This document shows, one piece after another, positions 1-64,000 of a stretch of 64,000 bases of DNA; positions within the stretch are counted from its first letter, which is position 1; the number at the start of each line of letters is the position of its first letter. This DNA comes from Hirudinaria manillensis (taxonomy: Eukaryota > Annelida > Clitellata > Hirudinida > Hirudinidae): assembly GCA_034509925.1 (NCBI GenBank), contig CM067526.1:7214501-7278500 (forward strand), read 5' to 3'. The notes under the pieces were generated by a model, which was not told the origin of the DNA, ran no database searches, and was given only the letters and a program-made list of their open reading frames with translations. The position numbers and the translations under genes are program-made.

Positions 1-2560
1 TGTTATAACGTCGAATTAGGTCGGAGTTTCTTGCCTTCCGGGCGATAATAAAGGTCAGAGAGCGCAAAAAAGTGAAATCGTTAAACGTTGCTTCGAGAAA
101 CATTCGCCCGAATTACGTTCAACTCTATGTTGAACGCTTCGAATAAAACGTCGGCCATTTCTACCGGAAACAAGATGGCGACATAATAAACATCGTTTGT
201 AATCAAGATGGTGGCCCTAATAAAAACGCCTTATTACGACTGGCAGCTGGCTAAAGACGTTTCGCGCCCAAATAGGCAGACGACAGCGACTTGACCCGAG
301 CTGACCTCTGGCGAGATATTTTCTTATTTTTGATCGTTTAATGCTTTTGTTTTTCATGTTTTGGCCGCCTGTGGTTTGCTGATTGCCGTTATAAATGGGA
401 ATAATAAGAATAATAATAATGTAGTAATAATATATTATTATTTATTACAATATATTATTGTCGTTGTTGTTGCTGTTGTTATTGTTGCTCGAAGAAAGAA
501 AATTATATTCTAAACGAGATGTTGAAATCTGACGAGTGTTTTTGAAATTCACTTTTAATCACCAGCTTCACTTTCACTTCAAACTAAATTCTTCTTTCCA
601 TCATTTTAGAGTTGTTCAACAGTGAATCATTATGCAAATTAACTTGTTCAATTGTCGGCATTTTATTTCTAATTGCCATAGCAACATGTCGATGCTACTT
701 TTCCTAAATGGAGACTTTCCAATGTTTAACGCGCTCAATTGCTTTTCATTTAAATCCACTGATTGGGTTGGTCCGATTCGAATCACGTGGTCTTAATCAC
801 GTGATGACGATTTATAGTTACCTTGAAGGTTTTTCGTATCTTTGGGGATTTCCAAAGAGAGGAAAAGAAACGTAAATTTTTCCGGGCGAATTGCCACGTG
901 ATAAAAACAAATAAGGAATGCTTTTCCTTAAATTTTCCAAGTTATCGCCCACAAAGCATGTGATGTTGTGTTCCTCAGATCTTCTGCAGGCACATGTGCA
1001 GAATCTCACGCGAGAAAACTTTGTGAATCCTTCATCTACCGTTTTTGCATCATATTTTTGCGTCTATGAGCAATTGTTTGTTAAACTGCGTTAACAATTG
1101 ATTATTATTATTATTATTAAATTATATAAAAATAATATGGCTAATCTTAACAGGGCAAAGAGGTCGTCATAAAAGTCTTCTTGGCTCTTGTTAGGATTGA
1201 AAATGGAATTTATAAATTGATGCCAACTTGTTTACGACATCATGAGGGCGACGACAAGGAAGACAACAACAGCAGTAACAACAACAACAATCATAATAAT
1301 AATAATAATAATAATAAAAATAATATTAACAATGTTTACATTGAGATGCAGAACAACTGACGAAGATGACGTTGTTTTCATTCTTTGGTTGATGCCGAAA
1401 ATATTCAAACAATGTTTCACGTTTTTACGTTAGTGCTCTAAGATTGTCATGTTAAAGAATGCATCTATGAGAAATAATAATACTAAAAAAAATAAATAAT
1501 TATAATAAAAAGAATAAGTAATTATAATAAAAAGTATTAATAATTATAATAAAAAGAATAAATGCAAATTACGATAAGAAAATAAACGAAGCATATCAAT
1601 CGTCCTAAAGCTTTGTTTAACTCCTTAAATGCATATTATCGACCACGATTTATTTCAACGCCAGCTAGTTTTTCTTTGCTCATTAAACAAAAATTAATAA
1701 AACTTCAAACATTATAAATATTTTAATATTTCAAATAATTTCAGTTAAGAAATAATTTTCAAAATGAAATCAATTTGTACTTTTTAGAAGCAATAATTTT
1801 TGGAAATGAAAAGATTTTGATTGAACGACTCGGGCACGAATTGACAAGGAATTGTTTAAAATCTTTGCATACATTGCATCGCATCAACAATTCAATCATT
1901 CATTAATCACTTTTATCCTTCTTTCTTTCATTCACCTTCAGTCCTTCAATTCATTCAATTCTTCAAGCCATCTCGAGTCCTTTAACAGGATTTTGTAATT
2001 CATTCACCTCCTCAATCACCTCGACGCATTCATCTACCTCCCCATGAATCGTAGAAGAGGTGCATTCATGCACCTTTGTGCATTCGTTCACTTTAAAAAG
2101 TGCATTTCGTGGTTCACATTTATCGCCAGTCATAGGACTTCATTGATGGTTACCATAACATTTAAGTTGGAATTACTTATTATTACTATTGTTATTATTA
2201 ATATTATTATAAGTAATTATTTCCATTTCGGTTGATGTCTATAATAAATTTATTATCGCCGTTTTTTTTAAATCAAGAATCGAACAACATAAGTATGGCT
2301 TAAAAGCGTAACTTTATGCTTATTTTCTATTTCCTTTTTGGATTTCGTGTGAATAAATTATTATAAATAAGCAACGACCGCATGACTCATTATAATTATT
2401 TATTATAATTATTTTATTATAATTACTTATTTTAATTACTTCGTAATTTCATAATTAATGATGAAATGTAATAAATGTCTTTAAATTCTTAATCATCCTT
2501 AATTTATCATCCAATGACGTGAAAAGAAGCAATTTAAACATCGCAACCTTCTCCCCAAAT
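1..2560. other. Gene-free AT-rich sequence
   Basis: I see no convincing coding region on either strand. The stretch holds short (AAT)n and (ATTATA)n runs and scattered E-box (CACGTG) motifs. The short reading frames lack splice context or family resemblance, and several are translated trinucleotide repeats. Confidence 0.6.
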
Positions 2561-2567
2561 GTGGAAC

Positions 2568-2790
2568 ACGATGACGGTGATGATGACGGTGATGATGATT
2601 ATGATGACGAAGATGGAGATGATGGTGATGATAACAAGACAATGATGGTGATAAAAAGGACAACGATAAATAAGCATGATGATGATGATGATGATGACGA
2701 CAGTGATGACGATAATGATAATGATTATTACGACGACGATGATGATTGTGATTACGATGACGACGACGACGTTGGCACTGATGGCTGGAA
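2568..2790. repeat. Degenerate (GAT/GAC)n microsatellite
   Basis: A trinucleotide tract of GAT and GAC units with interruptions. Read as protein it gives poly-Asp on plus and poly-His on minus, which explains the overlapping reading frames. It is not a gene. Confidence 0.9.
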
Positions 2791-2974
2791 ATGATGTGCT
2801 CGCGTGTAATGCTTGGTGAGCAGTTAACTTGCAATGTCGATGACGAATGACCTCAAAACATCGGTTATTATTTCCAACCCCAAGCCCTGACCTTTTGACC
2901 CGCGACAGACCAAATATTTATTGCCGGGCTTTCCCTTCCATTCACCCTTTAACGACTCGTCTGCTCCAATTCCA

Positions 2975-3016
2975 GTTACCATGGTAACCCGATAACACAA
3001 CGGTTACCATGGTAAT
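2975..3016. promoter_or_regulatory. Two tandem X-box-like palindromes
   Basis: GTTACCATGGTAAC at 2975-2988 is a perfect 14-bp palindrome. GTTACCATGGTAAT at 3003-3016 repeats it with one end base changed, 28 bp further on. Both match the X-box bound by RFX transcription factors, known from cilium-gene promoters. A related motif, GTTTCCATGGAGAC, lies at 8118-8131. No gene start is visible next to the pair, so a regulatory role is inference. Confidence 0.4.
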
Positions 3017-3398
3017 CGTCCTTTTCTCGGTGCAAGTAAATAATGCCCCATTTGTTATAATATTATCACTAATTTAAATTACGATTAATAAATATTGCTG
3101 CTAAATTTAATTTCTTTACGGTAACATTTCAAATGTTTTTACGATTTATTCATTTATTTATTTATATAAATCAATTTAACATAGATCAAGTTAATATTTT
3201 AATTTAGGTAAATAATTTAATTTCTGAATAAAACGTAGAAGCAACGAAATGATAACAAAGTAATTTCAAATATCAGCAGTGATTCCATCTTCATGTTAAA
3301 CATTCTGCATGAAAGATTTATGTCTTCTGGATTTACGAGTCAAGCGATTTATTGAAAACATTTATATCAGAGATATTATTGTTATTAATTCTTTTCAA

Positions 3399-3456
<58 letters not shown>

Positions 3457-4284
3457 ATTGTTATTAATTTATAAATACTCCATTGCCATCATAAATTCAT
3501 TAATTATAGTTGTTCTTGTTAATAAAATTAAATATTTTTAATTAAATTCATTTTAAAACTCAAAATAATTTTGAAGTTTTTGTTAAATAATTCAGAATTT
3601 CAAAGAAATAAAATAAATAATAATAATATTAAAACATTAAAAATGTTTTATTTATTTATTTATTTCTGAAACCCAAATGAAACATTATAATTTTAACGAT
3701 TTATTATTAATAAATAAATTCTTAAAACAATTCAAAATTCTTTTGTAATTACAGAAATATTTACAAAATCGAATTATTTAATATTTTTAATCGTAAAGCA
3801 ATGTCATCTTTTTTTTAATCTTAAAATGCATTCATTTTTTACAAATTAATTCATTCTCCATGTAATACAAAGTGATACATGGTATGTTGGAGATGATACC
3901 ATCTTTTTGTTCACGATGATGATGATGAAGATGATAATAAATGCTGTATTGCATAAAGTTCCAAACTCATACGTCGTTCACCCCGAAAGATTGCAACAAC
4001 AATGGAAATAAATTAAAAATAATAAATTATGACAAATATGTTTCATAATAATATGAAATAATATGAATTGTTGGAATTAATAAACTCGAGCACGTCATAA
4101 AGTCATGTATTTAATAGAAGTGCTTCCTGCTCTTATTGCTATTCACGTAAACAAAATTCCTTTTTCAATATTTTCTTCCATATTCCACTCCTTCCACCTC
4201 AAAGTGAAGATTTCCAATACAATGGAAGTGCTTCGAAATGGGAATATGGAAAAGTTGGCGTGCAAACCACCGTGCGTCTCCAAC
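3017..4284. other. Gene-free AT-rich sequence
   Basis: Apart from the (ATT)n tract at 3400-3454 this is unremarkable AT-rich DNA. I see no splice-flanked open reading frame. Confidence 0.6.
3400..3454. repeat. (ATT)n microsatellite
   Basis: About 18 nearly perfect ATT units. It is of the same kind as the TAA tracts that border the two long LINEs at 24-31 kb, but carries no insertion. Confidence 0.95.
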
Positions 4285-4380
4285 ATTCATCCATCCATCC
4301 ACCCACCCATCCATCCGTCCATCCATCCATCCATCCATCCATCCATCCATCCATCCATCTATCCGTCCATCCCTCCATCC
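4285..4380. repeat. (CATC)n microsatellite
   Basis: Tandem CATC tetranucleotides with CACC and CGTC variants. The proline, serine, isoleucine and histidine repeats predicted in several frames are only this tract. Confidence 0.95.
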
Positions 4381-4555
4381 CAATCACCTTCTTAAATATT
4401 CATGTACAGGCAACAATAGAATCGGTGCTTATAAATTGGATTTACGTTATTTCAAAAACATGCTCATGACAAACACTAAGATTTCACGGCATTCACGGTT
4501 ATGATAACCATCTTCTCCTTCTTCAAAAAAAAATCTATAAATACCATCCCCATCG

Positions 4556-4680
4556 TCATTGTCATCATCACCATCACAACCATCATCGTCTTCGTCGTCA
4601 TCATTATCATCACCACAACCATCATCATCATCATCATCACCACCACAACCATCATCGTCATCGTCGTCGTCATCGCATCG
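4556..4680. repeat. (CAT/CGT)n microsatellite
   Basis: A degenerate trinucleotide tract of CAT, CAC and CGT units, encoding poly-Asp on the minus strand. It is not coding. Confidence 0.9.
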
Positions 4681-4863
4681 AAGACAAGGATGATTGGGCT
4701 GAGGGCGTTGCAATGTTGGCGTAATAGGAGGAGGTGAGATTGCATTCATTTGTGTCGATGTCCGCTCAGGGGATGGGTCTTTGAAATTGTTCCTGCAACG
4801 ACAATTTTTACAACGACGTTTGTATCTTGCGCCTGATTACTTCGCACAACAGCTTTGTGTGGA

Positions 4864-4935
4864 ACGGACAAACGGACGGACGGACGGACGAACGGACGAG
4901 CGGATGGATGGATGGATGGACGGAATCGATGGACG
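4864..4935. repeat. (GGAC/GGAT)n microsatellite
   Basis: Tetranucleotide GGAC units pass into GGAT units. The reverse-complement sequence type also appears at 4285-4380 and 16425-16570. Confidence 0.9.
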
Positions 4936-4945
4936 AATGGATGAA

Positions 4946-7900
4946 TTACATAGTTTTGATTTCCGAAAAATAAATACAAAAATCATCTTTATAATTTCAT
5001 TCCATCGGTGCATAATTTCTTTCCTGTTAGAACTTCAATGTCATCCAGGGGTCACCCTGATGATTTTAATTATGATTCTAAAATTAATTATAATTTGATT
5101 CTGCCATTAGAATAACCTGCATAACTTTATAAAATATTATTTACTTTGTAATGGTTAATAATGGAAATATTTCTATTTAATTTTAAATCCTAATATTAAA
5201 AGGAGTTTAAATTTCTTAAAATTCAAAAGAAAGGAAAAAAATAAATGAATTGTTAAAATATTTAAGTTGCAATTATTTGTCTGTCAGAAATTTTTATAAT
5301 TTACGTATTTTCTGCCTAAATTTCTTTGAATTTCTCACATTTTCCGATTTATTCCTACAATTTAAATTTAAAACATTTTAAAAAATAATTTTAATTTCTC
5401 CGATTTAATAATTTAAAGCGTTTAATTTATTATTGAAGAGTCTCGTACAAAAACCATTTCCAGACATAAATTTAAGAAAGCATTTATTACAGAAAAGGCT
5501 TTTTTAAATTTAAAAAAATGCGTTTGCAATCGTCAGTTTCAGGTTTTATAAAATAAAAGTCATTTATCATTCTCAATAAAAAGGAGGGGAATGGTCATCA
5601 TAATACGTCGTCGGCACATCAGCATTATACAAAGATCCTCAGCATTCTGTGGTTGTGGAGACAATGATGACGATGATGACGATGATGATGATGATGACGA
5701 CGACGATGACGATACCGAGGAAGAGAATATTGTTGAAATGGTGACAAAGATCGTAAATCGAAAAAGTTTACATAGCTGTAAATTTGCGAGGCATTGACCC
5801 CGTGGACAAGGTTCAGAAATTGAAAAGCAGAGGTAAAAATATAAATATTTTATTGCCATTTCTCAAATTACATTAAAATAAACATTTTATTGCAATATAC
5901 ATATATAAATAAACATTTTATTTAATACATCAAGTAAAACTCTTCACCACACAGACATGTTTATCACAGACATGTTCAACTGTGTCAATCCCGAGCACTC
6001 GCGCAACTTCCGCTGTTGTTGCTGATGTTGTTGTTGTTGTTTCTGTTGATGAGGATGATGAGAAGGATGATGACGGTGATGATGACGATAGAGAAGATTG
6101 TGTTAGATTCGTAAATGATAATTTGTTTCACTGATCTAATTTAAAGTAAATAGTAACATAAACATACATAATATATTACAAAGTAACGTGTATAAATTAT
6201 TAAATAAATAAATAACTAGAAAATATAAATTCCATATAATAAGATATAATATTTAACACGATATTATATAATTACTTTATATGTAACTCAAATTTATACA
6301 AAATAATTTAACACCGTTTATTAATAGCAATAGCAACAACAACAACAACAACGACGACGACGACGACAACAACACGGAAGCTGAATAATAACTTATGGAA
6401 AGCATTCGTGACCCCCTTGAAAGTCATTCCAATCCAGGTGAGGTTCACTCACCTGGTGATCGTCTAAAGGAGATTGAAATGCATTTTAATTAACAAACCT
6501 ATTTCCTCTCGAAGATGATAAATATGATGTTCGTCATAATTATAATCATAATTAATATTGTAAAATAATATTTATCATCGTCCTTCATATACGGACCATA
6601 ATAACAATATCATTATAATTACTAATAATATTACATAATATACTGAGATATGATTTATATGATCATAACATTACCATAATAACGTAAAATGGATGGATGG
6701 ATAATTACAACGTAATGTAATTTAATCATAATGTAATGCGTAATTATAATTATAAAAATATAATAACATCGTTATTTATTTTATTATTAACAAGAATAAA
6801 ATAATTACAGCTCACGTGAATAATTGTATTAAATTTGGACGGAAATCATTGGGAAATATCCGAGAAGCCATGCATAGTCGGAGTTCAAAGGGTTCGTGAA
6901 ATTTTAATCCAAAGAATTATATTTAATTATTTTCCAAGAATTTTAATAATGAAATTAATTTGATTTCTGTAAAAATATTTCCAAGCAATTTATTTGGCGC
7001 TTGATCTTTTATCCGTGATTAAAATTTAAAACCAAATCCGACTTAAAACCCAAATTATAGGAAACGATTTGGAAATTAATTTGCATTAGGAGACATTTTG
7101 AAAGATTTAAAAATTATTATTATTATTATCACGTCGTTCATAATTATTTTATTTCTGTTATAATATTATTAATTATTTATATTGTAATAGAATATCCATC
7201 ATTCTCAGAATTGGACAATGTTCAATATTTGGTTGTACACGATTTAAACTGATTTATTTAATAATAAGGTAAAATATCATTAAATTGGAAAATGAATTGT
7301 AATTGGCCAAACGAGTGCATCTCATTTAGTTTCACGTCGCCATACTCTGCTTCCTTCATGTCCTACTCATCCATTCCAACTTTTCATATCATCATCATCG
7401 TCTTCATCGTCATCATCACCACCACAAACATAATCGTCCATCCATCCATCCATCCATCAACTAGTCAAATATATATATTACTATTCAATATATTAATTTT
7501 TACGATGAAACAAACGAACAAATGAGATTATATATTATTTCTTTCACAAATTTGGTCGAAACAAAATATTCGTTATCTATATTCTTGATGAATTAAAAAT
7601 AGTTATTTGTCTCATAGTTTTATTATAAATATAAATAATTATAAATTATTAATTTACATATTGCACATTAATTTATTACATGACAATGATTAATGTCTTA
7701 TTTCTGCCGATTTTAACATTTTATTTCGTAAATTTCTTAAAAAATGGAGAAACATTCCCGTAATTGTTTCCATGATTGATCTGCTACTGGCTTGATTATG
7801 TAGCATTTTTTTAAATATTCTTAAAAACGAAAATTGTATTTCTTCTATAATTTAATTTATAAATTTAATTTATGTTTATTCAATATATTGATTTGGATTT

Positions 7901-9440
7901 AATAACAAACATCATATTTTCAGCGCAATTATTAAGTGCCTAAGTCTTCGATAACTTTTTTTAAAATAGATTTTTAATGTTTATCGAATATAATTCTAGG
8001 AAATTAAAATCTAATTTATGATTTTAAAATAAAATAATTCGCAGGCTTTTCATTAAAAACGTTCCAAATGTTTGCGTTTCAATTCCTTCGTTCAACTTCC
8101 TCCCCGAGTCGCAACCGGTTTCCATGGAGACGGAAATTTGACACAAAATGTTTTTCATCCGAGCATGAAAGGGATCCAAATTACTGAGAAGAAGATCCTG
8201 TTGTTGCTGTTGTTGTGGCGATGATGATGATGATGATGATGTTATTATTATTATTATTATTATTATCATCATCATCATTATTATTATTATTTTAAATGCA
8301 TAACCGACAGAGTATCACTACCACTACTGTGATATCACAATCAATTCTGCAGAGAATCACTATCATAATCGCACCATCACGATTCGATTGTCACGTGTCT
8401 GGCGTTGATTCTTTAATTAGAACAAGAAATTGAAAGCAAAGAATTAAGTCCTTCCAAGATTTTTCGTTAAAAACAAAAACATTTTCAAGAAAATCTGAGA
8501 AAAATTTTCAATTTTTTTTTTTATTTCTGGTTTAAATTGAAGATTTTTGTTTCTTTTTGATTCACTGGTAACTGAATGATACTGCACTGGTGTGATTGCC
8601 GAACTAGTATCACCGTCAGAGTATCATTATCATCACCGAGTACCATTATCATCGTCGTCATCAGTAATTATTATGATCATAATATCATTCGCAAACTTAT
8701 TATGACGTTAAAGTGCCACTTTTATGAGCAATAAAATAATTGGAAGCAGTTCAAAGAAAGGAAATATATTTATATTTTTTATATTATTTATATTATTTAT
8801 ATTTTAATTCAACAATTTATTTATTTTCCAGGAAAACGTTTAAAATATTCAGAAACACAATACAAATTAATGTAAAACATTCAGTGAAGCACTTCTTGGA
8901 AAAAACAAATTTCTTCCATTTTGTCGAGTTCGTGTTTTGTGTGAGCACAAATTTTTATGTTTAAAAGCTAAAAACGTTGTCGTTGTCGCTGCTGTCGCTG
9001 ACGTCGTCGACGCCTGTGTCGCCGTGGTCGCTGGTCGTCGCTCCTATCATTCGTGCGCCAGTTTCAGCGGGTGTCTCTTTCAAATTTATTATTTTTTATT
9101 TGTTACTTATTGTTTATTATTACTTATTTAATATTTATTACTTATTATTTATTGTTTTTGTTCGAAATCTCAACTGCGAGAAATTGATGACGTCCGAGAC
9201 TTTTAATGCGCGCTGTGGCTTCAGACAAAACAGCCATTTATAATAAATACAATCATCATCATAATCATCATAATCATTGTCATCGCCATCGTCGTCGTCG
9301 TCAACATGAATTTAGCAAATGACTAAAGGAATTCATTTGTAAAAGTTAATAAATTTTAAAAAAATAGAACGATTTGAGAGGTAATGATTGCTGAGGGCGC
9401 ATCTTTGTAAAGTCAACGTAAATTATTACATTCTTATTGT
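4946..9440. other. Gene-free AT-rich sequence with small microsatellites
   Basis: No gene is recognised on either strand. The interval includes short (GAT)n at 5664-5715, (CATC)n near 7438 and a (GAT)n/(ATT)n tract at about 8219-8295. The remaining frames are short and without family resemblance. Confidence 0.55.
5664..5715. repeat. (GAT/GAC)n microsatellite
   Basis: An uninterrupted run of GAT and GAC units, translated as a block of aspartates. This is simple repeat, not a gene. Confidence 0.9.
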
Positions 9441-9461
9441 TGCTATTGCATCGAGTTGATT

Positions 9462-9584
9462 ACGATGATGGTATTTGGGGCGACGATGACTATGATGATG
9501 GTGGTGGTTGTGATGATGGTTATAACGATGAAGATGAAGATAATGATGATCATGGTGACGATGATGATGATAATGATAAAGGTA

Positions 9585-9619
<35 letters not shown>

Positions 9620-9640
9620 TATGATAATTATGAAGGAGGG
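9462..9640. repeat. Degenerate (GAT)n microsatellite
   Basis: A long imperfect GAT/GGT/AAT tract gives acidic, methionine-rich or histidine-rich reading frames, depending on frame. No coding function is supported. Confidence 0.9.
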
Positions 9641-10072
9641 CCAAGGTGACGATCATATTGACGAAGATAAATTGAGGAGCATGCCGGGTTTAAGCACAAA
9701 TATGATTAATTTCGAGCCACTGCGTCATTAAATCGAAAGCATACGAAAATAAATTCGGTGCGTAAAATAATAAATTCATAAATTAATAAAAATAATAATT
9801 CCATAAATGGATAAAAATAATAAATTCATAAAAATAATAAATTCATAAATTGATATAAACAATAAGCCCATAAACATTCATTCATTTCATCATCACATCA
9901 TCGCATTTCCAAACGGCTCCAAAGTGCCATTTTATGACAAATCCTTAACAAAAGAATGAGATAAAAAAAAAATCATAACGGCAACAGCATCAGCAGTAAT
10001 AATAATAATTATTAATATTATTAATTTTAATAGTAATAATAATAATATTAATAATAATAATAAAATACCCAC

Positions 10073-10250
10073 CTGAGGAAGAATATTGTATGACGATCAG
10101 GAAGACGAGACCGAGAGCGAAATTGTGGATTTGGAGAGATTTCGATAGCTTCCTCATGGAACTGACAAAGGAGGAATTAAGGGGAGCACTGAGTACGTGG
10201 GTCTCATTGGAGTTCATTTTCCAGTCATTGTTGGTGGTGGAGACCTCCAT
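10073..10250 (-). CDS. Candidate first coding exon with a membrane anchor
   Basis: On the minus strand an ATG at 10250-10248 opens 59 codons that run into a strong splice donor, CAG followed by GTGGGT, at 10073/10072. The exon would end in phase 1. The predicted peptide has a polar N-terminus of about 40 residues, then a hydrophobic stretch (FALGLVFLIVIQY), the layout of a type II signal anchor such as those of Golgi enzymes. I do not recognise the family and found no second exon downstream on the minus strand. A 117-codon plus-strand frame overlaps it, but that frame has neither splice signals nor recognisable motifs. This could be chance; transcript data would settle it. Confidence 0.3.
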
Positions 10251-10865
10251 CCATGGAAATGCAAGTCATCAGGATTCTTGGAAATTCAGCAAAGCAGTAC
10301 ACGTGCCGCTTTTGCATCGCCCTGTCGCCACTTTGAACGATCAAATGATTATTTTGAATTTACGATTCTCATTTGCAATTACAAGCCAAAATTTAGACTT
10401 ACAATGTAAACTCGTAAATTGTACTTTCAACTCATTACATTGAACTTTTCTTCTTCATTACTTTTCCTTTCTTCTTGTAAATCATGCAAGTAGGTCGACC
10501 TGAAAGCAGTTGAACAACGATCAAGTTCTGCGGATTCACAAATATCTTATTTCTCTTTCATGAATAACTTCGGTGCCAAAATAAATAATTATTTTACTAA
10601 TATTTTTAAAATTACGTATAATTTAATAATATAATTACTTCACGGCTATAATTTATTATTTTGTAATGAAATTATCATTAACGCTTCCATCCATTTGGTA
10701 AGAATTATCAGCAAATCAATGTCTCTCAATTGAAAGAAAGCATTACGACGTGTGTGCAATCACTTTCAACAATTTGAAGGATTCCAAAATCTACGCCGTC
10801 GATCATCCTTTTTTTTTGCAGCGTACCATTATCTCCGATTGGCACTTCTTTCGCACTCCATAGCA

Positions 10866-10915
10866 CCCCCTAGCAATCCTTGGCAATCCCTGGCAATCCC
10901 TGGCAGTCCGTAGCC
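10866..10915. repeat. Short 10-bp tandem repeat
   Basis: Four to five imperfect copies of a 10-bp unit of the form TGGCAATCCC. It lies in otherwise unremarkable intergenic DNA. Confidence 0.7.
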
Positions 10916-11337
10916 TCGAGCAATGTCGAAGATGGAAAAAGTATCGCCGAAGTCTTTAAGCTACCACCTCTTATTCCAGGGCAAGACGAGACAGGTCATA
11001 AATTTGCACTTTGGTGAAAGCTTTCCCTTATTTATGAATCCACGCGTCAGCTTTGAGTTGTTCATTGTTGTTGTCATCATAATTATCACCGTCTTATAAA
11101 CTATAGCAAGGTTCTAACTTCTCATAATTATAATCATAATTTAATAAAAAATTATAACATAATCATCGCCATTACTTTCTTTAACTGTAACTTATTTCTC
11201 ATTTTATTTTAAATATTAATTTTAAAGATCTTTTTCTATTCTGTTTTCTTCAATTCATCAATTGAAGAATTCCATAAGTTGTTTGGAATTTGGAGGTGTT
11301 GTTGAAATCCATATTCCAGAAATGGATGGAAGGGTGG

Positions 11338-12936
11338 GTGTCATAAGGTTGGGACAGGGGCTAAAGTTTTACATTTTGTCTAGTTTTCTGAAAATCCGTA
11401 GCGTGTAATTGCCCAAAGTTTCAATTATTTCATGCCTTTATTCTCATTTAATAAAATTTCAATATGTTTGTGAAGCATAATTTGAATATGAATGACACTA
11501 CTGGGAAAAATCCCTTTGATGTTGTTTGGAGGCGTTTCAAAGATTAAGGATGGTATCTCTTCCTGTGCAGGAAATAGCATTTTATTACATCGACCACTAC
11601 TAGTGGTTATTATAATAAGGTTATATATATAAAAGGTAATGTTAAATAATTATTTGATTAAATAAAAAAACGCTGGTTAAGCTTATTATAATTGGTTTCT
11701 TGCTGAAATGGAGAAAGGACAAATTAAGGCATTAAATGAGCTAACTAAAGTCGTTTTCTGAAATTTCAAAAGTGTTTTAATGTTCCAGAAATGTTGTCAG
11801 ATGATTTTTAAAAGATCCAGATAGTTATAGAACCAACTAAGTATAAGGAAGACCTCGAACACTGGATCATCGTCAGAAGAGACTTCTTGTTCGTGAAGCT
11901 TGCAAAGGAGAATTCTCTTCAACGGGGCTTGAAAAAAAGTTGAAATTGAATTTAACCAAGTCTCCAATGTGTAGATACCTTCGGAGAAGCCGATTTTTAA
12001 AGTATAGAAAGCGCCAGTAGAAGACATTCTTGACAAAAAATCACAAAAGGATTTGATTGAATTGGCTCGAAGAGATGATGAGTTTGAATGTGATTTGGAG
12101 CATTGCAATTTTTCAGATGAGAAACATTTTAAGTTTGACAGTCTAAATGGGTTCAAATATTATTGGCATAATGTCAGAAGTCCCTAAAATCACTCTTGAA
12201 AAAAAATTTTGGAGGTCATTGTTGGGCTGCCATTTCTTCTCTTGGTTCATCAGATGTGGTGATCTTAAAGGGGAAACAAAATTGCTCATAATGTGCTTAA
12301 ATTCTAAACAAATACCTCCTATGCCTATGCACTAGATTTCAAATGGATATGGTTATCTTTTAACAAAATAATGGTTCCATCCACATCTCAATACCAAAAA
12401 AGGTTATTTTCCAGAAGAAGAATCTATGTCTTAAAGTGGTCTGATTCGAATTCCGGCCCAAATTCCTACTGAAAATGTGTTGGGATTGCTTAATAATCAA
12501 GTATATTCTAATGTTAGGCAAAAACCTAGCACTTTTGAATTGCAAAAAATGTCTGAGCGAGGGGATGATAAAGTTGGACAATAAGAGGCTGAAACTCTTG
12601 TTGAAATCAATGAAAGATCGAGTTAAGGAAGTATTTCAAAAAAGAATGACAAAACACATTGTCAGCTTTATTTATTTTAGATTTTAAACGTTTGTATTAA
12701 CAGGAAAAATAAAGATTTTTGCTTTCAAATGAGGTTCACCGACTTTCACTTTTTATCATATATCTAGTTTTTTGCTTAAATTACAAAATATAGTTTCCCA
12801 AAATCACTGAAATTAATATCTTCCAGTAGCTAATGAACATCTACGTAACATATAAATAAATGGTTTTTATATGACTTTTATAAACAAAATTATGGCTAAA
12901 AAACGTGAGTGTCCCAACCTTATGACACGCACTGTA
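11338..12936 (+). mobile_element. Degenerate Tc1/mariner DNA transposon
   Basis: GTGTCATAAGGTTGGGACA at 11338-11356 recurs as its exact reverse complement at 12910-12928, which makes a terminal inverted repeat pair about 1.6 kb apart. Outside the right copy the repeat runs on to a TA dinucleotide at 12935-12936, as expected for TA-targeting Tc1/mariner elements. The left end is worn, and its outermost bases and TA are not clear. The interior holds a broken Tc1-type transposase in plus orientation. Length, inverted ends and transposase remnant all agree. The copy is inactive. Confidence 0.85.
11790..12690 (+). pseudogene. Broken Tc1-like transposase
   Basis: Reading across several stops and frameshifts on the plus strand recovers the order of a Tc1-family transposase. 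A GRPR-type AT-hook and helix-turn-helix piece (GRPRTLDHRQKRLLVREA) lies near 11850. A FKYYWHN segment, typical just after the first catalytic aspartate region, lies near 12150. A NGSIHIS segment, corresponding to the second catalytic block, lies near 12375. A piece like the PTEN..GLL that precedes the final acidic residue lies near 12460. The reading frame is too damaged to make protein. Confidence 0.75.
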
Positions 12937-14199
12937 TGAATAAATGGGTGGAGAGACGGACGGACGGATGGGTAAATGTCATTGATATAATGGAAGAAGC
13001 TGATAGGAGCATAACAGATTAAGGATGGATGGATGGATGGAGAAATGGATAGGTGGGTCATCGGCGGACAGATGGATGAGAAGATGGATGGAGAAGGGAA
13101 TGATTGAAGAGATGGACGTGTCTCCATGCAGTAGACAATCGTCCCTAAGTGATGCAATCCATCAATCAAAGCTAATGAACATAAAATTGCATCCACCAAA
13201 CTGACCATCATTATGTTTTAAATAAGATTTCAAAGCCCATAACCTTTCACCTGTGACCCGGGAAAGTTTAAACACCGGGCTGCAAGAGCGTCATCGCTTG
13301 CGGAATAAGAAAGTAATCAATTAATTAATTAATAACTAGTTAATTAAATTGTGTAACTTTATTTAATTTAAATTTGCAAAATCATTCTTTTTAAAGTCAA
13401 AACAGGAAAAAAAGAATTTGGCTCGACCAGAAACCATTAATCATGTGATATTTTTTAAAATTATATTATTAAATTAAATTTAATAATAAAAATATAAATA
13501 TAAAATATAAATATAATTTTTATAATTATGCATTAAATTCAGTGAAATAATAAAAATAAATCCTCATAATTTCATGCTCTCCCCCGAATTATTTTCTTTT
13601 CAGAATTTCCTCGGAACGACCGGAAATAAGTCGCCTCCTTGAAAAGATTTAAAAAGGAATTCGATTCAAAAGTGGAGAATAAATGTTCTCCTTTCATTCG
13701 CCATTTTGTTCTGAGCCTAGGAAGCCCTTTGTGCTTCGCTCTCCGAGATCTTCTCCCGATGACCTTCACTTGGACTCCATGACCTCGACCCTGACCTTGA
13801 GAGGACGGAATCGGAAAAACCCTCCTCAGCTGGTCATCTGTAGGAGTCTTTCTCGAATGGCAGTCACAAATCACAGAGTCACGCGCGTCTTTACAGACCT
13901 CAACGAAGAGCGTAACAACAGATCACACACACACAAATGAACACACACACGGGAACCTGCAAGCGCACCGACAGAAAATCACGTGCACACGGACGCAAAC
14001 GCTTGGCGTCCATCATCATGATCGATGCCCATCCACCACTCCTTGGAAGCAAAAAACTAAATACGCCAATGAATCTCTGGAGCTTGCACCACGTGACTGA
14101 TGACGTCATGAAGATAGCAACGTGCTCGAGAAGGAACTCTTCATTCACTTGGCACGGATTTGTTACAACTTTCAATGAGTATTTCGTGATTACACAACG
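12937..14199. other. Gene-free sequence with possible regulatory motifs
   Basis: No gene is recognised. The interval holds a short GGAT repeat (13021-13045), three nuclear-receptor-type half-sites (listed separately), and a perfect CRE/ATF palindrome TGACGTCA at 14101-14108. Confidence 0.45.
13760..13800. promoter_or_regulatory. Three nuclear-receptor half-sites
   Basis: TGACCT occurs at 13760, 13780 and 13792. The last lies within TGACCTTGA, the reverse complement of TCAAGGTCA, the extended half-site used by ERR and NR5A/FTZ-F1 receptors. All three have the same orientation. Such motifs also occur by chance, and no adjacent gene is known. Confidence 0.2.
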
Positions 14200-14260
14200 T
14201 GATGATGATGATGACGATGACGATGATGATGACGACGATGAAGATGACGTTTATGATAAC
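14200..14260. repeat. (GAT/GAC)n microsatellite
   Basis: A trinucleotide tract translated as poly-Asp. It accounts for the acidic tail of a 126-codon open frame at 13937-14317, which I do not consider a gene. Confidence 0.9.
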
Positions 14261-14920
14261 GGTGATGCTGGGGTCGAGGATGTGATAAGTGGACGCTTGA
14301 ATTTAAGTTTGAATTGAAGTTATTAATAAATGAATTGAGGAAAGTCACATTATACAATTATGTTATATAATTATTTTACAATTTTTTTTTACAATTTTCT
14401 TTCTCATGGTCTGCAGCCACTGGCTGCAATTGGGTTTGTCTAAAGGTCCAACCAGACGTCATGAAGTCGTAAAAGTTGATCGATGTCACAAGGAGAATGG
14501 AAAGTCAAAACTTTTACCCAAAAAAAAAATCTTCTTTCGTTTTGAAGAAACTCCAACCGCATTTCGAGCACAGAACAAATGTTTATTAAGAAGCACTTCT
14601 ATTAACAATCATTAATAGCGAATGATTTCATGTCTCAATAATAACGATTTTCTTTATATTCACATAAGTATAAATCTCCGTAAAGAATATCGCATCCCTG
14701 GGATTGCAATTCACTCGATGGAGAGCAGACGTGGGTGGATCGGGAACTTGGAAAATGAAAACATTTATGACGTCGGCGCTAAATCCAGAATCAATTGAGT
14801 TAATGCAATTGGCTGTCAATCCATAACAAGCTCCAGATATGTTTCTTTTCCAAATCGTCCGCACAAAGACCTTTATTGAATTACAAGTCCATTCCATCGA
14901 AACGTCTTATTTTGTTTTAT

Positions 14921-15057
14921 TATTTGTTTATTTATTTATTTTGTTTATTTATTTTGTTTTATTATTTATTTTATTTATTTATTTTGTTTTATTATTTATT
15001 TTATTTATTTATTTTGTTTTATTATTTATTTTATTTATTTATTTTGTTTTATTATTT
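14921..15057. repeat. 30-bp AT-rich minisatellite
   Basis: Four tandem copies of a 30-bp unit, with the block ATTTTGTTTT starting at 14951, 14981, 15011 and 15041, plus a partial copy upstream. Because 30 is a multiple of three, it also gives a periodic hydrophobic frame that is not a gene. Confidence 0.9.
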
Positions 15058-16424
15058 CATCGGCAACATATTGCCTGTCCCTCCGATGACTTAAAATGTT
15101 TTAAAAACTCCTCTTCATACCGCTGTTTTTCTTTCGTTTGCCTTTCGTTTTCAATTGCTACATCAATTTCTTTGTCAAGGAATTAAACTTAATGACCTTC
15201 GCAAAGGTCGAGGTCGTAGAAAATGTTAATGAGTTTCGAAAGTGACAAGTTGAGATATTGGTGGCCGACAAAACTCCGCCTCCATCGTGGAAGAACACAG
15301 CACATATAAAAGAACGTTTCGATTGATTAATGAATATCCAACCGTTCGTTATCATCTCCTTCATATTCTCATTCCATTCTGCGAATAAAGATTTTCCTAG
15401 CAACAAATGCATCTTTAAAAAGTCCTCCTAATAGGAAAAAGTTCCCGAAGGATCGCAGGATGGATGTTTATCCATCGCCTAGCTTTAATAGTAACTGATT
15501 CCGAATCAATGACGTTTAAAAGTGGAATTAATGCGAAGTGGGCGTGGCCAGAAGATCGGCACGTGAGCCAACGTCTCGGGGCATACGAGGGCACCCCATT
15601 GTAACCCTTCCAAGACGAATTGTTTAATGGAGCACGTGACCGAAGAAGCAGGATGCAAGGCAGGCATAGATTTTGATTATTGGCTCCTCTTAGAAGATAT
15701 TAGATCCACTCCCATCTGTCCATCAATTCGTTTTCTTATTCTTCAATCGTTCATCTCCATACGAACATCCGAGCTATCTTATGAAACTCAGCAACTGTAT
15801 GTAGTCAGAGTAAGATTAGCATCTATTCTATACTAAAGTATAACTAATATCTACTCTTTATATACCTAAGTGTTATATTTAAATTAATTTTATTTAAATC
15901 AATAAAACAATTTATCAAAAATTAATCTCTCAACTTCACTTTATGACCAACAAAAAAAAGAAAGAATATTTGATTCTCAAAAAGTTTACAATTTATCAAA
16001 GCCTGTGATGCAGTTTCCATCAACCACAGAAGTTCACTTTTCTATGCAATAATTTTTTTAATTTTTAAACTAACTATTATTATAAGTTAAAATTGCTTAA
16101 TAGTAAGTATAATAAGTATAATAAATACTTATAAGTACTTATAAGCATTTATATTAAGTGTAAAGCTTTTGTTTTTTTTTTCAGTTCTCAATTCGAAGAA
16201 ACTTAAATTGCTTTTTATCAAAACCGATGATAAAAATGCTTTCAATTATTTATTAAATTAAAATTCTTGCATTTTAATCAATTCGTTCAATTAGTGCACT
16301 TGGACAAACAGCAAATCAGAACAATTAGCAATCAAGGTGCTCCTACAAATGCAGGTGATAAAACTATTTCCATAACTAGACACAAGTCCTTCTAATGATC
16401 GTCCTAGATAATTATTCTTCGCTT

Positions 16425-16570
16425 CCATCCCTTCATCCGTTCATCCGTTCGTCCATGGTCTGTCCGTACATCCGACCATCCGTCCGTCCGTCCGTCCATC
16501 CTTCCATCCGACGGTCAATCAGTCCATCCGTCCATCCGTCCATCTATCCATCCGTCCGTCCATTCATCAA
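16425..16570. repeat. (CCAT/CCGT)n microsatellite
   Basis: A degenerate tetranucleotide tract of CCAT, CCGT and CCTT units, encoding proline/serine-rich frames. It is simple repeat only. Confidence 0.9.
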
Positions 16571-16756
16571 TTTATTCGACATAATGGATTCCATTAAAAT
16601 GAAGTGATTTTGTTTCAGCGATGTTTCAATTGTTTTAAAATAAAATCTTTTTAAAACATCCAATTAAAGTTCATCAAATTCGGACTTTTCAAGATTTTCC
16701 TGCAATTACCACTGGCAATTTATACTCGACTCTAATTGCATTTGACGGATGGTTGC

Positions 16757-16834
16757 CATGATGATGGCGATGACGATGACGATGACGATGACGATGATGA
16801 CGACGACGATGATGATGACGATGATGATGATGAG
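16757..16834. repeat. (GATGAC)n microsatellite
   Basis: GATGAC hexamers grade into GAT and GAC trinucleotides. On the minus strand the tract translates as alternating histidine and arginine. Confidence 0.9.
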
Positions 16835-17004
16835 GTATCATAAAGATCAGTGATCCTGGGACGTGATGATCACCATGCAATCATCATCACCACCACCACC
16901 ATCACAGCCGAGAATAATTTGATGAATGAGAAATATTTCATATCATCATTCATTCCTGAAGCTCTGGATGGTCACATCCAACAATAGCAACAACAACATT
17001 AAAT

Positions 17005-17036
<32 letters not shown>

Positions 17037-18039
17037 TAATAAATCATGCTATAATAAAATATAGATATAATATAAAATAAATACTTTAATAATCCAAAAT
17101 AATAATAATAGGTATTATTTCAGATTGTATCTTTATTAATAATAATAATATAAGTTAATACTTCATGTTTTTTATTGAATTTGTTCAATTTATCAACCAA
17201 AATAAAATTCCTAAAAATTAATTTCGCAGTTTGAAAAGATAGGAAACCAAACGCCAAGTACAAAGGAAACAGCTTGAATAAGTATTAGTATTATTATTAT
17301 TTTATTATTATTATTATTATCATTATTATTATTCCATGAATTTCTTTATTTGGAAATTAATTTAAAAGTAAATTCAATTTTTTTGGCCTGCTTATTTTCC
17401 ATGTTGTGTCCTGTCGGTTGTTGATTGAAGATGTGATTGGTTGTTGTTTTGATTGATGTTTTCATTGGATGCCACCAGGACTCAACAAGCGCCATTATTG
17501 CTTCTACCGATCACTCTCCGGTTCCAAGCATTTACCAGCGTTGGCCGTGAAATGGCACAAGAAGAAGAAGAAGACGACGAGGAGGAGGAGAAGATTATGA
17601 TTATGATTACGAATAATAACGATTGTTAATTCATGTGATTATGATTGTGGCTGTTTCAAATCATTTGCCAATAACGGTGGTGGTGATGATGATAAGCAAA
17701 ATAAAATGATGAAATAATGATAATAAAATCTCACTTGCATTGCTAGCATAAGTCGTGTTGATAAGAACGGCAAACTTATTTATCACCTGTGTGATTGAGC
17801 ATTTACATTAACAAATAACTTAACGTACAGTCAACAGGCGCGCACCTGTTTTATCACTGGATGGTTGGATTACCATGAATCTGATGGTTGTTTGGAGTCT
17901 TATGATGATGGCGACGACGATGATGGTAACGATGAATAATCATGGATATCTCATTTGATAATTTACGTGGGTAAACAAGGAAATACATAATGTTATTATG
18001 ACAGGCGAAACTGTTTATCACACCTTATCAGTACCGCCG

Positions 18040-18130
18040 CTATCATCACCATTACCACCCTCATCATCATCATCATCAACATCATCATCATCAACATCAT
18101 CATCATCATCATTAACATCATCATCATCAG
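18040..18130. repeat. (CAT)n microsatellite with CAA interruptions
   Basis: Imperfect CAT units with regular AACAT interruptions. The serine-rich plus-strand frame is a by-product. Confidence 0.9.
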
Positions 18131-21008
18131 CACCGCTCCTGCACGTCATTCGAGTGGTCATCTGGATTCTCATCAGACGCTGTCAAGCTGATACAAAGAA
18201 CGTTGGCTGGCAATCTCAGCGCTTGTTCCTTATTGACGCCAGGATTTGTTGACGCCACGAGGCACAGCGTAAATATTCGAAACCACGCTCCCTCCCACGC
18301 AGAGAGGAAGAATTGAGAACGAACCTCCCGGTAAAATCCAGAAATAACGACGACGACGACGTCAAACAACAACAACATCGATGCTGACAACAAGACTAAC
18401 ACTTGAATATCGGGTTCTACGTTCGCATTCGAACGCTACGTTAGATTGGATGAAATCATCATCGTCGTCTTCGTCGTCATCGTCGTCATCATCATCATCA
18501 TCATTCAGTGGCTTCTTCGATGCTTCGGGGAGGCGATAATTCAGGCAATATGGCTGCCACGGAGAAGCAGAGACAAATAGAAAGGATGATCAAAGGAAGT
18601 TCTTTTGCTGCTTATTAAAAGCAGGAGTGGAAGGAGCAGATAATTTCCAGATTGATGCAACTCCGTTCGAAACGAACTTTCAAGATATTTTTTCCCCTTG
18701 AATTCCTCCAAATGCGTTCCTGAATGTTTCCTGCCAGGTTGCCATGACGACGTGCTTGAATTGACGTTGACATCTCTCGATGACTTCGAAATGACTAATG
18801 GGGAATTCTAATGTTTTATTTTATTTATTTAAATGCATTCCGTGAATCATCACCATCATCATCGTGATCAACAACAAAAGCAACATCGTCGTCGTCGTCG
18901 TCATCATGGCCTTAGCAAACATGGTTCGATTTTCCTTCTTTTTAGCCACTCGCTTCTGTGATCTCCGAAGTTAAAGTTTGAAAAATTATGATTGGCCGTC
19001 AGAAATTAACATATTCGTACGCATAAATTATGTTAACGACCAGCGGAATGGCAATAGTTCGGAAAAACTGTGGCACTCCGGAATATTTCCTCCTCACTCT
19101 TACCGTATTTTCCACCTTTTTTTAGCGGCTAATATGATTGGCGAGAGGGCGGGTGACGTTTCCATGACGTCACGGGCACGCCTTTGAGTGACGTAGAAAT
19201 GAAAGTGATTGTCAGCCGTCGGAGGAGAATTAAAGTGGAAATTAGCTGCAGACCACCCACGACGAACAACAATGTATTCAATTCTTTCGATATTTTTTTC
19301 CCTCCAGCAATCCGTGAGAATGATGTGATGCATGATGATGATGTCGACCTCAATACCTCCGTATGCCACGACCTCACGACCTACAAATTCTTCCTCTGAT
19401 TCGTCAATTCCTTACGCAGCACTTAACGCGTAGAAGACGGCTTTGGAAGCATAAAATTTAAAAGTCATTTCCAAGAGGAAATGTCGGTCCTGCAACGAAT
19501 TAGAAGCTTCTGCGCCGGAAAACTCCAATTGGAATCGAAAGATGAAAGCATCATAAAACAGGGGAGGGTTAGATCCGGATGGAAGGATCCGTGGCGACAG
19601 GAGAAAGTGAGATGGATGGAACGGGGACGGGTGTTTATGCTCCATTTGTTTATGAATCTCTGCTTGTGGCTACGCATCGATGGCTTCCGTTTTTTTTTTC
19701 TTTCTTATTTCGTGAATTTTTACCTCCTTTCCTGGATAATCTGATCGTTGTTTCAAAGTAATTTATATTATAATAAAATATTAACACATTAACAATAAGA
19801 GAAAGTAAATTGATAAGTCTTCGTTGAATTAATTAATTTATTTATTACTCAATTCAATATGTCTCTCATGATTCAAAATACTTAAAAAAGGCATTAAACT
19901 TTGATCATACAACGCCCGAAAACATTTTTTGTGGCTATTCTTTCAACTTTTCTTGTGTATGGACGGATGTTTTGTTTGGAAGAATGTTTTGTTTATTTTT
20001 GTTGTTGTTGCTATTGTCAGGATTTCATGGGTCGATGTTGGAACCGCTTTTGATCTTTTGGCCTTCTTAAAACAACGACCAGCAACAACGGCTTAATGCA
20101 AAGCCAGGAATTCAATGATGGATTGATGTAAAACAAAGTACCGGATGACAAAAGAGGCAGAATGAGACAATGGACCTCCTTCGTGATGTCTTTCTTCATT
20201 GTTCCCTCCTTCAAAAGCCTCAATTCCCGCCGAAACCCGCGGATCCAGGAAATTATTTTGAAAGCATCTGCTTCCCAAAGTTGTGAAAGAATTGCATGTT
20301 TCGCTAGAAAATTTTATCAAATAAAGAACAACCGATCGATAAAGAAAAATCCAAGAATTATTTTAAATTTAATTTTCCATAAAAATGCAACAATTTGACG
20401 TTGAATTTGAGAAAAATCTCATTTTTTGTTCACTTAAAGTCTCTGTTCCTGGATGGAAATGAATTTCTGGCATCATCCGAACATTCTTATTTCGAATTTC
20501 GATTAATTTACCACTTTGTTGATCAGATTTTCTTGACATTTGTTAAAATGATTTCATGTATTTAACATTAATGGAGTGATTGAAAACATGAAAAATGTAT
20601 TTAAATAATTGAAAACGTAAGAATTAAAATCCGAACAGCCCACCTCTTGTTGATAAAACACTGAAGTCTCTCCTCAAACAACGTGTCAAGAAGCAAAACG
20701 TTCGAAAAATCTTTCAAAGAGAAACAAAATCTGATTTTTTCGGAGTTAAAAGTTATTTTCACAATATTCTTTGATCAAATATTGCAAATATTCAAATAAA
20801 TATTGAAAATAATGGAATAAATATTGAAAACATTCTAATATTCAAATTGTAAGAGTCATGAGATGTCCCCTTTCATTAGGCGCCAACGAAGCAGGCGTTT
20901 CGGCGCTAATTTTCCGGGCTTTTAACGCCCGCTGCGATCATCGCGTGGAAATCATTGCATACAAATTTATATGCAATCGGCAACATTTATGCGTCTTGAC
21001 CACGTGCA

Positions 21009-21201
21009 GTGTTGTTGATCTCATGCTGTGGTGTTGTGTTGCAGTGTTATTGATCTCGTGTTGTGGTGTTGTGATGCTGTGTTGTGTTGCAGTGTTTTTG
21101 ATCTCATGTTGTTGTGTTGTGATGCAGTGTTGTTGTGTTGTCGATGTCATGTTGTTGTGTTGTGTTGCAGTGGAGTTGATATCATTTTGTTGTGTTGTGC
21201 A
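21009..21201. repeat. GTGTTG-rich minisatellite
   Basis: About five degenerate units of roughly 35-48 bp. Each starts near GTGTTGTTGATCTCATG, continues with GTTGTG blocks and ends in TTGCA. The overlapping 128-codon plus-strand frame rich in Cys and Val is a translation of the repeat. Confidence 0.8.
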
Positions 21202-21328
21202 AAAAATATCTTACAAAAACAAATGTCACGGTTTATTTGCATAATGTTATGCTCTTTGACAGGAAATCAGTAAAACTTATTTAAATAATTATATTAAGTA
21301 AATTTCCTTAAGCATGGTAAGTTTTAAG

Positions 21329-21360
<32 letters not shown>

Positions 21361-22797
21361 ATCAATTTATTGTAATACAATTAATATGATTGCCATAAAT
21401 AGTATCTTTATTAATAATAATATTGCCATCAAATCATAATTTATTTTAGATAAACGGCATTATTAACTTATTATATTTTATGCCTGATTTTCCACTCAAT
21501 ACGATGTCAAAGAAAAACTAATTAATACTTTTTCGTTCATTCAATCGTTCTGTATTCATTTTGCAATTACAAACGATTTCTCGATCGTTGTCAATGTAAT
21601 TTGTAGTTGTTGTTGTTTATAAAACACAGTAGAAGCAAGCGATAGGGTCGTCCCTCGATAGGAGTGCATTGCTTGTAGGTGAGTGGTGTCGACGATGCTG
21701 ATGATGATGATGATAACGACGACGACGACGATGACATTGTAATGATGATAATGATTAAATTTCATTGACGATGATAATAGTGATGATGACAGCGCAGCAC
21801 TCAGAATTATGAGCGCCTGAAAATATGCGCTGCGAGAATTTTTCCTCAGTTGTTTTAGGTGCAAAACTGGTGAGTTTCAAGTTCTTCGATGGTCATTTTA
21901 GACGTTTTAGCTTTAAATTTAAAATTATGAAATTACTTTATTTGCTCAAATACCTTTCTAAATTTAGTGTTTATTTATTGAAATATATTGTTTATTTAAT
22001 AGTTATTAATTAGAATTTAGAACGTAAGATAATCTAAGATATTTATTTTTTAATGATTTTGTAGAATCTGCAATCTATCTTTGATCAACGACTTAGGAAG
22101 CATCTTCCTAGACAAAAAACGATGTTCTGATGGAGCATTTTATTTTCATTCGTGGGATTTTAAAATATTTACAAGTAAAAATTTATCTCGTTTAAATTTA
22201 TTCAGAATATTTACGAATACAATACTGTTAATAAAATATTAATAAATACCAAAAATACGTAAATTACAAAAAGTTGAATTACAAAAATAATTTGAAGGAT
22301 GACAGAAAAATAAGGAATTTCAATGGAACCACTTTAAGACGGTCATCTGATTAAAATTAAATTTTAAATTTAATGGCAGAAATTAATTTTAAAATACTTT
22401 AAATGTAGAATTCCTTGGATTGATTTTAATCCAAATGAAGATTCTTTCAAGGATATTATTTTAATGCGTCCAAGTTATATAATAATAATTATTATTATAT
22501 AATTATTAATTAATGTTTAGAATCATTATAATTTTTGTAGTTTTTAATAATTATAATATTATCACTAGTATTCATAGATCTGTAATTGCTCTCAATATGG
22601 CATGATGATTTATACTATTTCTATATCTCTGCAACATTTTTGATGCGTACCTATTATGGAAATATGGTAAACATGTTATTGTAAATATGTTTATTTTATT
22701 TATATATTGTGTATTTATTGATATACATACCTGTTGTATCTTTAATGACTTGCTATAGTACTTTAACCACAACAATACCTATATTTACATAAAGACG
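21202..22797. other. Gene-free AT-rich sequence
   Basis: AT-rich DNA with a GAT/GAC tract at about 21697-21790 and an AT palindrome near 22482-22505. I see no gene. Confidence 0.55.
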
Positions 22798-23207
22798 GAG
22801 CCGGTGACGGAAATTTCTGTTACCGTGCGCTGCTTTAAAGAAAATTTAGAGACCAAGTCGATATTGCTGGGCGGCAGGGATGACGGTAAAAAGGCCACTG
22901 AGAGTCGCAGGGGCTAGGTGGCTTCGCTTCAGTGGGAGAGTGCAAAGACGAAAGAAGAAGCCAACGAGAGCTTTTAATAGTCGCTCCAGTCTGGCAAGTT
23001 ATGGCATAAAGAGGCCAAAGAGAGCCTTCCAAAGCCTAAGCTCTGGAGTCCGCATGTGGAAAACCGCAGGGACATCCGGCTGATCACCGGATGCGACCCA
23101 CCCCCGGAGAACGTCGGGGGTTTCAAAGGGCGGAAACGCTCGAAGATGGGGGACGTTCTCTGAAGATCCCTGTCGGAAAGCTCTGAGGAGGAGTTTCCAT
23201 CATCTAT
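22798..23207 (+). mobile_element. 3' tail of an RLE-type LINE (family 3)
   Basis: This GC-richer block is clearly homologous to 51566-51942, where it forms the 3' untranslated tail directly downstream of RLE coding sequence. The copy here has no coding sequence left and is a strongly 5'-truncated insertion. It contains two successive hairpins: ACCCCCG (23100-23106) pairs with CGGGGGT (23115-23121), and GTTTC (23120-23124) pairs with GAAAC (23133-23137). The copy ends near TTTCCATCATC. Shorter relatives lie at 32463, 35557, 37642 and 39040. Confidence 0.8.
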
Positions 23208-24198
<991 letters not shown>

Positions 24199-24332
24199 TG
24201 TTTATTCACAATCACGGCCTCCGCCGGAAAACAGTGACCCCAGATCCCAACAAGGGATCACAGGCAGTCACAACACATCAAGCACAAATAAAATAAAAAC
24301 AGAAAAACAGTCATGAACAAACAGAAACAACA

Positions 24333-24420
24333 AGCAAAAGTCCAAAACTTAAACAAAGTAATTCAATTATACACGCAGCAAAAGTCCAAAACCCAAACAA
24401 AGTAATTCAATTATACACGC
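24333..24420. repeat. 44-bp tandem duplication in LINE 3' UTR
   Basis: Two head-to-tail 44-bp units (24333-24376 and 24377-24420) differ only by TT versus CC. They lie between the ORF stop and the TAA tail of the R4/Dong-like element. Confidence 0.9.
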
Positions 24421-24456
24421 AGCTATTTACAGTTATATACAAAATCCAAATCATTG

Positions 24457-27174
24457 TCAGTTCAATATTCTTCTTAATATATGTGCTGTCCCACACAAAG
24501 CGATTTTCTGCGCCTCAAGAGGAGATGGATTTCCAGGGATGAGATCCAGGTAATCTTTAAATTTCTTTGATGTCATTCCTAATGCACCAACAACCACTGG
24601 TATTACCTGAGATCTCACACCCCACATTCTTTGGATTTCAATTTGTAGGTCTTTATACTTTGTTAATTTTTCCATCTCCTTCCGAGGCACATTCACATCA
24701 TCCGGGACAGCAATATCAATTATTAGACAGTTTCTTCTCTTCTTATCATGGTAAATCAGATCCGGTCTGTTGGCAGGGACTGTTCTATCAGTTATTATTG
24801 GGTAATCCCACATCAACACTCCATGGTCGAACTTTGTAATTCCATTCGGTGTATGTTCGTACCATTTAGTGGTCAGTGGGATCCCGCATTCCCTGCCGAT
24901 TCTCCAATGAACGTACCTGGCAATTCTGTTATGCCTCTCTAAATATTCCGTTGCCGCCAGCATGCTACATCCTGATATTAAGTGGCTAATGCTTTCAATA
25001 TGCTGATGGCACATTCTACATAAGCCATCAGCATCTTGATGCAAAATCATCTTTTTAAAATACTTTGTCTGTAGGGCCTGGTCTTGAGCTGCAATTATTA
25101 GACTTTCTGTTTCAGCCTTCAGGTCACTCTTTCTGAGCCATTGAGTACTTGATTCGTTATCTATGCTTGCATTGTGAAGATTTTTGATGTATTGCCCGTG
25201 CAGCGGTTTCCCTGTAATTCTTTTTAACTTTTCTATTTCCAGGGCATTTTTGAGTTCTTTTCCCAGATGTTCTTTTGTAACATTCAATTTATATTTCAAT
25301 TTAATTTTATTTGTTTCTGTCTGCAGGGAAAATTTTTTCCTAGATTCATCCCATTTTCTTACCAATTGAATCAATCTTCCATCTGTTGCTGCAATATATT
25401 CTCCCAGGTTGAGGATGCTTTGTTGATATGCCGATAACAGTTCAATTATGCCTCTACCCCCATTATTCCTTTTCACATACAGTCTGTCAATATCTGCTCC
25501 TGGGTGGTGCATTCCATTCATAGTTAATATTTTTCTGGTTTTTCTATCACACTTTTCTATTTCTGATTTTACCCAGGGAATTATTCCAAATCCATATGCA
25601 AAAACTGGTACTGCAAAACTATTAATTGCTGTTGTCTTATTTTTGGCACTAAGCTGAGTTTTAAGGATTTTTCTTAATCGACTGTAATATTCCCTTTTTA
25701 CCTTTTCTTTCATCAATTTATTATTTAATCCATCCCGTTCCTCCATTCCAAGGTATTTATACATCTCCTGTGTCTCGAGAGATTTAATTTCTTCTTTTCC
25801 ATCATCCATGAGTTCAATGCCTTTTGTTACAACAGGTTGTCCATGTTTTATTTCAATTGTTGCACATTTTTCAATTCCAAATTCCATACATATGTCTTTG
25901 CTAAATATTTCTACAACTCTTATAACTTTTTGCATATCCTCATGTTCAGATGTAAATAACTTTAAATCATCCATATAGAACAAGTGACTAATTTGTTCTT
26001 TGTGTATTCTATATCCCAGTCCAGTTCTGTTAATTAAATTAGATAGTGGAATTAATGCTATACAAAACAATAAGGGTGATAGTGAGTCTCCTTGAAATAT
26101 TCCTCGATTTATTCCTATTGTTGTTGTTTCAATGTCACCATCGTTATGTCTTAGGGTCATTCTTGTTTTCCATTTCAACATTGACTGAGCAATAAACTGA
26201 ACTATAATATCATTAACATGATAAATCTGCAGAGCTCGAATAATCCATGAGTGAGGGATACTGTCAAATGCTTTTCTGTAGTCGATCCAAGCAATATTTA
26301 AATTCTTTTTAAATTTCTGAGAGTTTTGAACTACCATCTGACTAATAAGTAACTGATCTTTGCATCCTCGGGATCCTTTTCTGCATCCTTTTTGTTCTTC
26401 TGGCAGAATGCTGTTACTTTGAAAGTGGTTGTATATTCTTTTTGATATAGCTGCTGTTAATATTTTATATGTTGTTGGCAGGCATGTGATGGGTCTGTAA
26501 TTCTTTGCTTTAGACGTCTCCTGTGATTTTGGCAGCAAATATGTAATTCCTTCTGTCAGCCAAGTTGGTATCTTAGATGGTTCCTTCATTATTTCATTGT
26601 AAGCATCTGTTAAGTGTTTATGTAGAGCAGTTAACTTTTTAAACCAGAAGTTGTGAATTTTATCTATGCCTGGACTTTTCCAATTATGTGACTGATTAAT
26701 TATACCACTGATTTCTTCAACTTGAAAATCCCTCCATTCATATGCATTTAAATTTGCATGTATTTCTTCTTCATATTTAATCCACTCTGCATCAGAATTA
26801 TAATGTGTTTCCTTTTCTAAGATGTTTCTCCAAAATGTATCAACTGTATTTAATTTAGGTGCATCTACTATTTCAATCTGCTTCGAACTAATGCTTCTGT
26901 AAAATTTCTTGGTATCATTACGAAACATTCTGTTTTGATGGTATTGTTCACTTCTTTTACTGTACCTTCTTAGTCTCTGAGCTTTCGCCTGCAGTTTCAT
27001 TGTGACATCTTGTTCAAGTTCATTAATTTGGTTTAAGGACATTGTGTTCATCCCCATCTGTTTCTTGTGATCCAGATTTCCATTTTTAAATTCCTTTATC
27101 ATAGATAATTGTTTTCTGTATCTGTTTATTGTTTTCTGGATTCTCATCTTCCAGTTAGCAACTTTAAATCTCAC
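24457..27174 (-). CDS. R4/Dong-like reverse transcriptase/RLE ORF (partial)
   Basis: A single open frame of 905 codons. The RT domain spans roughly residues 150-480, with the catalytic YMDD near residue 400 and FQGDSLSPLLF just before it. A Cys-Cys-His-Cys motif (LCRMCHQHIESISHLISGC) lies near residue 725. The restriction-like endonuclease follows, with RPDL near 804, IDIAV near 820 and the lysine-rich KLTKYKDL, then VVVGALG, typical of R4-group LINEs. No ATG begins the frame: it opens with GTG directly after a TAA of the microsatellite, and the first in-frame ATG is codon 10. The N-terminal part is therefore missing and translation of this copy is doubtful. There are no internal stops, so the insertion is young. 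Confidence 0.88.
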   Translation of the reverse strand: MRFKVANWKMRIQKTINRYRKQLSMIKEFKNGNLDHKKQMGMNTMSLNQINELEQDVTMKLQAKAQRLRRYSKRSEQYHQNRMFRNDTKKFYRSISSKQIEIVDAPKLNTVDTFWRNILEKETHYNSDAEWIKYEEEIHANLNAYEWRDFQVEEISGIINQSHNWKSPGIDKIHNFWFKKLTALHKHLTDAYNEIMKEPSKIPTWLTEGITYLLPKSQETSKAKNYRPITCLPTTYKILTAAISKRIYNHFQSNSILPEEQKGCRKGSRGCKDQLLISQMVVQNSQKFKKNLNIAWIDYRKAFDSIPHSWIIRALQIYHVNDIIVQFIAQSMLKWKTRMTLRHNDGDIETTTIGINRGIFQGDSLSPLLFCIALIPLSNLINRTGLGYRIHKEQISHLFYMDDLKLFTSEHEDMQKVIRVVEIFSKDICMEFGIEKCATIEIKHGQPVVTKGIELMDDGKEEIKSLETQEMYKYLGMEERDGLNNKLMKEKVKREYYSRLRKILKTQLSAKNKTTAINSFAVPVFAYGFGIIPWVKSEIEKCDRKTRKILTMNGMHHPGADIDRLYVKRNNGGRGIIELLSAYQQSILNLGEYIAATDGRLIQLVRKWDESRKKFSLQTETNKIKLKYKLNVTKEHLGKELKNALEIEKLKRITGKPLHGQYIKNLHNASIDNESSTQWLRKSDLKAETESLIIAAQDQALQTKYFKKMILHQDADGLCRMCHQHIESISHLISGCSMLAATEYLERHNRIARYVHWRIGRECGIPLTTKWYEHTPNGITKFDHGVLMWDYPIITDRTVPANRPDLIYHDKKRRNCLIIDIAVPDDVNVPRKEMEKLTKYKDLQIEIQRMWGVRSQVIPVVVGALGMTSKKFKDYLDLIPGNPSPLEAQKIALCGTAHILRRILN

Positions 27175-27220
<46 letters not shown>
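27175..27220. repeat. (ATT)n microsatellite between two LINEs
   Basis: About 15 ATT units separate the 5' end of the R4/Dong-like element from the poly(T), that is the poly(A) tail, of the R2-clade element. Both elements are on the minus strand. Confidence 0.95.
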
Positions 27221-27221
<1 letters not shown>

Positions 27222-30200
27222 TTTTTTTTTTTTTCCTTTATTAGCCCAGCCAAAAACTCACAAAAAGCAATCAATTCATACAATTCATAATCCGATTCAA
27301 TAATTTTAGGTCCGCCAATGGGTCTGGGAAATCCCGTCAGACCATTCAAAAAAGGAAACTTTCAAGTCGATCTTACGAGTCATTGTACATTCACAAATGT
27401 AATTCAATTCAACTTCTTTTTTCTTCTTCTCCAGGCGTTATTTTTAAAAGTTCGCCAAATCTTATGGGTCTCCTGCAACGTTTTGATGGAGGTCCACATG
27501 AGGAACCTCCTCGAGACCCCAAATCTTCTCCAAACCCTCCAAGACTCTTCTGCTATTGCTCCTCTCCAGTTCAAGACCAGGGCGGTGATGGTACCTTTCT
27601 GACTCCGTTGTTCTGGCATCGGATTATTTTCCTTCATCCATTGGTGGATTCCCGGAAGGTCATACTTTGCGACTTTTGAAGCATGTATTTTGTTCAAGTC
27701 GGCAATATCCGATGCCACTGCCACGTCACACACGACGTATGTGGAGCCTTTCCATGCGCACAAATCAGGAATTTTTGTTCCTTCTATCGTCGGGATTCTG
27801 GGTTCGATGCTGGTAGTAAACCCCATCTTCTCAAGTTTGCTTCCTAACATGGCCAAAATGGAGTTGTGTCTAACATGTCTAGGACCATCGGTAACATGAC
27901 ACCGCTGTATGATATGGCCCAGCGACTCCTCAGTCCGGCATCCAGCAGTGCAGAGAGTGCTCAAATATATCTTGTACCTAGATTCCCGCAATCTGTTGTG
28001 CAGGACCGCGGCTCTAACCTTCACGCAGTTGATCCATTGATCTGACGTCATTCTGCTAATTCCATCGATTAGCCATTCGCTTGGACCAATGGCGTTTGAA
28101 AATGACTGGAGTCCATACCCGTCAACTGTTTTGTACAGTTGTTTTGCCGTTCTGATGCCCATTGTTTTGGCGTCTGTACAATTCTGTGGGAGACCAAACT
28201 TCCTGACTTCTCCCATCACTGTCGTTCCGCCTCCAAGGACGTCCAGCATGAATTGGTCTCTATTCGCCTTGGCTTCTTTTAAAACCTGTGACATGCGACG
28301 AATTCTTATATTTGGAATCCATTTCCGAAGTTGAAGGATTCCGAGACCTCCCAGTCGGACTGGGGCATACAGAAATGCATTGGGGACGTCCTTCGGTAAT
28401 TTCAACCAATGTCGAACTGTTCGTCTAATGGTGACGTCGGCGGCGTTCAAAGACTTGAGGCTTATTTTTTCGAAGCTGAGATGGTGTACAAGGCCAGGCA
28501 TGAGATGAGTTCTGAGAATGTAGAGTCGCTGATGTGGTTCCAAAGGGGCGCGCGAAATGGAGTGTAGGTCTTTTTGAATTTTTTCTGCTATTGATGCATA
28601 TTTTAATCGTGCCCCAATCTCAATACCAAGATATTTGTAGGTTTCAATGATATTTAGTGCAGTGATTTTCGTGTGTTGAACTTCAAGATATGGTTCCGGA
28701 TTAACAATCCACGATCTTTTTGCGATGTTTATCTCGGTGCGAAGAGATGCGCACTTGATTGGATTCATCGCTAATCCCACCTTAGACATTCCTCCTTCAA
28801 GTTGTTGAAGCATCATCTGCATTCCAACGTCTGTTGTAGACATCAGCAAGAGGTCGTCAGCAAAGGCAACGTAGTTGCATTTTATTTTGGACTCAGCGTC
28901 TCCTGTTACGCCGATTGACTTGTCCACTTCGCTAAGGACCATGTCAATAACGGCATTGAAAAGCATAGGAGACATTGGATCTCCTTGCTTGACGCCTCTG
29001 CCCACTTGAATGCGATTACTAATTCCGTCTGCAGTCTTGATTTGAACCCAACTATTTCTGTACAGTTCTGTCAAGTAATTGATAAACAATGGAGGCGCCC
29101 CGAGTCGAGAAGCAGCTCTCATGATTGATTGATGAGAAACTGAATCAAACGCTTTGGATACGTCTACGAAAGTCAAATTTAACTTTTTCAGTTCCTGCTT
29201 CTTTTTCTTGATGAGGGACTTCACCAACCATATATTATCGGCCAAACCATCTCCTTGACGAAACGCTTTTTGGCGCGGAGACAACGGCAAGAAGGAGATC
29301 ATCCGTCTGTTGAGGATCCTATGAAAGAGTCGACCAATGATTGGGCTCACTGTGATGGGTCTGAACTCGCTTGGGTTGGTGGCTCCACTTATTTTTGGAA
29401 TGCATGTGACGATCCCAATTTTGAATGAAGACGGAGGCAGACCAGTTAACAGCCACAGTGACATGTGAACTGCAAAGTCAATATTCTTGATCCCTTCTAT
29501 GTGCTCTTTTTTTAATTTGTCGTGTCCTGGCGCAGCATCTCGGAGACCTCTAATAGCAGAGTTCACCTCATCGCTGGTGACTGGCAATTCCAAATCATAC
29601 AGAGTTCCGCCAACAGCTGTCACTGGTCTATCATCTTCAACTGACTTTTTTGAGAAAACTTGCTCCCAATACTCGATCAATTCTTTTCCTGGAGTTGCCT
29701 TTGACTTTTCTTTGAATTCCTCTGTCAACACTGACCGTGCCCCTGCTGCTGGATTTTTCCTGAACAAGTCTTGAATGACTTTCCTTTGTCTCTGTCTTTC
29801 AATGGTTCTCAGTTCTTTTTTGCTGAGTCTAGTCTTAACTTTTACGAATATTCGACCTTTGGCATTGTTTGGTTTTGTTCTTTTCTTTTGTGTTGGTCGT
29901 TTCGAATTCTTTCGGATGAATTGTTTACCGGTTGTTGAAGGGAGAAGATTTTCTGTCCACTTGCTATATTCTTTGTCAATTAGCTCCTGCTGAGTGGTCT
30001 TGTCGGTTGAATTGCGGAGCAGCAAGGACAGTTCTTCGCTAGAAAGATGGATGCATTCATAGCGATTCAGAATAAATTGTTGTAGTTTGATTTCACTGTT
30101 TACCATGTCTTCCACTGGATCGAAGGAACAAGGGGCTCTTATTTCTTTTGTTTTCGAAGTTATTTCTTGCATCACGATGTCATTAAGAAATTGGCGATAA

Positions 30201-31116
30201 CTGGGTTTATTTCTGATTTTCCGAATTGATTTAATTGAAAATTGAGGTACGATTCTGTTTATGGCCAGATTGATTCTTTTCTTTTCTAACGAGTTCAAAC
30301 TCAACTCTGCTCTGGCAATGCTTTCCCATCGCTCATCATCATCGTTTACGGAAGGAATGGCTGGACAATCTCTTTCGTTGTTTTCCTCACTTGATTCCGT
30401 AACCTCTCTGTTGTTCGTATCACCAGACTGAGCCCTCAAAATCTTTCGGTAAGACGATTGGCGTCTATGGCTCCTGATGGCTGCCAAGGATCGATGTTGA
30501 AATCTTTTTTGAGCTTCAATGTTTACATTCTTGTAACCTTCCTGCTTTAATTCAACTTCAATTTTTGCAAGCATATGAGATTCTTCTTCCGACCAGCGAC
30601 ACTTGGAGTAGCTTTTTCCGGCCCTATCTCTGTGATATTCAACTGGATGGGCATGGTTTTGATGAATTTTTAGCCCTCGCTCTGTTTTGAATTCGGAGCC
30701 GCAGAATTCGCACTTTCTTGGCGGACATTCTTGTTGTACGCTCTCAATATTCGAACAATGGAGACTGTCGTCGTACACATTTCTCGAACGCAACGTTCTA
30801 ATTAACAATTTTCCTCTGGACTGAATGTCTTCCATATTTCAACCAAAACCAACAAATTGAACGAACTAACTTGAAAGCCTTTTCAAACTGTGAAGTCCTA
30901 TCAACTAAATGACTAGACAATCAACGAAACTGTTGTTTCTAATTCACAGCTTTATTTTCCCCTTTTTTCCAGAAATTATGCTCACCAACCACGAAAAGAT
31001 TGGTAGGGGACACAAATTGACCAGATTTCGAAGCAAAAAATCGTTACGTTAAGCAAAAGCAGTAATTTGTAACGAGCAAACGAAATTTCGTCCGTACCGG
31101 TCAACCGCTCGAGCCG
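27221..31116 (-). mobile_element. R2-clade non-LTR retrotransposon outside rDNA
   Basis: An apparently full-length element of about 3.9 kb on the minus strand. It has a 5' untranslated region of about 280 bp (31116-30836), one intact ORF, a 3' untranslated region of about 170 bp with AATAAA (TTTATT at 27237-27242 on plus), and about 15 adenosines. It is bordered by (TAA)n at 31117-31147 (5' side) and 27175-27220 (3' side). R2 elements normally sit at one site in 28S rDNA, but no rRNA sequence is visible here. The TAA flanks suggest insertion into a microsatellite. Confidence 0.85.
27404..30835 (-). CDS. R2-type ORF: zinc finger, Myb, RT and RLE
   Basis: An intact 1143-codon ORF starting at ATG 30835-30833. 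Residues 42-63 form one C2H2 zinc finger (CEFCGSEFKTERGLKIHQNH) and about 79-130 a Myb-like region; in R2 such N-terminal modules bind target DNA. The RT domain has KAFDSVSH, GVKQGDPMSPMLFN near 617 and the catalytic FADD near 658. Near residue 967 the Cys-Cys-His-Cys motif is followed by RHVRHN, a hallmark of R2 proteins. The endonuclease follows, with IPDL near 1023, CDVAV near 1037 and SKVAKYD near 1050. A single finger is like the R2-D type. No stop or frameshift is present, so this copy may be active or recently inserted. Confidence 0.92.
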   Translation of the reverse strand: MEDIQSRGKLLIRTLRSRNVYDDSLHCSNIESVQQECPPRKCEFCGSEFKTERGLKIHQNHAHPVEYHRDRAGKSYSKCRWSEEESHMLAKIEVELKQEGYKNVNIEAQKRFQHRSLAAIRSHRRQSSYRKILRAQSGDTNNREVTESSEENNERDCPAIPSVNDDDERWESIARAELSLNSLEKKRINLAINRIVPQFSIKSIRKIRNKPSYRQFLNDIVMQEITSKTKEIRAPCSFDPVEDMVNSEIKLQQFILNRYECIHLSSEELSLLLRNSTDKTTQQELIDKEYSKWTENLLPSTTGKQFIRKNSKRPTQKKRTKPNNAKGRIFVKVKTRLSKKELRTIERQRQRKVIQDLFRKNPAAGARSVLTEEFKEKSKATPGKELIEYWEQVFSKKSVEDDRPVTAVGGTLYDLELPVTSDEVNSAIRGLRDAAPGHDKLKKEHIEGIKNIDFAVHMSLWLLTGLPPSSFKIGIVTCIPKISGATNPSEFRPITVSPIIGRLFHRILNRRMISFLPLSPRQKAFRQGDGLADNIWLVKSLIKKKKQELKKLNLTFVDVSKAFDSVSHQSIMRAASRLGAPPLFINYLTELYRNSWVQIKTADGISNRIQVGRGVKQGDPMSPMLFNAVIDMVLSEVDKSIGVTGDAESKIKCNYVAFADDLLLMSTTDVGMQMMLQQLEGGMSKVGLAMNPIKCASLRTEINIAKRSWIVNPEPYLEVQHTKITALNIIETYKYLGIEIGARLKYASIAEKIQKDLHSISRAPLEPHQRLYILRTHLMPGLVHHLSFEKISLKSLNAADVTIRRTVRHWLKLPKDVPNAFLYAPVRLGGLGILQLRKWIPNIRIRRMSQVLKEAKANRDQFMLDVLGGGTTVMGEVRKFGLPQNCTDAKTMGIRTAKQLYKTVDGYGLQSFSNAIGPSEWLIDGISRMTSDQWINCVKVRAAVLHNRLRESRYKIYLSTLCTAGCRTEESLGHIIQRCHVTDGPRHVRHNSILAMLGSKLEKMGFTTSIEPRIPTIEGTKIPDLCAWKGSTYVVCDVAVASDIADLNKIHASKVAKYDLPGIHQWMKENNPMPEQRSQKGTITALVLNWRGAIAEESWRVWRRFGVSRRFLMWTSIKTLQETHKIWRTFKNNAWRRRKKKLN

Positions 31117-31147
<31 letters not shown>
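31117..31147. repeat. (ATT)n microsatellite at the 5' end of the R2-clade element
   Basis: About ten ATT units passing into AGT units. It marks the upstream border of the R2-clade insertion on the minus strand. Confidence 0.9.
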
Positions 31148-32462
31148 GTAGTAGTAAAGCTTTTTCTTGTACGAACTGACCAGTTACGGGCAGATTCTTT
31201 AATTTGGCAGAGCAGAGCCATTCAAAGACTCTCTCAATTACATGACTGTATTGACATTCCGTGTTTTGGATTCTCTTTCACTTCTTGCTCCATGTTCCCA
31301 TTTCTTTCGTATTTCCTTTCTTCATTATAATGTTCGATATTTGGTGTCTGCTAACTCTGAAGTCGTTGGAGAGTTTTGAGATAGAATTGCCCGTTTCAAA
31401 ACTTTTAAACACTTCCATTATTTTTCCACTGAAAGTCAATGCTTTTTCTGCGGATCCATAGCTAATAGTTTACCGATAACGAAAACATCATAAAACACAA
31501 AGAATGAAAGATAAAGGAGTTTGAACAAAAGATCAAACACGTTTTTCCATGAAATGCTTAAAAAATTAACAAATTTAAAGCATTTAACTAATTTTCGGCA
31601 AACATCCCTATTTACAGTTTCAGAACCATAAGAGGCATGCCCTAAGTCAAGTTTGACAGGTGGACTTTAAATAGGCGTCAAATTGTATTGGGAAAAAATC
31701 GTTTCCTAGAAAAAGTGGCCCTAACGACAGGTTTTACCCTATTTTTGGGTGCTCTAATCCAAAGGTTCTACATTAAAAACAGGTATAATCATTATCCTAG
31801 ATGTCAATCAGCTTGATGGGCGGATTTACGAGGGCTTTACCGGAATGCTTTAATTGCAGAGCGAGGAAACTGGATAATTGGATAATCTCGGAGCAAACGC
31901 AGGCAGCCCAGATAGCAATAACATCGGAACCGGAAGACGATTGAAAGCCGGCTTATATGGCTTGGAGCGGTTAGGTTACGGTTCGGCAAAGGTTCATTGA
32001 AGCTGGGCCGACGTACGGCGTCCAGCTATTGCAATTAAATAAAATTTTTGATTAATAAAATAAAAACATCTTAACTATCGACTCGCAATCACTTTTAAAT
32101 TTTAACAAAGGTTTATTTTTGTTTTGTTTGTTAATAAGGGGTTTTTAAGTTGAATCGTCCGAATGAATATTGAATAATAAACTCCACCCATTAAGAAGAT
32201 TGAGATCTGTGTTGGCTGACAGTTAAGCGGTATCAGATTTTGTTTAATGCCGTGACGCGTGGGTAGGGTACCCTGTTTTAGGGTATGTATCGTTCTCGGA
32301 TTAGGTTTTATTAGGATTTTGTTCTATGCCATAAGCGATGTGGTTTATATCACTAAAATATAAACAAATATAAAACATAGGTAATAGTAACAACTGAGTT
32401 TGATATAGTAATTATATTTAATTTAAAAGGTCTCGAATGCGACTGTGTATGGTGTGGGAAGA
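31148..32462. other. Intergenic sequence with an unexplained GC-richer patch
   Basis: No gene recognised. Around 31640-32040 the sequence is clearly richer in GC than its surroundings, for example near 31900-32030. No coding frame or terminal repeats are evident. It may be a transposon remnant, but I could not classify it. Confidence 0.4.
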
Positions 32463-32625
32463 AGCAGGAGAGAGAGGGAAGGTTTGTAGAAGACCGGACC
32501 GACTGGATGTTCCTACACCCGTCTGATCAGCGGGTACGGCCCGACCCCGGAGAATGTCAAAGGTTTCAAGGGCCGAAACGTTTGTAGATGGGGCTAGCTC
32601 TCTGAGGATTCCTGTCGGCGCTCGT
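32463..32625 (+). mobile_element. LINE family 3 tail fragment upstream of HIP1
   Basis: The stretch matches the last part of the 22798-23207 tail: a CTGATCAGCGGGT block, GGAGAATGTC, the GTTTC/GAAAC hairpin at about 32553-32572, and the CTCTGAGGATTCCTGTCGG ending. It is more diverged than the other copies. It lies about 340 bp upstream of the HIP1 start codon. Confidence 0.7.
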
Positions 32626-32966
32626 CAAGTTATTTTCGTCACAGGAAAATTTGTTCACATAAAAAGCGATTGTGTAAATTATTCCATATATTTCCATCTT
32701 ATTTTCAAAGTTTTAAGTAATTATCCAGGCAGTTTTTGAATTGACATTAATTCGTCGCGGGGAACGGGTATTTTTTATAATATAAGATCAAAAGTTGATT
32801 TAAATGTGACGATATGTTTTGTCACTAAATAAATTTTATTTTTAAAATTATAAGGTTTATACATTTTTTAAGGTAAAAGCGCTTCAAAGTTAAATGGAAA
32901 TTGTATAACCAATGTAAATAAACCAGGTATTAGGTCAAGTCTCCTGCTCTTTATTTTGCTGGGAGG

Positions 32967-33026
32967 ATGACTAGTCGCAGCAGATCGTCTGTTGATTGCG
33001 ATCGCGATGCATTTGAAAGATCGTTG
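32967..33026 (+). CDS. Hip1: HIP1 exon 1 (start codon)
   Basis: ATG at 32967 opens 20 codons ending in ...DRDAFERSL at donor GTAGGT (phase 0). The end aligns with the (E)xFER segment just before the ANTH domain of HIP1 proteins. No in-frame alternative upstream start is recognised, and the 5' UTR extent is unknown. Confidence 0.7.
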
Positions 33027-36000
33027 GTAGGTGTTAGATATTTGCTTTATTATTGATATAATTGCCAAAAACACAAAACAGATTTCGATGGTAGTTTATA
33101 ATCGAAAGACCCTATTATTTGAGTTAAAATTAATTGAATTATGATTCTCTATGCTGTTACAAGCACTTCACTGTTATGTTGAGGGTATTATAATGATAGC
33201 ACTCTTCTCCTCTCCATGCCCTTTGAGTCGCTGGTTGTAATTAAATTAAAAATATACAAAAACAATATAAAATATGAATAAGTAACGTACTGCTGAAATC
33301 ACATTATCTCTCCCAGAAATAATTAGTCAAAGCTGGACTTTTAAAGTGTAGAAAATAATCTTTATAAATTTTTGATATTTATAATTGTCACAACATTAAC
33401 CAAATGGAATGGATTGTAGATATATTATAAATGAGTTTAAAGACATTTCACATTAAAAATAACTTTTATGTAGAATATCAGTTTAAGCAAGGCAATCAAT
33501 GTAACTGAATGTGCTGTGAAAGAGAAACATGTTCGGAGTAAGGCATTTATTTTTTAATCAGAAGTTGTATACATTGTATGCAGAACAATAATTCATGCAA
33601 TTATTAATAGAAGCATTATAAAAAATGATCTCATTATACTTTAAATTTGTAGTCTAAATTAGATTTTATTATCTTTTAAATAGAAAATAATTAAAGTGCT
33701 TCCAATTTTCACAGTCGTTATCATTGCTTCACACAAAGAGAGATCAGGCTCCAGTTATTGGCATAATGTTAAAAAATTACCTCTACAAGACAATCCTTTG
33801 ATAACTTGGAAGTTTTGTCATGTTACTCACAAGTTGCTTAGGGACGGACATCCTAATGTACCATAATCTTGTTAATTGAATGACGTCATTTTTTATTTCA
33901 TATGATTTTTATGCAGCAAACTTCTATTTGATTCAGGTAATTAAGGATTCTTTACATTTTTTGAGCTACATTAGAGATATTGGAAAACTTTGGGGACATT
34001 TGAAGGAAGGCTATGGAGTTCTTATTGCCTCTTATGCACATCTTCTTTACCAGAAACTCCTGTTTCACAAAAAGGTATGCACATTTTTATGAAGTGCAAA
34101 TCAATACCATTTTCCATTTATGTTTGGTAAAATTAATGGCCATTTGATAAACTTGGTAAAAATTCTTATGAGGATTTTAAAAAACTGGTGGAAAATGGAT
34201 TGCAGATAGAAGACACATTTTAAAGTTTAATTGTGGGTGTAAAATTAAAAAATGTTTATGTTGTTATAAATAACCTGGGAAGATACCAACCAAAGATCCA
34301 TCACATGGAAAGACATTTGGAAAGATTCTCCCCTCCATTCGGCATTCCTAATAAGATTGGTCTATGATGGTCTAGGTCCAACTTGCAGAAGTGGGGGATA
34401 GCTCAAGATACAGCCTATGAGCTCTGACAGATGCTTTCATCATGCAGGTATGCTCTTGCTAATGGTCGCTATACATGGTGACATAATCAAGTCCTGCAGG
34501 TCTTGGTCGAGGCAGCAAAAATGGCATGCTCCCAGGCAAATGCCCAAGAAATTGTGGCACCAAGAAGAATATACTTAAGAGTTTGGTGATGGGATTGACA
34601 GCAGCCAACTCCTTTGTTACGGTTGAACAGATGGTCCCTTGGGAAGTTAGAATGGAGCTCAGCAATGCTTTGAAGACCAACTTTTACAAGGAGCTGTCAA
34701 TGGAGCTAAATGGAAAGAACTAGAGATAGCTTGATTGATTATAATTGCTTCCAGGACAAAATGTGAACAGTTTGTTTCTGATAAGCTAATGTCTTAGTTA
34801 AATGAATGAAGTTGAAAATAAAGAAAAAATTGTTCAAAATTAAATACTTTCTTCCTGATCTCATCAGCGGCATTACTTCTCGACATCTGAGACTTATGGC
34901 ACCTGCAGATTTGTTCACCATTGAATGAGGTGCATTCGGATCTTGCCAATCTTATATTCTTCTACAATGGATCTTAGCGGAAAGAGGTTTTGCGCTCTTG
35001 ATGTGGAGAGCGATCAACGACAGTCCCGGCGGGAAACTCAAACATAATCTGATTTTGCGGCTGAAGCTCATATCCAATGACTCTACGGAAGAAAGGCTGA
35101 TTTCATGGATGATGAGCGGCCATAAGAGTCTTGGACAGCCACACCTTGAATTTTCCGGGCAGAGGGACTTTGTCGATTGCCTCCATCCCTTTTGCCTTTT
35201 GATGGATTTTTTCTGGCATTGCCAGTCAGGATTTCATCAAATACCCTTCCCAGGCTTTTCACAGGTTTTTCTGCCACCACAGAGAAGACCACATCCTCCC
35301 GAATTTTTCCTCTCATGAGGGTGAGGTTTCTGGATTTCGAGATTTGAATGCAGTTCAAGCATGACATTTAGCCTGTCTAAGGCCCTCTGCATGACTTGTT
35401 TTCTGTTCATGACGAGGGTGGTGTCATCCATAAAGGCCTTAATAGGTAACAAAGTCAGTTCCTTGCCGATTTTTGCCTCTGGAATCTTCGAGCCCACTGA
35501 CTATGATCTGCATTAGCCAGCATGAATAGGATGGGAGAAATGGCACACCATGGTGATACCCACCAGAGAACGTCACGGGTTTCAAAAGGCCGAAACATTT
35601 GAAGATGGGGGACCTCTTCTGAGGATCCTTGTCGGAGAACTCCAAGGAGGAATTTCTAACATCTAACATCATATATATAAACAATAATGTGGTGATATAT
35701 ACATTTTATGTGTAATGTAATATATAATGTTGACTTGCTTTTCTCCAATGATGTTTTGTATTGGACATCAAGGTAATGTCACCTATTTTTCAGAATGATA
35801 GCATATGGTCTTTAAAGCAAATTTAGATTTTAGATTAGTCTAAGCCAACCAATCACATACCCTAACGAAAGCTCTAGATGTTTAGTCTAGACTTATGAAA
35901 TTTAATTTTCTAGACTTACTATTTAATTTAGGCTTATGAAAATCTCAATGACTACTTCTATGAAATGAACTGGTAGCCAGATTTGATTGTATCATCTTAG

Positions 36001-39000
36001 AGAAAATAATGTGTTGATTAATCCTAACTCCAAACTAAAAAAAATGTTTAATACGTTTGCTCACGATATGTTTAAAATTGAAATATTTAAGGATATTAAT
36101 GCTTCCCAGGAGGTTGATTTAAACAATTTTATGATTTAAAAGTGCATAACTGTTAATTATATGAGTAATATACTTAAATGTTCACAGATTTTTATGGTAT
36201 TTTCTAGAATCCTCAAATACCGGGAAATTTGATATTGGATGATGAACAGTTGGATCAATTTTGCGGCAACGACATCAATAGCTAGTATGGTTTGAATTTT
36301 TCAAAATTATTCCACTTATTATTTTCATACTGTTATAGCCTGCTCAAATTTTTGTTAAATAATTCAGCTTTGAACTAAGTGTGGATATGCTTGACTATAT
36401 GGATTGCATTCTTCATCTTCAGAAATATGGTTAGTATTTATTGATTCTTTTGGGTATGTGCCTTATGAATTTTATATGTTGTGTAGGTGATATTGCCCAG
36501 CCACTTAGCTTACTTGCTCCTTGGCATTGCAAGTTATAAAAACAATCACAATAATTATTAGAGATATATTTATTTAGGCTCTGATAACTCCAGAAATAGA
36601 CATTTTTTCCAGTCTATGGCCTAATTTTAGGTGATATCTATCAAACATTTCCAGTTCCTCATCCCTTATCAGTTGTTATATAAAGTGTTCTGCATTTTGA
36701 TGTTTTTAGTAGTAAACAGCATTTAACTCAGTCTCTTTGGAATCTTCTATTCTATTAAAGCCTGGAATATAATATCTGTTTAGTAGGGCCCAAAAAAACA
36801 AAATTACTCTTTTTCATTTATTTACCCATTAACTTGTTCCATGTTATAAGAAAATAAATTGTTCCAATTTTTATTACAATATAACAACATTTAGAGGTGG
36901 CCCTGGCTTAAAAAATTGCTAAATGATTTGTGGCAAGTCAGCTCTATATAATATAACTAACAAACTTTCATAAAATAAGAAAAAATGATTATCAGACACA
37001 AGGAAAGATTACTACAGCAATATTTAAAGGAGTGGTTTTGAAGAGGAAGAAATTGTAAATGATGACTATAAGGACTACATGATTTACTGATCATAAATGT
37101 CTAAAATAAATGTACTTCAACTCTTTGAGACATAGGAAATAAGAATAAGAAATGCTAATGACAGTGATAACATGGCATTAAAAAATGGTGGAACCTCCAC
37201 TGCAAATGCATTTAGGTTATGGGAATCAGCAAGGTGCAATGCAAGGTGTCTTAAAGCTGATTTATATGCCTATAGCATGACAAATACCGGTTGAACATTT
37301 TTAGCACACTGATGAGAAAGTATATGCAGCTGCTCTATTTTGGTTTAAAAAAGCATGATTGTTGTTTAGATGTAGCTCAACAATATCAAAGTTCACTCAT
37401 ATTAGATTATGAGGACCATGTTTGAAGCTGATCCATGATGGTCGTACATATTTCTTATAGATTTTTTTAACAACACTGATTCAGTGCTAAAACCAATTCT
37501 TGTTTAATATATTTAACATACACCTCAATTATTTTTCCAAGGTTAATTAAGCTTTAAGGTTGATTTCTTTGCTTTTGGAAAGGTTGCCCAATTTCATTCC
37601 ATAATATGTAAACCACATTGCAGCTGTTTCTTGCTCTTGATGACCAGAAAGCATAAGGAGTTTCAAAGAGCTGAAATGTTTGAAGATGGGGACCTCATCT
37701 GAGGATCCCTATCAGTAAGCTTAGAGGAAATAGGTGTTGTTCTTACAACGATTACAACTTAACTGAAGAGTTCTGGGAAGATGAAGTCCCATTTGCCAGA
37801 TTAATCAAATGTTGCTTACCTGTATTCAGAGATGTTCTATCATAATTTGAAAATTATTTGATTTGCCATTCATGGACAAAATCTCCTGTGAAATGCCTTT
37901 AGACTTACCTGATCCTGGAACAACATGTTCAACATGGCTTAGGCTTGGAAATGATAGAAGTACATCATATTCTTGATTTTTCTATCCCATGCACATATTC
38001 AATGTAGGATGACTCTTGTCATCAAAGCTAAGACAAACTATTCCTTTCATTCCTCCACTGGTGAGCTTCTAGGAGTACCTAGCAGATATCTGGTAGCATA
38101 GATTGATATCATGTCAATCATGTCAATGGTATGATTCAAAGCATTTTCAGGAGTCTGACATCCTCTGAGGCAGCATTTTGCTAACAAACTGGCATTTTGA
38201 TTACCAGCATATGCCTCTCAATAGCTTCGCAAACTTCTCAAAATTTATTTTTATTTCATGAACCCCATCTAGACTAGAATATATTGTCTATCTAACTCTT
38301 CTATATTTTCAATTTGGGGTGGACTTTCATCTCTATCCTTTTGAAATGTATTCCATGCTCTATTCGTTTGAAAGAGAATTGCATTTACTCATTTTTTTAT
38401 TGTGCCAGACTCAAATTTTGCAGTTGTTTTCCACTTTTCAATTTCCAAATTGGGTGGGTTTTCCTCAGTTGGAAATAACCGTTTTCCTAGTTGTATTGAT
38501 CATTCTGAAAATCCATCCAACTACAGGAATCTTTCATTCAATTAGGCATTTACAGTAGCTTCTATGTTTAATTCCAGCATCAACACACATGTGTGAAAAA
38601 ATATTAAAAAGATTGCCAAAACCTTAACATTTTGAGGATTTCTTTTTATTCCAGAGTATAAAGGTGTTTCCCTTCTCAATTACCTTCCTAACTGCTTTCA
38701 CTATGTTAATGTAACAAATGCAAATGTGGGTATGATAACAGTGTCATATAACTTGATTATATCAGTGGTTTTATGTTGTCGATGGTAATATCAAGGTGTC
38801 CTTCAGCAAAATGTCTTCGCCAGCTTATTGCACATTTGTAATACTAGTTCCTATATCAAACCAAAAGTTGAATATTGACTTTTGCTTCCGAGCGCAGAAA
38901 GAGATCGACGAATCAGTAAATGTACTGATGTTCGAAGAAGTAAGAGGTCCTATCCAGACAGACCGTCACGCAGTGGGATGGAACCACTTCCAGAAATGGT

Positions 39001-42000
39001 CCCAGGCCAGCTCATCAACTAGAGGTGCGATGATTGGCCAGGAGACCTTCTCTGAGGATCCCTGTCGGAAAGCTCCGAGGAGGAGTTTCCAGCATCTAAC
39101 AGTATGCTCCGCGAGGGCTCCGCCGTCCGAAAAACCATCAAAGTCGCCATTGCTGCACTTCTTATATCACTTTGGTGTATATGTCGTCCGGGGTGTTTCT
39201 TTCCTGTCCTTAAACTGGAGTCACTGTTTTGGTGGAGTGGACATTGACGACTTGCCTCGCCGTGCCTGAGGCTTACCTTCGGTCCTTCATGGTCCAAATC
39301 CAATGAGAACTTGGCTATTCTCTGGACGAACTGTTTGGTTTGCCTGTTTGAAAGGCCTATCTTCCTGAGAAAGGCGTAGGTAGACTTGCCTACCAGTCCT
39401 CTCGCTCCGACTTCTATTGGCAACACACGGGCGCTATACCCTTTCCCCTCTAAATCCATCTTCAGCTCTTCGTAACGGTCGCTTTTCAGAGCATTGCTGA
39501 CATCCATTGGGACTGTCAGCTCTACCATTATGACGGAATCGATTGCTGCCGACGCTAGCACCAAATGAGGCCGCTTGCCGCTCTCTTGTAGCACCTGGTG
39601 ATAGTGCCTTTCCCCCTGCAGGTCTGCCGTAACTGTCCAGTCTTTGGCTGTGGACAGCAAGTCCCTCCTTTGGGCCATGTTTCTTTTGCGGTGCTGTGTC
39701 AACACAGCCCTCTCTTAAGAAGTACATCCTTCTTGGTGCCGCGATTTCTCGGGCATTTGCCTGGGAGCATGCTGTCTTAGCCGCCTCGACCATTACCTGC
39801 AGGACTTGCTTATGTCGCCATGTGTAGCGATCATGAGCAAAGGCGTATGTGCATGATGAAAGCACATGTCAGAGTGACTGTGCACCTCCGCAGAGTTCGC
39901 AGCTGGCGTCTTGAACCATCCCCCACTTCTGTAAGTTGGACCCGGAAGGGAGCACGACCGACCTTATGAGGAATGCCAAGCGGAGGGGAGACTTTCTCCA
40001 AATGTCTTTCCATGTGATGGATCTTTGGATGACGCCTTCCCAGGTTGTCCACTGTCTTGCTGGCTTTGCTGCCAGCGCAATCCTTTCGGTCTCCATCTCT
40101 CGCCTTCTCTCTTGGACTATCATGGCAGCTTTTGTCTGCACATTCGCTGTGGACCATCTTGAAAAATGGTTCCATCCGACTCCATGGCGGTTTACTTGCA
40201 TGGGTTCTCTTTTCTCCTCGAAGGCTAGGATTGCCTCGGATTCCTCGATTTCTTCCTGGGCTCTGAATTTCCTTCCTGACGAAGTTATGGCATGACATCG
40301 CGGACCCTGCTGTCACTGGAGTTGTTGAGCGACCATTGGGTTCTTATTTTGCTAATTTTATATTCTTCAACAATGGATCTGAGGTGTAGCCTCAACCGTG
40401 TGCTCTTGCTGTACAGGGCGACTGACGACAGCGAAGGCGGCAACCCGAACCATTTCCTTGCACACCGATTTATTTTCCTTTCCATCTCTTCTACTGACTG
40501 CAGGCCTATTTCATAGATGGTCAGTGGCCACAGTAGTCTTGGTAGCAGGACGAATTGCAGGAGCCAGACTTTGAATCTGCCCTGTAGCGGTGATTCTGCA
40601 ACGTTTCAGACCGTCGGTCATCCTACTGACAGTGTCTGCCTCCTGGTTTTTGTCACGAAGGAACTCGTCGAAAACTCTTCCCAAGCTCTTTAATGGCTCT
40701 TCTGAGACCGTCGGAATGCGATGTCCTCCGGCGGTGAAGCACACGTCGCTGCGAACTCTCCCTCTTGTAAGAGAAAGACTCAGGGATTTTGTGGGCTTCG
40801 GAGCCATGCGACACCATTGGAGTAGATCATTGAGCTTGTCAAGGGCTCTTTGGACAATCTGCTGCCTGTTTAGAACGATGGTGGTGTCGTCCATGAAAAC
40901 CTTTACTGAAGGCATAAACACCCCTCTACCCAAGCGCATCTCAGGGATCTCAGCCCCTACTGCATTTAGTACGACTTGGATGGCAAGCACAAACAGCGAT
41001 GGGGAAATGGCACATCCCATGGCTATGCCGATCTGCAGAGGGATCCAACACGTGGTGCAATCTTTCGTGGAAAAACGCATCACGTAACCGTTGAAGTATT
41101 CTTTGAGTACCTTAATTACAGTTCCAGGAACATGGTGGATCTCTAACGTCTTCCAGAGGAGTTGATGGGGCACCGATATATATATATATATTATGATGTA
41201 TACCAGCCATCCCTGTGCAACAAATAATGTATGAAAATGAAAGAGTTTAATAGCATTTTTTTAATAGAATTTTTAACATAATCAATATTTACAGTGTTAA
41301 GCTTTGATTATGTGTACTGTTTATGTTTTTATGTACTACTAGAGTTGCCAAGCCATGCATTGCTATGGCTCAATCTGATTAATTTTATAAGAAAGAAATT
41401 TTCTAATGTGTTTATTTTTACAATTTCACAATGCTTGAGGGTTACAATAGTTTAAGCTTTTTAATGTCTCGCTAAAGTTTATTTATTGTTAGGCAGTGAC
41501 GTTATCATGGCAGGATGGCAGGATTTTCGAAAAAAGTTTATTTTTACATGATATACTTGTGGCATATATATGAAACCTATATAAAAACACTCTAATCGAG
41601 CACTATGTTGTGTCAAAATTTCAAAGCAATTGGTTAAGTACTTTCAGAGAACATTTACATGATACAAATACACATTGCATTTTTATTTATATAGATTTGT
41701 ATAATGCTTGAGTTTTTAGCTAAACTCACTTGACCATTTTTTCTTAATAAATTTTTCTTAACCTTTAAAAAATGTTCATGATTTTGTTAATATGAAGGAG
41801 GCATCATTCCAAGAAACAATTAAAATTTTGATTTAAATTATTAAACATTTGCAGTCTTTGATTCTATGGATATGTCAAGGTCCAATTCTATGACAAGTAG
41901 TGGTCAATGCAGACTAGCACCTCTCATACCGTGCATTCAAGACTCTTGCCAGCTCTATCATTTGCTTGTTCAATTCTTATTCAAGTTACATTCAAGTTAG

Positions 42001-45000
42001 AGTGATTGAACTTCTTTTGACAAAATTACAATTTAAGTTAGAAGATGTTTTAGTTTATTTTTGTGGTTACTTGCTTATTATTACATTTTAGGTCTTCCTG
42101 CTGACACTTTGGCTGGTCACAGAGAGAGATTTTACAAGCAATTCAACATGTGAGATATATATTAGGGTGCCAAGGATACGTATTGCAGAAATTAAAGTAT
42201 TTTTATTTTCTCATCCCAGAAAAGTGTTCTATTTGACTTAAAAATACTAGTCTAACTTTTTCATGAAAATATTTTATCATTTACTGTTGCCTTAACCAAT
42301 TTGATAAATTGGGTAGACAGTTACAAAATTAAAAAAAAGTTAAAAAAATAAATCATTGGAAACCATAATAACCTTAGTTTTGATGTAATAGACTCTGCTA
42401 TTTTTATCCATTACTATGTTTCTAATTGTACACTCTTTGGAAGTGCCACTCTTTAAAGAAGGGTAAACAGTTTCAAAGTAAACAGAATTGGAATTTTTAG
42501 TTATATATAATGGTTGATTTATGCATGCAATGACATCTTCTTGGCTTGCTTAATTTTCGCAATTAATTAAAAGATCGGTTCAACACACAACAGTTCTTTA
42601 TCTTTATTCTTTAATTAGGTCGGTTGTATCATTGAAGCATCAATCCCATCAGATAGTAGCACAAAACGTGTTAGGTTATGTATAGTCATGGAAGATATGT
42701 CTGAAAGTATCAGGTTACCTTCAAATCAAAAGGCCTTGAGTTGTCTTCTATTTACACAAACTTCAGAAGAAAACTATCCATGAAAGTGCGGAAATTTCTG
42801 CTCAAGAACTTATGGGCCAAGGCAAGAATATAGAAGCTGTACCAAAAGTGGAGAGGTCTCCAGAAAAATGCTTTAAAAAAAAACTCATTGTGAAAAGGAG
42901 GATGATAAATTTACTTCTGTTATTGATGAACAGAGGGAGAAAGGAAGGCATGGATGTTTGAGTTGATAGGAAACTTTGAGGTAAAGAAAAGAGAAGATAC
43001 AGTAGATCCAGAGAAAAGTATGTCTGAAGATGAACATCCTTCAGAAACGACATGACAGCCACTTGATGAGTCCAATGGCAAATGCTGATTACACAAATCC
43101 TGCTCCACTTGTGCTCCCAACAAAGAAAGCAATCAAAGTAGTCAGCTCTCATGTTACAGCATTCCTGGAACAAAGTCTGTGAAGGTTAAGCTGTACAAAA
43201 TTATACAGATTTAAGGAATAAAAAATAATATATCTCTTGTTATTGAAGTGAACCAATATAAGCCATAAGTTATGAGAAATATATAATTTCAAGTTTCACA
43301 CAGTTTAAGATGTTAGGGATATTAGAGAGGCAGCTGTAAATGATGTTTGATCTAATTAAAATTTTCTATATGGCTTTACAAATGTAAAAGAAACGAATAA
43401 ACATGGTGAGAATAGGCAATTTCAAAATATTTTTTATTGGCACCCTAATGTATAATCTGATTGACACTTGGTATGCAAATTGGCTTTACATTGCCAGGCT
43501 GAAACAATTCTACAACAATGCCAAGAATTTGCAGTATTTCAAAAATCTTATTCAAATTCCTGATTTGCCACATGTATGAGTTGCAAATTTGTTTATAAAA
43601 GATAAAAAAATGTGACATTTTTATATCCATCCCAGACATCACCAAATTTTTTGAGGGCTTGTGAGTTAAGCTCACACATCAAACCCATGGCCTTGGTGTC
43701 TGAATCAGAAGATTATGGAAATGAAACTGATAATGTTGATACAACATCTGTTCTTGTTGAAACTTCATTGCCATCAAAAGTATTTTTGGCTGAATTGATA
43801 TGATTCATAGTTATTTTGGTTACAAGTTTGCATTTATTTTTTAGTGATAGCTCTAGTATTAGTTGAGTCAACCATTTTTGTTTTAGTATAGTTATAATTC
43901 TAATTTTTTAGTTTTAGTGAATTACCATCAATTTTTTAATTGGTTTTATTTTTGTCATGATATTTTATTTTAAAGAGTCTTCGATGATTGCATTGTTGAC
44001 TTTCAAGAACACTCTTATTTCCAATGTCCTGCTTGACACCTACTTCTCTTTCTCAGCATATATTTCTATGCCTGTGGAGAATAAACTCTCAACATATGCT
44101 TGAGAAGTAGGGACAGACATCGAATCCAAGACTAACTTGGATAGGTGTGGAAATTATCCTTCTCTCCCTGGTTAATAAGCAAGTAGATCCTCCTTCCATT
44201 TACCTTCCCTGGCTTGGTTACATATTGTGATGACACCATCAACTTTGATGTATGTCCAATCTCCTCATCTTCTAATCTTTTTGGTGCTAGACTCCACAGA
44301 ATTCTTTAGCCACTTCTGGTATGGTCACAAAGTCCAAAATTGTATGTAAGTTACTCTCTTTATTGTTTGAAGAAGATTACCATATTTTCACTCCTACAAT
44401 ATGCATTTTATTTATTTATTATTTATTTTTCTAAACAAAATGACCACTTACACATTTTGTAATAACGTTAGACAACAGAAAATAGAGTGAAAGAGAAAAA
44501 CATTGTCAATAGAAAATCAAGTTCACTTAATGGAGAGATAGTTATTGAAGTTTAAGGATGACACACACGATTTGAAGCTTGAGCTACGGGGCGCTGTGCC
44601 AGTCCTAAAATCAACGCCTGAAAGACAATGTCTTTAGACTTGTCTTAAAATCGGTGGCACACCTTTTGGATCTCAGCTGTTCCAGATGCGGGGCGCGGCA
44701 AATCTAAAAGAGCTGGCCTCTGGATGTTGAGGAAGTTCGAGGCTTCGTGTGCAGGTGTGGCAAGAGCATCTCCGCCAAGTAAATGCCATCTCTTTGCTCA
44801 GGGCTTTGTGTGCCAGTAGGGCTATTTTGAAATTGACTCTCCCGAACTGTAAGCCAAGGCGTCGGCCGGGTCGGCACCTACACCGAGTACTGGACAGGAT
44901 TTTGGATTTTGGATTTTCTGAAGTTCCTGGAAGGAAGCCGAAGGCTATCCGATTAAGCAAGGCGTTGCTTAATTAGTCAAGCCTTGACAGAATGAGGCAT

Positions 45001-48000
45001 CGACAATGTCATGGAGATGTCCAGAGTTAGGGGTGCCTGATATGGCATAGAGCCCACAGGTGGTAATTACATGACCTGATGACCAAGGAGATGTGTTTGG
45101 CAAATCCGAGGAGCCTGATATTGCTATTCATTGGTATAGTTGTGTTGGCTAGGCTGACACTGCTGAGCCCGAGCTTTGATATGCTCTGGGGGGTGCCCAG
45201 CAACATGGCCTCGAACTTGGATTTAACTGAAGCTGGTTGGCCACGGGCTACTCCTGGATCCTGGACATGCTCAACTGTGTGGCCATTCGTTGACATTCCT
45301 CCGGGGAATAGTTGCGAAAGGGATTTGAGTGGAGCATTTTGTTTAGGTTCCGCCATAATAGACGGGGGTTGGCTGAAACGGTCTCGAGTGAGGTTCTGAG
45401 GTGATCGGCACAGGACCGGAGTATGGCCTGATTGAACCTCTGTCGGGTTGATTTGAGTTCATGTTTTACCAAAGCCACTTTTTGTGAGATGAAATTTTCT
45501 CTCCAGTCTGCGACAGGACTTCCTCAAGGTCCTATCGTTGTCCAACAGCCAGTTGCGACAGTTGTCATGGACTAAGATGAGACATCAATGTTCGAGTGTT
45601 TTAAGTCCAAGTTGTTGTAGTATGCTATGCTATGGCAGTGCTCTGAAGCCAGGGATGGACCTTGTGAAGCAGTCTCAATCTTACAAATGGTTTATGGACA
45701 ATATTATTGATATGAGCCTTGTAGGTGAGTCCATTGTCCCAGGTATTAGATAGAGGTTAGATTTGTGAAGCAACTGCATAATGACATGGTGGTGTTCTTG
45801 TATGAGCTGTCTTAATGGAGAGTTGTATTCATTTTTTGGGAGCTAGCTGTAATTGCCTTCTTCATCTGCTTTCGTTATTTGATGTGAAACTTAAGGATCT
45901 TAGCATTTAGCATTAGTCACTTTAAGCATCTTAGAGTGACATGCTTCATTGGTAATGAAGGTCATCATTGCAATTATGGTAATCTCTTGTCTCAGAGGAA
46001 CACATTGAACACTTTTCCTATGCTCTTATCTGGTTCTGAAATGTTCAGAATGATGTCCTCCAGTAGTGAAGTAAATGTGAACTTAAACGTAAACTTTCCA
46101 TCTTTTTAGGGAAAGACTTCTGAATTTTGCAAGCTGTGACATTAAAGGCTCTTTGGACATCTGTGAATGTTTTTACAGAAGGCATAAACACTTTCCTATC
46201 CAAGTACAGCTTTAGGAATAATTAGCTTTCCTGAAGGCTGCAATCTGTCCCTTCTCATTATCAGACAAAGTTTTACCTCTACTCAACATTAAACTATAAT
46301 TAATACACTAAAAAGGAATTTTTTGTTAATGTTTCATGTTTATACACCACTAAAACTTACTTTGAAATTCATAGAACCTTGTAAAATAAATTTTACAGCG
46401 CATATGCAAAAACTTCCTATCATTTACGGGTGGTCTAAAATCACATTTTTATGCATTTTACAAGTTCTATTAGTCAAAAGAAGCTCATATTCTTTTGTCT
46501 TTGATAAAGTGATGTAATGTCCAAATTTGAATAAAGTTCATTGTTTAGTTTTCAAGAAATTTGCAAAAATGTGAAATTCCTATCATTATTGGGTGGAGTG
46601 TGTATATATACCCTGAATCCTGACACTCTCAGGAGCTGGGCTGCATCTGGTGATCAACCGGATGTCCCTGCCAGCTTGTTTCTTCCAACAACAGTAAATC
46701 ATCAAATTTCCTTCAGTCGACGCAGCTTTCTGCAGACGACATGCACTCACATGGATATTCACAAAAAAAAAAACCTCGAGGGCTCCATCTGAAAAAACTG
46801 AAAAAGTCGATATTGGAGTGCTTCTTATATTAATTTGGTGTTAATAAATAATAATAAAATTTGGTGACCAAAGTGTCTCTTTCTTGGCCTTACTCTGATG
46901 TCCCAGTTTTGCTGGAGTGGACAGGGACACTTGTGTCATTTCTCAATTTTTACACTGTACTGAGACTTATTATGGGACTGCATGATATTGAAAACTCAAC
47001 CAAACACCACTCTCTGCCTGAACCTGCTTTTTGTTGATATGTGCAAAAGTATGTAATTAAGCTCACAAAAAGCTTCACCTTGTAGCAAAAAATGAAGTAA
47101 ACAATTAAAATCCAAAAATCACAGATACTTTACTAAAATTTTTAGCCATCCTAAATTTTTATTTTAATTAATTAAATTAAAATATTTAAAAATATTTTTT
47201 AGTTCTGGTTAAAGTTTTAGTCATGATTTAATTGATTGATTCTTTAGTTTCAGTTGATTATTTTTTTTTCAATTTTGTAATATTTAGTTTTAATATAGCT
47301 TTTGTAAACTATAAAGTTTTCATAAACTAGTTATTTGTTTAGTTCCTCTTAACAAAAATGATCTATGATATTATTTAATATGAATTAACCTAGTCAATGT
47401 TATTTTTTGTACTTTTATTTGTTTAGGACAATTCTGAGCTGAGCAGCACTGAAGCACTATTGTTTGAGAAGTATGTATTGCCATGGCCTCTCATTGCAGT
47501 TTACAGTTTGTTTTCAGTTTAATAAAACATATTACAGAAATTTATATATAGAGAAATTGGAAAATGAATTAAGGGAATTGAAGAGAGAGATTGAAAGAAT
47601 AAGAAGAGAAGATGAAATGGCATTGGAATCTCTTCATATTGAGATTCAAGAACTGGAAAATGAGATTAGGATCCAAAAGCAAATAATTTCATCTGCGGCT
47701 CAAGTAGAATTTTCTGTTAAATTTTTGTTAAATGATTTTTTTTGATCATGTTGGATAGTAATGTGGTCCAAGTTTATTATGTGGGAAAATTTTTTGGTCA
47801 GTTATAAATTGCACTATAGATTACACAATCAGCATTGGCAGGGAACACAATTACAATGAAAGAAACATGGAACTTTCATTCTTTGAGCCCTGAGCTCCTG
47901 AGCCTTTTCAACACTTCTGCTTGGGCTCCTGAGCTAAAATTTGCAAATAAATTGTATTTGATTCATTCATGAACTGACTAGGTATGACATCATTTTTTTC

Positions 48001-51000
48001 TATCTCACCAGTAAGGTGGTGGTCAGGGCTCAGAAGGTTAAGGAGTTCTTAAGATGCATTAATATTGACATCAAGAATCAATTTCAGTGACATGAAAGTT
48101 TTAGCAATACTGTAATATCTGATCTTGTCCTCAGTGTTTTTTTTAGACATTTACAGATCCTCTACAGTTTAGTATGCAGAATTTTATAAATAAATGGAGG
48201 ATAAGTTTGTCTGAATTTGGTCTGATATATAAAACAATATTTGATTAAAACATTCTGGTTGATTTCATACAGGTATTGGTTAAGGTTGTGATTTAACGAA
48301 GTCACAAGAGATGATGTCAGAACATTTTTTGGGCAATCAGAAATAGGGATATTTTGTCTTAGAATATGGCATTAAGATTGCTGGTTGAGATGGGGCATAA
48401 AATATCAATTGTTGAGACAAACCAAGGATTGTTGGGATAATCAGATTAAGGATATTCCCATTGATAAATTGCATAAAAAATTCCAAAAATATACCATGGA
48501 TTTTGTTGTTAGATGCATTATTGAGTTTCCAATTGATTAGAGGTGGATTGAAATCTTCAAGAAGATGTATGGTTCATTTATGAAAACACACATCAAGAAT
48601 TAAATAGTGTTGGTAGCATATTTCCCTGTTTTGGCATCTAGTCCTCCACTCTTGCAATAGCTGATAATACTCTAGTTCTATGGAATTTCAATACATCATC
48701 TTTTTTAAATTAAAACTGGTTGATAAGGATCAAAACATCTTGAAGTTTGGAATTGGTCCAGGTCTAGGTACCAGCGCTGCTCTATTTGATTACTTGCTCT
48801 GAAAAACATATAATTATTCTGAGAAAAATCAACAAATTCTGAAGAAATCATTTGAAGAATCAAGAAGTTTGCTATCATTTTTTCCAAAAAAAGATTCTGA
48901 TAGTAAGATTTATTTGATTATACTCTAACATCACAAATGTTCATATTGATTGAACATTCTCTACATGAAAAATAGTTTTAAAAAATACGAACACAAAACA
49001 GTTTTCTATAAAAGAAACAAAATTAAAACCTGTGCCACATTGTATTTTAAAGAATTGGATTACTCTAATATGTCTGTTTTAATTGCAATATGATTTTAAA
49101 CCATTTTAAACATTTGTTGAAGGAAAATGAAATCCTAAAATCTGTGTTAAAAGAGAAAGATGAAATGAAAAGTGCTATAACAGATGAAGAATTTGGCAAT
49201 GTAGAAAGTATGTCTACATATTATTGATGGAGAAAGCAACACTAGGATGGCCACATTTGTTGTAAAATTTTTTTTCTGAAAATATGGTTCTGAACCTCTC
49301 AAATGGTTTCATTTTATTCAAGAAAATTATTTGCAAAGTTTGATAACAATGTTAATATTTAGAGGTAGCTCAATGATCTATGATCAATCATCAAAATCCA
49401 ATCACGTTAGAATATTGAGACTTTCTCAAGTTGATCTGCAATTGTCATAATCAGGCAACTGCCAAAACCATTTCTTATTTATAGAAAAAAAAACAAAATA
49501 TATATAATGCAAATTAGTACACATTAAACTATTTTTCCCAGGCTAAATGAGCAATAAGGTAGATTTTTCATGGTCAGAAAGCTTGCTCGAGGTTCTTCAA
49601 TAACTTGTAAAGTACATTGTAGTTGTTCTTCACTCTTAAATAGACCAGATTTTGTGACATCCTGAATCAAGGCTAACCCTTGTTTTGCTTGATCATTTGT
49701 TAGTGCCTTTTATGATTGCCTCTGTGGCATTAAAGTCCTCAATGGCTCCATGAGTCAGGATCTTCGGTTAGAAATCCATCTGGATTCAAAATGGAAAATA
49801 GATTTCTGATTTTCTTTGAGACAAAATCAAGAAAGGAATCTTCTGATAAGTATCAAAGGTGATGTGCAATCAAGCTCAATACCACATTTCTGATGCCCCA
49901 GTCAGAATAGGCGCACAGTTGTTGAATGAGTTGTAGATCATTCCTACCTCCTTTTGAAGCAAGCATATCCAAGAACCAATGCTTCGCATAAATGTTGGCA
50001 ATAAATATGTTCACGTGAGGAAGATCACCTAACTCTGTCAATGTCACCTTAAATTGCGACAGAAAGAGCCAACTTTTGAATTTCATAAATGGTCTTTGTC
50101 ATCCATCTGGCTACATGTATAGGCCCAGAAGGAGCTCAGAAAATTCTTTCACTTTGGTGACTTTTTCCGACAAAGATATGTAGTAAGTTCAGCAGCTTAA
50201 GGTGATCATTCCATGGTGATTTTGCAGATGTTCACAGAGAGTAATGTTTTCATGTTTGATGTTGGAAAATTCAGCTGAGGGTACATCATCTGTGAAGGTG
50301 GTTTCACAACTTTCCTTATTAAAAGATGACCACTATGTTTGAAACTTCTTAAAGATTGATATATCATAGCAAACATACACCAAGAAATGTCATCAAAATG
50401 AGTTCCTTGATGGCAGCAACCAAGATGCAGTAGGGACTGAGAATAGATTTCTAAATTTAATGTTTATTAGAGAAAATTATAAAATACTTAAATTTGTTCT
50501 CTTTATGTAGGCAGTTCACTTAGGTCCATCGTGGAGGAGTACAAACTCTCCAAAATCCGAACGCAGTGGATGCTCAATAACTCCGCGGACAACAGGATCC
50601 GCGAAGTTAATCCACTGCTCAGATCTGGAAAGAAGTTCCGAGCGCAGAAAGAGATCGACGAATCAGTAAATGTACTGATGTTCGAAGAAGTAAGAGGTCC
50701 TATCCAGACAGACCGTCACGCAGTGGGATAGAACCACTTCCAGAAATGGTCCCAGGCCAGCTCATCGACTAGAGGTGCGATAAGATCGATTTATGATCAG
50801 TTGCCTTCCAAAGACAATTTAAAGAGGTGGGGCTTATTAGAAGATGCCAAATGCGAACTCTGTGGCGGAACCGAGACATTGCATCATGTGCTCAGCAACT
50901 GCAAATACACCCTTGCCCAAGTTAGGTATATATGGCGACACAACCAGGTCCTACGAGAAGTGTTCGAGGCTACCAAAGCAGCGGTATCCAGAGCAAACTC

Positions 51001-53064
51001 GCGCGCAATCTACAAGCAACAGAAGATTTACTTCCTGCGCGAGGACTGCGCACACCTCTGTAGAAAGTGAGGTAAAATGCCAAGAAAGGACATCCTTGCA
51101 GAGACAAATGATTGGACAGTCGCAGCCGACTTAGAAGGAATGAGGCACTATCCCCATGTGCTGATTGAAAGTGGCAAGAGGCCGGATTTGGTCTTGATGT
51201 CGGCGTCATCAGATGCCATCATTTTGGTGGAGTTGACGGTCCCATGGGAGGACAGAAAAGTACGCAGATCTGGCGGTGGACCTGGAAGCGAAAGGTTTCA
51301 GAATTGACCTCTTCCCACAAGAAGTTGGCGCAAGGGGCATAATCGGTAAGTCGACATACGCATTCCTCACGAAAATAGGCCTATCTACTGAGAAAGAACG
51401 AAGACAGTGACAAGGATGTCTGAAGCGGCGGAGGCAGCTTCGTTCTGGATCTGGCAAATGAGAGGCAAGGAAACATCTTCAGAAGCCACAGAGAAAGGAC
51501 CGGAGAAAGCCGCCGATCTCCGGTCAGAATAGAACCACCGAGGTAATTCGTCGCCCGAGAGGAGCAGAGCCGGTGACAAATTTCTGTTTTTAAAGCAAAT
51601 TTAGAGCCCAAGTCGATATTATTGGGTGGCAGGAAACAAGGCCATTGAGAGTCGTAGGGGCTAGATGGCTTCGCTTCAGTGGGAGAGAGCAGCGACGAAA
51701 GAAGCCAACGAGAGCTTTTAATAGTTGCTCCAGTCTGGCAAGTGACGGCATAAAGAGGCCAAAGAAAGCCTTCCAAAGCCTAAGCTTTTGAGTCTGCACA
51801 TGGAAACCGACTGATCACCGGATGGGGCCCACCCCTGGAGAACGTCAGGGGTTTCAAAGGGCTGAAACGTTCGAAGATGGGGAACCTTCTCTGAGGATCC
51901 CTGTCGGAAAGCTCCAAGGAGGAGTTTCCATCATCATCTACATTATTGGCACCCATGCTTTTATTTTTAGTCCTACCAAATTCCTATATTTTTTTAGTTG
52001 GCATCTAAACACAATTTTTGGCATCCATTTTATATCATTTTGACATAAAAGCATGTTTTTAAAATTTTTTTTTATAGATTTTTATTTTAGCCTTAGTAAA
52101 TATGGTTGTAAAAAATCACAAAATGCAATTAATATTTTATTTGTAAGCAATTAGAAATGAATAAGCTATGGAAAATGGATAACAGTTATCAGTTTATTTA
52201 AGTCAGTTTGTTCTTGTTTTCATCCTTTGTTAGTGTGATGTTTCACCATTGATGAGCTTCTAAGGCTAAAACAATATATAGTTAACAAAATGGTGTATGT
52301 ATTGAAAACCAATGATAACATCATTGAAAGGATAAAACAGGTCACAAGTCTATGAAAAAATTGCACATACAAATCTATTTTGTAAACTGGTTATCTCATA
52401 GACAGGTGGCAAAAATGTTTAATACTTGTAGTATTGTAGTATTTATTTTAGTGGTATTTTTATTTTAAAATTTAACGATATTTAAAATTTACGAAAGACT
52501 TATGACACTCAAAAGACATAAGTCTGCCAAATTTCAACCCATTTGGATGTTAGGAAGTAATCAAAAAATCAATTGCAAGATTTGAACATCCACATACCAA
52601 CTTAAATAAAGGCATGTAAAAAGTCCATCCCAGTCTCCAAAACATGTTTTAACAAAAAGTTAAACTAACTTATGCTTCTGCTAGGTCATAACTACCAAAG
52701 ATGTTTGGTATAAACTGACAGGCTATTACAAACTAGCAACTGAATCCTGGTTTTACTGGAAAATTAAATGTTGCTGTATCATTGTAAATTGAGTGAAATT
52801 GGGCAGATAAAAGTGCTCTGAATGTTGTCTAATGGATATAATGTTACACAAAAACTAATTTTTGAGAATCAACTCAAATCCATGGTAGGAGACCAAAATT
52901 TGCTTCCCACAAGTTGGGCTTTGCGCAAGATTTGTCCAGTTATCTAATAAGGACCTCAATTCACAATCTTTTCAGGACTTGCAAAAAGTAATGAGGATAA
53001 ATTCCAGAAAATGAAAGAGGTCTATGGAAAGCTGAGAGAAGAACATGTTCAATTGTTGAGAGCA
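32967..53064 (+). CDS. Hip1: HIP1/HIP1R-family endocytic adaptor gene, 5' part (14 exons)
   Basis: Fourteen exons with GT-AG introns join into 449 codons without a phase error: 32967-33026, 33474-33537, 33715-33857, 33937-34074, 36208-36284, 36368-36429, 41855-41995, 42092-42149, 43498-43573, 43636-43779, 47427-47470, 47538-47703, 49123-49207, 52976-53064. Residues about 21-285 are an ANTH domain, which in this family binds phosphoinositides at clathrin-coated pits. Family-specific stretches include AVKEKHVR, WKFCHVTHKLLRDGHPN, LWGHLKEGYG and GQCRLAPLI. Residues from about 335 form the coiled coil, which in relatives contacts clathrin light chain. The C-terminal actin-binding THATCH/I-LWEQ domain is not in the window; relatives are about 1000 residues long. 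Introns are swollen by retroelements. HIP1 and HIP1R cannot be told apart from this part. Confidence 0.88.
33474..33537 (+). CDS. Hip1: HIP1 exon 2 (ANTH start)
   Basis: Acceptor TTTTATGTAG, donor GTAAGG, phase 0 to 1. It encodes NISLSKAINVTECAVKEKHV plus R. The KAIN and VKEKH residues are the conserved N-terminal, lipid-binding part of the HIP1/Sla2 ANTH domain. Confidence 0.88.
33715..33857 (+). CDS. Hip1: HIP1 exon 3 (ANTH)
   Basis: Acceptor TTTTCACAG, donor GTACCA, phase 1 to 0. It contains IIASHKE, then LPLQDNPLITWKFCHVTHK and LLRDGHPN, the most family-specific segment of the gene. The donor is weaker than the others, but the join to exon 4 (HPN|VIKDSL) matches relatives exactly. Confidence 0.92.
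33937..34074 (+). CDS. Hip1: HIP1 exon 4 (ANTH)
   Basis: Acceptor TTTGATTCAG, donor GTATGC, phase 0 to 0, 46 codons. Contains VIKDSLHFLSYIRDI and KLWGHLKEGYG, as in the ANTH helices of HIP1/HIP1R. Confidence 0.92.
34270..34727 (+). pseudogene. LINE family 3 fragment: zinc motif and RLE region
   Basis: In HIP1 intron 4. Read across frameshifts, the plus strand matches the 3' coding half of the minus element at 39.1-41.2 kb, with pieces such as KIHHMERHLE, LANGRYTWWHNQVLQ and VPWEVRMELSNALK. Much of the endonuclease is deleted. It is a decayed copy. Confidence 0.7.
34845..35556 (-). pseudogene. LINE family 3 fragment: RT region, inverted
   Basis: In HIP1 intron 4, minus strand. It includes KAFMDDTTLVMNRKQVMQRA, the catalytic FMDD block, and downstream pieces that align with the RT-to-linker part of the 40-41 kb copy, ending at RSGRK. 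Stops and frameshifts are present. It lies between two plus-oriented pieces of the same family. Confidence 0.75.
35557..35667 (+). mobile_element. LINE family 3 tail
   Basis: A plus-oriented tail copy, with CCAGAGAACGTCACGGGTTT, the GTTTC/GAAAC hairpin and the CTGAGGATCCTTGTCGG ending, then TTTCTAACATC. It joins directly to the inverted RT fragment at 34845-35556. Confidence 0.8.
36208..36284 (+). CDS. Hip1: HIP1 exon 5 (ANTH)
   Basis: Acceptor TTTTCTAG, donor GTATGG, phase 0 to 2. Encodes NPQIPGNLILDDEQLDQFC plus GNDINS; the NPxxPGNL start is conserved in HIP1 proteins. Confidence 0.9.
36368..36429 (+). CDS. Hip1: HIP1 exon 6 (ANTH)
   Basis: Acceptor ATAATTCAG, donor GTTAGT, phase 2 to 1. 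Encodes FELSVDMLDYMDCILHLQKY, equivalent to the FxLTVEMFDYxE segment of relatives. Confidence 0.9.
36430..37641. other. HIP1 intron 6, first part
   Basis: AT-rich intronic DNA with many stops on both strands. I recognise no feature before the tail fragment at 37642. Confidence 0.6.
37642..37735 (+). mobile_element. LINE family 3 tail fragment
   Basis: A diverged plus-oriented copy of the terminal tail. The hairpin sequence GTTTCAAAGAGCTGAAAT is followed by GAAGATGGGGACCTCATCTG and AGGATCCCTATC. Isolated in intron 6. Confidence 0.7.
37736..38888. other. HIP1 intron 6, middle part
   Basis: No certain feature. The minus strand around 38050-38420 gives longer stop-poor stretches that look like an old coding remnant, probably a mobile element, but I could not assign them to a family. 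Confidence 0.4.
38889..39098 (+). mobile_element. Internally deleted LINE family 3 copy
   Basis: About 146 bp (38889-39034) are almost identical to 50637-50782, a coding segment between RT and endonuclease. They are joined directly to the family tail (GGAGACCTTCTCTGAGGATC to TTTCCAGCATC). Everything between is missing. The copy meets the minus-strand element tail-to-tail at 39098/39099. Confidence 0.75.
39099..41173 (-). pseudogene. RLE-type LINE family 3, largest copy, frameshifted
   Basis: A minus-strand copy in HIP1 intron 6, truncated inside RT at about 41173, next to a short (TA)n. From 41173 downward come IGIAMGCAISPSLFVLAI and the catalytic VFMDDTTIVLN (near 40890), then the thumb and linker (LPPSLSSVALY, RSIVEEYKISKIRTQW near 40370). 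Next are a zinc motif starting CELCGG (near 39900), YTWRHKQVLQVM, and an endonuclease with RPHLVLAS, MVELTVP and VGARGLVGKS (39570-39380). The aspartate of the usual RPD motif is histidine here. Coding is broken by frameshifts near 40500, 40290, 39870 and 39720. The clade within RLE LINEs is not decided. Confidence 0.85.
41174..41854. other. HIP1 intron 6, last part
   Basis: Starts with a short (TA)n. The stretch around 41580-41700 (GTCAAAATTTCAAAGCAATT and onward) resembles conserved tails of some invertebrate repeats, but I cannot assign it. Confidence 0.35.
41855..41995 (+). CDS. Hip1: HIP1 exon 7 (ANTH)
   Basis: Acceptor CATTTGCAG, donor GTTAGA, phase 1 to 1, 47 residues with split codons. 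Contains FDSMDMSRSNSMTSSGQCRL followed by APLI and FLFKLHS, all conserved positions of the family. Confidence 0.93.
42092..42149 (+). CDS. Hip1: HIP1 exon 8 (ANTH)
   Basis: Acceptor ACATTTTAG, donor GTGAGA, phase 1 to 2. Encodes SLPADTLAGHRERFYKQFN, matching the LPADTLxGHRxRF segment. Confidence 0.92.
42150..43497. other. HIP1 intron 8
   Basis: AT-rich intron. A 123-codon minus-strand frame at 42802-43173 has no recognisable motif and probably arises by chance or from an old repeat. Confidence 0.5.
43498..43573 (+). CDS. Hip1: HIP1 exon 9 (ANTH end)
   Basis: Acceptor ATTGCCAG, donor GTATGA, phase 2 to 0. Encodes MLKQFYNNAKNLQYFKNLIQ then IPDLPH, the LQYFKxLIQIPxLP block. Confidence 0.93.
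43636..43779 (+). CDS. Hip1: HIP1 exon 10 (ANTH end and linker)
   Basis: Acceptor CATCCCAG, donor GTATTT, phase 0 to 0, 48 codons. TSPNFLRACELSSHIKPMAL matches the PPNFLRAxxLSxHxxPVV segment. An acidic Ser/Thr-rich linker follows. The frame continues into the intron to a stop at 43801, so the exact donor is a choice supported by phase with exon 11. Confidence 0.85.
43780..44559. other. HIP1 intron 10, first part
   Basis: AT-rich, no feature recognised. Confidence 0.55.
44560..45530 (-). pseudogene. CR1/L2-like LINE remnant
   Basis: In HIP1 intron 10, minus strand. From 45530 down there are pieces of the endonuclease-to-RT linker (NPRLLWRNLNKMLHS). Then comes the post-catalytic RT segment, RLLGFAKHISLVIRSCNYHL followed by LCHIRH, and the C-terminal VNFKIALLAHKALS with AAPRIWNS. 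These are typical of APE-type LINEs of the CR1/L2 group. Most of the RT palm is deleted and the frame is broken. It is unrelated to the RLE LINEs of the window. Confidence 0.75.
45860..46240 (-). pseudogene. LINE family 3 fragment: decayed RT region
   Basis: The plus sequence matches that of the 40.5-40.96 kb copy in the same order: GATGTCCTCCAGTAGTGAAG, then GGCTCTTTGGACA, then AGAAGGCATAAACAC. The coding direction is therefore minus. Internal deletions and many substitutions remove the frame. Confidence 0.65.
46600..46980 (-). mobile_element. LINE family 3 fragment: 3' UTR
   Basis: Minus orientation. The part at 46767-46975 matches 39100-39330, just past the endonuclease of the large minus copy. 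Further 3' on the minus strand it holds GGGACATCCGGTTGATCACC and a decayed CCTGAGAGTGTCAGG, matching the family tail at 23069-23120. It shows the order RLE, UTR, tail in one orientation. Confidence 0.65.
47427..47470 (+). CDS. Hip1: HIP1 exon 11 (linker)
   Basis: Acceptor TTGTTTAG, donor GTATGT, phase 0 to 2. Encodes DNSELSSTEALLFE. Not strongly conserved by itself; its phase joins exons 10 and 12 exactly. Confidence 0.7.
47538..47703 (+). CDS. Hip1: HIP1 exon 12 (coiled coil)
   Basis: Acceptor ATATTACAG, donor GTAGAA, phase 2 to 0. Encodes a strongly charged heptad-repeat segment (NLYIEKLENELRELKREIER and onward, ending SSAAQ), corresponding to the start of the HIP1 coiled coil. Confidence 0.85.
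47704..49122. other. HIP1 intron 12
   Basis: AT-rich intron with no recognised feature. Confidence 0.5.
49123..49207 (+). CDS. Hip1: HIP1 exon 13 (coiled coil)
   Basis: Acceptor TTGTTGAAG, donor GTATGT, phase 0 to 1. Encodes ENEILKSVLKEKDEMKSAIT then DEEFGNVE. The acceptor lacks a strong pyrimidine tract, but the phase and coiled-coil character fit. Confidence 0.65.
49208..50515. other. HIP1 intron 13, first part
   Basis: AT-rich intron; a 77-codon minus-strand frame at 49853-50086 has no recognisable motif. No other feature seen before the LINE at 50516. Confidence 0.5.
50516..51942 (+). mobile_element. LINE family 3, best-preserved 3' half
   Basis: A plus-oriented, 5'-truncated copy in HIP1 intron 13. 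It starts in the RT-to-zinc linker (SIVEEYKLSKIRTQWMLNN) and continues through the zinc motif CELCGGTETLHHVLSNC (about 50850-50905) to the RLE, with RPDLVLMS, ILVELTVPW and VGARGIIGKS (51180-51350). It is broken only by a TAG at 50728, a stop near 51068 and a frameshift near 51260. Coding ends near 51529. The 3' tail follows, with stem ACCCCTG (51831-51837) pairing with CAGGGGT (51846-51852). This copy links the tail to the coding part of the family. Confidence 0.85.
51943..52975. other. HIP1 intron 13, last part
   Basis: AT-rich intron; no feature recognised. Confidence 0.55.
52976..53064 (+). CDS. Hip1: HIP1 exon 14 (coiled coil)
   Basis: Acceptor CTTTTCAG, donor GTACGT, phase 1 to 0. Encodes LAKSNEDKFQKMKEVYGKLR then EEHVQLLRA, equivalent to the YxKLKEKHxxLxxxHAxLLRK region of HIP1. 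It is the last exon I can place; the next should start in phase 0. Confidence 0.88.
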
Positions 53065-54008
53065 GTACGTTTTTCTGGTTTTTTTTTTAAATTTAATTTG
53101 TAAATGTTATTTGAAATTTTAAGCAAAATGTGTTTTTCATATAATCTGCTATGAGGGTTCCAGTAATTGATGCTTTTGTGCTGAAACATAAACCCAACCC
53201 ACATGTTTCAAAAGGCTCTCAAATTGATTTTGTGTGATGTGTTAGAGCCAATTGTTGGCGAAACAAAGTAATTTATCAAAATCAATAAAGACAGACCTGG
53301 AAAGGGTTACTGAATACCAGATCTTATTTTTTCTAGATTTCCCTTCAAAGCTTTCCTTTATCTTTAAGTTAGCTATTTAGTATTTTAACAGCCTCCATGC
53401 TTACCTATTTTTTGGGTCTTGGTGACCTCTTTTGGTAACTCTAACACATAGTATGCTTGTGACTTATGTGACTTAAGTGTCACTTATCAATTTTTTGAGG
53501 AATGACAAGAACTGGCACTGTGATGTCAGAGGTTCTTAATACTTAGTTCTTAATACTTAACTGTCAGGAAAGACAATTGAGAACTTTCAAAATAAAATAA
53601 GTGAAAAAATAGATAAATATAATGGCAAGCTATTGTGAGAATGACTTGTCTTTTGACTATTAGCAAGTGACGATGGATTATACCGAGAGTTCAATTATGT
53701 CACTGGTGTTTATTGTGATATATTTGTTGTCAGAAATCCCAAAGGCACAAATTTGATTCATAAACCAATATTGCATAAGCAGCAAACATATTCCATCAGA
53801 TAAAAGTTTATAGTTTCCAGCAAGTCCAAGTCTATAAATTCTGGTTCATCAGTCAAGTTTCATATGTATGGAACAATGACTGGAATTTTTTTCTGAATTT
53901 TTATAATATTTGCATAATTCTGACATCACTAACAATATCAATGAAGGCAATGGAGGAGTTTTGTCAAATTGCGAATTTTGTCAATTTTTACAAAGCTGTA
54001 ATGATAAG
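53065..54008. other. HIP1 intron 14, first part
   Basis: AT-rich sequence, no further HIP1 exon recognised. The final five bases, ATAAG (54004-54008), are the left target-site duplicate of the LTR element. Confidence 0.5.
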
Positions 54009-54184
54009 TGTTGTGGATAATGTAATAATATTGTAAGAATTTATTATTACTTAAGTTTATTATAATAATATACAGAATCTTTTTGAGGTTAGTGCAGTGG
54101 CACATTCTTTGTAATAAAACAGCTTAGTATTTCCAATTCCCAAAGTAGTCCTTAATTATATGGCAAGTAATTCAAGATGCAACA
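54009..54184 (+). repeat. 5' LTR of the non-autonomous element
   Basis: Starts TG, ends CA, and contains AATAAA near 54112 as a possible polyadenylation signal. Preceded by the ATAAG target duplicate. Confidence 0.93.
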
Positions 54185-54185
54185 T

Positions 54186-54196
54186 TGGCGACGAGG
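54186..54196 (+). other. Primer binding site, tRNA-Ser type
   Basis: TGGCGACGAGG, one base after the 5' LTR, is complementary to CCTCGTCGCCA, the charged 3' end of animal serine tRNAs whose genes begin GACGAGG. It would prime minus-strand cDNA. Confidence 0.8.
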
Positions 54197-54228
54197 ATGA
54201 CTAACGCTAAGAACTATCGGTAGCAGAG

Positions 54229-55125
54229 ATGTTCATGATGTTCCTGTCCTACCATGAAGGAAAAGAGCAGAGATTGAAAGAAGAGTGCGAGAGAGAGAAA
54301 CAAGAGCGCGAAGAAAGGGAGCAAAGAGATCAAGAACGGTGGCTGACAATAATCAAGATGTTCAGCGCAGATACCGTGACTGCACCTATCCCTGTCCACT
54401 GCGATGCGTGGAGGGAGGAGGTAGGGAATGGGAATACTCCGCTTGTGGTAGTGGGCGAGGCCCAAGTTGAACCCAAGATGGGAAAGGTCAGCACAGACAC
54501 TGTGGCTGTACCAACTCCTATCCATTGCGATACATGGAAGGAAGAAGAAGGGAGTAAGAATACTCCGCTTGTGGTAGTGGGCGAGGCCCAAGTTGAACCC
54601 ATGATGTGCAAGGTCAGCACAGAGACCTTGATGGCAAATATCCCTGTCCACTGCGATATGTGGAAGGAGGAAGAAGGGAGTGTGGATGCTCCAGTTGATG
54701 TAGTGGGCGAGGCCCAAGAAGAAGCCATGATGTGCGAGGTCATCGCAGAGACCTTGGTGGCAGATTCTCCTGTCCACTGCGATGCATGGAAGGAGGAAGA
54801 GGAAAGGATTAATGTTGATCCTGTTGAGAGAGTGAACGAGCTCCTGGATGAACCAGGGAAGACAGTCGAGGCTGATCCGGTCGTAGCTGAAGATAGGTCA
54901 GCATTTGAGGATTCTCAAGACTTCCCTAGCAAAGAAGTCCGGAACCCATTGCCTCAGAAGGAGGAGGAAGCAGAGGATTGCTGCAGTAATCACACTGGCC
55001 AAGAACGGGCCAACGTAGATGGCAGTGCTGCATTAATAGGCAGTAAGTGGATGAGTAGAGTTCCAAGGAGATCTTACTCAGTCCATGAACAAAGCGATTC
55101 AATCAGTAAACATGGGGGTAAATGA
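54229..55125 (+). CDS. Repeat protein of the non-autonomous LTR element
   Basis: A 298-codon ORF. Residues 1-44 are a charged coiled-coil-like segment (EREKQEREEREQRDQERW), resembling the N-terminus of some Gypsy Gag proteins. From residue 45 there are four tandem repeats of 42 residues (126-bp DNA units starting at 54361, 54487, 54613 and 54739). Each has PxHCDxWxEE near its start and, in the first three, VVGEAQ near its end; the fourth decays into an acidic tail. There is no zinc knuckle, protease or RT. I do not recognise the repeat as a known domain. The frame has stayed open in every repeat. Function unknown; it may be a Gag derivative. Confidence 0.75.
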   Translation: MFMMFLSYHEGKEQRLKEECEREKQEREEREQRDQERWLTIIKMFSADTVTAPIPVHCDAWREEVGNGNTPLVVVGEAQVEPKMGKVSTDTVAVPTPIHCDTWKEEEGSKNTPLVVVGEAQVEPMMCKVSTETLMANIPVHCDMWKEEEGSVDAPVDVVGEAQEEAMMCEVIAETLVADSPVHCDAWKEEEERINVDPVERVNELLDEPGKTVEADPVVAEDRSAFEDSQDFPSKEVRNPLPQKEEEAEDCCSNHTGQERANVDGSAALIGSKWMSRVPRRSYSVHEQSDSISKHGGK

Positions 55126-55372
55126 AGGAGGTTCCATTCATGTACTCCATCTCACTCTCCTTCTCCAAGTGATGGTAGAGATTCAAGGTCAAGGAGTTGT
55201 CAGTGTCAAGAAGGAATAGGCATGCTGATAATAAAGAAGGACAAATTGAGAAGTCAGCAAGACAAAGGGGGTGGTGTTGGCCAGCAAAAAGATCCACACG
55301 CCATCGCAGTCCACCTAAGCGTCTCGTGATCGACGCAAGCAAGAAGATCTATAATTATATATGAGGGGGAGG

Positions 55373-55547
55373 TGTTGTGGATAATGTAATAATATTGTAA
55401 GAATTTATTATTACTTAAGTTTATTTCAATAATATACAGAATCTTTTTGAGGTTAGTGCAGTGGCACATTCTTTGTAATAAAACAGCTTAGTATTTCCAA
55501 TTCCCAAGTAGTCCTTAATTACACAGCAAGTAATTCAAGATACAACA
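55373..55547 (+). repeat. 3' LTR of the non-autonomous element
   Basis: Preceded by the polypurine tract GAGGGGGAGG, followed by ATAAG (55548-55552), the right target-site duplicate. Confidence 0.93.
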
Positions 55548-56301
55548 ATAAGGACATTACTTTGAAAATAAAGCTGTATGCCATAGATAACAACCAAAAA
55601 CTATAGATATGATCCTAAAATTATAAAGCAGTCTAAAGAAAATTATTATTTTGCCACTGCAATTGAAACTTCAAAGTAAAATGCAATTTTAAATTGAAGA
55701 AGGTGTAAATGCCTTAAAATCTGAAAATTCTTGGTATAAATTAATTATGAATTCCAACATTAACAAAGCGCTTCCTTCAAGTCATTTATTTATGTAATTC
55801 ACTGGCTGGTATTTTGTAGTCTTTTAGGTTGTGGGTTTACCCATAATCATTCATCACTCTGCTTAAGTAACAGAGGATTTGAAAAAATTATTTTTGTGAT
55901 CAATAATCAAAATTGCATATGGAACACCCAACAGAGTTCCAGAAGCAAAATCCTTGTTGTGCAGTATTATCAGAGAATGATACATCAAGCAGATATTAAA
56001 AGACAAGCTAGGGATGGTATAACCCCTAAATAAATGCTTTCCTGGTGGCTTGAAAAATCTAATGAAGATAAAGTAGTAGTTTAATTTCTTAGAAGGAAAT
56101 GATTTCTATAGTGCTCGGATTTGTTCTGCAAAAATATTTCATAATCAAGTTATAAATATTCTTTAACAATACTCTTTTGATATGTTATTTGTATTTATAT
56201 TGTATTTTTTGATGAAATTATTCTAAAATTATTTAATAATGTATGTTAAAGTAAATATTCCAAAACAATTTGTCAATGTGAGCTTTCTGTTTTGTCCATA
56301 T
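55548..56301. other. AT-rich sequence between LTR elements
   Basis: No HIP1 exon or other feature recognised. It may still be HIP1 intron 14. Confidence 0.5.
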
Positions 56302-56522
56302 TGTTGTAACCCGGGGTCTGATGAATTAATTAACGTAAGGATATCTTTATTGGATTTAACTAATGGCAAATACGGCTGGACGATTTGGTCGATTGCTTGT
56401 CCCGACGGAACTGCCTAATGACCCGAATCGCTAGATACGACTTTGCAATAAAAGATTCTGAATATTAACTAAACTTAATTAATTAATTATTTAATTAATT
56501 AATTAATCTCAGGGATCCAACA
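56302..56522 (-). repeat. 3' LTR of Gypsy copy A
   Basis: 221 bp, reading TGTTGGATCC to GTTACAACA on the minus strand, with AATAAA near 56350 and a long TTAATTAA-type palindrome near 56475-56506. The minus-strand polypurine tract AAGGAGGGGGCAA immediately precedes it. It differs from the LTR at 58972 at four positions. Confidence 0.92.
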
Positions 56523-56533
56523 TTGCCCCCTCC

Positions 56534-58971
56534 TTAAATCTGTTCGTCCCGAACAGACTGTTCTGTTTCTCCGTGATATTTTGCTAATCGATTGCTGTGG
56601 ACCACTTTCATTCTAGTCCTTGCTGATTTCTGTATGCGGTATACCACGTCGTTTATTTTCTTTATGATTCGGTATGGTCCTTCCCAATCTTTTTGTAACT
56701 TTGGCGACTTCCCTTTTTTTCGTTGGGGGTTGTATAGCCAGACTAGTTCATTTTCTTTAAAGCTTATATCATTGGCTTGCCTATCGTATCTCGCTTTGGC
56801 TTGATCGCTATTAACACTAATATTTTTCCGGGCAACCTGGTGTGTATCGGCCAATGTATTTCTTAGGCTTGAAACGTAGTCACATGCCGACTTAGGTTCC
56901 TCTGCTCTTCCGAACACCATATCGGCAGGAAGACGGATCTCCCTCCCGAATGTCATTTTCGATGGACTGATTCCTGTCGTTTTATGCACGGCTGTCCGGT
57001 AGGCCATAAGGAAAAGTGGCAGGTATCTGTCCCAGTCATCTTGCTGTTCAGTTACCATTTTTGACAAATACTGTTCCATGGTCCTGTTAAATCTCTCGAC
57101 CATACCGTCCGATTGCGGATGCAATGCAGTGGTTCTTGTCTTATGGATTCCAAGGTTTTCGCATAGCTCTTGAAATATTTTCGACTCGAAATTCCTTCCT
57201 TGGTCCGAATGTAACTCTAATGGCACCCCGAATCGACTAATCCAATTATTTACGAGAGCATCAGCTACATTTTCCGCCTCCTGATTTGGCAGTGCAAACG
57301 CTTCGGTCCATTTGGTGAAGTAATCGCTGATCACTAATATGTACCGATTTCCCTTCTTTGATGCAGGGAATGGTCCGGCAATATCCAAAGCTATTCTTTC
57401 AAAAGGTACTCCCACATTATAGGGTTGCATTAGACCTTTAGTCTTCTTTTGAGGACCTTTACTGGTTGCGCAATTATTGCAATTTCTACACCACTCCTCA
57501 ACGTCTTGTTTGTAGTGCAACCAGTAAAACCTCTCCCTCACCTTCCTGATGGTTTTATTCACTCCTAGGTGTCTACCTGAGGTTCCGTTATGGAATTCTT
57601 GTAACACCTCAGAGACGCAAGATCTCGGAAGTACTATTTGAAGGTGATAGTCGGTGCCATCCTCTGTTTCCCACTTCCTATGTAGGAGTCCATTACTAAT
57701 TCTCAAGGAATACCACTGTGCCCAATAGGACTTAGTAACTTCTCCGTGCTCCGCTATCTGTTGCCAATCTGGTTTCACCCCGGCCTCCATCCACTGTAGT
57801 ATGGGTGCAAGTGCTTCGTCTCTTAATTGTAGATCTCGTAACCCGCTTTCTGTCCAGGGTTCGGGAACCGTGATACGAATTTGTCGACATTCTTCGGTCT
57901 CCTGTTTTTTCTCTGCGTTGTTGCAGTGCCTGCAGTTAAGTTGACAAGGACGTCGTGATAGCGTATCAGCGTTGTTGTGTATTTGACCTCTCCTGTGTTC
58001 AATATTGAACTGAAAACCCTGTAGTCTTTCAATCCACCTCGCCATTTGACCTTCTGGGTTCTTAAAGTTTAACAGCCACCTCAGAGAGGCGTGATCCGTT
58101 CTTAGCAAAAACGGCTGGCCCAAAAGATATTTCTGGAAGTGTTTCATGGATTCTACTGCTGCTAATAATTCTCTCCTGGTTACGCAATAGTTTCTTTCCG
58201 CTTTGGACAGTGAACGGCTATAGAATGCTAGAACTTTTTCTTCGTTTTCAACCTGCTGGGAAAGAACTGCCCCGATTCCACAGTTACTGGCATCTGTATC
58301 GAGGATAAAAGGTAATCCGGGAATAGGATATGCCAGGATCGGTGCCGTTGTCATAGCTTCTTTCAGATTATTAAATGCTTTCTCACAGCTGCCGTTCCAG
58401 ATAAATGGCTTGCCTTTTACAGTAAGCTCATGAAGGCTTTTTGCGATGTTTGAAAAGTTGGCAATAAATCGTCTGTAATAGGTACAAAGTCCTAAGAAGC
58501 TTTGAAGTTCTTGGATATTTTTGGGTACGGGCCAATTTTTCACTACATCGACTTTATCTGGATCTGTACTAACACCTTCAGAAGACACGATATGGCCAAG
58601 GTATTTGACTTCTTTTTTAAAGAGTGAGCATTTCTTTGGACTCAGTTTCATGCCTGCCTCTCTAATCCTACTAAACACTTTTCGGAGGTTGTCTAAATGT
58701 TCTCCAAATGTTTTTCCGACAACAATTATGTCATCTAAATATACCAGGCATACTTTCCAGTTGAGTCCCCTTAGTATGTGTTCCATTAATCTTTCAAACG
58801 TCGCGGGGGCATTGCATAGCCCGAACGGCATGACAGTGAATTGCCATAATCCTTCACCTGTCGAGAAGGCCGTTTTTTCTCTATCGTCAGGATGTAACTC
58901 CACCTGCCAGTAACCACTTTTGAGATCTAACGTGGAAAAAATTTTTGATCCCGAGAGAGTGTCTAAAGTAT
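56534..58971 (-). CDS. Gypsy copy A Pol, 5' cut
   Basis: The frame is open from the junction at 58971 to the stop at 56534, about 812 codons. It starts in RT at TLDTLSGSKIFSTLDLKSGY, so there is no true start codon; the first GTG at 58903 only looks like one. It keeps the catalytic YLDD (about 58745), RNase H (DTDASNCGIGA), the integrase HHCC zinc region and SDQGRN, and ends in a GPY/F-type tail without a chromodomain. It is nearly identical to copy B. One difference is HNGTSGRHLGVN here versus HNGTSGGHLGVN in B, near the zinc-binding histidines. Confidence 0.88.
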
Positions 58972-59192
58972 TGTTGTAACCCGGGGTCTGATGAATTAAT
59001 TAACGTAAGGATATCTTTATTGGATTTAACTAATGGCAAATACGGCTGGACGATTTGGTCGATTGCTTGTCCCGACGGAACTGCCTAATGACTCGAATCG
59101 CTAGATACGACTTCGAAATAAAAGATTCTGAATATTAACTAAACTTAATTAATTAATTATTTAATTAATTAATTAATGTCAGGGATCCAACA
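58972..59192 (-). repeat. 3' LTR of Gypsy copy B
   Basis: 221 bp, TG...CA ends. The adjoining bases in copy A, AGTAT (58967-58971), should be the target-site duplicate. Confidence 0.92.
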
Positions 59193-59203
59193 TTACCCCC
59201 TCC

Positions 59204-62200
59204 TTAAATCTGTTCGTCCCGAACAGGCTGTTCTGTTTCTCCGTGATATTTTGCTAATCGATTGCTGTGGACCACTTTCATTCTAGTCCTTGCTGATTTC
59301 TGTATGCGGTATACCACGTCGTTTATTTTCTTTATGATTCGGTATGGTCCTTCCCAATCTTTTTGTAACTTTGGCGACTTCCCTTTTCTTCGTTGGGGGT
59401 TGTATAGCCAGACTAGTTCATCTTCTTTAAAACTTACATCATTGGCTTGCCTATCGTATCTCGCTTTGGCTTGATCGCTATTAACACTTATATTTTTCCG
59501 GGCGACCTGATGTGTGTCGGCAAGTGTATTTCTTAGGCTTGAAACGTAGTCACATGCCGACTTAGGTTCTTCTGCTCTTCCGAACATCATATCGGCAGGA
59601 AGACGAATCTCCCTCCCGAATGTCATTTTCGATGGACTGATTCCTGTCGTTTTATGCACGGCTGTCCGGTAGGCCATAAGGAAAAGTGGTAGGTATCTGT
59701 CCCAGTCATCTTGCTGTTCACTTACCATTTTTGACAAATACTGTTCCATGGTCCTATTAAATCTCTCGACCATACCGTCCGATTGCGGATGTAATGCAGT
59801 GGTTCTTGTCTTATGGATTCCAAGGTTTTCGCATAGCTCTTGAAATATTTTCGACTCGAAATTCCTTCCTTGGTCCGAGTGTAACTCTAATGGCACCCCG
59901 AATCGACTAATCCAATTATTTACGAGAGCATCAGCTACATTTTCCGCCTCCTGATTTGGCAGTGCAAACGCTTCAGTCCATTTGGTGAAGTAATCGCTGA
60001 TCACTAAAATGTACCGATTTCCCTTCTTTGATGCAGGGAATGGTCCGGCAATATCCAAAGCTATTCTTTCAAAAGGTACTCCCACATTATAAGGTTGCAT
60101 TAGACCTTTAGTCTTCTTTTGAGGTCCTTTACTGGTTGCGCAATTATTGCAATTCCTACACCACTCCTCAACGTCTTGTTTGTAGTGCAACCAGTAAAAC
60201 CTCTCCCTCACCTTCCTGATGGTTTTATTCACTCCCAGGTGTCCACCTGAGGTTCCGTTATGGAATTCTTGTAACACCTCAGAGACGCAAGATCTCGGAA
60301 GTACTATTTGAAGGTGATAGTCGGTGCCATCCTCTGTTTCCCACTTCCTATGTAGGAGTCCATTACTAATTCTCAAGGAATCCCACTGTGCCCAATAGGA
60401 CTTAGTAACTTCTCCGTGCTCCGCTATCTGTTGCCAATCTGGTTTCACCCCAGCCTCCATCCACTGTAGTATGGGTGCAAGTGCTTCGTCTCTTAATTGT
60501 AGATCTCGTAACCCGCTTTCCGTCCAGGGTTCGGGAGCCGTGATGCGAATTTGTCGACATTCTTCGGTTTCCTGTTTTTTCTCTGCGTTGTTGCAGTGTC
60601 TGCAGTTAAGTGGACAAGGACGTCGTGATAGCGCATCAGCGTTGTTGTGTATTTGACCTCTCCTGTGTTCAATATTGAACTGAAAACCCTGTAGTTTTTC
60701 AATCCACCTCGCCATCTGACCTTCTGGGTTTTTAAAGTTTAGCAGCCACCTCAGGGAGGCGTGATCCGTTCTTAGCAAAAACGGCTGGCCCAAAAGATAT
60801 TTCTGGAAATGTTTCATGGATTCTACTGCTGCTAATAATTCTCTCCGGGTCACGCAATAGTTCCTTTCCGCTTTAGACAGTGAGCGGCTATAAAATGCTA
60901 GAACTTTTTCTTCATTTTCAACTTGCTGGGAAAGAACTGCTCCGATTCCACAGTTACTGGCATCTGTATCGAGGATAAAGGGTAATCCGGGAATAGGATA
61001 TGCCAGGATCGGTGCCGTTGTCATAGCTTCTTTCAGATTATCAAATGCTTTTTCACAGCTGTCGTTCCAGATAAATGGTTTGCCTTTTACAGTAAGCTCA
61101 TGAAGGCTTTTTGCGATGTTTGAAAAGTTGGCAATAAATCGTCTGTAATAGGTACAAAGTCCTAAGAAGCTTTGAAGTTCCTGGATATTTTTGGGTACAG
61201 GCCAATTTTTTACTACCTCGACTTTATCTGGATCTGTACTAACACCTTCAGAAGACACGATATGGCCAAGGTATTTGACTTCTTTTTTAAAGAGTGAGCA
61301 TTTCTTTGGACTCAGTTTCATGCCTGCCTCTCTAATCCTACTAAATACTTCTCGGAGGTTGTCTAAATGTTCTCCAAATGTTTTTCCGACAACAATTATG
61401 TCATCCAAATATACTAGGCATACTTTCCAATTGAGTCCCCTTAGTATATGTTCCATTAATCTTTCAAACGTCGCTGGGGCATTGCATAGCCCGAACGGCA
61501 TGACAGTGAATTGCCATAGTCCTTCACCTGTCGAGAAAGCCGTTTTTTCTTTATCGTCAGGATGTAACTCCACTTGCCAGTAACCACTTTTGAGATCTAA
61601 TGTGGAAAAAATTTTTGATCCCGAGAGAGTGTCTAAAGTGTCATCGATTCTAGGTAAGGGGTAGCTGTCCTTAAGTGTCATTTCGTTCAGCTTTCTATAG
61701 TCGACACAAAAACGAAGTGATCCGTCTTTCTTCTTAACGAGTACCACCGGTGAGCTCCAGGGGCTATTTGACGGTTCAATAACCCCTTGGTCTTGCATTT
61801 CTTTTATCATTTCCTTGGCGTTTGCTCTTGTAGCTAAAGGAAGTGGACGGGGGTTTTGTCGAATGGGTTTAGCACCGGCCGTATTTATTTGATGTTGCAC
61901 GAGGTTAGTCCTACCCAAAGGGCTGTCTTGTTCAGCCATTATATCCTGAAATTCGCTAAGCAGATTTTTCGCTTGTTGATAATCTTCTTTTTGTAGAGTT
62001 TTGTCTAAATCTTTCAGGAGATTGTCCATTAATGGTTTAGACATAGTATCCCTTTTGATATGCTTATTTCCACTTCCATCTAATGTTAATATGCGTTCCA
62101 CGTTCCTGCAAAGTGCGATAGGTGTTCCTGCTTTGATCTGTTGTTCCTGGTCAGATAGATTCATTACCCTCAGTGGAACTCTGCCGGTGTTCAGCTTGAC

Positions 62201-64000
62201 TAGTGCTCGTCCTATTAGTAGTCCTTGGCCAATGCCCGATTGATCTTCGACTGCTCCTATACCAAATTTTGTATAGTCGCCTTCTAGCCCGCCCCAAATT
62301 AAGCTTTCCGACTGTGCCGGGATGGTCTCGTTTTGTAATACTTTTACAAACGTGTCTTTGACTTCTGTACCTCCGTAGTGTAGAGGAATCTCCATTGCTC
62401 CTTGTTGAAGGGTGCCGCCCTTCATGTCAATGGAAATTCCATAGCGTCGCATGAAATCCAATCCCAGTATACATTCGTCTGTTATATTGGCTATCATAAA
62501 TTCCTGTTCGAATGACTTGCCTCCTAAATCCACTGTAATAGTTGTGGTTCCTTGAACTGGCACTAATTCTCCGGTGGCTGTTTTTAGCTTGTAGTTGTTG
62601 GTCGTTACTTTACTGTTTCTTGCCAACTTTGGTTGGACAATAGAAGTAGATGCCCCTGTGTCTATTACAAGATTATATTCTTTCCCTCCAATTTTCCCTT
62701 TAACCTCTAGTGATGATCCTTTTCCTAATGCTGTAACGTGAAAGACGAGTGGGGCATTTCGAGTTTGCTGAAACGATCTTTGCCCCTTAAAATTAGTAGC
62801 TTCAGGTTTTTCTGATTTATAGGGCTCTCTCCAGTACTGCGGATTTTTGGAGAAGGTCGTTCTACATTCTCGGGCTAAATGGCCAGGCTTGTTGCACCTG
62901 AAGCACCTTGGTCTTCTATCTACTACCTGGAATCTTAAGTTTCTTTGGGGCTTGCTGAGGTCATTGATTTGTCGAGCTATTTTTGTAATCATCTCTCTGT
63001 CTTTGTCATTATCTTTATCTTTCTCCTTGCCTCTGTCTTCCTGAGCTTCAATTTTCTTTACATTCAAGCTTTTTTGGATTGAGGCTCTTGCCGCTTCCAT
63101 GGAGATTGCAAACGCCAATGCTTCATGGCTGGCCTTTATTCCATGAATTTTTAGTGCCATTTTGGTTTCCGCATCCCTTATCCCATCAACGAAGGCGTCA
63201 GTTATAATGTTTTCAATGAAATCCGTTGACTGTCTTGGATGGGCTAAGTATGCGAGCCTTCTGACGTCAGCTTCTAATTCTTGGAGTGATTCGCCCTGTT
63301 TTTGCGTACGGTTTTTTAATTCGTTTTTATGTACTTCCAGCATGTGGCCATTCCCAAATCTTCTTTCCATTGCTTCTGCTATTTCTGAATAGGCTTTACA
63401 GTGGAGCATTGTTTGCAAAAGCTCGGCTGCCCTTCCTCGCAGTACCATTATCAGTTCTGTTGCTTTTTCCTCCTCGGTCCACTTGTTACGTTCAGCGGCA
63501 GTTTCAAACTGATGTCTGAACACTGCCCATGGCCCTTGTCCGTCGAATAATGGTGGTCTTGTCGTTTTCTCTCTTCCATATGTCTCTGTTTTCGATTCAT
63601 TGTATTTTTTAAACTTCTCTATTTCCCTCCTCTGCTCTTCTTTTAGTGCATCTAATTCTGCTTTAACCTTTCTCAGGTCGGCCATCTCCTTGGATGATCT
63701 GAGGTTGGCTACGTCCGTTTTTACCTCTTCCATGGATGTCTGGAATTTGGCTGCATCAGTTCTTACCTCTTCCCGCAGAACATCCATGGATGTCTGGAAT
63801 TTGGCTACGTCTGTCTTTACCTGCTCCCGTAAGACATCCATGGCTACCTGGAAGTTGGCTATATCGGATTTCATATCCGACCGCAAATCATCAATGTCGC
63901 ATTTCATATCTGACCGCAAAGTGCCCATGCCGCAAATCATATCTGACCGCAAAACATTATTGTCGCATTTCATATCTGACCGCAAAGCATCCAGGGCATT
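59204..64000 (-). CDS. Gypsy copy B Gag-Pol polyprotein, N-terminus outside the window
   Basis: A single open frame of about 1598 visible codons, still open at 64000. Counting from 63985: residues 1-110 are coiled-coil repeats (LRSDMKCD units of 11 residues, then VKTDVAKFQTSM units), 145-330 a retrotransposon Gag domain, and about 363 a zinc knuckle (CFRCNKPGHLARECRT). The aspartic protease (VIDTGAS) is near 443 and RT, with YLDD, near 855. RNase H (DTDASNCG) is near 1006, the integrase HHCC zinc finger at about 1245-1285, the integrase core with SDQGRN near 1368, and the C-terminal GPY/F-like module near 1540. No chromodomain. Gag and Pol are in one frame with no frameshift between them. Confidence 0.92.
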   Translation of the reverse strand, partial: NALDALRSDMKCDNNVLRSDMICGMGTLRSDMKCDIDDLRSDMKSDIANFQVAMDVLREQVKTDVAKFQTSMDVLREEVRTDAAKFQTSMEEVKTDVANLRSSKEMADLRKVKAELDALKEEQRREIEKFKKYNESKTETYGREKTTRPPLFDGQGPWAVFRHQFETAAERNKWTEEEKATELIMVLRGRAAELLQTMLHCKAYSEIAEAMERRFGNGHMLEVHKNELKNRTQKQGESLQELEADVRRLAYLAHPRQSTDFIENIITDAFVDGIRDAETKMALKIHGIKASHEALAFAISMEAARASIQKSLNVKKIEAQEDRGKEKDKDNDKDREMITKIARQINDLSKPQRNLRFQVVDRRPRCFRCNKPGHLARECRTTFSKNPQYWREPYKSEKPEATNFKGQRSFQQTRNAPLVFHVTALGKGSSLEVKGKIGGKEYNLVIDTGASTSIVQPKLARNSKVTTNNYKLKTATGELVPVQGTTTITVDLGGKSFEQEFMIANITDECILGLDFMRRYGISIDMKGGTLQQGAMEIPLHYGGTEVKDTFVKVLQNETIPAQSESLIWGGLEGDYTKFGIGAVEDQSGIGQGLLIGRALVKLNTGRVPLRVMNLSDQEQQIKAGTPIALCRNVERILTLDGSGNKHIKRDTMSKPLMDNLLKDLDKTLQKEDYQQAKNLLSEFQDIMAEQDSPLGRTNLVQHQINTAGAKPIRQNPRPLPLATRANAKEMIKEMQDQGVIEPSNSPWSSPVVLVKKKDGSLRFCVDYRKLNEMTLKDSYPLPRIDDTLDTLSGSKIFSTLDLKSGYWQVELHPDDKEKTAFSTGEGLWQFTVMPFGLCNAPATFERLMEHILRGLNWKVCLVYLDDIIVVGKTFGEHLDNLREVFSRIREAGMKLSPKKCSLFKKEVKYLGHIVSSEGVSTDPDKVEVVKNWPVPKNIQELQSFLGLCTYYRRFIANFSNIAKSLHELTVKGKPFIWNDSCEKAFDNLKEAMTTAPILAYPIPGLPFILDTDASNCGIGAVLSQQVENEEKVLAFYSRSLSKAERNYCVTRRELLAAVESMKHFQKYLLGQPFLLRTDHASLRWLLNFKNPEGQMARWIEKLQGFQFNIEHRRGQIHNNADALSRRPCPLNCRHCNNAEKKQETEECRQIRITAPEPWTESGLRDLQLRDEALAPILQWMEAGVKPDWQQIAEHGEVTKSYWAQWDSLRISNGLLHRKWETEDGTDYHLQIVLPRSCVSEVLQEFHNGTSGGHLGVNKTIRKVRERFYWLHYKQDVEEWCRNCNNCATSKGPQKKTKGLMQPYNVGVPFERIALDIAGPFPASKKGNRYILVISDYFTKWTEAFALPNQEAENVADALVNNWISRFGVPLELHSDQGRNFESKIFQELCENLGIHKTRTTALHPQSDGMVERFNRTMEQYLSKMVSEQQDDWDRYLPLFLMAYRTAVHKTTGISPSKMTFGREIRLPADMMFGRAEEPKSACDYVSSLRNTLADTHQVARKNISVNSDQAKARYDRQANDVSFKEDELVWLYNPQRRKGKSPKLQKDWEGPYRIIKKINDVVYRIQKSARTRMKVVHSNRLAKYHGETEQPVRDEQI

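Follow-up and report, generated by a model that had tools for sequence, protein, structure and literature searches.

An R2-superclade retrotransposon of the buffalo leech that has probably exchanged 28S rDNA for (TAA)n arrays as its target

R2 is a well-known element with its insertion site in the ribosomal RNA genes, and R2 proteins are in development for RNA-templated gene insertion because of their fidelity to one site. In the part of Hassan et al. (2026) available to us, R2 is defined by homology together with insertion into 28S, and the Myb domain is named as an R2 hallmark (PMC13188248). For R2Bm, the available text of a structural study describes contacts of Arg125 to A-22 and of Lys149 to A-31, 9 bp apart, and of loop 6a to the central GC (PMC10499050). 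A preliminary description of a 64,000-nt stretch of the Hirudinaria manillensis genome (the window) had reported an intact R2-clade element at 27221..31147 and suggested that it may have switched its target to TAA repeats. The host assembly matches this species, and AGA/AGG at serine positions of COX1 led us to drop an ascidian as host. We favor the reading, with a probability of roughly 0.7, that this element belongs to a recently active family of the R2 superclade (family D), with R2Bm of R2 lineage D as the closest known structure, whose target has changed from 28S rDNA to (TAA)n.

The window copy is a full-length R2-like, RLE-type non-LTR element of ∼3.9 kb (27221..31118), which like all other features given here lies on the minus strand. 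Its 5′ end is at 31116-31118 and its 3′ A tail at 27221-27234. The limit of 27221 in the preliminary description stands, and the part beyond 31118 is the (TAA)10 array on the 5′ side (31118..31147). On the 3′ side, (TAA)15 (27175..27219) separates the element from a neighboring non-LTR element. Rfam was run on 27100-31300 down to E = 10 and no rRNA family scored, which agrees with the earlier observation of (TAA)n on both sides and no rRNA.

The intact ORF of 1143 aa (27404..30835) contains all of the domains previously assigned to it. A C2H2 zinc finger at aa 42-63 (30647..30712; C42, C45, H58, H63) aligns to the R2Bm finger and is followed by a Myb-like region at aa 78-136 (30428..30604), which is recognized by the R2Bm ZnF-Myb alignment only and has no Pfam call. 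The reverse transcriptase occupies aa 479-738 (28622..29401; Pfam RVT_1, E 4.3e-30) with FADD at aa 658-661. Further downstream are a CCHC knuckle with R2Bm-like spacing at aa 962-979 (27899..27952) and, at aa 985-1136 (27428..27883), the RHN motif and a restriction-like endonuclease that aligns to the R2Bm RLE, with PRHVRHN at aa 985 and the RLE signature PD at aa 1023. Besides the generic RT family above the cut-off, Pfam gave one weak chance match below it, and the sole NCBIfam match was a weak group II RT far below the cut-off.

Upstream of the ORF a conserved 5′ RNA region (30956..31111) contains CGAG, a P2-like helix and GTGTCCCC ... GGGGAAA, motifs common to family D and three related families, A, B and C. 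The P2-like pairing is possible in B, C and D with differing letters and is weak in A. Rfam detected no ribozyme in 27100-31300, as the two matches listed were both far below their gathering scores. The 5′ end of family D may carry an HDV-like ribozyme, with P2-like pairing across B, C and D and no Rfam match, and any cleavage is putative.

The best PDB relative of the ORF is R2Bm (E 2.7e-110), to which aa 30-136 and 416-1131 align. The first of these segments matches the ZnF-Myb region with an i-Evalue of 1.7e-10, and the second matches R2Bm 388-1103 with RT, CCHC and RLE colinear. Of the features of the R2 superclade, three are found in family D: an N-terminal C2H2 finger before the RT, Myb (by alignment only) and a colinear RT-CCHC-C-terminal RLE. 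The ADD-to-YLG distance, taken as a measure of the loop 6a insertion, is 72 in both family D and R2Bm, 70 in R2A and 69 in the neighboring element with a 905-aa ORF, and loop 6a of R2Bm aligns to family D without a gap. RT identity is 31–32% between family D and R2Bm plus two R2A proteins, 31–35% between R2Bm and R2A, and 20% between family D and the 905-aa neighbor. In a five-row RT tree, among whose rows HERO, R4, R8 and R9 are not included, family D joined R2Bm at 98/98 on long branches. The AU test did not reject a position of family D outside the sampled R2s (p = 0.31); for family D with R2A p was 0.10. A tree of five rows is too small to fix the position. Membership in the R2 superclade has good support from the ZnF-Myb-RT-CCHC-RLE architecture and from a similarity to R2Bm that extends from the finger through the RLE, and to this extent the earlier R2-clade assignment holds; the RT tree leaves the alternative placement unrejected.

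Family D could instead belong to the HERO clade, and would then be a known kind of element with a known type of target. We consider this unlikely, yet it deserves some weight. HERO also encodes an RLE, and some HERO families are cited as microsatellite-specific with reference to a leech report (Helobdella, Repbase Reports 2014) in the available part of PMC4640811. HERO-1_HR, listed in PMC7650587, has a leech host as family D does; it is of another clade by name and is set apart from family D by description only. HERO is disfavored by an ORF that has both ZnF and Myb and, between finger and RLE, is colinear with R2Bm, and by the RT divergence of family D from the R2s, which falls inside the R2A-R2D range. 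The Myb argument, which follows the hallmark status given in PMC13188248, is weakened by the report of a Myb/SANT-like domain in R4/Dong too (PMC7998251, available text).

The family D copies whose flanks were read lie outside 28S, in an assembly where rDNA is hardly found, so that 28S copies could be missed. In probe searches, the R2 28S site (2 mismatches) and an 18S 3′ motif (2 mismatches) were found at 0 places in the assembly, neither miss being proof, and one 28S motif (1 mismatch) was found at 2 places. Insertion at the 28S AAGG/TAGC site, which marks R2 sensu stricto, was not seen in this hardly assembled rDNA, where unseen 28S copies are possible; the flanks consist of TAA instead. 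By the definition of Hassan et al. (PMC13188248, as far as available), family D is an R2-homologous element and not R2 itself.

To collect further copies from the host assembly we used a 3′-UTR probe, which yielded 92 copies on 14 contigs. In 84/92 copies the 60 nt next to the 3′ end hold at least two TAA units, and seven readable 3′ junctions do not have two units. Exact TAATAA starts at the first T past the tail in 59 of 91 readable copies. As only 0.25% of the positions on each strand of the window begin a TAATAA, chance is excluded. The 5′ flanks are TAA-rich in 35 of 46 readable cases, among them all 20 near-full-length copies, compared with a background of 95/10,000 windows (∼1%). The 11 flanks under the threshold include L111, whose TAA-rich flank scored negative after truncation at a secondary BLAST start. 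Extraction of other copies with both flanks, as proposed in the preliminary description, therefore bears out its claim of a TAA site preference, which these 92 copies, together with the target duplications in some of them, strongly support.

The tail of the I factor is made by slippage. If the TAA of family D were likewise a slippage-made tail and insertion itself random, a variable A tail could well precede it, as is seen at the 3′ ends. However, TAA also stands 5′ of the element in those 35 of 46 flanks, which refutes an element tail for most copies. Flank-to-flank shared matches that extend into unique sequence were found in L014 (29 nt), L040 (22 nt), L041 (68 nt) and L045 (78 nt). In L041 and L045 the two flanks have TAA plus 38–51 nt of other DNA in common. 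Because such duplications hold TAA together with adjacent unique DNA, TAA is the target and not a tail; we regard the tail explanation as scarcely credible. L016, with six of its 19 shared nt outside the repeat, is a weak case, and L024 was dropped as a 28-nt duplication since only two bases leave the repeat. Duplication of unique sequence is absent in several copies with short downstream TAA (L106, L108, L118, L120 and L123).

The copies are partly dependent, as seven lie within a duplicated stretch (C11:1.36-1.45 Mb) and the pairs L024/L025, L028/L029 and L077/L078 are duplicates with common flanks. Such duplicates are what one would expect if the element itself were unspecific, with a pattern that reflects only spread by duplication of TAA-rich DNA, or loss of insertions elsewhere. 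The unique flanks nevertheless differ among most of the 92 copies on their 14 contigs, and 39 other long loci are 96–99% identical to the window copy. With a TAA-rich background of only ∼1% of windows, selection alone would have to purge almost every insertion. This explanation is very improbable. Family D was apparently active recently. Its copies are often 5′ truncated; among the 20 near-full-length copies, 19 start at element nt 1-11 (13 of these at nt 3 or 4) and 11 keep the ORF (≥1135 aa). The dN/dS of the ORF is 0.17 (55 pairs), showing purifying selection.

A different clade, R4/Dong, has long been known for (TAA)n targets: the available text of PMC7998251 gives (TAA)n as the insertion site of Dong for most insects, molluscs and cnidarians, and duplications are known for R4, as for R8 and R9 (PMC3636483, in part). 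Family D shares the (TAA)n target. The same text of PMC7998251 describes R4/Dong proteins as lacking N-terminal zinc-finger motifs, whereas family D has a C2H2 finger, and its RT is 31% identical to R2 against 20% to the neighbor, itself no more than an R4-like candidate. An R4/Dong identity is accordingly disfavored and, in our estimate, most unlikely. The neighbor itself (24197..27174; 905-aa ORF) is a candidate R4/Dong-like element with an RLE-like C-terminus by eye. It is bounded by (TAA)n, with (TAA)32 on its 3′ side (24101..24196), as read at the window copy alone.

Of the related families, B, a second R2-like family, has 39–40 of 48 3′ ends in TAA, C adjoins D in a TAA array, and A is mixed (TAA in 8/30). 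Over the compared regions, B and C show 49–57% identity with D.

The comparison of finger and Myb residues with R2Bm, also proposed earlier, matched R125 and K149 with R53 and K78 of family D in a sequence alignment; family C has Lys at the position equivalent to R125. In loop 6a, His673 and Lys675 of R2Bm align with Ala705 and Arg707 of family D. We favor the idea that the switch kept both adenine contacts of R2Bm and changed the loop-6a GC contact. TAA arrays would fit both adenine contacts, because 9 bp is exactly three TAA units. More tentatively, a leech R2-superclade lineage may have left rDNA and radiated into at least B, C and D, all landing in TAA arrays that they share alongside a Dong-like element; the adenine contacts would have been kept and the loop-6a GC contact lost, since two contacts at a spacing of nine bases are both met by a period of three.

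For the residues that read TAA, the priming and the order of nicks we infer the following. Upstream of the site, AT-rich repeats would be recognized by ZnF and Myb, and the RLE would nick the bottom (TTA)n strand beside a TAA unit. The 3′ end released by this nick would serve as primer for reverse transcribing the element RNA, which could pair with (TTA)n through its 3′ end, its A tail or a read-through UAA tail. The top strand would be cut downstream at a variable distance, at least in some copies, giving target duplications (shared matches of ∼22–78 nt).

The proposed target switch gains from the TAA preference of the 92 copies and from the R2 architecture, and is held back by an RT tree that does not reject a place outside the sampled R2s. 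A TAA-specific R2 was not found in the literature searched, in which non-rDNA members of the superclade are described as non-specific. Family D would add a specific non-rDNA target to the superclade and an annelid to its hosts. A natural R2 relative in which the same modules read a trinucleotide repeat would show the contacts that set the target, and several related families are on offer for comparison.

Family D shares with R2Bm and R2 lineage D one C2H2 finger, Myb, an RT with a putative insert of loop-6a length, CCHC and RLE, colinear from finger to RLE. It differs in its altered loop-6a residues and in residing in TAA arrays, whereas R2 resides in 28S; some of its copies have long duplications, while most R2s make deletions. 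R4/Dong elements are likewise RLE elements in (TAA)n, but of another protein lineage. R8 (Hydra, 18S) and R9 (rotifer, another 28S site) resemble family D in being members of the R2 superclade whose target has changed and is duplicated, according to the literature, yet their targets remain within rDNA, whereas that of family D is a dispersed microsatellite. R2NS-1_SMed, R2NS-1_CSi and sponge R2-homologous elements also lie outside 28S; the accessible accounts describe them without target specificity, in contrast to the specific target of family D.

The window element, whose family we call D, runs on the minus strand from a 5′ end at 31116–31118 to a 3′ A tail at about 27221. The preliminary description had claimed a 1143-codon ORF bounded by (TAA)n on both sides, and both features were recovered: an ORF of 1143 aa lies at 27404–30835 (minus strand), and (TAA)15 and (TAA)10, as read on the sense strand of the element, directly abut its 3′ and 5′ ends, respectively. 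The best relative of known structure for the D protein is the 28S R2 protein R2Bm (8gh6; E = 2.7e-110), which aligns over aa 30–136 (zinc finger and Myb region) and aa 416–1131 (from the RT through the RLE). The R2 chains 9nl2, 9nl3 and 9dou also match, with scores below that of R2Bm; 9dou carries the name R2Tg, 9nl3 is nearly identical to it, and we take 9nl2 to be from turtle and treat all three as R2 lineage A. RT was the sole Pfam family above the cut-off.

Further copies were sought in the host assembly (148.4 Mb in 23 contigs). The Hirudinaria manillensis assembly is described as 13 scaffolds of 14.76–8.30 Mb together with nine smaller ones and a mitochondrial genome of 15,581 bp (PMC10671345). 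Host COX1, which reads in the invertebrate code, was seen with equal score and length on a chromosome (C9:3026446–3027786) and on the mitochondrial contig (C23:31–1371); the former is either a recent nuclear copy or an assembly join. A DNA search with D gave at least 42 matches, and as the best 40 of 319 candidate places were scored, such counts are minimum numbers of copies. A 3′-UTR probe of 28 bases, with two mismatches allowed, detected 92 copies, which are partly non-independent: seven sit in a duplicated stretch of contig C11 (1.36–1.45 Mb), and the locus pairs L024/L025, L028/L029 and L077/L078 have common flanks.

The 3′ junction was read in all 92 probe-found copies. In 84 of them, two or more TAA units occur in the 60 nt next to the 3′ end; one of the others enters a gap (L020) and seven lack two TAA units. 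By a stricter measure, the first T beyond the tail opens an exact TAATAA in 59 of the 91 readable copies. The tail usually consists of one to three G and then A; most tails measure 6–16 nt, the longest 51 nt. The 5′ flanks came from 40 loci and from 13 of 20 additionally fetched ones (the stretch fetched for the other seven did not include the junction); of these 53, seven run into gaps and 46 are readable. Of the 46, 35 have 30% or more of their last 60 nt in TAA runs, a threshold reached by 95 of 10,000 windows drawn at random from the 64-kb window. All 20 copies at or near full 5′ length are TAA-flanked, among them L017, which starts at nt 152, and L047, which has an internal deletion. Below the threshold are 11 flanks: in L041 and L045 the duplication begins in TAA, followed by 38–51 nt of other DNA; L028/L029 and L030/L031 form two pairs with identical flanks within each pair; L111 was counted from a mis-cut flank; and L110, L113, L120 and L125 are rearranged, borderline or unexplained. 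The check proposed for the family, reading the flanks of other copies, returned mostly (TAA)n on either side, and the copies read lack the 28S insertion that defines R2 proper.

Matches between the two flanks are measurable only where the target leaves the repeat, and many D copies have pure repeat on both sides. Shared matches of 22 nt (L040), 29 nt (L014), 68 nt (L041) and 78 nt (L045) were found, lengths in which repeat units and as many as two A's of the tail are counted; each has 12–51 nt outside the repeat. In L040 the match is followed by 16 unmatched nt on the 5′ side. L016 is a weaker case, with a 19-nt match of which six nt are outside the repeat, and no duplication of this sort was found in L106, L108, L118, L120 and L123 despite a short downstream repeat. 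Because the shared matches leave the repeat, we conclude that TAA is part of the target and not only of the tail, and that in some copies the second cut is downstream of the first. The 5′ end is sharply defined: among the 20 near-full-length copies, 19 begin at nt 1–11, 13 of these 19 at nt 3 or 4, and a few extra bases often precede the start.

An ORF of at least 1135 aa is kept in 11 of the 20 near-full-length copies, with a mean dS of 0.034 and a dN/dS of 0.17 among them (55 pairs, 1138 codons). The 39 other long D loci are 96–99% identical to the window copy. These sequence comparisons suggest recent activity of family D and selection for its protein.

A genome search with an R2Tg-like RT fragment (9nl3) yielded several R2-like families (95 matches scored of 1114 candidates), assigned to loci by position and told apart by open frames of ∼1144 (D), ∼1160 (C), ∼1172 (A) and ∼1197 aa (B). 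Inside the same TAA array, D is adjoined by B at L018, L025 and L042 and by C at L015; A lies across a long TAA array from D at L023. At all these loci the neighbouring families share their orientation relative to TAA. Identity to D is 49–55% for B in the pieces seen, 57% for C over aa 41–127 only, and 47–49% for the end of a further family (L026/L027), with one short stretch at 63%. For B, TAATAA lies within 15 nt at 39 listed places, and probably one more, of 48 exact 3′ ends. For A, it lies within 8 nt of 8 of 30 exact 5′ ends, and ten of the 22 ends without it sit in one cluster (C12:359–413 kb). The cluster region, C12:356000–416500, holds 10 of the 30 exact ends mostly in ∼4.4-kb steps, as if by head-to-tail insertion or tandem duplication. 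For C, the TAA context comes from the junctions beside D.

Another non-LTR element with a 905-aa ORF, a candidate R4/Dong-like one, adjoins D in the window at 24197–27174 (minus strand), with TAA on both sides. At least 19 places in the genome match its whole 2771-base query, the other 18 at 97–98% (40 of 150 candidates scored). The window also contains two closely similar Gypsy-like pol ORFs in tandem (789 and 1593 aa; 56534–63985, minus strand) and, at 39019–41173 (minus strand), two ORFs with pieces that by eye resemble another RT-bearing non-LTR element.

RT identity is 30.6% between D and R2Bm, 31.6 and 31.9% between D and two R2A proteins, 30.6 and 34.9% between R2Bm and R2A, and 19.9% between D and the adjoining 905-aa element. 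A five-row RT tree groups D with R2Bm (98/98) on long branches. A position of D outside the sampled R2s (p = 0.31) and its grouping with R2A (p = 0.10) both pass the AU test, and we therefore file D as an R2-superclade, R2-homologous element. The earlier R2-clade assignment is supported at the level of the superclade by the similarity to R2Bm. The serious rival is that D may belong to the HERO clade, because the source that PMC4640811 gives for microsatellite targets in HERO is a report on a leech HERO family, and because the RT comparisons covered R2 proteins and the adjoining element.

For the R2-homologous element, the contacts of R2Bm suggest how TAA may be read. R2Bm recognizes an upstream motif, A-31 WWW GC NNN A-22; its finger contacts A-22 (Arg125), its Myb domain A-31 (Lys149) and its loop 6a the GC (His673 and Lys675) (PMC10499050). 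In the proposed finger and Myb comparison, sequence alignment matched Arg125 and Lys149 to R53 and K78 of D, but the R53 position, Arg in family B, is Lys in family C. Loop 6a aligns gap-free, and its two contact residues correspond to Ala705 and Arg707 of D. The two adenine contacts, nine bases apart, would span three TAA units, so that an array would satisfy both in one phase; we hypothesize that D may read TAA in this way.

Common to families A–D are CGAG near the 5′ end, GTGTCCCC ∼95–115 nt in, and GGGGAAA farther on. A helix of about nt 8–22 with the bases immediately before GTGTCCCC is possible in D, C and B, whose paired bases differ; for a region picked after inspection and one sequence per family, 3′-strand shuffles reached it in 6 (D), 60 (C) and 0 (B) of 2000 trials, against 263 of 2000 in A, where the helix is weak. 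A second short helix, of CGAG with bases ∼30–45 nt on, is seen in D, C and A but is unclear in B; in D it shares two bases with the first helix. Rfam gave no ribozyme match at 27100–31300. The helix order recalls that of HDV-like ribozymes, which R2 and Dong are known to carry (PMC3774820), and self-cleavage is putative.

R2 was not yet found in Annelida as of Kojima et al. (2016; PMC5035012), and the main text of Hassan et al. (2026; PMC13188248) contains neither “annelid” nor “leech”. Among titles and abstract starts, with Repbase and closed journals outside the scope, no paper on a TAA-specific R2 was found. R8 and R9 are named as target-changed (Kojima et al., 2016). D uses TAA arrays, whereas the two R2NS families (Kojima et al., 2016) and the sponge R2-homologous elements (Hassan et al., 2026) are described as lacking site specificity. 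In the target duplication of some copies D is like R8, R9 and R4 and unlike most R2s, which make deletions (PMC3636483).
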